Source: Apostichopus japonicus (lineage: Eukaryota > Echinodermata > Holothuroidea > Aspidochirotida > Stichopodidae). From it: a stretch of 64,000 nt of DNA. Below, one piece after another: positions 1 to 64,000 of this stretch (positions are counted from its first letter, which is position 1; each line of letters starts with the position of its first letter). The DNA is taken from positions 13,520,269 through 13,584,268 of the forward strand of contig NC_092572.1 in NCBI RefSeq assembly GCF_037975245.1. Direction: 5' to 3'. The notes beneath the pieces are model-generated. The model did no database searches. It was given only the letters and a program-made list of their open reading frames with translations, and was not told the DNA's origin. The translations under genes and the position numbers were made by a program.

Positions 1-59
1 TTCTAGGGATATTAAATTTGGTATTGATATATATCAAATTGAGTACATGCAGGAAGTCT

Positions 60-1440
60 GTCAATTAGTAGAGTAGTCATTTTAGATCAACTTGGTGTCA
101 ATATGAATTTATGTAATATCTCATATATGCTTCACTTTACCATATTTCAAATTAGTGAAAGCCTCATTGGCTACATCATCGAAACTACAATGCATTCTGC
201 ATTCTGGTTACCCTCATTTTGATCACTGGTTTGTCATTTATGTAGGCAAAATCTTCTTTGTTTATGTGTTTCCTAAAGTCACACTGAATTTAGTAACGTA
301 GTAGCAATTTTCCGTGAAGAAGGCAACGATGTGAGTACGAGATCATAGCTTATATTAATTGTCCGTGCGGTTGCTAGCCCCATTGGTAGGCGAACAAAAT
401 CATCTTCTGTTTTGACTCCGGATCGTTTGGTCTGCAGGTCGAATTTGCATGTTCATCGGGTGGGCGCTCTGAATAATTCCTTCAACGTGATCCTACGAGT
501 GAACTGATATCAGTTGAAATAAAAGCCGACTGGTTCTACGTTTTCGGTAGGACAGATAAAAGCCCTTTCTTTAATGAAGAGCGTTGGTTCTTCGTTCGTC
601 AGTTGTCTTAGCATAGAAATATTTTACTGTAAACAATCTTTTAAATATAGTACTGACAAAGGAAGACCGAGTAGATGCCAAAATTGAACAGGGTGAATCT
701 TTACAAGTCTTCACTTGGACGTAGAGATAACAAACTTAATGTACAACTGTTTGGCTTAAGCAACATTTAAAGTAGAATGGCATACTGAACACGACACACT
801 ACAACAAATCCGTTTTGGTGGTGACCATGGAGCACGGAGCTATTAACAGATGTAATAGCTCCATGGTGTGACATAATTAAAGAATAACGGGTTGCCCTGA
901 CGGAATCCGTTTGGATTGATGTCAATGTTGTTTACACTTTACATTAAGGAAAACAACGTATTGTATTGTGTAGCTCTTCAAATACTCTTCTTTCATTCAG
1001 TGCATGAGAATCAAATCGGTTACATCAAACTATTGGTTTGCTAATTCGTTCGCTAATTCATAAGGATTAAAGTTGAATTCATGTCAACTCGTTGCGTGAT
1101 GGATTGTTTCGGCAGCTTGAAATGATTTATATTGGATAGTTTGGTTTTGTCCTGAAAAGTAAAGAAAAATACTTTATAATCAAAAATTTATTGGTAACCT
1201 AGTGAGGGAGCCTGCTCAACCCATATGAGCAATTCAACAGTGAGAATGTCAACCCATGTGTCTTCAAACTGCTTTCGCTAATTAGAGTAACTAAGGCTAC
1301 GTCAAGAAACCTCAAGGTCAGAGGTTAAATGGGTACATTGATTTCACAGTATTTTTTATTCTCTCCAAACTGATGTTTGTGGGCATTACATGTTGGACCG
1401 GAATTGATACATATACACACAGTGTAGTCGTGGCTGACGT
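60..1440 (+). repeat. Segmental duplication, copy A (upstream flank of a tyrosine-kinase remnant)
   Basis: This block matches 35600-35880 and 38200-39270 at high identity, in the same order and strand. Shared landmarks include 'aggcaacgatgtgagtacga' (near 320 and 38207), 'attccttcaacgtgatccta' (near 476, with one change near 38364) and 'tttcggtaggacag' (near 541 and 38430). Copy B is interrupted by about 2.3 kb (35880-38200) that copy A lacks. No coding exon is recognised here. It lies directly upstream of the kinase fragment at 1981, so it is probably intronic or upstream DNA of a duplicated receptor gene. Confidence 0.75.
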
Positions 1441-1980
1441 TCTGTTGCATTAGGAAGTACCCGTGCAGATGCAAACGAATTCCGCCAACTAGCATTGAGC
1501 TTAAAGAAGTTGAGAAGACATCACCTTTTAGTGGCTCGTCTCCTAGTGTCGGTGGAAAATGGTACTCATCAAACATTCAGACGCTTATAGAGACTAAACC
1601 ATGATTTCTTTCATTATTGATGTAACTCTGCAATCAGTGTATCTTGTGAAATGTATCAACTCTTTTACCCTAGATACTTTGTATGTGTTTGATGTTTTTG
1701 TAGTTAAAACTAAAATTACAAATTAACCTAACTTAAACGAAAAGTAACATATTTCTTACTACGTTCAAAGTGTTCATTCACATGCACATAAGAAGTTTAG
1801 TACCAAGTGATCTTTGTAATTTCCAATGTAATGTCCAATTGTTATATCAAAGTTAACATTTCAAGTGGGAAAGATACATAATATAATTTATCACGTTTCC
1901 TGATAAGTCTACTTTTCACATCCTGCTTTTCACTGCTGGGTCTGCTTTTCACACCCGTTTGTAGTTTTTTTTTTTTACAT

Positions 1981-2472
1981 TTGATATGCTTGTGTACACT
2001 TCCATCGGTATACTATGGATACATAACTTATGGAACCCTGCGTGATATGTTGATGTCTCAATACCAAGAAGCCCGGAAGTCATATATGTTAATAAATAAT
2101 AGAAAGCAACTTCCAGAAAATATGAAAAGTCAAGTTCAGGTGTTGCTGTATTTATCATGCGAGGCTGCTTTAGCATAATGACATTGTGTTGGAATACATC
2201 AATAGATCACCGACCAACATTCCAAACAATTTTTGGGACAATATCAACGCTCTTAGAAAATGTTACCCAAGTAAGTCAATTCAGAATTGTATCCTGCATG
2301 TAATCACTTAATGTCATGATTTTCTGAGAAATGCTCGACTTACTGAAACATCCAGAATTTCTCAACAAAACTGTCAACTAATGTTAGATCTCCTTTCTTT
2401 TTCATTATGCAGGAAGAACAAGTTCTTAGATGTAAAGCATCGGACTACTACTCAACCTTGGAAATATCGTAG
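1981..2472 (+). pseudogene. Receptor-type tyrosine kinase remnant, copy 1
   Basis: Three kinase pieces lie in order. From 1981 to 2173 one open frame reads like the kinase hinge and helices D/E (TLPSVYYGYITYGTLRDML, later LLYLSCEAALA). At 2174 an AG acceptor-like boundary opens a 97-nt exon (2174-2270, donor gtaagt). After one leading base this exon encodes MTLCWNTSIDHRPTFQTI, the CW...RP.F signature at the end of the tyrosine-kinase C-lobe. A final exon 2413-2472 (acceptor atgcag) encodes EEQVLRCKASDYYSTLEIS and a stop. The phases of the last two exons fit (phase 0 junction). The exons for the catalytic loop (HRD) and activation segment (DFG) are missing, and the hinge fragment abuts the C-lobe exon in a different frame, so this copy looks deleted. 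The last two exons are nearly identical to 54707-54998. Confidence 0.7.
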
Positions 2473-4650
2473 TTAAGCTGTGGTGATATATGTTTCATTA
2501 ATATGTGATGATGTGCAAGAAACATTTAGAAATAGAAACAAATGCACAGTCATGTTATGAAGCGTACATTGCAGTTTACTCAAAGAATTAGCCGCTATGA
2601 AAGTACCTTAAGCTCATTTCGTCAGCATGAAAGTCTGTAGTAACATCTGTAAACTTCATCGATGCTTCATTCAAAGTATAAAGTCAGTCCATTCTGGTTT
2701 GAATAAATCATAGAAGTTTATGTTCATATTTTAATTCTCTGCCTCTGTTGCATTTGATGACAAAGTTTGTTAGTGATAAATTACCACCAACATGTCTATT
2801 GCCCAATGCGAGATTGGTCAATGTAGATCATTTGATCAGACGGTAACATTTACATTACTTCAATTAATTTTAACAAGTAATTTGTGTGCTTTACAATCTC
2901 AAAACTTATTAAAATCTAGTCTTTAAAAGAATGAGTGGACTGGTGACAATGTCGATAAACAATTGGAGAACAATATTTGCTTTACTTCTTGTAAATGCAT
3001 ATTGTGAGGAAAAAAATGGTTCTTGATTACCTTATCTTTCAATTTCTAACTTCCTACTTTACAAGATATATATTTAACAAATTATCTTATTTGACAAACC
3101 CAATAATAATTAAAGGCCAAACCACAATGACTACATTTGTTCTCTTCTTCATTGACGGAGCTATTTGCCTCAAATTTGCCTCAGATTTTCAGTTATATAT
3201 AGATATTTTATTGATCTAATCATATATTTTAAAAACTTACAATGAAGCAGACTTTACAACATTTTGCAATTTACCCTAAATTTGAGGTATTTGTGATTAC
3301 GATTTAACCATTAATCTAGATTTAATGAAGTTTCTCAATTGACTAACCAATAATAATTAAACGTCAAACAACACTGAATACATCTGTTCTCTTCCTCAGG
3401 AATATCATCGACGAGACTATTAGTTTGCCTCAGTTATTCAGTTTAAAATAACCATTGTATCCATTTTTCCATTATTCATTAGTTTTCATTGATTCAACCA
3501 TCTATTGTAAGAACTTACAATGAATCAGATTTTACAACATTTTGCAATTCACCCTAAATTTGAGCTATTTGTGATAACGATTTTATCATTAATCTTGATT
3601 TAATAAAGTTTCTTATTTGACTAACTCAATAATAATTAAAGGTCAAACCACACTGAATACGTCTGTTCTCTTCCTCAGGAAGATCATTGACAAGACTATT
3701 AAGTTGCCTCAGTTACTCAGTTATATATATATATACCCTTGTATCATGTTATTCCATTATTGTATTCTCATCATCTATTGTAAGAGCTTATGATGAAACA
3801 GACTTTACAGCATTTTGCAATTTACCCTAAATTTGAGTTGTTTGTGATATCGTTAATCTCGAATAAATTTCAATTAAAAAACAATACTCAATACGATAAT
3901 ATACTTTCAACATTTCATTTCATTATTATAAATGAAATTCAGTTATTTGCGAAATTGTTACCAATAAGGTAACCGTCTCTTTTCTGTCAACTAATTACAC
4001 TAACAGCAGAGAATGGTATAATAACTGTGTACACAGTACTAATATGTCTTATTATTCTTACTTTTACAAGACAAGACAGCATCACACACACATCATTCAC
4101 GCAGAAATGAGTATATCTATTTTCAATAACCCCAAAAGACTCTTACTTTCAACGTACCATTGTATGCTTAATAGCTGTATTGCGTTATTGCTTCGTTCAG
4201 GTTTTTATTCAGATGTATTGCATCTATGAAGTGGCTATGGCTACATATCTTTTTAAAAGGTTTCACTCCTTTTCCCGTCACATAGGCAGGCATTAATAGC
4301 ATGTATCATACAAGGCAAGACAGGCAAAGGGAACACGGTATTGTAAACTGCAGGTTAGCTTTTGACATTGTAAATGTGTACAATCTAAGTACTGTAAGGT
4401 ACTTCACTTCATAACAAAGATGTTTACAAAACCGGACATACTAGTTCTGTTTTATCACCGTTATATTACAAGTGCGCGTGTGAAATATAGCGTTCATAAA
4501 TACATAAAATACGTATGAATATAGTTTAAGGGTTGCACTTTGTCCCTTAGGAGTTGTGTTTGATATTGAAGTACATGATAGTTTCAGTTTATAGTTTACA
4601 TTTACTTCATAAAAGTCTGATGGCGATATCAAAGCTAGCACACTCGTCTG
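2473..4650 (+). repeat. Paralogous 3-prime flank with a tandem 270-290 bp repeat
   Basis: This stretch matches the DNA after the second kinase copy (55000-55735, 57587-58570, then 61893-62010). Inside 2970-3990 a unit of about 270-290 bp recurs about four times. Each unit carries 'acaatgaa(g/t)cagactttac', 'aatcttgatttaataaag' and 'tctgttctcttcctcagg' landmarks (units near 2970, 3236, 3512, 3783). The block 4030-4240 (a short open frame beginning MSYYSYFYKTRQHH) is conserved at 58309-58500. The last part, 4525-4650, matches 61893-62010. No protein function is recognised. Confidence 0.7.
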
Positions 4651-4696
4651 CATTTAAGTATATATTAATATAGGCTTCAACACTAAGATAGGTAGG

Positions 4697-5760
4697 TTAT
4701 AGCCCGGCAGCCCAGTGCACTTTGATCAAACGAACGAGGTACCAATATCTGAGTATTGGAACATTTGTGGAAAAACCCAGTATATCCAAAAATGGATGTC
4801 TGCCGTGGTCGCTCTGCTGCATGTGGCCCCTGGGGCCGGTTAAAGGGGGCCCAAAAATGCATCTGATCAAACGAACGAGGTACCACTTGAAACCAATGTC
4901 AACGTAATGCATGAATGCCACATAGTACTGAATGGCCCATGCCAGACAAATTTTCTGCTGCAAAGGGCCCGCCAGACGCCCAAGAAGGGCCCCTAAAAAA
5001 ATGCATCTGATCAAACGAACGAGGCACCACTTGAAACCAATGTCAACTTAATGCATGAATGCCACAAAGTACTGAATGGCCTATGCCAGACAAATTTTCT
5101 GCTGCTGAGGGCCCGCCAGACGCCCCCAAATATGGCCCAAATGCCCATTAGCGTAGCATTGACCCAGATTAAATATGCAAGGTACCACTCAAAACCGGTT
5201 TGGAATGTTCGGGTTGATCTTACAGACTATGGAAATCATATGCCAGACAAATTGTCTGCTACAAAGGGCCCGCCAGACGCCCCAAAAGGGCCCATAAAAA
5301 TGCATTTGATCAAACGAACAAGGTACCACTTGAAACCAATGTCAACTTAATGCTTGAATGCCACAAAGTACTGAATGGCCTATGCCAGACCAATTTTCTG
5401 CTGCTAAGGGCCCGCCAGACGCCCCCAAATATGGCCCAAATGCCCGTTAGTGTAGCATTGACCCAGATTAAATATGCAAGGTACCACTCAAAATCGGTTT
5501 GGAATGTTCGGGTTGATCTTACAGACTATGGAAATCATCATACCAGACAAATTGTCTACTACAAAGGGCCCACCAGACGCCCCAAAAGGGCCCATAAAAA
5601 TGCATTTGATCAAACGAACGAGGTACCACTTGAAACCAATATCAACTTAATGCATGAATTCCACAAAGTACTGAATGGCCTATGCCAGACAAATTTTCTA
5701 CTGCTAAGGGCCCGCCAGACGCCCCCAAATATGGCCCAAAATGCCCATTATCGTAGCATT
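4697..5760. repeat. Satellite with 150-bp monomers arranged as 300-bp dimers
   Basis: The element 'atgcatctgatcaaacgaac' recurs at 5001, 5300 and 5600 (period about 300 bp), with earlier shorter-spaced copies near 4857 and 4727. Each 300-bp unit holds two related halves that both end in 'gggcccgccagacgccc'. One half begins with the tgatcaaacgaacgagg box, the other with 'aaatatgcaaggtaccactc'. Open frames of 99 and 196 codons span the array because the period is close to a multiple of three; I do not regard them as genes. The array runs directly into an (AT)n tract at 5761. Confidence 0.9.
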
Positions 5761-5774
5761 GTATATGTATATGT

Positions 5775-5822
<48 letters not shown>
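5761..5822. repeat. (GTATAT)/(AT)n microsatellite at the end of the satellite
   Basis: A short run of gtatat units is followed by about 20 AT repeats, directly at the edge of the satellite array. Confidence 0.95.
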
Positions 5823-5824
<2 letters not shown>

Positions 5825-8246
5825 CTGTATCTATCCAGGTCATAGGTTATGCTTACCTAAAGTATAACACGCATATCAAAGGTATGAAGCTGCAAGAACC
5901 TAAGAACCAATTTACTTGTGTCAAAAAGCCATGCGTTTGACGTTATTCGTACTCTTTTGAGTGACCTTGATATATAACTTCCTTGTTTCGAATTCAAAGT
6001 AGTAAATGTTGTTGAAAAAAAGTTGTTACACTTATATATGCTGATTACAACGCACGGTATAGTGGTGGTTTCAATAATTAACTTGTTGCCAGTTTCTATT
6101 TTTTTCTCTTTCCTGTTACCATGCTCTCGTTTTTGCTTTCGCTACGGAAAATTCATAATAAACGAAGTGAAACCTTCTTCTTCTTTGTCTTCTCAAACGG
6201 CTACCGGGTTTATTGACCATTGTAGGTAAAAGCAAATGGTACTGGCGGATGAAGATTCGATGTATGTATGGGACTTTGGAACTTTTGCTGAAAGGTATTT
6301 TATTACCATAGTCAGCTTCTAAACACTACCTGCTGACACTATGTCAGCTTTGAGTTACTGTTTGCTACAAGGTCCGTAAATCGTAAGAGCTGCGTCTATA
6401 GAGGCAGCTGTGTCGTATAGCCCTGGAAATATGATGAAGCACGCCATCTATCCTTGAAAAGCATCCATAGAAATATTTAATTACAAAATCCTTCATACTC
6501 AGGTGTGATTTAATAGTTTCCAGCAAACTGTTGTATAATAAGAATGGAGGATATTGTCACAATTTGAGGTGACGTGATAAGAGGTGACGTCACGTTTAGT
6601 CTCTCAGTCACAAACTAAAGTTACAATGTTTACCTCTATGTGTGTATGATATAACCATGGATGCACACCAACATATACAATACGATGTATTAAAATATCG
6701 ATATCGTTTCGATTTATTCGTGGATTTTATGGCCTGTTGTCATCATCCCAAGACAGTGGATGAATTATTCCTCTGTTTTATATCAACTTTATAATTTGTA
6801 AATTGTGTATGTCATCTGCTGAGAGAAAACAGTGTGTCTTTGGGTTATAGAATCACCATCACCACCACGGACAGTAGGGCCACTAGATGTAACACGACAA
6901 AGATTTAATTTAACTGACAAAACACTGAACTTGTTTTAAATTTATCAGAAATGAGAGAAATTTCAGTGCATTTGCTTAAAGAAATAAACATTGATTTTGA
7001 AATGGACGAATTGGTTAACTTATGAAGCAGGAGTTACTGGTTTGATAATTGGTAGCCAGATCCTGTCCAATGTTAACAAAATGATCACTGCATCATCTAG
7101 CAACATTCTTGGCAGTCTAGAGATCGTCCAAGTGTTCCTCTGGATAGTTTTATTTTCATCAACAGTAAGACCTTTGTTGATGTTTTAAAAAAGTAAGATC
7201 GGATGCTTTTTTGCTCATTTGAAGTTGATGAATCTCTTACGAGGAGTCAACTGTGAACTATTTTCAAGCGCAAAGAATATGTTTCCTCCGACTGTACATT
7301 TGAAATCAAACAAAAAACTGAAATTCGTCGATATGACACTGATCGTGGACGATGTAATTCACTTATCTGTGACAACGTCGTAATTTAAATACAAATGAAG
7401 TTCACATGCATATTATCTATAATGCGTTAATGGCACCTAATTATACTTTGTCCCTAAATTAGCTGGAGTGATATTGACCCTCTACGCAGGGTATATGTGC
7501 ATACATCTTATCAATAGATAACACTTTAAAAACAGCTAAGTGTACTTTGATCTAATGTGAGGGTTTAATACCGGCGTGCATACCAGTTTCAGTTTTATTT
7601 TAACATCCACTTAATAAATGGTGGCACCGATTTAAAACCCCATCCCAAACATCAGTGTGTTAAGTACTTCTCGCATGATCCATAAGGTCCTTTTTCTATG
7701 TAAGGTTTGTCAGTCAATTTAACTAGTGTTAATGTAGGCGATGTCTTGTAATGTATATATGGTGCATCAGAAATACCACTCTAGACATACATTGGCATTC
7801 CTTGTTGGTTTCTTGGCAAATATTTGCATTTTCCCTTCGATACGAATGGAACGGCAGTGACGTGGCCAGATGTGGGAAGGTTGTACGGGGGAAGCAAAGG
7901 CCTGTAAAGACCAAAAAAAAAAAGAATTACAAAGAAAAATAAATCACTATATTAAATATGATACTCGATAGGCTACTTGATTTTATAGCTCGGCGTTATC
8001 TAATTCTCAGAAGTAATAAAATTTGTAATACTAGCACGAAATTTCAATGAAAAATTACGTTTTATTTCAAAGACGACGGTTTTTCAAATGTCAGTGCGTC
8101 GAATGGAACTGATTGTGATCTTTAACTGTTTATATGAAGTAGAGACTGGGGACAAATGCGTGTACCCACATACACGTTCTTTGATATATTGTTTAAATGT
8201 TCCATCTCCTTAAGGAACAGAGAAACGCATTCAATGTGTTAGTCAT
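5823..8246. other. No recognisable gene
   Basis: Only short open frames without family resemblance were seen (for example 6991-7188, hydrophobic, no splice context). No RNA gene, transposon domain or clear repeat boundary was identified here. Confidence 0.5.
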
Positions 8247-8475
8247 AGTATGTATGTATGTGTTTTAGCAGGATCTCGCAAAGAAGCCATCATTGGATTA
8301 TCAAAGCCGCAAGCTGACCAAAGTCAGTCTCTCAGATTCATATTTAACGTCCATGATTATAAATTGTCAATTGTCAACAACTCTGTAACTGGACGACATA
8401 CATTAATCTTGGAGTGACTCGAACACGGGACCTTATGATTGAAAGGCACCGGCGTTAACCACCACACTCCCAACA
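8247..8475 (-). mobile_element. tRNA-derived SINE, copy 1
   Basis: Read on the minus strand this starts with a tRNA-like head containing 'gttaacgccggtgcc' and a B-box-like segment near 8425-8435. It ends with a tail of TACA/CATA repeats, seen on the plus strand as tatgtatgtatg near 8248. The body matches the copies at 49909-50160 and 61057-61300, including 'caaagccgcaagctgacc' and 'ctctgtaactggacgacat' on the plus strand. It is moderately diverged. Confidence 0.8.
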
Positions 8476-9830
8476 AAGTAAGATGGAAAGTAGTTTTTTT
8501 TTTAATATAATGACACCGTTGAGTTCCCAGGAAGTACAACGAGAAATGTTAATCAAACGAACAATGTTTATTGTGCACAGTAGATGGTACTCGGAATGAA
8601 AAGATATTACAAAACTGAACGTTGAAATGAACTCTTATACAGTCGATCTCGTAACGTGTTGCTCAGACGGGAAGTTTAATATATTCTTCTCACTAGAAAA
8701 TGGCTTAACTCGTATGTAGTTAAAGATTTTTTGTATTCACCATTTTATTTTTCATTCAACTGGTCCACGTTGTGGCTGTAGTTAGCATGGTTTTTTTTTT
8801 CTTCAAGAAAATTAATTGAAGTAAAAGTCCCACTTTGGACAGCATTACAATAGACCAGACAATACCTATTAGTTTCCGTCATTTCAAAGGATATGACTTT
8901 AATTAACAATTATGCTACTATAGTCACTCTGTATATAAGGAAAGTAATTGTTTTCTCTGGAATTTGTTCAAATAAATGAGATATACCGAGTTTCAAATAT
9001 CGGCGCTTTCAAGTGCAGAATGTTTTCTGTAGATTAACACACAAGGCGATTAATTTTGGTTGTTGCAGTGCCAAGTGCATATTATACGTAATGCGTATAT
9101 TGGTCTCACAACTGAGAGTGCCTGGGTCAATTTTCCTACAGTAATGTGTGATACATTAGTATGTGAACTTCGTAAGGAGGAACGCAAGACATTTTGTACT
9201 AAGTCTTACACGATATTCCCAATTTCCGTCAAAATATTATCTCTTGGAAATCTGGTGCAGTTATAATAACTACCGATACCCGAATCCGGCCAAGTCCGCA
9301 ACCTACAGCCCAAGCTATTCTCCTATCAATTACTGTAAGTGAGTCATATCGCTTTCATCGCTTACTTTAAGTGATAGGTTTACAATCGAAGATGACGATA
9401 AGATCACAAACTTAAGTACAGATATATCAAAGAAAATGAGAAAACAAAACGAAACATTTCATGAAAGTTGAATGACGGAACAATATTCCAGACGGAATTG
9501 TTTAAGAATTTTTGGAATACACGAAGAACCTAACGTAAATATCTATAAAAAGATTAGGAACCTGGCAGAAAGACAGACAGTCAACAGAACATTAACCAAA
9601 ATTATTAAGCTAGTTATGGTCACAGAAAAATTAATATGTTTCAGACTGGGTGTTTAACGTGTCCTATTGTTGCCAAATGAATAATTATACTTAACATAAA
9701 CCAATTCCTTGTTGTGGAGGTTACATTTGTGTTGCAATGAATATGTACATAACGTTTTCTTGATACATACTGGCTTATACTTTTATACCAAATTTAATAA
9801 CACATTTAAGTTTGAGTTTATATCCCATAG
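8476..9830. other. No recognisable gene
   Basis: Two open frames of 61-68 codons (9060-9266 and 9472-9657) have no family resemblance and no convincing splice sites. I see nothing else. Confidence 0.5.
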
Positions 9831-10515
9831 AGCAAGGCTGTGCTGATGACGTACTACAGTAAAGATGGCGGCGTGCTTACCAAATGATGAAGTGGGGAAA
9901 TCACATTCGATAAGTCAACATAATTGTTGTACTACAGCAGAAAGTATTAAGGTGTGTAGGCCTTGCAATAATGACATTATACTGAATCATTGTGCACAAC
10001 TTACGTGACGATTGCATCGGTTTCTTTGTTAAAAAACGGCAATGTGTGATCGCTGTCTGATGTACAAATTTACAATGTCTTCAGATTGACATGACACTGT
10101 ACTCAGTATACGGTAGTACTGGTACAGTAGTATGTTACGTACTTACAGTTTACACACAAGTACACAGCAATGTTTGTACACAGTGTCAGTAGGCCTACAG
10201 CGTTAGGAAATTTTATGATCTAGCTAGACTAGAGGCCACGGTAGCTATTACTAATACTATTACTAGGCTACTGAGCCTACCTCATTTCATGATTTATGCA
10301 AACCTAGCAAAGTACAAGCTGTAGGCGTGTTGTACTAAAGTATATTATAAGGCAATAGGGCTAGGACTGATGGATGGCTATGCAGTGCTGAACCCTAGGC
10401 GTAGGCCCTGCAATGGAATTCGCGATCTTTCGTTTTCCACCTTATGTTATTGAAGCGACGCATTTACCCGACTGACAATCTTAACTGAGTAGTACGTCAT
10501 CAACACAGCCTCGCT
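9831..10515. mobile_element. Candidate MITE with about 27-bp terminal inverted repeats
   Basis: The left end, 'gcaaggctgtgctgatgacg' followed by tactac, is the reverse complement of the right end (10489-10515) apart from a few mismatches. The interior of about 630 bp has no coding capacity. No target-site duplication is obvious. The left end also carries a YY1-like 'aagatggcggcg' (9863) and CRE-like tgacgt. CCAAT boxes in opposite orientation lie just outside the right end (10516-10526 and 10622-10632). A TATA-less promoter is therefore the main alternative. Confidence 0.5.
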
Positions 10516-11769
10516 CTGATTGGCTAAACTCCACGTACACTGCCCGAAAGGTTCAGGAAAAAAAATCGCGCTCCGGCAGTGATTTTTGTTTTCCCAAACA
10601 GGTTTACGATTACAGAGTTTTCAGCCAATCAGATTGTTCATGGGTCAGCACCAATAATGACCATGGCTTGGAAGTTCGAAGGCATACACTGGAATACACA
10701 CTTACATCTAGTAACGGGGGTTCCCTTCAATCGCCCTAACTTAGCTTTTAATGCTTGGATCACATGTTGACCTTACTTATATCCATTGGGTTCGTGTTTA
10801 CGTTATTTAAGACTCGTGAGCCGTTCTATTGAAATCAGTATTCGTTTCGTGGAATATGTACGTTAAAATCAAATTCACGACGTAAGTTTGCGAATTTTGA
10901 ATGAATATACGCAACGCAGTATAGTCTGCAGTATTATACATTTCCGTCACTTCCCTGTGTACACAGTTATAATGCATATAGGCCCACAGCACATGTTTGA
11001 TGCACCCTGTACGAAAATTTCACTGTGCAATGTTATCGATTAATACATTCACATAAAACTTCGATTAAACATCGATAGTAGATCATACAATCATAACAAA
11101 CTAGTGTGATAAATATGTTTTAACCAATTCCAAAGATACGAAAAACTTTCGGGTTTATATTTGTTGCAACGATGGATGCAGACATACGAAGTGAAGGTTT
11201 AGATGCTGATTTACACACAATTGCAAACCAGTTTGAGAAAAAAATCGCTCCCCGGCATAAGCATATATCACTATAAATCTCACTTTTAATGCTTTATAGA
11301 CCAGTTGTGCAAATGTTCCTTTTGTGGTGAATGTCTCTTTATGATTATGTATGTATCAAACGAAAAATCACAATTTTACAGCAACAACACCAATTAGTCA
11401 CTCAACGCATCAACGAGAAATCTAGCAAACATATTGCATTCTTGAAATCATGGTATCCCCTAAAATAACATACTGCGTCAAGCATGTTCAAAGGTTCTCG
11501 GGGGCTTCTAGTGGTGTGTGTGACACATATCAAAACTCGGTCAACAGTCGGTTTCAGAATTGAATTCAGTAATGTACACACATGCAAGTTATATAAATAA
11601 AGAAAATTGAAAAACGAAGAAACAAAACCACTATCTATGTTTCTTCCTAACGTCTGCACTTTCCAAAACTTGGAAAATAATAGACTGAGAAAATGCAACA
11701 GCTTCTAGTGTAACTTTGCAATTCAATCCCTCTAAAATTTTAATTTCTCTTATAAATCAGGTTATTTCT
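10516..11769. other. No recognisable gene
   Basis: An 11-bp inverted pair of CCAAT-type boxes (tctgattggct and agccaatcaga) lies at 10516-10632. Otherwise no exon, RNA or transposon feature was recognised. Confidence 0.4.
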
Positions 11770-11885
11770 TGACTTTAAAGTCACTTATTGGAAGTTAAAG
11801 ATACCTGCAAACTCTGAAGCTGAAGTCCATGATTCCCACTAGCGCTTCGAATACATTCCAGAGAACTACAATATTTTTGTGTTTT
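11770..11885 (+). repeat. Dispersed repeat, copy 1 of 3
   Basis: This contains 'gcttcgaatacattccagag' and gctgaagtcc. Related copies lie at 37305-37415 and 63165-63290, sharing the order cttcaag-like, gctgaa, agcgctt, 'aatacattccagagaacta'. The element type is not recognised. Confidence 0.7.
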
Positions 11886-14031
11886 AGAGTATCCACGAGG
11901 GATAAACAACTGTAACCAAATGATAAAGCTTCCAGGGGTGTTGCTTTTTGACCCCAGCTACGCTCTGAGAATGTAAGAGTAAATTATTTTCTAAAATGGA
12001 GATCATAATTCTGCTGTGCTTTTCGTATCAAGTTTAGATATGGCGTGATGGTTGCAAATTAGTGCATGATTTTTATTTTTAATTCCATACCCGCTTACCA
12101 CGTTGTTTACAGTATAAAGACAGCCTACCTGCGCATATAGGTCTAAACTGAGGCACTTCGAGCGATACGAAGATCCTATCAGGTGGAAAATGTGGAAATT
12201 CGTCAGCTCAATAGTGCCAGTATGAAATCAAATTAAACGTTATACGCCGCGGCCCACAATACCCGTCAGCCCCGCTTTTCAAGGTTTTAAGCCCATTATT
12301 TGTTCAGAATTTGAAAATGCACATTCCTCGTGAATAAATTCACTTGAAAACATACCCATAACGTTGCAAAAATTGTATCTATGGACAACCAATATAGAAA
12401 CCTCCTTCAAACCCTAACAGACCGGTAAGGCCATCAGCTGAAGCTCAAAATGTGGCTGTAAAATCAGTTTCGTTCCAGCAACACCGGGTCTAGACTTTTA
12501 ATGCATTTTTGGGTAGTTTAATGCATCACAAACATTATATCAAAAGTTCTCCAAAAAATTTCCTGCAGTATTTTTGTAACGCACCCTTGAAATTGGGTAT
12601 GTTATGTAGACATTACGTGCTACGATGCTATGTATTAGGAACACATGTGCTAACGTTAGATTTGGTACAGTGGTGCATACATACCACTCTTTTCTTATAT
12701 GTTTAATTACGACTGATATATTTTTTTGTATAATAGTTGGGTCAGGGTTACAAGAATGGTGGAAGAGGATTCTGGTCTAAGGGTCAGTGAGGGTTGTTTT
12801 CAGGCATTACCCCCCCCCCCCCCCTCCATTTTCGCCAAAATGGTAAAAAATCACATTTTCAACTTTGAAATATGAAATACAATTTTTGCACATTATAACT
12901 TAAGGGTTTTAATTATGAAAATGTACCACTTTTAATAAACTCAGATATAATGCTTTGTAAAAATCAAATATTTTTAGATTTTCCCCCTATGTTATGAATG
13001 CATTTCGTCTGTGCATGTATGTGTAAATATACACATATAATGAAAAGTTCCTCTCCATAATTGTTACACTCCCCATCCAAACTGTTTTACACATGTGACC
13101 CCCTCCCCCTCTACTTTACATGTAGCTAAATCCCTAGTTACAGTGAGATGTGCCAATGCCCCAAGACCAGTGAGTTATTTCTTTTGTATAAATCAATATA
13201 TAAGTTGGCACACTAAGACATCATGGCATATCGTAGATGTGAAATAAAGTTAGTCGGTATATATCCGTTACCTTAGTACTCTTTCTACAGTCTTCTGCAA
13301 AACTAGGTACTTTCTCCATGTTACGGAAACAACATGTTTATAATTCGCATTCCTGCAAAAAGTGTTTCCAAGGGAGTTAACGTATAAAAGAAAAGATCGA
13401 CAAGGTTTCGAATGGTATTTTGAATAATAATAGTCCTATATTCTACAAATAATATGGATAATAAAGGTGAATGGTACAAATAAGTGAATAACGAAGACAC
13501 TTAACTTAAGCCCCAGATAGAAAGAAATAATGTATCTATTAAGACTGGGTCGATACACTCAATGGTGTAGTAGAGCTGGGCCTTTGCGATGATTCAAGAT
13601 ACAGGTTCTTCATCAAAAGGCGCGGCGAGGAATTAATAAGTGATTAAAAGTTCATCGAAGGACAGTTGTACTAGTTATAACAGGATCCACTTCAATTCAC
13701 TGCATGGAAGTCAGATATGGTATGGAAAAGGGAAAGAACATTCCGTAGTAGAGGTGAAGATAATTAGATGAAATAAAAGTCACGAAAGACTTGAATATCC
13801 TTCAGTCAAAACTTGAACAGATGCACAAAACGTGTTAACAATATGAATAAAACAGGTAACGAAATGTTACGGCAAAACAATAAAGAACCGTGATATTGGA
13901 ACAGGGTCAGGGGCGATGGTTCCCCAAAAACAGTATAAAAACCTCTGACTGGTTTCAGGACGCGGTATTTGCGTCATCGTCATCAGTAAATGTAGTTGTG
14001 AATATGCAAGAGGTAAAGCATGCCCATAACA
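11886..14031. other. No recognisable gene; one poly-C run
   Basis: A run of about 14 C residues lies near 12811-12824. No coding exon was recognised. Confidence 0.5.
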
Positions 14032-14070
14032 CCCTCCCCCCTCCCCCCTCCCCCCTCCCCCCTCCCCTCT
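14032..14070. repeat. (CCCCCCT)n minisatellite
   Basis: Five or six units of ccccccт-type sequence (C5-6 plus T) lie in tandem. The minus strand is correspondingly G-rich, with runs of five or six G separated by single A residues, so it could form a G-quadruplex. The short open frames over it on both strands are artefacts. Confidence 0.9.
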
Positions 14071-14309
14071 CAGCAAAAAAAGTGTGATTTGAAGAAAATG
14101 TGGATATTTATCATAAGGTGTCTGGTAGGTAGGGTAATCTACGTAAAACTACTAATAGCTAAAATGAATATAATGAATAAGATCGTGTTTTCTGGTTCCT
14201 TTAAACTCTGGGGAACAAAATAATGACAACATGACTTTGAAAAATTTAACCCTCTTCACAAACTTCAAACTTGATTAAAATTTCAGACTAAGATATCAAG
14301 ATTTAACAC

Positions 14310-16100
14310 CATCACAGTTCATCCTCCAAATCATCTTCCCCTGCATCAACAATCTCAACATCTTCTTGGAAGTTGCTGCAATTTCTATATTTACATAGGT
14401 CTGTACACGGTAGTTGTGCATTCATTCAGGAACATCTTCCTTTAAGACATTTGCCGACTCTACAGCTACTGAAGCAAAACATCTGGGTCAGGTGGCTTCG
14501 TCATCGAAGTGATTATAAGGTCATCATTTTCAAGTTTCCATCCATGTCCCTCTGGTGAGAGTGCATCAATCCTTTGCTGCAATGCCCTACTGTGAATAGC
14601 AGCCTGGTTGGTGCAGCGCTTAACATGCTGGATCAGAGCATCTTTTGTTGGTGGTAAACTCTGCTCTGAGGAGGAGATGAACAGAACACCTTGTACCATG
14701 AAATTGGATATTTTTGAGTCTCACATTTTATGATGGGGTACCAATATAATTACAATTCAGCTAGAAATATGTTGCAAATTACTTTAATAATTTCAATGGA
14801 AAGATTAACCTGATATTGCATCTCAAAGCGTTTAGAGAATTTTTTAATTTTCCTTGGGGGAGGACCCCCATATTCCAAAAGTCCTAGATCCACCCCTGAA
14901 CACTCAATGAACCACACATTGAAGAGAGTACTTTACCTTTCAAGATCTGTATGTCTTCCTTGTCAAGAATTGTATCTAGTTTCTTCAACATAGAGAGTGG
15001 TACCTCACTTCAATGGCAACACGGTCTTTTCCTCTAATATTCATAAAATCTGGGCTCTTCTTTTTTCCGCTCTGCTGCTTGTCGAAGCAATACTTTAATA
15101 AAATGAAATATAAAAAGCAAATTGTTTTGCATTTTCTGTTGATCAAAATGTAAGTTTGAACAAATAAGAACTAAGACAATTTTATTTATATACCATGTGA
15201 TCTGCTCATCTTCTATGGACAAACAAAGACACATTCAAATTTTGCAAACCAGTGTCATGCAAAAAAGAATTAAAACAGGCTTTTTTGACAGTACAGTACA
15301 TTATCCCTTAATGTTATGGTTTAAATTATACAATGGTAGATTATATCTGTTACTAATAATAAAGGAGACCGGTACTTGTTCATTTTGGTAAAGGTACAGT
15401 AGACATGCTGACCATAAGACCTTGCAAACCTAACCTTATTGCACCTTTGTTACACTTATTTTATTAACTAATATAATATCTCTATCATTCAAATAAAGGG
15501 CCACAGTAAGAAAACTATGAAGCCTGTATTTAACACTTAGGCTAGTGCCCCAGATGGAGAATTTGAAACAAATTTCCGTTCCTACCACCTTATAACAAAA
15601 CAAATCAGATGACCATGCCACTAATTATATTATGTTCAGGTCCAACATTGTGCCCTTTGACTTGGATTCTATCCCTCAAGGGCTACTGATCTTGCATTAT
15701 GCAACTTCTCTTAACACTTCAACTACTGTATGCCACAGAAGTACAAGTAGAGTCGTGTAGTATGCTTAGGCTTACCTCCATCGAAAGTCTCTGCCTGCTG
15801 CAGCTTGTCCTGCACCCGTTTGCAACGCTGAGTAATGTATTGTTTCTTTTCCCACATATAATAAATTGAACAGACAATACACCAGAGCTTCTGCTTGGTT
15901 TCCTCGATCTTTTCCGTCAATTCTTCGTTTAAAATCATATGGGGTCTCCTCTGGAACTGTCCGTTTTCTTGCAGCAATGTGCTTGCTATCAATGAACCGT
16001 CTGTAACACTTATCGTGGAACCCCATCATACTATGCTGTTGAACACACGCTTGATCGTAGTAGGCCATGGAGTAATCACGATACGGCGATATCACTGTCT
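14310..16100 (-). pseudogene. Decayed multi-exon member of a cysteine-rich uncharacterised family
   Basis: Four pieces appear in order on the minus strand. 16095-15960 encodes GFHDKCYRRFIDSKHIAARKR. Then, in a shifted frame, 15950-15773 encodes KIEETKQKLWCIVCSIYYM and QDKLQQAETFDG and ends at a good donor (ggaggtaagc). Near 15095-15000 there is LRQAAERKKEE followed by RGKDRVAIEVRYHSLC. At 14699-14310 there is LPPTKDALIQHVKRC, GHGWKLENDDLIITSMTKPP, and in another frame CLKGRCS and LPCTDLCKYRNCSNF with an acidic C-terminus. From memory, this combination resembles a family of unnamed invertebrate proteins that often occur in many copies. Frame changes and a stop after GRCS show decay. Whether it is a host gene family or transposon-encoded cannot be decided here. 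Confidence 0.55.
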
Positions 16101-16739
16101 CCGCCGCTGAGATTGAGCCAATCTTTAGCGCAGGAAAGTAACTTTAGTCCATCGTTTATTCGTCAGTGCCTTGACTGCTTCAAATTTTACAGATTCAATG
16201 TGCACTGAGCACTGTAGATTTCCGTGTGTCGGAGACTGACTAGCGCCCGTGGGAGCCGCCATGTTTGTTGTTTTCTACAAAGATTGCACACAGAACTCAT
16301 GGCTCATTGGACAATTTATATCACATGGTACAGATATCTCACTGGCGCACAACTTTTGAACGTAAAACGGCAGGTTTCTTAACATACGCAATACAAAATA
16401 TAGTTCGATCTTTCGAGCGGAATTGCAAAAAAACTGCAGAAAAGTACATGGACAACTTTTGGATCATTAATCTTAGTTAATTTATGTATTCAATGCTGTA
16501 GAGAAATTTTAGACCCGCAGTTGCTGGAACGAAACAAGCGAATTTCGACCTTCAGCTGATGGCCTAGGTCACGAAATTGCACGAGTAGAGGGAAGTATGA
16601 TGAAGAATGCTGGTTAGGGAACTTTCGAAAATTCAGACACAGTTTATTTATTGGTCTACAAATATTAAAACCTCTTATAACGACTACTATAAAACTTCGT
16701 TGAAGGAAATGAACAGATATTTCTGAAAGCGAACACTAC

Positions 16740-17235
16740 ACACATAGGCGTAGGAGGCGGGAGGGGGGAGGCTGCAGCCTTCCCCAACCAAATATCTTTG
16801 TGAAAATTCGAGCAATATGCTGAGAAGCTTTCGGGCACCTACTGAAAGAAAAAATAAATTGCAATGGTGTATAGCTAAAGAAGATCAAAAGTTTAAACCA
16901 AAATAACCTTGGTAATTCAAATAAAGTTCTAAGCTTGCCGACTATTTCGCAATTACTAACGTAAAAGAGAGTTTTGACATAATTGGACCTCCATGCTTTT
17001 TCTCCATCTAAATAAGACATTTCGTTGTTTACATTAGCATCAAGCGGTATACTGCGAAACTTTCACGGACTGTATACGGTACACGATAGCATGCGATGTA
17101 ATAACCGATGCTTGCCTATATGATATTTACATATTAACATGTTGAACGCGCAAAAATTGGTTATAATTTTTAGGGCAAGTCGTTACAGCCCCCCTCCCCG
17201 CCCCCAATCAAATTTGGCTCCTACGCTTTTGACTA
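16740..17235. mobile_element. Possible non-autonomous element with imperfect inverted ends
   Basis: The left edge reads 'taggcgtaggaggcgggagg'. The right edge, reverse-complemented, reads agcgtaggagccaaat followed by a G-rich run, so both ends share gcgtaggag plus a G-rich stretch in inverted orientation. The interior has no transposase. A related phrase, 'tctagatccacccctg', near 14886 may be another repeat end. Confidence 0.35.
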
Positions 17236-18087
17236 CACACTTAGACAGTTTGGAGGCTGTTCATCCTGGAACGTCATTTTCATGCTCACTGATATGATGT
17301 AATATCTGCTGTTTGCCTTACAAATTCGAATAATTGAGATGAGACTAAAATAATGAACTTTTATCTGTTTATTGTGCAATGCCCCACATTCTTTTATTTC
17401 GAAAGACGCAAAGTTTCAAGTTCATTACACACTAAAAGCTTCGATTCTCTATCTGTCTTCGGTTTAGGGGAAATCTTGGGATGTTCATCCCTATAGATAT
17501 CGCTAGATGTTGCTAGATGTATCCATACAGTACAGTGTCCTTGGTATTTGTCGGGCCTGATCTTAGGAAATTACAAAATCAGGACTAGTCGCACTCCCTG
17601 TAGGTCAGTGCACGACCTCCAGATGTCACTAATAAACACAACCCGATCACTTGTTTTCGACGAAGTGGTGTGTTGCCGGATTTTGTCAAGGTCTTGGTAC
17701 TACGGGCGAAGTTCATTAATTAAGTTTCGTAACTCATCGAAAAGGGATTAGATGATTGAGGCGTAGGGTTGCAGAGAGAGAGAGGGGGGGGGGTCGTTTT
17801 CATACAGTTGGGAACAATCTCAAGAAGTGGTGGGTGCATCCGCCTCCCCCACCCTCCCACCCATGATGCGCCCTTGGATCCACTACATTATATTCGCAGG
17901 AGATGTGCTCAAATCTTCAATCGCATGCGGAATTTATTTTTAGATTCATTGTACGAGTAACGATACTAGGTTTGGGTTAACAATTAGCATTCAGGTCGGA
18001 CTGTATAACATTTTATCTCTTGATGGCAGTGCTGCATCGAACGCCATATGACTAGTGCAGCTCGCATACAGATCCTGGTCTATAACG
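17236..18087. other. No recognisable gene
   Basis: A short (GA)n/G run lies at 17774-17793. No coding or RNA feature was recognised. Confidence 0.4.
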
Positions 18088-18111
18088 ATATATATATATA
18101 TATATATATAT

Positions 18112-19457
18112 CAGGGTTCTGCCGCTGCCGGTCGGCGCCGGTCGGGCCCGACCAGCACGCTGAATTACCGACCGCCACAATCTGCCTGAGTGACTTTTCC
18201 GACCGGCACTTATTTTCGATAGGAACTCCAAAAAACAGCTCCATAGCCGGAGGGTCGAACGTACAGAAACAATCTGATTGAGACTAGGGGAAATCCAGTT
18301 CATAACTGTTCAAAATATCCAACACATCACAGTGTCATACGGGTACTTAGTAAAACTTCAACTGACTCAGTAATCCCGCAAAGAAAACATTTGTCTGCTG
18401 GAAATCCCGGCATCGTTTTTTTGCATTCGCGATGAGTTTATACTCAATGTACAACTTATTCACTTGACCGTATAGAGAAAAAAAAAACTGAAAATCAATT
18501 GTGTACCAATTGTGTACGGAAAGGTGGTAGGCTACACCTTTCAAATTTTACGAAAGATCGAGCAATTAAAGCACTTTCGAAAAATTCACGCCAAACTTGC
18601 ATATCGTACTAAATGCAACTAATGTCATGTAAACAAGGCTCTAGTGCATCCATTTATGAATATACCGTAAGACCACATCTGGTGTTAAGCGGGGGGAAAA
18701 GAAAGTATTTTCTAGCATTTCCAAAAATACCGAAAAAATAATATCCTACCATAGTTAAGTGTATAGCAAATAGCCTAACCACCTCGGCGGTTATAACGGA
18801 TCTCACGTAACTACAAAATCACAACTAATTGTATTTTGCGGAGTTTACGTTTTCTACACGAACATGGAAACAATATTTAGCATTGAGTTAATCATGTCAA
18901 GTGACCTAAAACATGTGATTACATCACAAAAGTTCCTGAGATGTCAGACACAGAACTCATTCAGAGGTTGTGTACAAGGCAAGCATTGCAGGCAGTGTAC
19001 ACCAACTTCAGTCAACTCGCGAAGATCCTGCGGGTCATCTCAACAAACACAGCTGACCCAGAGAGATTATTCTCTCAAATGAAGCCGATGTTGAATAAAT
19101 GAGAGAGAATACATAATTCATTATGATTCGTCTTTATTTGGGAGTGGACTCTCACTCACTGTCCATCTAAAATTATCATCTCAGCCTGAATGATTTATTT
19201 AATAGGCACCACCGGCTGGTCTGTATTCTAGTGCTCCAGATATTTGTCCTAACTTTGTTCATTAATTATGAAAAATTCCAGACATGAGATCTCATTTCAA
19301 AGCTGTCTACATGTGGCTCAGAATACCCGGGAAGGGCCGTTTCAGGCCATCTGGGGGGTTTCCAAAACCCAAAATTTTCTTGTACGCTCCGCGCCAACCG
19401 ATGGTGGCGCTCCGCTTAGATAGTCCTGCCGGCACTCAATCCACCCTGGGCAGAACC

Positions 19458-19460
<3 letters not shown>
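18112..19460 (+). mobile_element. hAT-type DNA transposon remnant inserted in an (AT)n tract
   Basis: Perfect 12-bp terminal inverted repeats CAGGGTTCTGCC lie at 18112-18123 and, inverted, at 19449-19460; CAGGG-type ends are typical of hAT elements. Both ends abut AT repeats (18088-18111 and 19461-19519), so an 8-bp target duplication would be of the tatatata type. Inside, 18938-19102 codes the end of a hAT transposase. The interior is too short for a full transposase, so the copy is non-autonomous or deleted. GC-rich subterminal repeats (18124-18160, gccggtcggcgccggtc) are also present. Confidence 0.75.
18938..19102 (+). pseudogene. hAT transposase C-terminal (dimerisation) fragment
   Basis: The frame reads EMSDTELIQRLCTRQALQAV, then FSQLAKILRVISTNTADPER, then LFSQMKPMLNK and stop. 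The pattern LAKIL...T.DPERLFS.MK is the conserved C-terminal block of hAT (ZMYM6/KIAA1586-like) transposases. It lies inside the element bounded by CAGGG inverted repeats. About 55 residues remain of a protein normally of 500-700. Confidence 0.7.

Positions 19461-19519
<59 letters not shown>
19461..19519. repeat. (AT)n microsatellite
   Basis: About 29 AT units run directly from the hAT right end to the beginning of PLE-coding sequence. They probably belong to the same tract as 18088-18111 before hAT insertion. Confidence 0.95.
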
Positions 19520-19524
<5 letters not shown>

Positions 19525-19529
19525 CTATT

Positions 19530-21480
19530 AGCAGATCAGCCACTAACCCAATCAAAACCAAAATCCAGGTTGTGGACTCCACCGGAAGGACGTAACCGCT
19601 ATATTGACCTCTATATCAGCTCGGTTAGGTCACATCTCGACAAATTTATATGTTCCATTTCCGAGAATTAGATGCAATCTCGTCCTAACCTCAACAAATT
19701 GCAGCACATGGCACTCCAGACCGTGAAGAACAATACCGGCATTGTGGTGAAACCAGCTGACAAGGGAGGAGTCATTGTCATACAAGATCGCGACGACTAC
19801 ACTTCGGAGGCACAAGGCAACTATGCAACGACACTTTCTACCTGCAACTCAACTCAGACCCAACAGTAAACCATCACAACGAACTTAACCGCATTTTCTC
19901 AACCTTTCCTGAACGGCTCCGCCAAACCATCGAGCATCTCATACCCAAAGCTCCATCATCCGGTTGCTTCTATATGCTCCCTAAAATCCAAAATGAAGTC
20001 AATACCTGGATCCTCTGAATCGACCGCCACAATGCACATCAATGACAAAGAGATACCACCCGGACGCCCTATTGTTTCTGGTACAGGTACCCTCACTGAG
20101 GATATTTCTGGCTTCATCGATAGCCATCTACAACCACTGATGGGGAACATACCTAGTTTCGTCAAGGATACGACAGATTTTCTTCGGAAACTATCCATCG
20201 TACCCACCAGACTCCCGGCCCAAACCTCAGTGGTCACAATCGACGTATCTGCCCTATACACTAATATTCCACACGATGAGGGGGTGCAGGCATGCAAAAA
20301 ATACTTATCTGATGGAAACCACCACAAGGAGTTCGCCCTACTTATAGACATAATCCTCAGACACAATGTGTTTGCGTTCATAGACAGATTATACATTCAG
20401 GCTAAGGGGACAGCCATGGGGATAAGAAAAGGCCCCAGCGTATGCTAATCTCTTTATGGCTGATTTTTAATTTAGATTTCTCGAAATTTCTACTCTTGTA
20501 CCACTTTTGTACTTACATTACATTGACGATATCTTTGTTATTTGGTCTCATCGAGAACAGTCTCTCGATGCGTTTGTAGATAGCCTCAATCTGTTTTACC
20601 CTCCATTAAATTTACCATAGATAAATAAAAATCTCATGTTGCCTTTCTGGATACTCTGATCAATCTATCTTACGGTGGGATAACACATCTGTATATTCTA
20701 AAGCCACTGACTGTCACACATATCTCGACTTTCATAGTGTTCACCCATTTCATATATAAGGGGTCAATTGTCTTAAGCCAAATGCTTCGCTACAAACGCA
20801 TCTGTTCTGATCCCCTACAGTCTCGTAGTCAATTAACCACCCTTATAAGTCACTTTCTTGATTGTAATTATACCTACAAATTATTGAAGAGAGCCCTTAA
20901 TAAGGTCTGTTGAGTTCCCTGGGAGAAACTGCTTCAAAATCACACAGGGAGGTGAAAGAGCATCGTATTCCATTTGTCGTTACAAACAGCGATCAGGTCG
21001 ATCCATTCATTAGACTGGTCAAAAATGAATGGAACACGCTGAACTTGGGTGACGATATGGGTGACATATTTATTAACCCCCCTGTAGTTGCCAGAAGACA
21101 ACCTCCCAGCCTACGCAAAATCCTTGTTAGGGGTCGTTTACCCTCCACTGAAACTCCCCAACCCAAGGGGAATATTAAATGTGGTAATCCCCGGTGTAAG
21201 GCCTGTTATCACATGATCTCGGACAATAACATTCAGCTCTCTCCTTCAGGGGTGTGTTTACAGTCCATTCAATTGTGACACTCCTTTTGTGATATATCGT
21301 ATCACTTGTGTTCTCTGTCCTGATATACAATACATTGGCCAAGCCCCCACTCCTCGTTTAAGACTTAATAATCACTAAAGCACTCTCAGACTCACCAAAA
21401 CCAGTTTTCCAGTGGCTGAACATGTTAATCACTCTTTTTACACCTGAGCAATTTCGGATACCTGAGGGTGTCCGAAAAAT
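19530..21480 (+). mobile_element. Penelope-like retroelement, decayed near-complete ORF
   Basis: Reverse transcriptase and GIY-YIG parts are recognisable in several frames. In order: a PLE N-terminal segment (SRLWTPPEGRNRYIDLY near 19570); GIVVKPADKGGVIVIQDRDD near 19740; GRPIVSGTGTL near 20060; TIDVSALYTNIPHDEG near 20240; AKGTAMG near 20400; and the catalytic YIDDIFVIW at 20519-20545. The zinc-like linker CGNPRCKACYHM is near 21180, and a GIY-YIG start (FVIYRITCVLCPDIQYIGQ) near 21285. Frameshifts and stops (for example near 19665, 20448, 20620 and 21360) make it non-functional. It runs towards the AT tract at 21573. Confidence 0.85.
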
Positions 21481-21569
21481 GTGTGTAACATGTATATAGT
21501 TATATATTCTATTCTAAAAGGTATGTTGGATTTAAAGGTATAAAATGTTGTCCTTATCTTTTTCTTTTC

Positions 21570-21572
<3 letters not shown>

Positions 21573-21633
<61 letters not shown>

Positions 21634-21668
21634 ATATCTATATCTATACATGTACATCTATATACATA

Positions 21669-21707
<39 letters not shown>

Positions 21708-21762
21708 ATTTCTATATATATTTATATATACATAAATATATATAAAGAGAGAGAGAGAGAGG
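21573..21762. repeat. Compound (AT)n/(TATC)n microsatellite with (GA)n end
   Basis: Long AT runs are broken by tatc and tata variants and end in gagagagagaga at 21747-21760. It lies just downstream of the PLE. A CT-rich stretch (21905-22045) follows. Confidence 0.95.
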
Positions 21763-22329
21763 TGGAGAGAGAGGAAATATGGAACTGTCAAAATAGACTG
21801 TCGCTGTAAGGGAAGTGTGAGGCGCACGCCTCTTTTGAAATTCTCGATCTGTCACTGGCTACCCTGTGTATATATAGGGATCAGCGCTGTACGGTAATGA
21901 TATCACTGTTCCTCTTTCTCTTCCCGGGGTCTTGGCGTCCCCTTTTCTCCTGTATCTCTATTTCTTCTTTGTATTTCCTCTTTCTCCCTCTCCTCCTCCT
22001 CTTTTTTACCCCTTTTGCGTCTCTCTCTCTCTCTCTTTTCTCTCTTCTTTTTATTACCCGGGGCGCGCCCCCATCGCCCCCCTAGATACGCGCATGTAAA
22101 TGGAATACTACTTTTTGGATCCGTTTCGGGAAGTTGTTCATGACAGTTATCACATAAGTCTATAATGAATGTAAGCTTTGTGTCTCCTTTAACTTTGTCG
22201 TTCGTATAATAATTGATTCATTTGGGTATAAATTGTCCATTGATACTGGAGTGGTGATGGGTGAAATCTGCTCCAGTATCATGTACATTCAAATATAACT
22301 ATCGCTAGTTTTTAGGAGGGCACACACTC

Positions 22330-22710
22330 CTTCTTTGACACAGACAAATCATTTACAATACGGATTAATTGGTTTTACATTGATTCAACAATTGATCGAC
22401 CGCAGAAGTACACTGTTGACCATTCGCATCAACCAACAACATAAAAGAAACACTTGCAAAAACATATTCCATATCATATCGAGAGAGTAAACATATACCA
22501 TTGGCATCTTGTTTCATAGCGTGCTATCAATAAATATTGTTTTATTTCCTTTACACAAGAACACCATATACTATGACACAGACAAAATCAATGACAACAC
22601 GACTAAATTGGTTTAAACTCAGCAATTCCTCGACAACAGAGGTACATTTGTGACCATTCCCTTCACCAATAACAGAAAAGAAACACTTGGAAAATATTCA
22701 TCGCATGCTT
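22330..22710. repeat. Two-copy direct repeat after the lectin gene
   Basis: The segments 22330-22490 and 22565-22710 share 'acacagacaaa', 'attggttt', a cgac..cagaagt/cagaggt piece, 'tgaccattc' and 'aaaagaaacacttg' in the same order. They lie immediately 3-prime of the F-type lectin stop codon (minus strand), so they could be in its 3-prime UTR. Confidence 0.65.
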
Positions 22711-22733
22711 TTAATCAATTTCGTTTAATTCGT

Positions 22734-25590
22734 TTAGAGAGGAACACCATATACTTCCACTCCACACAGGGTAAGGAGTTGCCTGTTTCCTGGCAGACGC
22801 ACTGATACATGCGTCACAGTCTTGTCCAATGTAAACACAATGGGATTGTTAAGTAGTTCCTCGCGACCTATGGTACCTATGATTTCGTTCCTTAGCGGAT
22901 CAGCTTCAGTGCCAGCTAAGACTTGAGCCCCAAGAAGTCTCTTACCTACAGATTCCGAAAATTAAATGACATCGATATTGATTCCAAATATGAGCATGAT
23001 AGAAATTGCGAAACGTTTTCAAAATTCCTCTGCTTTGAGGGCAATTAAATGTTTAAAAGAGGCGGGAAAATGCATGTTTGTTGATAAAAACCGATGAACA
23101 TTAGGAAGAATTGTGACATGCGCCATATACTGCAATGACGTATATTTATGTTACAAGTCAACATTTATAATAATGCGGCATTTATTGCGAACGATATTAA
23201 TTGGTCATGTATCAATTAACTTTCTGTGCAACGCACCCGTTTCTGCTATTTGTGAACTTACCCAAATTTCCTTCAACACGGTTATATATGTGGATACTTC
23301 CCACTTGATAAGATGCACCAAGATCAACAGTCCACCATGGATTAGGTGCCCACACTGTCGTTTGAAAGAAAAGTGGTTATTATTGAAACCGTTCCATCAA
23401 AAATCAGACAATTTAGTGACGTAACAATGCACTAAACTTAAAATCGACAAAAAACAAAACATTTTAATAATTTGTGTTAAATTCAGTATCAAATTTGGCA
23501 GGTTATAATATTTGTTAACAAACTTAATACACATAACAAATATATTTTGTTTGCGAATACAGAGAAGCACACTCATAACAGTCACATATACCTTAACTCA
23601 CCTTCCCCATGCCAACCCGTCCCTAACGTATCGCTTCTTATCAATGGGGCAAAATTAGTATTCTCCATTAACAGAGAAATGATTTATATGCCAACTGGTG
23701 CAACATTGTTGACATATTTACGGATTAGCATAAGTTCGACACACAGGAAAGGTGACATAAATCGTAAGGTACAGACAGCTCGGTATGTAATGACGACTAG
23801 AGTATATATGGAACTAGTTCGTTGATATGTAACTGGATTGACAAACATATTAGAATACTCTTAATAGGACCGACAACCGACTCCAAACTCTGCGGTGGTA
23901 TATGTAACTACTAACATGTTCCTGTACAGCTTCGAGTTCTCCAATATCCGCTGGTGTTTCCGTTGACAGCATTTTCTGATTTCCCGTCTTGGTTGTATGT
24001 AGAGTGTTGTTTTGTTTTTTTTCCTTCGGCAACTGACAGATATAGTCAACAAATATAACAACGTTATTATTAAAGAGATCCTTGATATTATTCCTAACAA
24101 AATATGTTACTTTATATCTAACAAGATATGCTTCTCCTTACAAACAGTCTAACCACCCCACACAATGTGTTGTGGACTGACAAGAGGAGGTTCAGTGGTG
24201 AGGGGACGGGGTGAAACCCCCGGAGCTCGAGTTCAATCATTGAGCCCACTTAAATATGGCAGCTGTAATAATATATAATCATTTTCATAACGTATAGTAC
24301 TTAACTTATTCACGAAAAGATATATGTGATATACCCGTGCCTGGGAACGACCCCATTGACCTCGACAATACATGCAGTTGGTGTATCAGTATTTCAATTG
24401 TAACATTAGTGAAAAGGTGTTGAGCTAGAAATTGGCTCTGAACGTGTCCTTGAGAACGTCTAGTTAATGTTAACCTAGTAGTCAAGTTATTTTATAGTGT
24501 CATACAATAAGAAACGGATATTTGGAAGTGAATAAAAGAGAATACACAAAACTGTTTGCCCATCAAACGGAATGTCGGATATCTTTGATGACTGTGTTAG
24601 CAGGCGTAGTAACATGAAAGACATTTCAGAGTGAAATATTTTAACGTTAGCAGCATATTCATACACATTGCGTTTGAACTTTTAAAAGTGGCCCAACAAA
24701 GAAAAAAAAAACAGAAGCAGTGGAGGAGTTAAACTATATCTTATGTACATGTTGCTTGATGACTAAAGAAACGTGAAATAGAAAATTGGTGCTACTTACC
24801 ATCATGTGTACATAATGTCATTCTAGTCAATTGGCCATTGTCACACGTTTGTGCTGTAGAACCCGAACAAACAAAATATAGTGTTATATATATATATATA
24901 TTTATATATTACATATATATATATATATATATATATATTACATATATATATAGCATATATATATAAAGTTTCATTAATCAAATGTCACACTTTTCGGGTG
25001 ATATATTTTATACTTTCCATTCCACTGTCTATTCTTGCTGAAGAATGTCACAAGGGGATCAAAAATTCCAGCACATTTTATTTTACTGTACTCCTTATTT
25101 GTCAACTATGAATCACACCTTTTTCTCTACTGATGCTTTTTTTAGTAGGCTACACTTGGGTTTTCTTTACCATAAATATAATATGTTTTGATATTAGCAT
25201 CCAAAATATACCTACAATTATCTCAATCTGTTTGAACAAAGGTCACTAATAATTTTACGACCAATATTCAACAGAAAAGTTTGCCAATATTTACCATTCA
25301 ACCCAAAGCGATGGATACAGTATGTATGATTTTCTAGTTATCTATCACTACACACAATGTGTCGCTTATATATCCAACTTAACTAAATGAGACTTCATGA
25401 CAATGACTTTCTTTTTCATATATTTAAACAAGCTAACCACAATAAAACTATTTATTCAACATATTCTATATATAACATCCTAATTGGACTCTTCTTTGTT
25501 ACATAACATTAACAGCTTACCGGGTGTTCCGACAACCAGACAAAATAATATCACTGCCAACTTTCCGGTATTGATAAGATCCATCATCAT
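22734..25590 (-). CDS. Secreted F-type lectin (fucolectin-like), five coding exons
   Basis: Coding exons on the minus strand: 25590-25521 (signal peptide, MMMDLINTGKLAVILFCLVV), 24853-24800 (NGQLTRMTLCTHD), 24032-23916 (VAEGKKTKQHSTY, NAVNGNTSGYW, SCTG), 23354-23262 (NPWWTVDLGASYQVGSIHIY, NRVEGNL) and 22945-22734 (KRLLGAQVLAG to LLTLCGVEVYGVPL, stop). Every exon has GT/AG borders and every intron is phase 1, giving 181 residues with no stop or frameshift. GK..QhSTY, AVNGN, PWWTVDL and LTLCGVEVYGV are F-type lectin landmarks; the family binds fucose and acts in extracellular innate recognition. The usual motif is H-x26-R-x-D-x4-R/K. Here the H position is G, with exactly 26 residues to the R, and D is E, while R and K remain. 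The Cys-Cys pair after R-x-D is absent. Three nested ATGs leave the start uncertain by two residues. Confidence 0.88.
24886..25135 (+). mobile_element. (AT)n tract joined to a PLE tail fragment, inside lectin intron 1
   Basis: 24886-24965 is AT repeat. 24968-25135 matches the PLE tail at 28010-28190 ('ttgctgaagaatgtc' compared with ttgctgacgaaggtc, and 'atttgtcaactatgaatcac' compared with atttgtcaattatgagtcat). It therefore carries the same hairpin motif in decayed form. It lies between the first two coding exons of the lectin. Confidence 0.65.
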
Positions 25591-27458
25591 CAGCTGCTTT
25601 TCCAAATTTCTAGGGACATAATATGTTGGTTAGAAGCAGTAATGTTGTTGCATTACTAATGCATGTCAAGAACCTCATTTTTCTAAGGAATACATAACAT
25701 GATTCTAAGCAATTCTTTATACACTACACTACTACATCAAATATCTATAAAGAACAAACTATGAACCAGAAAAAAAAAATTGATACAAAAGTCTACACTA
25801 TATAAACAGTAGTCTGGCAAAATTGGTTCCGATCGCCCGTGATTCCAAAGTTAGAAACGTCATTTTGGAAACTTTCCTAAGTGATACAATTTTGCTCCCA
25901 TAATATTATTATAAAGGGATTTGTTTCAAAGTTGAATAACTCCAAAATGACGTGCATAGGAAGATTGCAATTTTCACGAGAAATAAAATAAAGAAAGGAA
26001 TAGTGGATAACTAGGTTTAATAATGAGCAGTGTGAGATACTTAGTCGTACAAGGCTACATGTTGGAAATCAAGGAATAAGACTAACCACTAATCAACTCG
26101 AAATGCCATTGGAGTGACATGGAAGCACATGATAACGAGGAAACATGATCGAGACCAACAATACTAACATTCATGTTACGGTAATGATGATATTTCCTTA
26201 TTCAAGCCTAGGTTATGGAACATTGATGACCGTGAGTTTGAAGTGAACCAAATTAAAGAGACCTTCACCGCTGTCGAAGTTGATGGAACGGGTTGACTAT
26301 CGTTGTGTCAGTAGCATCATTTTCTCTCATAAATATATCATATAATATAGTGGATATAAATTAAAACATTTTTCCTAATCTTCCACTGTTACAGAATTAC
26401 AGCAAATACTGGATTCTTTTTTTATGTAAACAGTGAAATAGTTGCAATGATGGGACTTGATTTTAGTATGAGGACACAAATTGGTTTGTCCTACCACCGC
26501 ATGCCTCTCATAGCTCTTTGTAGTTTAAAATATGTATGATGGAGAGTAACTCAAGAATCTTCCCATGCATAATTTGTTACCAAGATGTTATATTCATAAC
26601 CTACATCCCCACTCGAATAATGAATTGCAATTAACAAAGACTTGTCTGAGCTATGTCTTTGCAGTAGAATACGCGGTACTATGGCTTTGAAAGCTGTCTG
26701 GTGGGGAGTCAAATTTCTTGCCCGGGGGTCACATTCTTCCCGCATTTGCTCAAAACCATCCTTGTAAGGACTACCTTTAATTAGAATACATGTCACCCCA
26801 CCCCTACCCTCGCTTCCATCCCCGAACTTGAGTAGCAAATCAACAACAAGTGTTTCAATTCAAATGACAAGCTAAACTCTCAAGATTTTCGATTACAATC
26901 GATCCTAAAGGTAGTTCTACTTTTTATTAACAATAACAAATCAAACTTAAATATACCTCAAAGTATACTTGCCCCTAATTTCAATTTTTGTTTAAACCGT
27001 TAACATAGAAAACGGGTTTCGTGTTTTAAGGTTAAGTTATAGATCCTGGAAACATAATCAATGACTATAGACAAAAAGAAAAGCAAGAATCAGTAGGAAT
27101 GACGGAATGAGACATGATTATAAGGAGCAGGAAAGTCAGGGTCGTAACAAACTTAAGTCACTTAATAAATTAAAATAATACTGAGGCATATCTTACGGTG
27201 TGTGAATGTTACATAGCGTGTGCAGAATGACATACAATGCACAGAAAATAGTTGTAGATGACTTACCTTAATATGGTCAACAGGTATCTTCAAAAGCGAC
27301 TGTCTGTCTGAAAAGTAACGGATGAGTGTCATTTTTATATGGTTTACGGCATCCCCTTCTTAGTCGTCTTGTCGCCACTTGTAAGAATAACACTGGTACC
27401 TTTCCTACTTGATAACAGAATTGTAGATAGTGAGGCATAAGATTATAACTTTTAATTA
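25591..27458. other. Upstream of lectin; no further gene recognised
   Basis: This holds the lectin 5-prime flank. An open frame on the minus strand (26838-26551, 95 codons) has no recognised family, and its proline/charged content looks like repeat-derived sequence. The lectin may have a non-coding 5-prime exon here, which cannot be seen. Confidence 0.4.
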
Positions 27459-27505
27459 AATTGCCTGCGGAGGTGAAAACTAAGTTTCCACCTCCGCAGG
27501 CAATT
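27459..27505. repeat. Near-perfect 47-nt hairpin at a PLE truncation point
   Basis: Arms 'aattgcctgcggaggtg' (27459-27475) and 'cacctccgcaggcaatt' (27489-27505) are exact inverted copies around a 13-nt centre (aaaactaagtttc) that is itself partly complementary. The right arm is the start of the PLE coding fragment, so the left arm looks like an inverted duplication of the element end. Confidence 0.9.
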
Positions 27506-28260
27506 TTCCTTGCGGTAAAACTCGATGCCAAATATGTCCCCATATTACCCCAGGCTCCGTGGTCAAGATTTCCAAAGGTGACTATAGTCTAAGACGCTAT
27601 TCCCTCTCTGGTGATTCTTTTAATGTTATTTACATTTTCTAATGAGTACTTTGCAAAGAGGACAATTATGTAAGGGAAACAGGCTTCCGGTTCCGCTTAC
27701 GTTTTAATAATCACAAAAAAAAATCTATTCGTGATAATTTGCAGGATTCTCAGTATTCGAACATTTCAATCTTCATAGTCAATCTCTCAAAAACCTAAAA
27801 TGTATTTTAATTGCCTCGAACGTCAAATCAGCTTCTGAACGTAAACGTAAAGAAATCGATTGGATCTTTCGTATTAAGTCTCACATCACCGGCATCAGCA
27901 AAGACTTGGGACCCCTTAACAACTATCAGTTCTGCAAACATATGAAATCCGTTCTTTGCTCCTTAATCCGCTTCCTGTATATTTAGACATGGTTTATTTG
28001 GTTTTAATTCCATCAATCAACTTACACTTATCTAGCGTCATACTTTCATTGTGCTACATTTTGTACTTTTCATTCGGCTGCCAAGTATTGCTGACGAAGG
28101 TCCCAGGGGAACCGAAAGTTCCAATATATTTTCTAAACCTTTACTCCATATTTGTCAATTATGAGTCATATCTTATTTCTCTGTTTTTCTATAATAATAA
28201 TAATAATAATAATGATACACACACACACACATATATATATATATTTAGAGGAAAGTCGGT
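27480..28260 (+). mobile_element. Penelope-like element, 5-prime truncated copy (GIY-YIG region and tail)
   Basis: From 27502 the frame reads NFPCGKTRCQICPHITPG, the cysteine linker between RT and endonuclease in PLEs. It continues to FNVIYIF, two stops, and VLCKEDNYVRETGFRFRLRF, a GIY-YIG-type fold. After a frame change it reads KRKEIDWIFRIKSHI and GPLNNYQFCKHM. The tail (27956-28190) includes a hairpin motif at 28091-28117 and ends in ATA, CA and AT microsatellites (28194-28245). The same family occurs at 33177-33520 (minus) and 33640-34075 (plus). Confidence 0.75.
28091..28117 (+). ncRNA. Hammerhead-like motif in PLE tail
   Basis: CTGACGA (28091-28097) is followed by a short imperfect stem (ggtccc agg ggaacc) and GAAA (28114-28117). 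This is the CTGANGA-stem-GAAA arrangement of hammerhead ribozymes, which are known in PLE terminal regions. One unpaired A lies before the stem and one stem pair is mismatched. Stems I and III were not established, so activity is doubtful. Confidence 0.4.
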
Positions 28261-29289
28261 TTACAGGACAGTGTGAATATTTTTATGTGGACGGTCCCAA
28301 TAGCAACGTTATATACATTATACATAGAATGTTAATACGATTGTATATGCAAGGTACGAACAATGTGAACAGTTTAATACTGAAAGAAAATCCAGACCAA
28401 AAGTGTTAAAAAAAGGGCAATCCGCGGAGTTGCATAACTCATTTCCAGCACACTGAATACAGACATATACTACTGACAATACCCATGCAATTTACCCAAT
28501 GTGACAAAAAAATATATGATATAAGCCTTTATAATGCACTTACTGTTTGCCCTAACAGTGTATATGTATGATACGCCAAATGGCACAATTGCACCCATGT
28601 TAGGTGTAAGAACCGGGTTTTTCACTATATCCTCATATTTTATTCAACTTGTTATGTTAGCCAAATATTAATCTCTCTTCCAGCAGTTTTCAACAAAGTT
28701 GTTCTTGTAAAAGTAATATCTTTTATTGTTTTGTTCACTTGCTTCATCTTCAGCTTAAGTAACTAATTAGTCTGATACTGGGGATACTCTATTTGAATAC
28801 AGGAAAACTATTTTCGAATAGGTCAAAGAGGATTTGATGTCTATCACAAAACTTGCCACACTGTTAAGCCAGGAAACGGGGGATATGTGACATATTTGTT
28901 ATCTCACATATAGTTCAAACCCTCTGTCTCACATTTTATAGATTGTGTGAATATAAGATGTACTTATTCATTGAACTTGCGTGGTATTAAGTTTTTTAGT
29001 TAAATGATATATTGGATACTTTACAAGGTCATCTTGCTTAATGTTCCAGGTTGATACTAGAAACAGTACTAGAAAAGTAAAATTATATTGAGATAAAATG
29101 AATCCACCCTAAATTAGTTGAATATCAAATAACAATACTCGATTAAGTTTTAAGCTGCTAAAATAACGTGTGATATTGCAATACACATTTTGTCTCAGTT
29201 CAAGTTGAAATAAAAAATAACGTCGCAAAGAAAATGAAATATGAAGAAAATTTTTTACTCTTGAGTGATTTTCTTTGTCATATTTACAT
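28261..29289. other. No recognisable gene
   Basis: AT-rich sequence without exon-like or RNA features that I could support. Confidence 0.4.
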
Positions 29290-29890
29290 GCATTTTTTAA
29301 TTGGAGTGGTAATTAAAAAGTGCTCGTCATGTTTAACTTCCTACTTTCGAGTCATTTACGTTGTTATGGGGCTCAAAAAGTGTTTTTGTTAAGGTGCACT
29401 TGAGTTCAAATTGAAATGGACTGGGCCTTTAATGACGGGGAGTAGTAGAAGGACCGGTCACATACACGACCAATACTGATACTCGCAGGCAATCAATTTG
29501 GAGAAGAATGGTGGTATTTCCACGTATGCTACGATGCATATTACTCCTTTAGCAACTCATCTTTTGAATCGAAAATATTTTAGGGTCACTTATTATCACT
29601 GCCATACTGTTCAGTTTGGTTTATAGTGTGTCCGTCATTCATTCACTAATCCAATCGTGCAATACTAAAAGGAGACAAAGAACGTGCTTTGGACGCACTT
29701 TGTATGAAACTGTGAGGAATTGGTGATCAGCTGTACCCGCCAAGCACCATGTTAGTTTTTAATACACGCGTTTTTTAATTGGAGTGGCAATTAAGAAGTG
29801 ATCTTGATGTCTAACTTGCTACTTTCGAATCATTTTCGTTGTTACGGGGCTCGAAAAAGGTTTTTATTTTAAAGTGCACTTGAGTTCAAA
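29290..29890. repeat. Direct repeat pair (about 125 bp, 475 bp apart)
   Basis: 29290-29415 and 29765-29890 share 'ttttttaattggagtgg', 'aattaa(a/g)aagtg', 'cttgctactttcga'-like and 'aaagtgcacttgagttcaaa' in the same order. The nature of the element is unknown. Confidence 0.75.
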
Positions 29891-31422
29891 CAATACAACA
29901 ATAAAACAATAAAAGAACAGCCCCTGTAACGGAGAGCATACAAATATAGAAACAGTAAAATAGAATGTCAATAGGGAATGATAGCTTTATCTCTATACAC
30001 ATATAATGATGGCAACTTCTGAACATATATCACATATATGCATCGCGTTAATCCATGCAAATTTCAACTATAAATAAGAATAATGATATTACGAAACACC
30101 ATCAGTTCTTAACATGCAATGTTAGATATACAGTACACTTGGAGTATCAGAATAATGTCCTTACGTAGAGCATTTGACACAAGACAGCTGAAACACTAGA
30201 TCATTTAATTGATCACATCAAGAAGACTTAGAATATAATTAACATCAGAGCAATACTATTGCAGATAAGAATACGCGACCCAGGGGAAGAGCAGTTCGCC
30301 ACAACCCTCAGATAACCGCATTAACAATGTCCTTAGTAATAACTCTCCTTAACGTAAATTCAAACTGACGGTGCCCACATGGTTCTACGAACCAGCCACT
30401 TAGCATTACACTAATAACTCGAATTCATTCACATGACCTACAATTGTAGTGAATAGTACATAAATACATTTTTAAGAGTGAACCACTTCAGTATAACCAC
30501 TTCAGTTTTAATCAGGTTCCAGAAAAGACATTTGGCAGCCTCCAAATTAAATAAATACGTGTCGCAATGCTCAGGCGAATGCACACTATCACGCAATAAG
30601 TCTGCTTTCCGTGATGTTTGTTTTAGTAGTGAACACAGAAAGTACGCATGCTTTGCTAACTTGTACAATTCACCAGGTGTACTAGCGTTCAAGGTAATTA
30701 CATAAAGATAATACCGAGCCCAAAGCAGGCTAATTTCAACTTGAAGCATACATATTAAAGGTAAAACAACGATTTGAAAAACTCTTAAAATAAACTATAT
30801 GAAGCCCTAAGAACTTATCTTACCTAGGAAAAACAATTATCATGGAAACAGAACCCTGGGCCTAAATGAGTTTCTCCCACCCTATGAGGATTACGTGGTT
30901 CATATCCAGTTTACCAAATAGAGGCAGAGGAGCTCTGGGAAAAAAACACCTTGGGATGCAAAAGTAGACAAGACCCAGTCTACTACTGAATTTATAGGAC
31001 AAATTATCATTTTATTTGAGTTTGTATCGTAATTCTAATTGTCCAGCAAGTATGAATAATTTGCAAACTACATACTTTTTCTTTTCTTTTTGTTACAAAT
31101 ATTCAATACTCGCACAGACTTTAATTAAGGTAAAATGTTTTTTTCCTCCATATATTATACATTATTATATTATTTAAGATTTGGCTTTCCCATTGGCGAG
31201 AAGTACTTGCAAATTGAAAACGGTGGCACAGTACTCAAGTGAATCTTTGAGAACATGTATATCGTAAAAAAGAAAGTGTTTTGATGCAATATATTAAACC
31301 ACAGCCGATATACACAGAGCACACAGTAACTTTTATAAAGCTCTAAGTTTTGTACCAGATTTAACATGAATCGTGCCATAATTCGGTATGTTCTATTAGG
31401 ATAAAAGCAAGAACTGACTCTA
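29891..31422. other. No recognisable gene
   Basis: Overlapping open frames on both strands near 30438-30749 have no family resemblance. Nothing else was recognised. Confidence 0.4.
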
Positions 31423-31470
31423 TGTGTAATCCCAACAAATCCAGTTTGATGCATTTGTTGGGATTACACA
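31423..31470. repeat. Perfect 18-bp inverted repeat (hairpin)
   Basis: 'tgtgtaatcccaacaaat' (31423-31440) and its exact reverse complement (31453-31470) are separated by a 12-nt loop. No gene adjoins it. Confidence 0.95.
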
Positions 31471-32479
31471 CATCCTCAGTTGTTAATGTAAACCTAATAG
31501 CACATGCTACCGATTTATCATATTTATCAGTACGATCCAGATTTACTGAGGTACAAAACTTTAAGATTTACAGTAGTTACTGTAATCTCTGGGTAATTCG
31601 GTTGAAAACCACTTTCTGCGAGGCTATTTGATGGGAAAGTTAACGTTACATGTTGCAGTTAAGTTTTCTGAGATGAACAACAATTGAATTGAATCGTTAT
31701 ATCAATTTATTGGGTAGGTTTCAATAATGACGTATGGCAATGGTATAGGCTTGCTGGAATGACAAAAGGTTACCAATCAATGATTTTACTGGCTTACATA
31801 CTTGACTTTACTGACTTTACTTCGTGTGCCCGTTTTCTTTTATCTTAAAACGAACACTCGTAGGAGAGGGAAAGGGAAATGCAATAGAGGATAGATGATA
31901 TTTGGGTAAAGTGTTTAGCATACGCTATTTCGTTTAAAATGTCAAAGTAATATTTGTTACCATCACTAGACGTATGGTGACATGCAAACTTTTGTGGCGT
32001 GGAGTGTTAATTTTGCAGTTTTCTTTGTTATTTTACACTCAACATGAACTGGACAGGTATACATTACTATACCCGCATGATGTAAGTATACGGTTTACTT
32101 TGGTTTCATTTTGCTGAATTTCCAGGTGGCGCCTGTCTTTCTTTCAAAGGGTTTATTTTAATTTTGTTTCATGAGCGTAAGTGTAATATTTCGTTTATCG
32201 TGATATATTGTCTTGCGAACCACATGTCTATACATATTTAATTATTTACCTGGCAATCGATATTAAACGAATGGATAAATAGGACGATGTGAGAGGAAAT
32301 GAGCATCCAGCGAAGGAAGTAGTTGTATGTAGTGTGTGTTAGATGAAACTCTACACATATAGAAATAACATCCACCTACTAATTTTAACAATATTTGCAA
32401 AATACATTGCAAAGTGAGATTTAATTGATCGGTTCCATAATTGTTGAACCACCTGCCGTAAATTGTTTTGAGGTTACAG
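31471..32479. other. No recognisable gene
   Basis: No exon, RNA or element could be supported. The segment 32263-32460 may be flank or tail of the PLE on the minus strand. Confidence 0.4.
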
Positions 32480-32496
32480 CTGGATACATATATATT

Positions 32497-32582
<86 letters not shown>

Positions 32583-33170
32583 TAGTGGTCCATACTGATA
32601 ATATAAAAGATAAACAAGCGAATATTTTTAACAACGACATACTGCTATACTTCGGAGTGGTCACCACTCCATCGTCAGGCAATTGTACAAGATCAATTGA
32701 ATACAAGGGCTAATATACATCCGAAGACGACAAAATTGATAAGCATGAGTGAATTTTTAAACTAGGAATGTTTAGGACAACCAGCAAATTTTTAGTGAAT
32801 TTTTAAACTAGGAATGATTAGAACAACCAGCAATGAAAAGTAAATAGGGATTAGAATAGCTCCAACCCGTAGCTCGCTACGTTTCTATTTAAGTCAGCAT
32901 TTAAGTCTTTTATTAGGAGACTCTCTTTAATCTTCCTCCTGAACCACTGGGATTCATTACCAATAGCGGCACAATGGTCAACAAAAGAAGGCAGATAATG
33001 TTTGTGCGCAGTACAATGAAGGTTAATAGCGCCTTTCTGACCACCAAAAGAGCTCATCATATGTTCTTTGAATCTATCCTTAAGCCATCTATTGGTTTCT
33101 CCGACATAACAGGAATCACAGTCTGGACAGTTTATCCTATATACAACATTGTTGGCATATATATATATAT
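32480..33170 (-). mobile_element. Penelope-like element fragment: GIY-YIG endonuclease, hairpin, (AT)n end
   Basis: On the minus strand, 33165-32851 encodes NNVVYRINCPDCDSCYVGET, then RWLKDRFKEHM, and ends VASYGLELF with a stop. VYRI.C..C...YVGET is the GIY-YIG signature of PLE endonucleases, which nick target DNA for retrotransposition. This domain is open for about 100 codons. The downstream tail holds a hairpin motif (32679-32650, CTGACGA, stem ggagtgg/ccactcc, GAAG) and ends in about 40 AT units (32494-32577). The reverse transcriptase part is absent. Codon use and sequence differ from the 27480 family, so this is a second PLE lineage. Confidence 0.82.
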
Positions 33171-33176
33171 ATATTA

Positions 33177-33520
33177 GAGAAAAGCAGAGAAATAAGATGT
33201 GACTCACAATTGACAAATAAGTAGTAGTGTTTTAGGGAATATATTGGAATTTCCCTCTGGAACCTTCGTTAGCAATACATGACAGTCGAATGAAAAGTAC
33301 AACATGTAACACAATGAAAGTATGACGCTGTATAAGTGTAAGTTGCATTGAAAGAATGACAACCAAATAAACCACGACTCTACAGGAGGCGGATCAAGGA
33401 GCAAAGGACGAATTACATATGTTTTTAGAACCGAGAGTTATAAAGGGGTCCCAAGTCTTTGTTGAGGCTGATGATGTAAGACTCAATACAAAAGATCGAA
33501 TCGTTTTTTTTACGTTTACA
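33177..33520 (-). mobile_element. PLE tail fragment (27480 family), inverted
   Basis: The reverse complement matches 27840-28190, including 'gtcatactttcattgtg' and 'aattgtgagtcacatcttat'-type sequence, and the hairpin motif mutated to CTAACGA. It ends at the AT tract 33157-33176, next to another PLE fragment. Confidence 0.7.
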
Positions 33521-33575
33521 AAACTATCACGAATAGGGTAAAAAGGTGGGGGTGGTAAAATGCTAGCATGAGGGT

Positions 33576-33587
33576 GGGGGGGGGGGG
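33576..33587 (+). repeat. Poly-G run
   Basis: Twelve G residues follow an aggg. The run lies in the 120-bp spacer between two inverted PLE fragments. Confidence 0.95.
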
Positions 33588-33639
33588 ATTGTAATTGGTA
33601 ACCAACGGTATTCGTATTTTCTACTTACTTCCTCCATAC

Positions 33640-34075
33640 TCCCTTACTCAGTTTTCACATCCGCAGGAAATTTCTGTTGCGGTAAACCTGGATGCCAAAC
33701 ATGCCCCCACACTACCCCACGCGCCGATGTCAAAACTCTGAATGGTGAATATGGTCTAAGGCCAACTTTCCCTCTCTTGTGATTTTGATGATGTTATTTA
33801 CATATTCTACTGTGCACTTTGTATAGAGGGCAATTATTAAGGTGAGCAAGTACTCGGTTCCGCTTAAGTTTAATAATAACAACAAATCTAGTGTTGATAA
33901 TTTTGCAGGATTCCCCGTGCCGAACATTTCAATCTTCTTTGCCAATATTTTCAAAAACTTAAAATGTATTTTAATTGCCTCGAACTTTAAATACGCTACT
34001 GAAGGGTAACGTAAATAAATCGATGGAAGTTTCGTATTAAGTCCCACATCAAACTCACATCTCACATCAAACTTT
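33640..34075 (+). mobile_element. PLE fragment (27480 family), cysteine linker and endonuclease region
   Basis: The frame near 33670 reads GNFCCGKPGCQTCPHTTP. Later sequence aligns with 27640-27890 ('aatgtattttaattgcctcgaac' in both, shown here in part). It has many stops. It is in opposite orientation to the tail fragment at 33177-33520. Confidence 0.7.
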
Positions 34076-34789
34076 TAAGTTTTAAGGTAATGTTGTTAGT
34101 CTGTCTATGTCTTGCATGCAGCAGTCGCAACAAGAGAGATGTTCGCTTAGTGACACATTACGGTTTTGTTTCATTTTCTCCTTAGATTGAGCAAGAATTT
34201 GCATTTTGTATCCTTCAAAATTGAGCCAACTCTATCAACAAGTGGGAACAAAAATTAGTTCATACAGCCATAAGCTAACTTAGAGAGAGGTCCTGGGAAT
34301 GCACAACACAAAACTGGAGGACTTGAAAGAGGGTTAGTCTAAAAACACAAAACATGCAGATATGCTGCAGTTTCATGGCAAATGTTGTTTAATGGTCGAT
34401 CAATTTATGTTCTCATGACCTTTATAGTTGAGTGTAAATGTATTGTAATATTGACTATAACATATTTACAACTACATAGTGAAATATAGTTCATACACTT
34501 GAATAGTAGCAGTCACTCATTAGTGGTCACAAATATAAAGGTGGAGAGGCTTTTATTTGTTCGTTTATTTATTTTTTGTCACAACATATACACATCAATT
34601 GTAGCGAATACAGAGAGTTATGGAATTTGAAAGGAAGTGTATCAACAACAAAAAACCCATATGGGTTATCTAGAGAAACACACCCTGTATATAGCCTACA
34701 CAAATAGCTAACAAAAAATAATTAAGGAAAGAACTAAGAAAAAGAGAAGAAAAGAAGAGAAAGAAGTAGAAAAAAAAGAGGAACCTCAA
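34076..34789. other. No recognisable gene; A/G-rich stretch
   Basis: 34725-34785 is rich in aaagaa/gagaag and could be the low-complexity tail of the neighbouring minus-strand LINE remnant. Confidence 0.4.
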
Positions 34790-35080
34790 TATCATTATAA
34801 GTTGAGGTTAAATCTCTATATTTTGCATTAAAACGAATTTGGGGAAGATTGTGACTTAATATTAAGCAGTAAGAATTCCATGTGATGCTTGTACGATGAT
34901 GAAGGCTGTATTTTCCTACATTGTTGCAAATGCGATTAGGGCGTAGACATTATATGTGCCGTGAGTTATATTTGCGAATGGCACGGTTGTGAACAAGGAT
35001 ATTGTCGACTGCAGGTGGGACCTGTCCATGAATAGTTCTATATGCAATTGTGGCTAAATGTATTTTTATTAAATCCGGAA
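34790..35080 (-). mobile_element. LINE ORF2 C-terminal remnant
   Basis: On the minus strand it reads IAYRTIHGQVPPAVDNIL, then RKYNSRH, and NVGKYSLHHRTSITWNSYCL. The order (short-lived 'IHG..P', then Y..R, then GK.S...R....WN) is a pattern I associate with the end of LINE reverse-transcriptase ORFs. Stops are present. The clade is not assigned. Confidence 0.45.
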
Positions 35081-37304
35081 GCTTGTTGATTGTCTAGAAA
35101 AAAGCTTTTAAACATATTATAAATGGTTAATGCATGTATTCCACGGTGGTTATACGTTTCAGGGCACTCTCAGTCTGTATCACGCTCGCTCCAGGGCAAT
35201 GCTTCTATCATTACCCGGGAAGTGCAAATACCAAGACGGTGGAAACCTTTAATCAGTCTGTTTCTCTGTACACCTGTCTATGGACACCATTGTGTGATGA
35301 AATTGTATCACGTCTCTTACATCGATATCAAAATGGTTTAAAAATGGTAGAGATGATCAATAAACATTTTACATGAATATGACAAGGTTAATTTTAAAAA
35401 GATATTTAAATATGATTTAAACTTATTTTTTGCAGTCTGTAAGACACGTAACTGGCAATTTTGAAAATGGGGAAAATGAAAAGTTTGAATTGTTTTGAAC
35501 TTCACAGGAGAAACAGAGAATATGGTGTTTTCCCTGATACCAACATCTTCAGAAGTGGAAAAAAATGATAGAAAGGGTTACAACTCAGCTAATGAAACAG
35601 TAAATCAGCTTGGTGTCATCTTGAATTTATCATCTGTAATATCTTATATCTGCTTGGAAATATTCCCTTTGGCTATGTTTTACACCTCACTATTCCATAT
35701 TTCAAATTAATAAAAAAAAACTCATTGGTTACATTATCAAAACTAAAATGCACTCTGCATTCTGTGTACCCTCATTTTGATCACTGGTATTTCATCTATT
35801 TAGGCAAAATCTTCTTTGTTAATGTTTTTTAAAGTTACAATGAATTCAGTACCTCAGTAGCAGAATAACTTGATTTTGGACTAAGAATATTGTTTAACAG
35901 TTGGGGGTACTTCTGCAGCAGATCTTTTGAAAACTCATTGGGTGATTTCTCACAAAAAAAGAAACAGCTTATATTTTAATAGTGATCTTGCTTAACCCTC
36001 TTTGACAGGAGACTTCAGTTTGTCTCACAGTTAGAAAACGACTGATACTGCATGATGAATGATAAAAAAACATTGTTTTAAGGTGGAATTGAAATTGAAA
36101 GTATTGCCTCCAAAATGATATTGAGATTGGCTAAATACAATCCTATGTCTCTACAACCTGCGTGATGACGTCTTAAAGTAAGGAATGTTTGAAAAATAAA
36201 CACATGCAATATATTTCATTGTAAGTCAATTAAATTAAGCAGTTGTGATAAAGTGTAATTGTTTAGCTGGCAAAGGTACATTGCAGTAACATAAACACTC
36301 TGATCTATCATCCATCTATATATGTAGTTATGGATACTTTAATATTACTTTTATACAGTTAACATATCAGCTTATGCGCATTTGTGGTATTCCCTTCTAA
36401 CAGGAACGGTTTACATTGCATACTTCTTCTTTTACTTAGGAGGTGTCTGACTTTTATGAATATATGAAGACTAACAACAACAAAAACACCAAAGCAATTA
36501 CTTGTGTGCAGGGGAAGTCGGCTGACTCCATTTGAAACCTATATTATAATAAAACGCAATGCACTCCACAAGCCATCACTCGCGAAAGCAATTGATTTTT
36601 TCTTTAATTAAGGCCATGTATATTTTTGACATTGAGTACTAACCAATGTGTAAGACTACATGTCAGCTATTGCAGGTTGTTGTATATGACTTCACTGAGG
36701 AAATCATCCTATGTTCCATTTGAAATCTTCGGGCATTCATCGCATCAGACTCAAAGTAATATTCATGTTAATAAGCAAGCCTGTTATATTCACTATTATA
36801 GTGATATGGGCTTTATTTACCATACTTGTTGCCAAAAAACTATATATATAGACAATTATATATTTTAGTCATAATTAATATAAAATTGGTGATGCTACAG
36901 AGTGTCTAAAATTGAGACTACCACTCTGTTTCACATTAAATGTTGAGTAAAGCATAAACATTACTTGGAACGTGCTTGAATTGATATATTGTAAAATACT
37001 TTTGGTATAAAATTAGTGCATTAAAACATGTTCAATGTGTTAATTTGCGACTGTTGGCCAACGCTGCATATGTGATCTCCCTGTCTCAGTAGATGACGAG
37101 CCCACTGTCCCAAATCGTTTTCAAAATTGGAGCAAAATTCAGCAAGGTAACCCATAAAAATAATACAATAAAGAATAAGGAAGCACGATCTTCTCTCTGA
37201 CACTCCGTAACGCCATTTCCCACATTTAAATAATATAAGGCCAGGTAAACGCTAAGCTTCATATGGGCTTTGAAATACATTTCGATGAACGAGTAATTCA
37301 ACTT

Positions 37305-37415
37305 CGAAATTTTACGTGCATTAAATTTACTTCAAGAGAAGCAACCTTTTAAGCTGAAATTCTCGTGATCCGCAGCAGCGCTTGAAATACATTCCAGAGA
37401 ACTAGAATTTGTGTT
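37305..37415 (+). repeat. Dispersed repeat, copy 2 of 3
   Basis: 'gcttgaaatacattccagag' and the preceding ttcaagagaa/aagctgaa order match 11770-11885 and 63165-63290. Confidence 0.65.
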
Positions 37416-37469
37416 TCATAATAATGTGCTTTCATGCTGTAACGTTGATACCAGAAATCAGAAAAATGT

Positions 37470-37583
37470 ATGTTATATTATGTTGTGTTATCTTGTGTTG
37501 TGCAATGTTGTGTTGTGCAATGTTGTGTTGTGCTGTGTTATGTTATGTCATGCAATGTCATGTCATGTCATGTTATGCTATGT
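37470..37583 (+). repeat. Degenerate pentanucleotide microsatellite
   Basis: Runs of tgttg, tgtta, tgtca and tgcaa units form an open frame rich in cysteine (CCVILCCAMLCC). That frame is an artefact of the repeat. Confidence 0.9.
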
Positions 37584-39689
37584 TAAATAATAATGCTTCA
37601 GAGAGCTTGGCTTCTGGACCCTTACTGGCGCCCTCAGATACATTCCACAGAATGGATAAATTAAATTTCTTTAGCATTAGATATTATCATAGAATTTCGA
37701 TAAAATATATTCTAAATCATCTCTTATTGTGGGTGAGTTTTCAATTTTGATTGTACAGTTAGAAAATGAACTTGGTGAGGTTATGAGGAAATTGCTTGTT
37801 ATTAGTGGACTTCAGTAATTAAAGATGCAGTTCAAGAGATGTTTTGTTATCATAATAACGCGATAAGTTTATGGGAACCTTGCGAAGTTAACATCAACTT
37901 TAAATCTGTGTTTTTTTATTTCAAATCGAATGCTGCATAAGTGTAATGAGCTAGATTACCTGAAACTATATTGTCTACCGTATACTAATATACAAAGTGG
38001 ACGTCTGAGTATGATAAAAATGCAAAAAGTAATGGTAGATTAATATCATATGGTCGTCCGATAACATCACCGTTACTCCACCTGTCTCTGCACTATCTTT
38101 TCCGGCCAATTTATGTATGTATTATACATTTGTTATAACTTAGACTTGTATTGTTCTGCGCTCTTGATGAGATTTGCGACTTCTGATTGATTCATTTTCC
38201 CGTAATGAAGGCAACGATGTGAGTACGAGACCATAGCTTATACAAACTGTCGGTGCGGTTGCAGCCCCATTGGGGGCGACCAAAGTCATATTTTGTTTAA
38301 GATTCCGGACCGTTTGATCTTCAGGCCGAATTTACATGTACATCGGTTGGGCTGCCAGGATAATTCCTTCAACATGATCCTACGAGTGAATTGAAGTAAT
38401 TTGAAACATAAGCCGACTGGGTCTAGATTTTCGGTAGGACAGAATGAGAGCCCATTCTTCAAAGAAGAACGTTGGTGTTTACTCAGGGTCACAGTGGCAA
38501 GGTTTTCGATGTTGTTGTCTTTCTGTAGTATACTTTAGACGAACGTCGTCTAGAAAATGTCAGAAGATAACCGGATGACCGATTCTGTTTAAATGTTCAG
38601 TGTAAGATCCTCGTCAGTCAGTTTTCTAAGCTTAAAAATATTTTACTGTAAACATTCTATCAGTGTAGAATTTCGAATATATTACTAACAAAGGAAGACC
38701 GAGTAGATGCCGAATTTTTCACAGGGTGTATCTTTACAAGTATTCACTTGGACATATACATTAATTTCTTAAGGTACAGCTGTTTGGCTTAAGCAACATT
38801 TCAAGCAGCATGGCGTAGTGTATACAGGGCAAACAACAACTTATCCGTTTTGCGTGTGAAATAGGTAAAGAATAATGGGTTGACGGTATCCTTTCGGAAT
38901 GTCAATTTGTTTACACTACGTAAGGAAGACAACTTGTGCTAGTGTGTTGTGTAGCTCTTCAAATACTCTTTTTTTCATGCAGTGTATGAGAATCCAATCG
39001 GTGACATCAAACCACTGGCTTGTTACTTTGTTCTCTATTGCACTACCTCATAAGGTGTAAAGTTGAATACACGTCAACTCGTTGAGTGGCGGTGCTTTTC
39101 GGCAGCTTTCCTTGAACCGGTTTATGTTGAATAGTCTGGTGTTGGCCTGAAAAATAAATTAATTGCTTTATAATAGTAAATGTAATAGTAACAGTATACT
39201 TTCAGTGAATGAGCATGCTTAAACTGTTTTCTCGCAGTTATGTGTAATAAATAAAGATACACACATTGCAGTCGCTGCTGACGTAGGTTGGAAAATATTA
39301 GAAACTTGTGGATGCTTGTGATACATTCGCTGTTTCCATTATCACGTACACCACTTAACACAAACTGTATTACCATCAAGGGTACTTTCCAGTTTTGTAG
39401 AACAAATGGATCCGGTGCCATTGTTATATTTCATTCGGACTTGAACTGGAAATGTTTTCTACAAGGTCAGTTAAAACTTAGACATTTATACTTACGCTAT
39501 ATTAAAATATATAGGCTCCTTCCAAGTTCCACTTTTGAGCTCCAAGAATTTTTCGTCCCTCACTCCATCCCCAGAAAGAATTCTTGAAACTGCAAAATAA
39601 ATGCATCGAGATCAATCTGAGATTTTATTCTACATGGCTGCTTTCAATAACTCAGAAAGTTAAAATCACTTGTGTGAAAATTGGGATCA

Positions 39690-39843
39690 TATCACTTATA
39701 CATTACATAAGAGAGCAATACCAATGCTTGAAGAAAAGGATGAAAAGCCAGGCAAATAAGCAATCATTATTCCTGTCGCAAATGATAAAACTCGCTGCAG
39801 ATCTGCAGCTTTGGTTTCCTTTGAGTTTGAAAATGAGTTGTAT
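39690..39843 (+). pseudogene. Tyrosine-kinase hinge/helix-E remnant (copy B)
   Basis: The frame reads ISLIHYIREQYQCLKKRMK, then NKQSLFLSQMIKLAADLQ. It aligns with the copy-1 fragment GTLRDMLMSQYQEARKS...LLYLSCEAA (shared .QYQ after helix D, and the hydrophobic helix E). This is consistent with the kinase region between hinge and catalytic loop. Position relative to the duplicated upstream block supports the call; the similarity alone is weak. Confidence 0.4.
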
Positions 39844-39850
39844 TAGCACT

Positions 39851-41132
39851 TAGAGTTAAGATATATCAACACCTACAGCAGGAGAAAAGTTTATGCTTAA
39901 ATACAGCAAATTCCGGGAGTAAATTTGGGATGACTTTGTAAAGTGTATGTAACAACCTAATGATGAAACGGTTTCAGCTTTCCCAAGTAAACGTCTAGAT
40001 TGTATATATTGTTACATATTTCAAACAATATAGGATACACACGTGTTCCAGCCATTTACCTTTAGACATACAAAAAATGATTGCATCATTGTCGTATGAG
40101 GTGATGGCAAAGGCAGTACAATTGTTTACAAATTATATTATTTTGCTCTTCAAAACTAAGCCGCAATGTTATTGAATACTTCGCCCACTCTCGGCATTCA
40201 CTACTCTCGGATCACAAGAATTAATAGTTTGCAATGTGCTCTTTTGCCTTTATTGTAATAGCAAACACATTGTAGCACAAGAAAACATACAATTAACGTC
40301 TGATAATTGTAAAAATGTACTTACTCTTTATATGTTTCAAATGTTCTGCGTCTTGGTATTTGGAACCAACCATTTCAGGAACATTGCATCTTACAAATAT
40401 AATAATGAATGAGAATAACAATCTCTGTAAATGGGATCGTGTTTACCGGATATTCAAAATACCAATAAAGTCATGATACATCATCTGGCTACTGTGTACA
40501 TGTGGTTGTAATGGGACTGCAATTACAATAATCATTACTTTAATCGGTTGTTGTGTTATTCCAGTGGCAGCTGATATTGCTAATATTTGAAATATGTAAA
40601 TGTTCTACTCTGTAAGCTAAAAATCCCATATCCAGATTTCGTTCTAAACGCTAGTTTGAGTTGTTTGAATGTCGGCCTTTTTTCGGAGAAACCAAGGCTT
40701 CCTTCCTCTATTAAGTCAATCATAGGAGGTGGTCTGCTCAAGTGTAATCAAGGCAATACAATCCAAAAACTTCACCTTTTTAGTTATTTGGTTAATGTTT
40801 TTAATGTTTCCTTGAAATGTATGCATTTAGAAATGTTTGCTTAGTGGCAGATGTTATTATCATTTATAATTCCAACACTATGCAACTGCTTTGTAAGAAT
40901 ATATGTTTCTCATTGTGAAAAGGTTTTATATTACAGGGAGTAACACAAAATTATATCAATATCACTGATGACATTGCTATATTTGATGTAGCTAAATACA
41001 TTAATCAAAGAGCTTCAAGTTTTACTTCAACGATACAAACACTAATAGAATGTTCTTTTAATCCAGGCTGGTTGAAATTTAAATTGAACGATTAACACGC
41101 ATAAGGAGTGTCCCTTTTAGCAATAATGATTA
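39851..41132. other. No assigned gene; one exon-like stretch on the plus strand
   Basis: 40617-40790 has an open frame after a taag (LKIPYPDFVLNASLSCLNVG and later IGGGLLKCNQGNTIQKLHLF) with leucine-rich character. It is not recognised and lies on the opposite strand to the NACHT gene. Confidence 0.3.
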
Positions 41133-41336
41133 TTAAGTAAGTACTAAGTCCTCAAATAAATACCGAATCTGAGCTTTGACATTTGTTTTCGCCCACAGTA
41201 CGATAATCATTAGTAAGTCCTCTTTTTGTTCCAGATTGATGTCATATAACTCGATGATGTCAATCTCAGGCAACTTCAGCTGAAGCAGAAAATTCAATGG
41301 GCAGTCTGCACCGAATGACATAGCTTCAAATTTTAC
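41133..41336 (-). CDS. Terminal exon of the Ig-NACHT gene, leucine-rich
   Basis: The acceptor tttcgcag precedes VKFEAMSFGADCPLNFLLQL, then LPEIDIIELYDINLEQKEDL and a stop at 41135-41133. It enters at phase 0, matching the end of the NACHT exon. The alternating I/L pattern (EIDIIELYDINL) resembles one or two leucine-rich repeat strands, far shorter than the LRR arrays of typical NLRs. A donor inside it (gtactt near 41147) is weak, so I take it as the last exon. Confidence 0.55.
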   Translation of the reverse strand, partial: VKFEAMSFGADCPLNFLLQLKLPEIDIIELYDINLEQKEDLLMIIVLWAKTNVKAQIRYLFEDLVLT

Positions 41337-44300
41337 CTGCGAAATAGATGAGATAAGACATGAGTTCAGCCGTCTTTCTTTCTTATGTTCGTGAATCTCG
41401 AAACTGCTATCAATAAAATGATTGAAATAAGTGTTTTTCCACGTGTCATTATCGTGGTATAGCTTAGTGCATTTTATGTTATGGAATAGGCCATTTGAAG
41501 GAAAAAAAAGAGTTTAGAACGCATGTGACTAAGTATGATCAATTTTAAGAGAAAAACATTTTTCACTATGTCTTTTAAGTATGAAATAAATTTCCACTTT
41601 GAAACTGTCTGAAAAACTGCATAAGTAATAATTCATATTAAGGCGTATGTATTGGTACGAACGAGTTTTACGACGTGTGTCAAAGAGCGGTAATCGTACA
41701 AATGAATGATTAATTGGTAAGACCACGTTAGTTTGTACGGAAACATTAATACAATTTAAGAGCTAATATCGAATTTCCAGTCGCATGATGTGTAATATAT
41801 TGCATAAAGTACTGTAAATATTAAGTAAATCAATGACACTGCTTTTTATAATGACAATTGTTACTATGATTATGCCACTGAGGTATTTTCCTAGTAAAAT
41901 ATTTGTAAGTGTGTTTGCTTGATGATTATTCTGACAACAAATTGATCTATGTTTGTTATTTCTGAGTTTTTATCGGAAAGTTTTACAAACTTGCTTTATT
42001 ATTCTTAAACTGATGATACATTGAATTGCGTTCATAAATCTCCCAGATTTATATTTGAATAATTGTGAAACGTATTGCGTTTTGCATATATTTCGTTTGA
42101 GTGTTCAGAATCAATCGACAGATTACAGACAGATTAAAAAATTACCTATGTCTTATACAGTTTGCTCCAAATTAGGAATGCTATGGGCGTTTGGAGACTC
42201 GTGTTTGTGACTGGTAAAAACACGGGTTATGAAGATAGCAAAGCCGTTACTTACATTTGAGCCTAAACACTTAACAATAAAGAGTTTGAACGAATTTTGA
42301 TGATATCGCTCATCTAAGCGCACGACTTTCATGTTTGGAAGCAACGAGCACTTCTGCTGAAGAGTAAACGGTTTGACAGATTCTTCATTATTTTCCATAT
42401 CAAGAGTATCCTCATCGTTTTCCGATTCGAAGATGCAATCTGCTAACGTATTCCAGCATTCATATTTTCATAAGTATTCCAATGTTTTGTCTCTCATCTT
42501 CTTAGAAATGCCGCATACGAACCGCAATATTCGGGAGATTCTTATATTTTCGTCTGGCTGGTTGGCTTTTAATGCGCGTAAGATCTTGTCTAAAATATCT
42601 AAATCCTCTGAAACAATGTATTCCGCAATACAAACCTCTTGAATATAATCATGAGAGAACACATTGTAGTCAGATTTTGACACGCCAACTTTCTTCAACC
42701 CTTTGATAGGTTTTATGTATCCAATTGATTGAGCCATTTCTATTTCATGGGCTTCAAGACTTGCTTCGTTAAGATCAAAGTTCACAATCGATTGACTTAT
42801 ATCATAATTTAAAGATGCTTTCGCGAGTTTCATTCGTAACGGTTGTATCTCACTTAACATAGCTTCGTTACCCGGCTTCTCCAGGAACCTTCTGTCGAGG
42901 CAACTAATGACTGAAGTAACTAATGAAGACATCTTGTTGATGTTCAACTCATTGATTGCCCCATTAATTTTGAGTAACTTTGATACTACGATATGTATAA
43001 ACATGACAATAAACAACGGTGTGTCTTTAAAGTCTTTCACTAAATCATTTTGATTTAAAGTATGAATTGTTTTTTCTTTTAAGTCTGCATATATTTCATC
43101 AATTCCTTGCTTTTTTGGTTTACTTCTTGATGCATCAGTTAAATCATCGTTATGTAGTGTTTTCGTTGGTGTGATGCGTTTGTAATACTCCAGTGTTTTA
43201 CCGACGTATGTTTTAATCTCGTTTGTATTGAATCCTAAAATCTCTACTTTAACGTATGGTTGTTTGTAAATGCACTTTGACTGATCTATCTTATGTGATG
43301 TAACCCATAACCTTAAATGTGGGTATTGATTCAACATGGACTCGTTCAATAAACGTTTAATTGGAATATCACCAGGTGAGACAACATGTGTACTGCTAGT
43401 ATTTTCTTGTTGGCTAATTTCGTCTAATCCATCCAGCAGTAGATGACATTTACCTTTCAGTATAATGTCACACAGTTGTTCACGTGAGATATTCATATCT
43501 TCTGGGAAAGTTTTATGTAATTGTTCTCCAATACCGGCAGTAATGTCGACTCCTGTCAGTGGCAGGATAAAAAGTGTGTCTTTTTTCTTTTCCTTTAGTT
43601 TCTTCTTTGACCACTGACAGGCTAGATACTGACGAAGTGATGTCTTTCCATGACCAATGTCTGCAATAAACAGCGCCCTCTTTATTTGTTTAGAGACCTT
43701 TGGATCCAGCAATGATTTGCTTGTCTTGGTTTTTGTGGGGCTACTGTCATAAGTAACATTACAAATAGTTTCAGTGTAGAGTTCATCGATGAGAACCTTC
43801 TCTCCCCATGGCAGTGGTTTTATGTAGCTCATCGACTGATATCGATCTCGAAGATGATTCATCAACTTGTCCATTTGTACTTAAAACAAGAAGAGTCACA
43901 AAAGTAAAGTTTATTCTTAAGTTTCATCAAAATTATTGGGCAAAAAATAAGTGTTAAGACATTAACTTTGGTTAATAAAAATATGATAAATTTGTTTATA
44001 AGTTAATTCGTTTTTTAAAAGAGTATTTGAATTAGTCATGTAATTTCATTTACATATTACACGATTTTTGTAGCATTTTCTTAAAGGGACGATTCCCTAG
44101 TGTTGCTTGGTTTGTCTTTACATGTCAGGAGAAAATATATAGTTGTCAAGACTGAATAATACACTACATCATTACCTTCTGATAAAGGCGAAGACTGTGT
44201 AACAAGAGGTTCTGTATCACGCTGTGGAAGATCATAACATGACAGTTAAATGTTAATGATTAAAAATTGAGCTGTTGCATAAGAAATGGCGATTCGTGTA

Positions 44301-47300
44301 CTTGAATATTTAGCAACGATTCTATTGGACAAGACGCAATTACCATTTTTGGGGGATTATAATGAAAACACATATGTGATCAACACGTATATACTCTAAA
44401 AGAACTAAAATCCATCTCAATTATGCATCTGCAACAAGTTACATCGTACATTATTTGTATTGTTTAATTTTTCAAAATTAATTATGTTTTGTGTATAGTA
44501 TAATTCAACATTGTAATAAAGAATTATTCCTTAAACTCAAGGAACGCTTACGGAAGGTCTGAAATATCATAATATGAATAGTAAGCACTATTAATACTGA
44601 ACATACCAATTGAATGTCACTCTCTTGACGTTCCTTTTTGGAGTTGTCATTCCTTACTAAAACAGAAAAGTGTTTACAAAATATTTTTTAAATTGAAAGA
44701 AAACATCATATCACGAGATTCTATTTCAGAAGGTATTGATACCGTTGAGTTACGTTCGGACAATGTGCAATATATGTCATCAGTAATGCGTTGGGTCTGC
44801 TGATATTTGAATTCACTCACTATTCTAGAATGTCAAATTAGCTTTATAATAATCAGGGTACAAGTGTATGGAAATTAATGTTCGCCCAAAATTAAGATAA
44901 TATGAAAACTATACGATATAACATATGCACAACTATTAACATAACAGCAGAACAAGGATATAATTTCATTGTCTGACATGCGAATATGTTAACCTGCTGA
45001 TTAAAGCTGGTTAAAATAGAGAATTGACAGCTATGGGAAATCACTATCTCGAGGCCTTTTAACATGTAAAGGTAGCTAAAATTTCCCCCAAAATGGTCAA
45101 ACCACTAATAATCATCCGTATGGGAGTACGCAGTCAGAAAATCTAGAGAAAGCAAGCGCACTGAGTAAGTGGCAAAGCTATGAGCAGTTCTAATGAGCAC
45201 CCAAAATGAAGTATTTACATACCCCATTCATAGTTTTGGCTTGAACAATATTTTTTTTTTTTTTTCATCTTGCTAATCTTGTTGGCCGGGTATCACAATT
45301 TTCAGGTTTTTCTGTTGAGGACAGTAGTTTTTCAATTGTTATATTTGGAGTGGGTACAATTTATTTGAACGTTTCCTTGTCGGTATTTGTCATGCTGCTG
45401 TCTTGAGCCACTCTCCAGATTACTATCAGTATCGTACTTCAGTGGCTGGCCGTGCAACGATTTAAAACTTAGAACAATGAACTTTTTTTTTTAATTTCAT
45501 GGTTTTAATGACGATGAAAGTATATCCAGTTGTGTACACTGATATTGAATATGCGTATACAGGAAAGCTAGATTTTCAAATAGCTATTGACTTCTGCTAG
45601 ATAGTTTGGAGCACATCAATAGATGTCAGAAATAGGAATTACAATTTTTTATTTATGATTTGCAAATAATACATCATTACCTTCCGATAATTCCGATGGA
45701 TGTGCAAGAAGGGGTTTTGTTACATCCTGTGGACGCTAATAATATTAAAATTTTAAAATTTTAACGATTACAATTGACATGTCGCATGAAAAACGACGAT
45801 TCGTGTACTTTAATATATAGCAATACAAGTCAGATTCATGCGACGAGACGAAATTACCATCGGGGAATATAAATGAAACAATTATGTAATCAACACGTTG
45901 CTACGCTGGAAGAGCCAAGAACTATCTCAATATAAATTTGTAACAAGTTAAATCTGGCATCATTTGTATTGTTAAATTTATCCACAATTGTTCCGTAACT
46001 ATGTTTGTGAATATTATATATAATTCAAACATTGTAAGAAAGCAATATTTGCATAACCCAAGGAACCCTTATAGAAAATCTGATATTAATATGAATATTC
46101 GGTACTATTTATACTAAACATACCAATTCGGTGCCACTCTCTTGGTGTTCCTTTGTGGAGTTGTCATTCCTTACTAAAACAGAAAAGTGTTTCCAAAATA
46201 CATTTCTTTTAAATTGAAAGAAAACATCAATTCATGATATTCCCCTCAGAAGGTATTAATACTGTTATTGGATATGCGTATACAGGGAAGCAAGATTTTC
46301 AAATAGCTATTGACTTCTGCTTGAGATTTTGGAGCCCATCAATATATGTCAGAAATTGGAATTACTCTTTTTTATTTATGATGTGCAAATAATAAACTTC
46401 AGAAAGGAACTGAATATGGACATTGAGTATTAATGACAACATATTCACATGTTGCATAAAAAAAAAAACATTACGCGGCATTTCCATTCCATAAAATGTG
46501 TCTCACCGTGGAATTAACATTAACAATAACTAACATTCGCGCTCAAAAGACCTAAATTATTAAACAAATAAATCGCATGTACATATATTGACGTCTTTCT
46601 TACCTTTTTTACATACAGTAAAACAAACAGTAACCACCAAACATATCATTACCGCTATTCCGACGGAGACTGCAACAATTATTACCAATCTAAAACCATC
46701 GAGAAATACAGGTACTTCTTCATCCTTTACTGTGGAATCAGTGTGTGTGTCGGTGGTTTGAATGCAAGGCGCTACGAATAAATACATAAAAAAGTTTGAG
46801 TTTTCAGCGTCTCCTTATTAATATCTCATTGTATACATTCATGCTTTGCCACTGAAGTGAAAAAAATTATAATGCATTTCAATTTGTTAATAAACCTACT
46901 GCAAAATGAACAACACACTGTCTTAAAGCCCTGTTAGTTTCGGTGGCACTTGATATGCAAACTTAGATTATCTTTTTCCAACCATTTCCAACCAGTTCTC
47001 CGCCTGGCTATACTTTATGATTGTATTATCGATCTCTTATATGCAGTACGTTGATAGCACATCCCTCCATCCTTGCTATTTGTAAATTGTTTTACTTTAA
47101 TGTGTATACAAAAATGTATATTAAAAGTGCTTAATATAATAACAAGTCTGCCATGGTATTATGCATAAACATAGTAAACATATTTTACAATTATGAAACA
47201 ATGGTGTGAACAAAACTATAACCTAAAAGACTATAAGATTTTGGATGGTTTTGTTAAATTATGATATAATGAAGGTTACCTGAATTTAGATCCATAGAAC

Positions 47301-49605
47301 TGTCTTTGATGCCGAATATGTTACTTCCAATAACAGTGCATCTCACTGTCAGTTTTGAACCACAAGTATCCATAGAAACTTCCTTGTAAGCAATAGTATC
47401 AAACGTATCCGTATCTGTATTATGCCTGACGGTAACATTGAAGAGGTCTTCGTTTTCAGTGATTAAGCTGACGTTTACTTGAGGACGAGCACCAAGGACA
47501 CTGCAGGAAACATTGTGGTTGATCTTTGCGTAAGAGCTACAGTAGCAGGAATCACTAAGGGAAACGACCAGACATTCTTGTTGAGGCTTAACTACGAATA
47601 AAAGTTAAGTAGCAATTTAACGCTAAACAAATCTTGTCAGCAAGTATTTGCAAACTTTTGAAATATAAGGTAAAAGAAACGGCATGTATTTTATGTTGCA
47701 TTTAAAAATGCCGGCACGGGGAGACTTGAAAGCATTGTTTAAAAAAAACTTAATCGGTTTATATCAAACTAACGTTACATTTGAAACATATTTTAATTTT
47801 CAAGACTCATATCAGTAATAATTTGCTCTTGTTTATTATAAGCTTATACATTGTTAACTTGGCACGAAATGTATACTTGCTACACATTAAACTACATGGT
47901 GAGTTGTATTGTTTAGCATAATGTGTATTTTTTAGACTACTTTCTTTACATGGTATTATACTTACTTGCAAGTTCTAAACGAACAAAAGCTTCTTCATAC
48001 GATGCATCTTTAACACTGACGATCTTGTACAAACCGCATCGCTCTTCTATTACGCCTTTGATCAACAAAGCTCCTGTTCCTGTAATGTCATAATTCCCTT
48101 CCGCGGGTTTAAGGACTACTTTTTCTCCGTTTTCAAGTTTTACCAGGGGACTGCCAAACATATTCTTCTCGTTGTACCAGTATACGTTACTACCATTTTC
48201 AACATGACAATCAATGGCGAAATTCTGGCCGAGTGTAGCATACTCGTTCTTGTTGCAATGGAGTCCGTAAACTTATAAAAAATATATATGCAAATGATTG
48301 TAACTATATTGTATACTATATTAGATATAATATATAATACATATATCATACGTAATACGATTTTTTACAAGTGATTAATCATAGTGGTTCAAACTTTCCA
48401 TGTGTTTCATATATTTTATTTGCAAGGGTTCACCGCATGTGTCGAACTTAACGAAGTGTATGCATATGAACGCTTTGTATTCCATACGTGTGCTTATCGT
48501 AGAGCAAAGACAGCCAGGGAAACTTGATGTGTTGTACAATTATTACAACGAATCAATATCATGTTTCTTAGTTCCGTAAAATGTTCAGATAAAGTTCCGT
48601 GTTACACTAAACGTATTGATCATAAGCTGTGTAAAACGATGCTGATTTCGGCTCCAAATGTTGAGGCTTGGTATCAGTTTGTATGTGACAACACCCCGCC
48701 CAACTACACTCCATGAATGTGTGCTCAAGCACATTACTTCGATAACGCATCATATGTAATCGTTGGGCATCTGCTTATTAACTAAAATGTATGGGAGCTA
48801 CCCTATCAGTATCCGTTTGCAATTTCACGCGCACTCCCACTTCCCCAGGAATCGATCCTTTTAATTTCTTGAACAATATGCCTGGGATATTTGTAAGCAG
48901 AGTACCTGGCTGAAAATTATTTCTTAAAATAGTTTATCATGCTAACTTCTGTATGTGTGTATGTGGTTAACAAGAGGCAACATTGTTATGGTTTTCTTTG
49001 ACCTGGGCGTGTTCTCTTCCTGCTGTGTGTGATTTACATTTTACTCAGGTGCGCTTCTCACTTCCAAATTTGCTTCCACCCAAACTGCTGGCTGCCAGAT
49101 CGACCAGCCTCACCCTTATCACCCCATATCTGAAAGGACTGGTGCAGCTGACGTACATTGCTGCCTTAAATATAGAAAGGTAACAGTCTGAAAATTACCT
49201 GAGACAAACTTGATATCATCGATACAAAATACACAATTGCTATTTTTAAAAATAGAGTTACTGTGAGAGAGCGTGCAAAGCAGTACTTTTCAGATTTTGA
49301 ACACGAAACAATGCGTTTAAGTCGTCAATATGTTTTCTCTTCTACGTTTTCGTAATTGTTCAATACCAACGTAAATTTTGCATGTAGCGAAAAGCACCAG
49401 TATTGTGCCTAATTATCACAAGTGAAAAAAATTCGACTAGCATGAAAAAAATATTTGTGGTATGCATCGAGGTAACATATGCTGACATTGTTGTCAGGCA
49501 TAATGGGTTGTTAGTGTAACATATCAATAATAATATAATAAACTTACCTAAACCGTAAGACATCAATACCGCTAGACTCAAAACAACTTCCGCTTTTTTC
49601 AACAT
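41133..49605 (-). CDS. Transmembrane Ig-Ig-NACHT receptor-like gene, ten predicted exons
   Basis: Minus-strand exons: 49605-49548, 48271-47966, 47591-47280, 46771-46604, 46173-46124, 45726-45681, 44656-44607, 44221-44176, 43879-42255, 41336-41133. All have GT/AG borders and joining phases, totalling 954 codons plus stop. Order: signal peptide (1-19), first Ig (20-121), second Ig (122-225), stalk, transmembrane helix about 254-278 followed by CKK, a short hydrophilic linker made of two repeated exon pairs (282-345), NACHT NTPase (Walker A ADIGHGKT at 418-425, Walker B LLLDGLDEI at 492-500), and a leucine-rich end. NACHT proteins are oligomerising signal switches, usually soluble. Here the predicted topology places extracellular Ig domains outside and NACHT inside the cell, suggesting a surface receptor with NLR-type signalling. 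An in-frame TGA at 42470-42468 would stop translation after 815 residues, so this allele may be broken. The 5-prime non-coding part is not defined. Confidence 0.75.
42255..43879 (-). CDS. NACHT domain exon with an in-frame TGA
   Basis: A single 1625-nt exon (acceptor ttttaag, donor gtaagt) enters at phase 1 and ends at phase 0. It encodes KRALFIADIGHGKTSLRQYL (Walker A), HLLLDGLDEISQQ (Walker B) and a long helical region typical of the post-NACHT winged-helix part. The frame ends at TGA 42470-42468. It then continues open for 71 more codons (KYECWNTLADCIFESENDED to IVKCLGSN) up to a good splice donor. The first glycine of the usual GxxxxGK[ST] P-loop is alanine. No LRR array is encoded in this exon. 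Confidence 0.85.
44176..46173 (-). repeat. Tandem duplication of a two-exon linker cassette
   Basis: The exon pair 46173-46124 (RNDNSTKEHQESGTEL) plus 45726-45681 (DVTKPLLAHPSELSE) is repeated as 44656-44607 (RNDNSKKERQESDIQL) plus 44221-44176 (RDTEPLVTQSSPLSE). Exon sizes are identical (50 and 46 nt), phases are identical (1 to 0, then 0 to 1), and splice-site context matches (cagaaaagtg..., gtatgt; gtaatgatg). The cassette adds 32 residues without changing frame, so copies can accumulate. A third, exon-less remnant of the intron part lies at 46260-46470 (compare 45540-45790). Confidence 0.85.
46604..46771 (-). CDS. Transmembrane exon of the Ig-NACHT gene
   Basis: Phase 1-1 exon, 56 codons. 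A Thr/Asp-rich stalk (CIQTTDTHTDSTVKDEEVP) is followed by about 25 hydrophobic residues (LVIIVAVSVGIAVMICLV and on) and a CKKG stop-transfer signal. The basic residues on the C-terminal side fit a type I orientation with the NACHT domain in the cytoplasm. Confidence 0.85.
47280..47591 (-). CDS. Second Ig domain exon of the Ig-NACHT gene
   Basis: Phase 1-1 exon, 104 codons. Cysteines at NHNVSCSVLGARPQV (strand B) and SKLTVRCTVIGSN (strand F) fit a C2/I-type Ig fold. Extra cysteines lie in the N-terminal part (DSCYCSSY). Several Asn-x-Ser/Thr sites suggest glycosylation. Confidence 0.75.
47966..48271 (-). CDS. First Ig domain exon of the Ig-NACHT gene
   Basis: Phase 1-1 exon, 102 codons. It starts VYGLHCNKNEYATLGQNFAI, continues DCHVENGSNVYWYNEKNMF (strand B Cys and strand C Trp) and ends with GVIEERCGLYKIVSV. 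The usual strand-F motif G-x-Y-x-C reads GLYKI, so the canonical second cysteine is missing. The cysteine just before that glycine and the one in GLHC may form an alternative disulfide. Confidence 0.7.
49548..49605 (-). CDS. Signal-peptide exon of the Ig-NACHT gene
   Basis: ATG at 49605 in context aaacaATGt. The exon encodes MLKKAEVVLSLAVLMSYGL (basic start, hydrophobic core) and ends at a consensus donor (taggtaagt), phase 1, fitting the next Ig exon. Confidence 0.75.
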
Positions 49606-49908
49606 TGTTTCTTTCTTCGATTGTTTTCAGTTAAAGACTGCAGAAGAAAAACAAGCATTGCTAATCACATATGTAAGCCAAAAAACATTGCTTAATTCTT
49701 TATTAACGGGTGAACATATGTTTATTGTATCACTTTACTTTAAAGAATATCCGTAAAGGATCGAAAACATTTGGGAACTTTAAACAAATTCGCCTGTAAG
49801 AAGAGTCCAACAAAATCTCACAAAATTAATGTTCAGTATTAAATTAATATTGTTATATATTAATATTGTTATAGTACAAAATAGTACAAAATTAATGTTC
49901 AGTATTAG

Positions 49909-50160
49909 GCGGAGTGTATAGCCTAGTGGTTAACGCCGGCGTCTCCCAGTCATGAGATCCCCGGTTCGATTCCCCGCCGACAGCAATATGTGTCGTCTGG
50001 CAAGGGTGTTGTTCAATAACAACTTCCCGACATGGACGTTAAATGGATGTGTGCCGAGAGATTGGCTTCGGTCAGCTTGCGAGTCTATAAGCCTCCATGG
50101 CTTCTTTCGCGAGTTCCTGCTTGCGGGAAGATCACATATACATACATACATACATACATA
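49909..50160 (+). mobile_element. tRNA-derived SINE, copy 2 (best preserved)
   Basis: The head has a pol III A box 'tagcctagtggttaacgcc' (about 49920) and B box ggttcgattcc (about 49963), spaced as in a tRNA. The body is shared with the minus-strand copies at 8247 and 61057, and the tail is (CATA)n at 50137-50160. It sits between the two divergent Ig receptor genes, about 300 bp upstream of the Ig-NACHT start codon. Confidence 0.9.
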
Positions 50161-52640
50161 GTATTGTTTTATTATTCAATTATGAGGATATTAAGCGATG
50201 ACGAGGTGTGCGATGGAGGAAGGAGTACGGTTAAAGGGAGATACAGGTGTGTAAAGTCTGGCAATGGCATGGACACGGATCTGTCTCAGACAGGGCCCGG
50301 TTTGGACTTAGACTTGGACTTGTCTCGGACTCGGAAATGTTGGATTTGCTTGCAACCTGACCTGCTGCTCTTCGAGCTAGATGTTGAGTTTAAGTTTCAA
50401 ACTTTTACTTATTACTCAATATCGATTTGATTGATAAAACCAACACAACGACCTTTTACGAATAGTCCATTTGTTTAAACAAATCGCACCGGTACCGAAT
50501 TAGGCAAACCGTGTTACATGTTTGTTTAAAAGCAGATTGTATGCCATGTATTTCATGTCAATATCTACCGAACTTAACTAACTGATAACTTTTGTATATT
50601 ATTTCAAATGGCCTGCCAATTTAAAGTGACTTAAATTACTGTCAAAATCATTTATATTCCATGATCACATAAGCTAAGTCTCTGTAGCAGTGAAAAGTAT
50701 GACTCAACTTCTTTCCTTCAAACAGTCCTTACAGTAGGTCAATAGATATAAAATGATTTGGGTACGCTATGACTGAGAGATTGTGTACGCAACACATACC
50801 CTCTGAGATAATATTATGGCACTTTTATAGGTCAAAATACATTATATACGGAGTATCTTTATAAATGATCCAGCAATTCCGATTCATACCAAAGAACCCA
50901 GTGTAAGTCATACATACTCAAACAATTCTTTAAAATGAAAAATGCATGCCCCCTTACAATATAGCAAAGATATAACATTTATTGAACTTGTTCAGTGCGA
51001 CCGTGTCCGTGACAGGTGCAAGTCCAAGATTGGAACTACCTAAACTGGACGCGATTTCAAGTCCAGACTTGAGTACTTCAGCCATGTCACATACTGTAAT
51101 ATGCTCTTATATGTGAACTGTCCCAGTTATGTGGGACACTCATAATGTATGCTGTGACGCAGTGACGAATATTTAGTAGTCGGCCATTTTACATGGGTAG
51201 TCATAAAAGCTCAATCGATAGCTATATTGCGTACCTGATGTTGTAATATTTTGGAAACAAGAACTACCAAAACTTGATCATGTCACTTCCGCCGATTATA
51301 TTATTATATCAAATCTAATGAAATATGACATGCGTTACACGTTACAGGAACATATTATAATTTAAGAATTATACATACCTAAAAATATAAGCTGCGTTAC
51401 TGACACGTATACAGGACTTACCTTATGTCATTACAAGCGCGTACAACGACCTACTCGTATCACTTAACCTTAAAGCAACGCAGCGTTTACAGTGGTTGTT
51501 CGACTTTAACCCTTGTAAAACCTTATAATGAGCAAACGCTTATTGCTAATTATAACGTATAGACATAAAAGGAGCAATGCTTATATGTTTGTTTTGGTAT
51601 TCCATGTTCATGGTAAGAATGTGTACGATAAATTATCTTTGTAGACCGCTTGTCAAAATAAAATGGTTGGAATCTTCAACTCTCGACACAAACGTGCCTG
51701 TTTGTATCATCGGGAATTACGATGTTTATAGTTTTAACGAATCCAACCGACTCTCCATTGTAATTTAGGTATGCGTGTAAGCCTTTGTACTGCCATGGAA
51801 CATTCCCGATTACGTGTCATGACGAAACGTTAAAAAATAGTTTATGTTGCTTTACGCAATTGTTTAGTATTAAGGGTTGAAGTGAAACTCAGAGGATAAT
51901 TATTCCAAAGTGAATAAAAGAGGCAGAATTAATATGTTAATCAATATTAATTTTTCAATTAATTACCTTGTCTGTTGGATGTACAATCGTTTTCACAGTA
52001 GCGGTACCGCTTGTCAAAATAAAATGGTTGGAATCTTCAACTCTCGACACATTTCTTCAAAACTAAGTCCAACCACAATAAATAAAGTGTAAATACCTTC
52101 AAGAAAATGAAACAGGGTAGTATTCGTTTATACAGGGAATTGGTAGCAACATCACTATAGTTTTCAGCCCCGATTATGAGTTCACTGCAAGGTGTTAACA
52201 ATGCATGGTGCGTTAGTTACAACAGTTTTCTCCATGTATTTTGTCATGCCATAAAGCGTTATCGATTTACGATTGCGACCGATTTAATCATGCATTTGGA
52301 CACCACGCGGTAGAGAAATAGACAAAATTACACCCGTTTATTTTGTGGAATATTATACACCCAATAAGCAGTATAATTTCTCAGACACTACAACATTGAG
52401 AGTATAATATTTGATGAAGGCAATCTTAGTCAGTATGACCTTATTTCCTCCACGACTTATCAACCGGCAGACAATGCGTGTAGTATAACGGATAGAAACG
52501 TGTATAAATAAATGGCCATTATGACGCAGACTAGCTACTTTCATATTAGATTCGATTAAAACATGTTAGTGATTCATTATTAAATCATAACTCATTGGCA
52601 GAACTAGTGAGGAAGACAAACACAACCACAATATAACAGT
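50161..52640. other. Intergenic region between divergent Ig receptor genes
   Basis: A 46-bp exact direct repeat lies at 51645-51690 and 52006-52051 (both contain 'aaaatggttggaatcttcaa'). No exon was recognised. Promoters of one or both receptor genes are expected here, but no TATA or initiator element can be assigned with confidence. Confidence 0.5.
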
Positions 52641-54998
52641 ATGGATACTGCTTCTATTCCTTTTATTCTCTTCGTTTGTCTTGTATCTAGAGGTATGTAT
52701 TCAGTCGCAAATATTTTATCTCCATTTATCTGAATAAGTGTAATAACATATATTTAAGCCACATGATATTGACTTTTTGTTTGTTTCATAGGTTATGTCT
52801 CAACAACTAATTCGGCTTTATGTTTCAAAAGCGATAACGCTTCTGATATTTTGAATTCATGCGTTGTTGAAATCGGAGATGATTTGTGTCTGATATGTCC
52901 TGTGCATATATCAAACACGCCAACTATCATGTGGTGGAGAAACGAAAACTTAATTTACGCCGGTGTAAATAAACTTAGCGAAGACGAAACAATACTTCAA
53001 AACACTTGTCAACACGTGCTTTCATCGATTCAGTTAAAGAATGTTTCATTTGCTAAATTCAACGATGTGTATGAATGTCGCAGAAGTGATCAAGACTTAG
53101 TGTTAATTATGTACAAGGTATCAGTAATAGGTAAGATAACATTTTCATAGCATATATTTATATCTTCAGTTGCAGTGTTTGTGAACTATAGCTTGATAAA
53201 TCTATGTTTTAAATGTTGAACCTCAGTAGTATAATTTCATCGATAGGTATTTCTCGTAAATTGAACAATTAACTAAACACCTTTACCGTCTTATTTTATG
53301 CAGTTTTTGCAAAGCGATTACCTAATGGACAGCAGCACATTAGGAGCTCCAGAATTGGTAATATTTAAAAGTAATTTGCAATGGTAATTTGTTTCTTACG
53401 AAAACTGATATTATATTTACATGACAAATTCTTACAACGAAGAAAACATTCAGAAATAAATGGAAACAAAATATATGTAAAAGGATGAATAAGAAATGTA
53501 TGCCACTGCATACATAGTAAACATGCAATGTTTATTTTCAACTCTTAAATAATAGTTCCAGGTTATCTATCTTTGACAAACTTAGATATTTTGCATCTAA
53601 TATTCTGTTCAACCTTCCCATGTTAAGCTAAGCCACTTTTGGCCATTGTGAAATATGAAAATAATCCGTTGTACGAAGAAACTGAATCACTGGAATGCAG
53701 AGCAGATGGAATTTTGCCGCCTTTGACTTTAACTTGGTTAGTAAATGAAAATATACAAAGGAAGGAGCTATTTAATGAAACTGTTGACCATAGAGTGGTG
53801 TCTACATACAGCTTCAACCAGGATGGAAATTCAAAAACAATTGCATGTCAAGTTAATGGTTCTCATATCAAACCCGCCAGTGTGACTTACAACTACCAAA
53901 TATCAACTTTGGGTAAGATTTTTTCTAGAAACATATTTAAAAAGGCAGCGAATATGTTTTTTTGTAAAGCAAATACGATATTGGTGATTTCTCGTGACTA
54001 AAAACTTAACGTCAAAAAACATGTTCCGTAGTGGTTCTAAAATAAATATGTACTAGAATATGTTATTGTGTGAAAAAATAAGGAGTACATCGTTTGAGTT
54101 TGAATACTGTGACAAAACACGTGGTGAATATTTTCTTTGGGTAATGACAAAATTGCTTCAATTTTGCTTTATCATTTAATACTTATCAATACGCTTTAAA
54201 AATATGCTTTACTTTTTATTTTTTATAATAAAGAAAGAAATTTTTACTTAATAAAAATATAACATTTAAACTTGAAGGAGAAGTACGTTATGTCGGACCC
54301 AGTAAACTTCAGTTAGAAGAAAAAAAAGACAGACAATTGTGCTTACTTAACCAATTTGCTGTCCAGGCGCTTTGTAAGTTTGCCAACTTCAGTCTTTCCT
54401 TTTATGATAATGTATACTTTCCGTTACTAATACCTGTTAAAGTGTATAGCACCTTTCAATATTCAATGATAAATGTGGGAGTATTGCAGTGAGGTAAGTC
54501 CTTACTCTTACCAATATTTTACCTTTACGGCCTCTTAGCAACAAAACACAGGCTGTGAAAGATGTTTTAAACTAGTTTCATTATTTATGTATATATCAAA
54601 TTGATGCATAACATTCCATCTGAGGTTAGTGATCAATGAGCGAAGAACAAACGTCCATGTATGTTTCATCTCTGAAAACATTGATCTGATTCTTCCGAAG
54701 GTATAGCATAATGACATTGTGTTGGAATACCTCAATAAATCACCGACCACCATTCCAAACAATTTTTGGGAAAATATCAACGCTCTTAGAAAATGTTAGC
54801 CAGGTAAGTCAATTCAGATTTGTATCATGCATGTAATCACTTAATGTCATGATTTTCTGAGACACGCTCTTGAAACATCCAGAGTTCTCAACAAAACTGT
54901 CAACTAATGTTAGATCTCATTTCTTTTTAATTATGCAGGAAGAACAAGTTCTAAGATGTAAAGCATCGGACTACTACTCGACTTTGGAAATATCGTAA
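52641..54998 (+). CDS. Ig-domain receptor tyrosine kinase-like gene, incomplete
   Basis: Exon 1, 52641-52692, encodes a signal peptide (MDTASIPFILFVCLVSR). Exon 2, 52792-53130, encodes a V-like Ig (LCLICPVHISNTPTIMWWRN, later FNDVYECRRS). Exon 3, 53628-53912, encodes a C2-like Ig (ESLECRADGILPPLTLTWLV, later KTIACQVNGSH). All junctions are phase 1. Exon 54707-54803 encodes MTLCWNTSINHRPPFQTI and 54939-54998 encodes EEQVLRCKASDYYSTLEIS and a stop: the kinase C-terminus, as in copy 1. A possible juxtamembrane or N-lobe exon is 54276-54368 (VRYVGPSKLQLEEKKDRQL), with a weak acceptor. I found no transmembrane exon and none for most of the kinase in 53913-54706, so the locus is deleted, or these are two fragments of a once longer gene. 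Confidence 0.6.
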
Positions 54999-54999
54999 T

Positions 55000-55735
55000 T
55001 AAGCTATGGTTGTATATGTTTCATTAATAGGTGACGGATATTCAAGAAACATTTAGAAATAAAAAATGCTCCGTAATGTTATGAAGCTCAAATTGCAGTT
55101 TAATCGAAGAATCGTTTTGAATAAATCATAGAAGTTTAAATTCATATTATAATTCTCTGACTCTGTTGCTTTTGGTGACAAGTTTGTTAGTGATAATTAA
55201 CCACCAACAGACATGTTGCCAATGCAAGATTGGTCAATGTAGATCATTTGATCAGACGGTAACATTTGTTCACTTGCATTACTTCAATTAAAGTTAAGAT
55301 GTGATGTTTGTGCTTAACAGTCTCAAAACTTGATGAAATCTAGTCGTTTAAAGAACTATCGGATTTAGTGGCAATGTAGATAAACTGTTAGAGCAAAATA
55401 CTTGCTTACTTCTTGTAAATACATATTGTGAATAAAACGTGGTTCGTGATTACCTTATCTTTCAATTTCTACCTCCCTACTATACAAAATTAAGATTTAA
55501 CAAAGAATCTAATTTCACAAACTCAATAACAATTAAAGGTCAAATCACTATAAATACATTTGTTTGTTCTTCATTAACGAGGCATGAGGCTAATAAAATT
55601 TACCTCAGAGTTTCAGTTATATATAACTATTTTATTGATCCAATCATCAAGTCTAAGAACTAACAATGAAGCAGACTTTACAACAATTTGCAATTTACCC
55701 TAAATTTGAGCTATTTGTGATTACAATTTACCATT
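55000..55735 (+). repeat. Paralogous flank of kinase copy 2, part 1
   Basis: Matches 2473-3300 in order (for example 'atcatttgatcagacggtaa' in both), up to the PLE insertion point at 55736. The match resumes after 57586. Confidence 0.8.
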
Positions 55736-56843
55736 AATCTTGATTAACCCTGGTAGGTCTATCATCTCAGGTAAAGGGACCCCCTCTGAGAAGATATTCA
55801 TTGTATGTGGACCATTTCATCAAAACTTCTACTTCCTCAGGTTAGCTCTTACATCCATGACAGTCCAGATTTCCTCAGGAAACATGAAGATATCAAGAAC
55901 CAAATCCCCAGCACAGCCATCATCGGTACTTTCGACGTCACTTCTCTTTACACTAACATCCCTCATGCTGAAGGTAGTGCAGCCCTTTTCAAGAAGGTCC
56001 ACCCTTGTCCACCCATCTCTGACATTAAAGTTCTCATGCAACAGGTTCTCACCAAAAAAAAAACTTCACGTTCATAGACAAGCATTACCTTCAAAGACAC
56101 GGGACTGCCATAGGTACCAGGATGGCTCCTTGCTTTGCTTGCCTGTTTATGAAGAACGCATGCTCAGTACAGCTCCCTGCCGTCCACTAATCTGGTGGCG
56201 CTACATCGATTACTTCTTCTTCGTTTGGACCAGTGATGAGGATAGCCTGCTCACCTTCATCAATCACATCAATTCTTTCCACAGCACCATCAAATTCACC
56301 TCTGAGTACTCTCATCAACAGGTTAACTTTTTCGATGTGATTCTTTGCAAGGAACACGGTTCTCTCTCTAAAGACTTATACAACAAGCCCGAAGACACAC
56401 ACCAGTATCTCCATTCTTAAAGCTGCCATCCCCATCACTGCAAGTCTGGAATTGCCTACAGTCGAGCACTTCGTCTTCGTCGCATTTGCTTTAACAATTC
56501 CTCTTTCATTCGCCATACAGATGCTTTGGAAAAACACCTTACTGCCAGGGGCCATAGTGCCAGAAGGGTGCGTGAAGCCATTCAGAGAGTCCGCTCCGTT
56601 TCCAGATCATCCACTTTGGCAGTGAAGGGCAAAAATAGACAAGATTGCAACAACAAGCTCCCCCTGGTTGTTACTTTCCACCCAAATCTTCCTCCTCTTC
56701 AGTAAATTACCTCTAACAACCACAACTTTCTCCTCACTTCAGATAGACTCCAACGAGCTGTCCCTGAAAACCCACCATCGCCTACGAGATGCATCATCTG
56801 CAGCCACCAAATTGTTGAAGCCAATTCCATCACCAACCACAGC

Positions 56844-57191
56844 ATGCAACACACACACAAGACTAAGGGTCTCATCACTTGCACAACCACTAATGTCATA
56901 TATCTGATCTCTAGTAGAGTTTGCGGCATCCAGTATGTTGGCGAAACCAAAACCACCCTCAAAAAGCGATTCTATGGTCACAGATCTACAGTCTACACCA
57001 TGAAAACTGAGACCCCAGTTGGAGAACACTTTGACCTTCCCAACCATACCATTAACGACATGTCCCTATATAGGATTGAATCCTTAAGTAGCTGCCCTGA
57101 CCTAGTACGAATCAGCAGAGAGAGGCTGTGGATGCAACGCCTTCGCACCATTCAACCTCATGGGCTCAACATTCAGGAAGTACATGACTAA
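56844..57191 (+). CDS. GIY-YIG endonuclease domain of the PLE
   Basis: Open for 115 codons: TTTNVIYLISSRVCGIQYVG, ETKTTLKKRFYGH, and RISRERLWMQRLRTIQPHGL, a C-terminal pattern typical of PLE GIY-YIG endonucleases. GIY appears as VIYLI and YIG as QYVG, with the usual downstream R and E residues. The domain is intact although the RT upstream is broken, which suggests a recent insertion or chance preservation. Confidence 0.8.
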   Translation: MQHTHKTKGLITCTTTNVIYLISSRVCGIQYVGETKTTLKKRFYGHRSTVYTMKTETPVGEHFDLPNHTINDMSLYRIESLSSCPDLVRISRERLWMQRLRTIQPHGLNIQEVHD

Positions 57192-57531
57192 CTTTTTCTT
57201 CTGTCCCCCTCCTTTTCCCCTTGTCAACTCCCCCTCCATCATTCTTCTTCTCATAGCTCTCTTCTACTCTTTTTTTCTTCACACTTTTCTGTCTTTGTCC
57301 TTTTCCAGTTTATTCCCTACCCCCTTCCCTTAATCCTCTCTTTGTCCCTCCACTGTTTATCTCCTATCTCTCCTCTTCCCTATTTGTTTCTTTCTTTCTT
57401 CACTCCATCCCTTGTCTACTAATCCCCTTACATTTATCTCTTTGTGTTCACCATGCTCATTCACCTGTCTGTATTTTGTGCGTTTTTTGTCCCTTCTGTT
57501 ACTGTTACTTGTTATTTAGCCTTTGAAGAAG

Positions 57532-57553
57532 ATCCTACTAGGATCGAAACGTC
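57532..57553 (+). ncRNA. Hammerhead-like hairpin near the PLE 3-prime end
   Basis: TTGAAGA, an unpaired A, a perfect stem gatcc/ggatc, and GAAACGTC. It has the same layout as the motifs at 28091 and 32650. The first core base is T rather than C, so ribozyme activity is unlikely, but the hairpin is conserved. Confidence 0.45.
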
Positions 57554-57586
57554 AGGCCAACTTACTTTTACACATGAATCTTGATT

Positions 57587-58570
57587 TAATAAAGTTTCTC
57601 AATTGACTAACGCAATAACAATTAAGGTCAAACCACACAGAATACATCTATTCTCTTCCTCAGGTAGATCAATCACGAAGCTATTAGTTCGCCTCAGTTA
57701 TTAAGTAATATATAACCATTGAATCTATTTTTCCATTATTCATTCATTTTCATTGATTCAATCATCTATTGTAAGAACTTTCAATGAAACAGATTTTACA
57801 AATCCCCTAAATTTGAGCTGTTTGTAATTACAATGTTATCATTAATCTTGATTTAATAAAGTTTCATTTGACTAACTCAATAATAAGTAAAGGTCAAACC
57901 ACACTGAATACGTCTGTTCTCTTCCTCAAGTAGATCATTGACTATACTATTAAGTTGCCTCAGTATTAAGTTATATATAATCATTGTATCCATGTTATTC
58001 CATTATTCATTAGTTTTCATTGAACTCATTATCTATTGTAAGAGCTTACATGAAACAGACTTTACAACATTTTGCAATTTACCCTAAGTTTGAGCTATTT
58101 GTGATTACGATTTTATCATTAATCTTGAACAAATGTCTCGTCTAATTCAATGCTTAATGGAATAATATACTTCCAACATTTAATTTCATTATTTGAAATG
58201 AAATCCAGCTATTTGCAAACTTGTTATCAATACGAAACCGTCTCATATATGTCAACTTATTAGACTAACAGCAGAGAATGGTCTAACGACTGTGTACACA
58301 AAACTAATATGTCTTATTATTCTTACTTTTACAAAACAAGACAGCATCATACGCATATCATTCACGCAGAAATGAGTACATATATTTTCAATGCTCCAAA
58401 GGACTCGTACTTTCAACATACCATTGATCTATGTTTCCGTTATTGCTTTGATCAGGTTTGTCAGATTTATTGCATATATGAGGCGGCTATAGCTACATAT
58501 CTAAGTTCTGTTTTAGAAAAAATCACCCCTCTCCCCGTCACATATGCAGGCATAAATAGCATGTCATAAA
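57587..58570 (+). repeat. Paralogous flank of kinase copy 2, part 2
   Basis: Continues the match to 3330-4260 with the 270-290 bp tandem units (near 57776 and 58041) and the conserved block at 58309-58500 (MSYYSYFYKTRQHHTHIIHA frame). Confidence 0.8.
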
Positions 58571-61056
58571 GTCTCAAATACACCTTACTTAGTCTCCACG
58601 ACAAGGGTACAAAGGCTATGCATTTCTTAACAGAATGCGGAAACTGATGTAAAATGTCCTCATTGTTCACAGAGGTCAATGACAATAAGTGCACACACTA
58701 CTCTCACTCTCTGTAGTGCTTCTACCAATGAATACTTACAGACGTTTATTTTTCACAAGATACTTTCGATGCAAGAAAGACTAGCTGCATAAATAGCTAA
58801 AGCAACCATTTTAATGGAGACGTATTAGTATAGGTAAATACATCAGTTGCATTTCTACATCAATAACATAATTGCATATTTAACTTTGGTAAGTTTACTT
58901 TTTCACTCAAGCTGGAGTCTCTGAAAAACAACTAAATAGTGCTTACCTCACCTCGAGGCACTTTCTAAAAACAGATCATTTTTTAATTAAGTTATACAAT
59001 GCTCCTGCCGTAATACCTTTAAAATAAACATCCATTTCTTCTGTTGGTGTTTCAAATACAGAGTTAATTAGTGCTGAATCTTTTCCACCAATGGGTGTCA
59101 AAATGTGTACATGTAGGTCTCTGCTCTTAGATAAGAATTCCAAGAATTATCAATGAAAACAATGTACTCCTTTGTTGGTTCTATTGGGCCTAAAGATAAG
59201 ACCGCATTCAAAATATATGACTAAAATAATAAATGTTACTATTTCTTGCATTTTAAGCCAACCTCTTCCTTTTCAGGCTTGCCCAAATCAAAGTAGCAAT
59301 TAAAAGTTTCTATATGAACTCTACAATAAGTGGATAATGCTGACGTATTCCAGTATTTAGTGGAGGAAAACAATACTACTACTGCCGGTGCAAAATCTTT
59401 AAAGATTATCTATCATAAAATTGTCCATCGATATTGATGCAACGCCTACACCAAACCAATGATCGCAATATTCTGCTATTCATGTTCATTTCAGTGTCTT
59501 AAGGTCCTGGACACAAAATATAAAATTGTTAGTGGTTCTGGAGTAAATTTGTATGAAAAGGACAACCTTACAAGATTTGAACAAGGGCACAGTAATGTAT
59601 ATACTCTTCTAGAGGGACATTGTCTGCCCCTCCCAGAATGATTTCAACATGACTGGGTCATCAACAGATAATACATTTGAAAATGTCAGTGTTGAAAAAT
59701 TGCAGGCATAACATTACTCGTTCTTTGCCTTCTTTAGACCAAAATTGTCTCAAAATTATATTAAAATTTCAAAACATGTAACATCCAGTGTCAAATAAAT
59801 ATGATAATCGATCGAAAATCACAGAAAAATCACTGTATTATATGATGGACATTTTCTGCGTCTTTGAAAGCAACCCACACTTCTTTGGTCTTACAATCGC
59901 AGCCAGGATTTGTGTATTCCTGATACTTACCAAGCAAGTTTGAAATCAATCGATCTTACCATTTGGAACTCCTTTACAACAAACATTTTCGCACAAATTT
60001 GAACAAGTTTGACCTTTGACCCGCTTTCATGGTATGTCGTTTGATGCTGTTTGTTAATGAATGTGCTTCAAACTTGCAGAATTTGATATCTTACACGTTG
60101 TCATTTTGGCATGCGTGTAATGATAAATATGTTGCTTTATGTTATTAAAACCTATGACCAAAACCCACTGAAATAATAAGTCACGGAGGCATTACATCTT
60201 ATGCTGAGCTATAAATCCAACAAGTTCGAAGTCCATTAGCCTCATGGTGGAAGAGGAGTTCGTGACACACTTTTTTTCTAAGAAATTCGGTCAAGTTTAA
60301 CGTTTGATTACGTAATCTTTGAATTTTTGCATTACTGTATGCACTATTAACATGCAAAGTTGGTTACCACACATAATGTTGAGGGTTTGGACCAATCTGT
60401 CACTTTTGCATGAGCATAATGGTCACACTGCAGGTTTTGGTTATTTTAATTTGGCCGTTTTGGTCACAGAGACACCACTTTCCGGACACTTTTAGTCAGA
60501 GTAATCTATTATATGATTCATATGTCGTAAATTAAACACCAATATTCTGCAAAAACAATCTACAAGAAAACAGTTTGGATGGCTATGCTTACCTAATTAA
60601 ATATAATAAAACAACATAGCCTCAGTGCGTTCTTTGTGTTTTGTTGCAATCTTTAAGATAACGTTCGGTTGTTTTGTTTCACTTTTGAGTGGATTAGCTA
60701 TAAAAAAAACAGGCATTATTGTTCATATTGTTCATGGTCTTATAGAAAGTTTCCCTTCCATTTCTAATTGATTAATGAATGATGCACAACACTTAAACTA
60801 GAAGTATGCAATCTATTCAGAAGACAGATGTTTTGTAGCTGATACGTTATAGACATGAAAGAAACAATAATATTAAAATTTAAATTTGTTATGTTTACTG
60901 CTTGGTATTGTAATACCGTTTCTTCCTTGTATGGATATGATTGAGTATATACGTTAAAATGTTTGTGGAATGCAGTTATTTGTCAATATGAGCGTTGGAT
61001 TAAAAACAATCCACAAACTTTCAGTGTGGCCGTTCCACAAACAGACATTATTTTTT
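58571..61056. other. No recognisable gene
   Basis: Short open frames only. It may belong to the diverged flank of the kinase duplication, but no clear landmarks were matched. Confidence 0.4.
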
Positions 61057-61300
61057 GACATGTATGTATGTATGTATGAATTTGTTATCCTCCTGCAAAC
61101 AGGAACTCGCGAACAACCCTTATTGGCTTTATCAAAGCTGCAAGCTGACCGAAGTCAGTCTCTTACATTCATATTTAACATCCATGATTATGAATTGTCA
61201 ACAACTCTGTAACTGGACGACATCCATTAATCTTGGAGTGACTCGGACCGGTGACCTTATGTTTAGAAGGCACCGGCGTTAATCACTGAGCTAACACTCG
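61057..61300 (-). mobile_element. tRNA-derived SINE, copy 3
   Basis: The tail is seen as tgtatgtatgtatgtatg at 61057. The body shares 'aagctgcaagctgaccgaag' and 'ctctgtaactggacgacatc' with copy 1, and the tRNA-like head ends near 61290. Short gctaacact repeats follow (61290-61325). Confidence 0.85.
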
Positions 61301-63164
61301 GCGCTAACACTCCACGCTAACACTGCACTTATATATAATATCTTCAAAAACTGTCTAGATTCTTTGAATTAAACTTCTTTTCTCGATGACACTGTTGTTT
61401 TCAGATGAGACAGTCGTTACAACCTTTTTGCCATTCTAACCAAAGTACAAGTTTATCTTGGTAAGGAATTGTGTCATCATTTAAAGGAATTTATAGTGGA
61501 ACATACTGTTAACCAAACCATATAATTTGGAACATTCAGTGTTGTTACTCGAGTTGTTTTCTTAAGCAAAATTGATTAAGTTTGACCAATTGAATAAATA
61601 TTATACGTAAAACACCTCTATTATGCCTTAGCACTCTAACTTAAAAGCAGATAACATAACACGTATGCTATTCACTGATAGTTGGGTGTAAATAAATAAA
61701 TCAAATCAAATATCCTTTCTTTACAATGCAAAACACAGCCAGCGATCGAGAAATTGTCTAGTGCATGTTACATATAGCCGTTTTTAATGTGTACAAAGGA
61801 AGTTATTTGACTCTATAACAAAGTGCTGTATATTAGCAGACATGCCACTGCCTGTTTTATCACTATTTTATATCAACGTAAATAAATACTTCAATGGTTG
61901 CACTCTGTCCCTAAGTATGTATTGTTGGATTTTGAAGTACATATAAGTTTCAGTTTAAAGTTTATATTTATGTGATAAATTTGTTATCGCGATTTTAAGG
62001 TCTATTGCAAAGGTCGGTTCTTCCTGTACCTCTCTGTATGATATGAACACTAAGGCTTAATTATGCTTTGAAAATGGAGAATCACGAGTATGGTCGTAAT
62101 TGTGTATTTGACAAATCTGTACCGTAGTTTTCTTACATACGACCGGTAGGAACCAACCCGTTACGTTTAAATATAATCAGAAGTTGATAGGTTAATATGT
62201 GAAAGTACATTCTAGACAGGATTTGGCACCAAATTATTGTATTGAAATGATATATATCAAGATGATCTATACAAAGAAATAACTAACGAATAACACTATG
62301 TACGTTGCCGTCAAGTAGTTCCTTTTTTGAAAACAACATTTTGTATATGACGATATTTGTTGGGGATATCTAACTTCCTTGTTGTGAATTAACCAACTAA
62401 GGAAAATCTTGTTCAGGGTCTCGCAACCCCATCCCACCCTACTCTCATGGATGTGTTGTACGTGAGTTTAATTGTAAAAATACAAACAAAATAGCAGGAT
62501 TGTGCCTCATATCTTTGGTACTTCCTTGACCGTCTTTAAGTTGCTGAATTCCATTGACTTGTGTACACCGCAGATATGGAAAACATGTAGCACTAATTAT
62601 GTGTACTACAGTACTGGAACCGATCATAAATAAATGGATTAAATCTGATTTGGTATGTCTTCAGTAGCTTTATACCAGGGAACTGCTTACACTTTATTTC
62701 GTGTTGTTACGTAATGGTATGCATGTTAGCTCTTGTAAGAGCCACTTCGATGTTTCACAATTCGGCACCCGATAATTAGATAAATTTCTGACTTTCGAAG
62801 ATTCATTAACTTTAGTTTACAGGTATAGCACATTTCAACGGAAGTCCCATTATTTTTAGTGAAAACTTATTTTTCTTTATGTTAGCAATATCCATATTCC
62901 AGTTCTGTGGTAAATCCATAACTATTTAAGTTATGTTTTTTTTTGTATAAGCTAAAGTGTCCTTTTTATAAATGTTATTGGTGTTTATTAACTTCCAGTG
63001 CAAATGCTTACATCTGCGGTGAATGTTTTTAACTACTCTTTCCTTATATATGAAACATAGAGCTGAGTCAGGGTAAAGTCATTAAGGTTTATTGGTTAAC
63101 CTGTACTCCAGCCTCTTTAAACATGTAAATGAAACATAAAATTATTCCTATCAGAAAATAGTGT
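61301..63164. other. No gene; part is duplicated flank
   Basis: 61893-62010 matches 4525-4650 ('gttgcactctgtccctaag', 'agtttcagtttaaagttta'). No coding feature is recognised. Confidence 0.5.
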
Positions 63165-63290
63165 ATTTCTGTGATTTACGTCACTTCAAGAGAAAAAAAT
63201 ATATACAAACTCTAATAAAAGCTGAAGTCCAGGATCCCCACTAGCGCTTGGAATACATTCCAGAGAACTATAATACCTGTTTCTGACAAA
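63165..63290 (+). repeat. Dispersed repeat, copy 3 of 3
   Basis: 'gcttggaatacattccagag' with gctgaagtcc and an upstream acttcaagagaa match the copies at 11770 and 37305. Confidence 0.7.
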
Positions 63291-63739
63291 TATGTGTTTG
63301 TCCTTTACGTCACTACAAGAGTTAAAACAAAATCATCAATTGGTAATTTAGGCAACGATGGAAGGTATTGTAGAAAATTAATTATAAATAACTAGTGAAA
63401 TCAGATTAAAAATGTTACTGCACATTAGGGTTCTTTTCACACAGCGATGAGGGAGTGGGCCAAAGATATTTTTAGTTACATTAATAATTCCGATTTACAT
63501 TTAAAACTAGGTCAGCTATCAAATTATAAAGGTTGCAAAACCAGTTGGGATTAGGGAAATTTCTCATATGAATTGTGTGCGTTATTAAAAGTTGAACGTG
63601 TACATATTTTTCAACTTTTTTCTCTAAGTTTGTCATTTCAAAACAAAATGTGACCTTTTTTTACCTTTTCGGCTTTATAATTTCAACGTCTTACGATTTC
63701 AACAATTTTCACTACGAATAAGTGAATAATAATTGCGAC

Positions 63740-63990
63740 ACGTCTTTGGAAATATCGTGAATTACCTCTGGTAATATCTGTTTCATTGATAGGTGACGGT
63801 TATTTTTCGAACGTATAGGACTAAAAACAAATGCACAGTCATGTTTTATACTTAAATTTTAGACTTCACTTTATATAATATCAACAACTACTTATAGAAT
63901 TTAATTATGGAAGTCAATCCAAATCCATTTTGAGTTATTTACCTTAGTAAAGTAACCACCAAACAGTTGATGTGTGTGTGTGCGCATGAG
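63740..63990 (+). pseudogene. Tyrosine-kinase C-terminal tail and flank, copy 3
   Basis: 63740-63760 reads TSLEIS stop, matching the end of the last kinase exon (STLEIS stop) at 2455-2472 and 54981-54998. The sequence after it aligns with 2473-2790 ('aaacaaatgcacagtcatgt' in both). The rest of the kinase is not in the window before it, and the upstream part of the exon has diverged beyond recognition. Confidence 0.6.
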
Positions 63991-64000
63991 TGTGTGTGCA

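What the first reader, a model, noticed from the sequence alone, without database searches (positions are those of the whole stretch)
41133..49605. A predicted surface receptor joining two Ig domains, a transmembrane helix and an intracellular NACHT NTPase
Ten exons with GT/AG borders and fully compatible phases link a signal peptide, two phase-1 Ig exons, a TM exon and a NACHT exon with Walker A and B motifs. Known NACHT proteins (NLRs) are mostly cytosolic. A type I membrane Ig receptor carrying its own NACHT switch would be an unusual recognition-to-signalling fusion. Whether it has been described cannot be checked here.
Basis: partly seen in the sequence, partly recalled or inferred. Interest (0 to 1): 0.92.

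Follow-up and report, generated by a model that had tools for sequence, protein, structure and literature searches.

The report
Sea cucumber Ig-membrane-NACHT receptor gene copy
This is one copy, probably disabled in the sequenced animal, of a large sea cucumber gene family that fuses antibody-like outer domains to an inner NACHT switch; the design is already published, but neighbouring copies seem to have swapped outer and inner halves.

Summary
The exon model is right: minus-strand exons at 49605-41133 encode signal peptide, V-type Ig, C2-type Ig, transmembrane helix, four short cytoplasmic exons, NACHT exon and last exon, with matching phases and GT/AG borders. It is one gene: the 12 closest NACHT loci (this one included) all have both Ig exons upstream, same strand and order. 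But the frame is not open: a TGA at 42468-42470 cuts the NACHT exon, while 8 of 9 close siblings read through, so this copy is probably a recent pseudogene or truncated allele. And the architecture is known: the genome matches Apostichopus japonicus, where the Ig-TM-NACHT receptors AjNLRC4 and AjNLR-new are published as surface receptors for Vibrio (PMC8699970, PMC13133943). The window gene is a distant sibling of AjNLRC4. New next door: three adjacent genes share one ectodomain type (80-89% identity) but carry three NACHT types (24-37%), one of them the window's type (76%). Sensor and switch halves seem to have been exchanged behind the TM exon.

The parts
49548..49605 (-). Exon 1: start codon and signal-peptide-like leader (MLKKAEVVLSLAVLMSYGL)
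   Evidence: ATG and GTAAGT donor; sibling L071 has a similar leader, 67% over 18 aa. Signal peptide judged by eye; no predictor was run.
47966..48271 (-). Exon 2: V-type Ig domain 1, phase 1-1
   Evidence: AG/GT borders; profile of 10 copies hits Ig structures in the PDB, best E 5e-4; 29.6% to AjNLRC4 first Ig, E 9e-9 in an 8-sequence blastp, but no significant tblastn match in that locus
47280..47591 (-). Exon 3: C2-type Ig domain 2, phase 1-1
   Evidence: AG/GT borders; Pfam C2-set_2 E 0.0047, below gathering score; no meaningful PDB profile hit; all-beta low-confidence model
46604..46771 (-). Exon 4: stalk and transmembrane helix followed by KK
   Evidence: Kyte-Doolittle peak 3.25 at aa 254-272; conserved in siblings
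46124..46173 (-). Exon 5: short cytoplasmic exon
   Evidence: AG/GT borders; 94% in L071
45681..45735 (-). Exon 6: short cytoplasmic exon
   Evidence: AG/GT borders; 83% in L071
44607..44656 (-). Exon 7: tandem duplicate of exon 5
   Evidence: 119-nt repeat, 87% alike, spacing 1517 nt; borders
44176..44221 (-). Exon 8: tandem duplicate of exon 6
   Evidence: 83-nt repeat, 73% alike, spacing 1505 nt; borders
42255..43879 (-). Exon 9: NACHT exon; ends at a GTAAGT donor, phase 0
   Evidence: PF05729; profile hits NLRP3 and NLRC4 chains among others; donor position kept in L071 as GTGAGT
43641..43664 (-). Walker A (ADIGHGKT)
   Evidence: GxGK in 14 of 14 aligned copies; the first glycine of the classical motif is absent in all 14
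43419..43442 (-). Walker B (LLLDGLDE)
42468..42470 (-). In-frame TGA stop codon inside exon 9, 213 nt before the exon end
   Evidence: the frames of L032-L035 and L037-L040 run through this place
41133..41336 (-). Exon 10: last coding exon with TAA
   Evidence: TCGCAG acceptor, phase 0; similar in L032, L034 and L071; no Pfam family in the frame holding it (query 41136-41513)

Best explanation
The window holds one copy of a large sea cucumber (Apostichopus japonicus) family of type I membrane receptors: signal peptide, V-type Ig, C2-type Ig, one transmembrane helix, short tail, NACHT switch. Likely mechanism of intact members: the outer V-type Ig domain contacts microbial surface molecules; clustering at the coelomocyte surface brings the inner NACHT modules together; nucleotide-driven assembly recruits effectors (beta-actin and Arp2/3 for phagocytosis, caspase-1 for lytic death, as published for AjNLRC4). 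Shown here: exon structure, co-duplication of Ig and NACHT exons, domain homologies, the same domain order as AjNLRC4. Inferred: topology, ligand, oligomerisation. The copy in the window has a premature stop 213 nt before an exon junction. It is most likely a recent pseudogene or null allele whose mRNA would be degraded, or else gives a receptor lacking the last ~140 residues. Neighbouring members indicate that Ig-TM halves and NACHT halves have been exchanged between genes.
For: Exon borders and phases. NACHT by Pfam and PDB profile; Ig1 by PDB profile. Both Ig exons upstream, same strand and order, in 12 of the 12 closest NACHT loci, the window's own included; 28 of 31 hits of a related Ig2 query upstream of a NACHT locus; TM and tail exons conserved. 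Purifying selection in 36 pairs among nine copies per domain: median dN/dS 0.26 (Ig1), 0.19 (Ig2), 0.49 (NACHT) (L036, L070 and more distant copies not used). Genome 671.58 Mb in 35 contigs, C16 of 46.04 Mb, against 671.6 Mb, 34 scaffolds and a longest chromosome of 46.02 Mb in PMC10344927. AjNLRC4 EX-F primer: one genome match, 1 mismatch, on C16; EX-R, sought only in that locus, 1 mismatch; the locus has Ig, TM-like and NACHT exons. Function of AjNLRC4 from PMC8699970 and PMC11932488. Stop.
Against: No transcript was available. Ig2 is not proven as an Ig fold. Kinship of the Ig exons with AjNLRC4's is weak: blastp in an 8-sequence database gives 9e-9 (Ig1) and 1e-4 (Ig2), but tblastn with composition correction finds nothing below 0.35 in that locus. 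The AjNLRC4 IN primers (10 or more mismatches) and siRNA target (4 mismatches) do not match the C16 locus. The window's NACHT lies in the other half of the NACHT tree from AjNLRC4, so function may differ. All 14 aligned NACHTs lack the first P-loop glycine. A published relative (AjNLR-new) is claimed to have the opposite topology. 40 of 73 NACHT loci showed no Ig hit upstream with the three queries used, and 1 of 31 Ig2 hits lies downstream of a NACHT locus.
Confidence: 0.8

Rival explanations
1. Two separate genes lie in tandem: an Ig-TM receptor and an independent NACHT gene. The apparent fusion is a chance of compatible phases.
For: No transcript data; exons 4 and 9 are 2.7 kb apart; phase-1 introns are common in Ig genes (recalled).
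Against: 12 of the 12 closest NACHT loci (window included) keep both Ig exons upstream in the same order; short linking exons 5 and 6 are conserved; receptors with the same order are published from this species.
Confidence: 0.03
2. The stop is a sequencing or assembly error, or a polymorphism, and most animals carry an open gene here.
For: One haplotype seen; the stretch after the stop still looks like a coding frame (dN/dS 0.22 against L071, on 11 synonymous and 12 non-synonymous differences); donor and last exon are intact.
Against: The assembly is from HiFi reads (PMC10344927 passages); two other members among the 12 closest also carry frame damage (L036 with L065, and L078), so decay is not rare in the family.
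Confidence: 0.3
3. The truncated copy is kept as a working short receptor (decoy or regulator) with Ig-Ig-TM and the NACHT core but no C-terminal part.
For: All domains up to the stop are intact; pre-stop dN/dS against L071 is 0.62, below 1.
Against: The stop is 213 nt before a junction, a position that triggers decay in vertebrates (recalled rule, untested here); none of the nine closest siblings shares this stop.
Confidence: 0.12
4. The NACHT faces outside and the Ig domains inside, as claimed for AjNLR-new.
For: PMC13133943 reports this topology for a relative.
Against: Leader-like exon 1, one TM followed by KK, 10 cysteines and 4 N-glycosylation motifs on the Ig side (reading these as topology signs is general knowledge). 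The NACHT side also has 5 such motifs, so the motifs alone decide little.
Confidence: 0.06

Closest known systems
AjNLRC4 of Apostichopus japonicus (MN607598; PMC8699970, PMC11932488)
   Same: Same species; Ig domains, TM, intracellular NACHT; no CARD or LRR (per the papers); Ig exons weakly similar
   Different: On C16, not C12; four Ig exons (V-C2-V-C2 by my reading) against two; NACHT in another deep clade with a GEPGFGKS P-loop; open frame
AjNLR-new of A. japonicus (PIK48001.1; PMC13133943)
   Same: Combination of Ig, TM and NACHT in the same species
   Different: 1197 aa; published as having two TM domains and an extracellular NACHT; its sequence was not compared here
Chiridota heheva NLRs with Ig V-set (PMC8913654, passages read)
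   Same: NACHT with Ig V-set in another sea cucumber
   Different: [quoted passage not shown] the word transmembrane does not occur in the main text
Zebrafish large NLR family (PMC4852459, search listing only)
   Same: Large NACHT family of nearly 400; the listing counts the terms gene conversion and exon shuffling
   Different: Cytosolic NLRs (recalled), not membrane receptors

Membership tests
AjNLRC4-type Ig-TM-NACHT receptor | N-terminal Ig domains | tested here: met
   Ig1 by profile against PDB; Ig2 weaker; direct similarity to AjNLRC4 Ig exons weak
AjNLRC4-type Ig-TM-NACHT receptor | Transmembrane helix between Ig and NACHT | tested here: met
   Hydropathy 3.25; conserved exon
AjNLRC4-type Ig-TM-NACHT receptor | NACHT after the TM in the same gene | tested here: met
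   Frame and phases, co-duplication in 12 of 12 loci including the window; the transcript itself could not be tested
AjNLRC4-type Ig-TM-NACHT receptor | No CARD or LRR domain | tested here: met
   Pfam found none in exons 1-9 up to the stop or in the frame holding exon 10; the 71 codons behind the stop were not scanned
AjNLRC4-type Ig-TM-NACHT receptor | Open full-length frame | tested here: not met
   TGA at 42468-42470; open in 8 of 9 siblings. The copy is therefore filed as a damaged member, not as a working one.
AjNLRC4-type Ig-TM-NACHT receptor | Close NACHT kinship with AjNLRC4 | tested here: not met
   Opposite half of a 61-row tree, midpoint root, several long branches; so a distant sibling, not an orthologue
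AjNLRC4-type Ig-TM-NACHT receptor | Surface localisation, binding to Vibrio, actin or caspase binding | not testable with these tools
   Wet-lab features, published for AjNLRC4
Classical NLR | NACHT NTPase | tested here: met
   PF05729 44.1 bits; 20 PDB chains at E<=0.01, mostly NLRP3 and NLRC4
Classical NLR | C-terminal leucine-rich repeats | tested here: not met
   No LRR family in exon 9 up to the stop or in the frame holding exon 10; the 71 codons between were not scanned
Classical NLR | Full P-loop GxxxxGK[ST] | tested here: not met
   GxGK kept, first glycine missing in 14 of 14 rows

The most novel reading that the evidence does not exclude
Sea cucumbers hold a germline modular receptor system. 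Interchangeable Ig-Ig-TM sensor halves and NACHT switch halves are reassorted between tandem genes by recombination behind the TM exon, so that new sensor-switch pairings keep arising across more than 70 NACHT loci; damaged copies such as the one in the window may serve as donors.
Probability: 0.35. Interest if true: 0.65.

Novelty: new member of a known kind. Interest (0 to 1): 0.42.

Why it matters
The architecture itself is known, but in the papers I found it rests on two receptors studied by one group. This analysis places them beside a large clustered family with one exon plan. It shows a case in which the outer and inner halves of neighbouring genes have been exchanged, which gives a concrete sequence basis for asking whether invertebrate NLRs diversify recognition by swapping sensors. 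It also warns that the copy in this window should not be used as a full-length model.

Tried and rejected
Rejected: chance gene fusion. Rejected: an alternative donor before the stop, because the GT in RILRF|VCG falls where most siblings read FICG or FFCG. Rejected: the window gene being AjNLRC4 itself (EX-F primer matches only C16; tree). Tried without result: PDB profile for Ig2; fold searches (not accepted); a NACHT structure (not accepted); AjNLRC4-IN primers and siRNA target in L073 (10 or more and 4 mismatches), cause not followed; a TM downstream of the plus-strand Ig gene. Exon against intron divergence with L071 gave no clean contrast (introns 68-95%, exons 74-98% identical), so pairwise divergence alone does not prove coding. 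Searches that could have shown the half-swap in print: (listing only, 12 of 53 papers shown); no title or abstract start shown announces it, which is weak evidence of absence.
Full report
WHAT IS THERE. The minus strand from 49605 to 41133 carries ten exons whose internal borders are all AG/GT and whose phases join: leader (E1), two Ig exons bounded by phase-1 introns (E2, E3), TM exon (E4), two pairs of short cytoplasmic exons (E5-E6 and a tandem duplicate E7-E8, repeats at about 1.5 kb spacing), a 1625-nt NACHT exon (E9) and a last exon (E10). E5-E6 and E7-E8 keep the frame whether both pairs, either pair or none is included; transcripts are needed to tell which is used.

DOMAINS. NACHT is clear: PF05729 44.1 bits, E 2.5e-11; a 14-row profile finds 20 PDB chains at E<=0.01, most of them NLRP3 and NLRC4, best 4.5e-7. 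The P-loop keeps GxGK in 14 of 14 rows but lacks the first glycine in all 14; Walker B in the window is LLLDGLDE. Ig1 alone is below Pfam's cut-off (E 0.048); its 10-row profile hits 146 PDB sequences at E<=1, and the 60 shown look to be Ig-superfamily proteins led by CD2 and CEACAMs. Ig2 is the weakest part: C2-set_2 E 0.0047, only 2 chance-like PDB matches, and a six-strand all-beta model of low confidence. The TM peak is 3.25 on the Kyte-Doolittle scale. The leader was judged by eye.

ONE GENE, NOT TWO. A genome search with the window's NACHT gave 87 rows; I dropped second pieces of the same genes and kept 73 loci. The first 12, the window's own among them, all have both an Ig1 and an Ig2 hit upstream on the same strand, in the same order. 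Of 16 Ig2 hits, 14 are upstream and same-strand within 12 kb and 2 have no NACHT near; of 83 Ig1 hits, 23 are upstream and 60 have none near; no hit of these two searches is arranged otherwise. The share of the genome lying in such places is about 0.07%. A related Ig2 (L070) gave 31 hits: 28 upstream, 2 with nothing near, 1 downstream of a NACHT locus. In all, 33 of 73 NACHT loci have an Ig hit upstream with these three queries (limit 12.5 kb); 40 do not, which may be divergence or absence. A gene of the 7.5-8.1 Mb array (NACHT 33% identical to the window's; L074) shows a V-set exon (5.8e-8), a C2/C1-like exon below cut-off (0.0055) and a TM-like stretch read by eye. A C7 gene from the AjNLRC4 half of the tree (L075) shows a C2-type stretch with stops and a TM-like stretch of hydropathy 3.64.

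THE STOP. E9 contains TGA at 42468-42470. Of the nine closest siblings (L032-L040), eight have open frames of 553-583 aa and one (L036) has its own stop elsewhere. After the TGA the window's frame stays open for 71 codons to a donor, and pairwise dN/dS there against L071 is 0.22 on few differences, so the change looks recent. It lies 213 nt before the junction, which by the vertebrate rule (recalled) invites mRNA decay. Damage is not rare in the family: L036 with L065 (stops in NACHT and TM exon of one gene) and L078 (frame break in Ig1) are two more among the 12 closest.

SPECIES AND PRIOR ART. The genome (671.58 Mb, 35 contigs, C16 of 46.04 Mb) fits the A. japonicus assembly (671.6 Mb, 34 scaffolds, longest 46.02 Mb; PMC10344927, passages). 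AjNLRC4 was described in 2021 as a membrane receptor with Ig-like and Ig domains, TM and NACHT that binds V. splendidus and acts through beta-actin (PMC8699970: abstract, passages and part of the Discussion), in 2025 as part of a caspase-1 complex (PMC11932488: abstract and passages), and AjNLR-new in 2026 (PMC13133943: abstract and two sections). The AjNLRC4 EX-F primer has one match in the genome, on C16 with 1 mismatch; EX-R, sought only in that locus, fits with 1 mismatch; and the LRTD motif reported for its Ig domain is in an Ig exon there. That locus reads V-C2-V-C2, TM-like, NACHT by my inspection (one of the four Ig exons has no Pfam hit and two are below cut-off). Against this, the IN primers and the siRNA target do not fit the locus (10 or more and 4 mismatches). 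Ig-bearing NLRs also occur in Chiridota heheva (PMC8913654, passages), and NLR genes were noted as expanded and clustered in the 2017 genome paper (PMC5638244, passages). So the kind is known. The window gene is a separate member: its NACHT falls in the other half of a 61-row tree (midpoint root, several long branches), and its Ig exons are only weakly similar to AjNLRC4's (blastp among 8 sequences 9e-9 and 1e-4; tblastn against the locus nothing below 0.35).

THE NEW POINT. Five genes in a row on C12 were compared: 13.433 Mb (A), 13.462 (B), 13.493 (C), 13.563 (D, the window) and 13.590 (E). Ectodomains of A, B and C are alike (Ig2 82-84% aa in the three pairs; Ig1 80% A-C and 87-89% A-B), those of D and E are alike (Ig2 90%, Ig1 75-78%), and A, B and C against D are 34-41%. 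NACHT halves of C, D and E are alike (76-85%), while A-B is 24%, A-C 32%, B-C 37%, A-D 33% and B-D 38%. So one ectodomain type sits on three NACHT types, and one NACHT type carries two ectodomain types. In gene C the Ig and TM side is 80-83% identical in DNA to A, with no hit to D or E, while the tail-NACHT side is 77-85% identical to D and E, with no hit to A and only a 40-nt hit to B. The switch lies between C12:13495899 and 13497200, behind the TM exon and before the second pair of tail exons. Ig1 may have a separate history too: window against 18-Mb copies dS is 0.69-1.15 for Ig1 but 0.14-0.35 for Ig2 and 0.22-0.31 for NACHT. A misjoin of the assembly is unlikely, because both halves of C differ by 15-23% in DNA from the copies compared, but it was not tested with reads.

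HOW IT PROBABLY WORKS. Shown: exon plan, domain order, co-duplication. From published work on AjNLRC4: surface location, microbe binding by Ig, actin binding by the intracellular side. Inferred: ligand-driven clustering and nucleotide-dependent switching in this clade, with caution because the P-loop is degenerate at its first glycine. The window copy itself probably contributes little or no full receptor in this haplotype.

VERDICT. Observation mostly right, with an overlooked stop; interpretation right in architecture, wrong in novelty. New member of a known kind; the half-swap among neighbours is the part worth following.

Noticed in passing
C12:13433139-13499408 outside the window (loci L034, L041, L042, L070, L076, L077, L078): Three adjacent family members share one ectodomain type but carry three different NACHT halves; one of them has the window's NACHT type. 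Breakpoint behind the TM exon.
   Followed up: partly
window 52642-53913, + strand: A head-to-head neighbour gene with a leader-like exon (by eye) and two Ig-like exons (Ig_3 2.8e-4 and C1-set 0.0034, both below cut-off); no TM-like stretch above 2.5 found on the + strand downstream.
   Followed up: partly
window 44165-46394: Tandem duplication of the two short juxtamembrane exons (about 1.5 kb spacing) plus a further 134-nt repeat at 723 nt spacing.
   Followed up: partly
window 32854-33231 (-) and 56706-57188 (+): GIY-YIG fragments near the Pfam cut-off, likely remains of Penelope-like retroelements (name recalled).
   Followed up: no
L036 and L065 (gene at C12:18.285 Mb); L078: Other damaged copies: stops in NACHT and TM exon of one gene, a frame break in Ig1 of another.
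   Followed up: partly
L073 (C16:4493800-4503700): AjNLRC4 locus: EX primers match with 1 mismatch each, but IN primers (10 or more mismatches) and siRNA target (4 mismatches) do not.
   Followed up: partly
L066 (C12:18190019): Ig2 exon lies in an unusually long open frame of 978 aa; cause unknown.
   Followed up: no
A4 alignment: All 14 aligned NACHTs of this clade lack the first glycine of the P-loop, unlike AjNLRC4.
   Followed up: no
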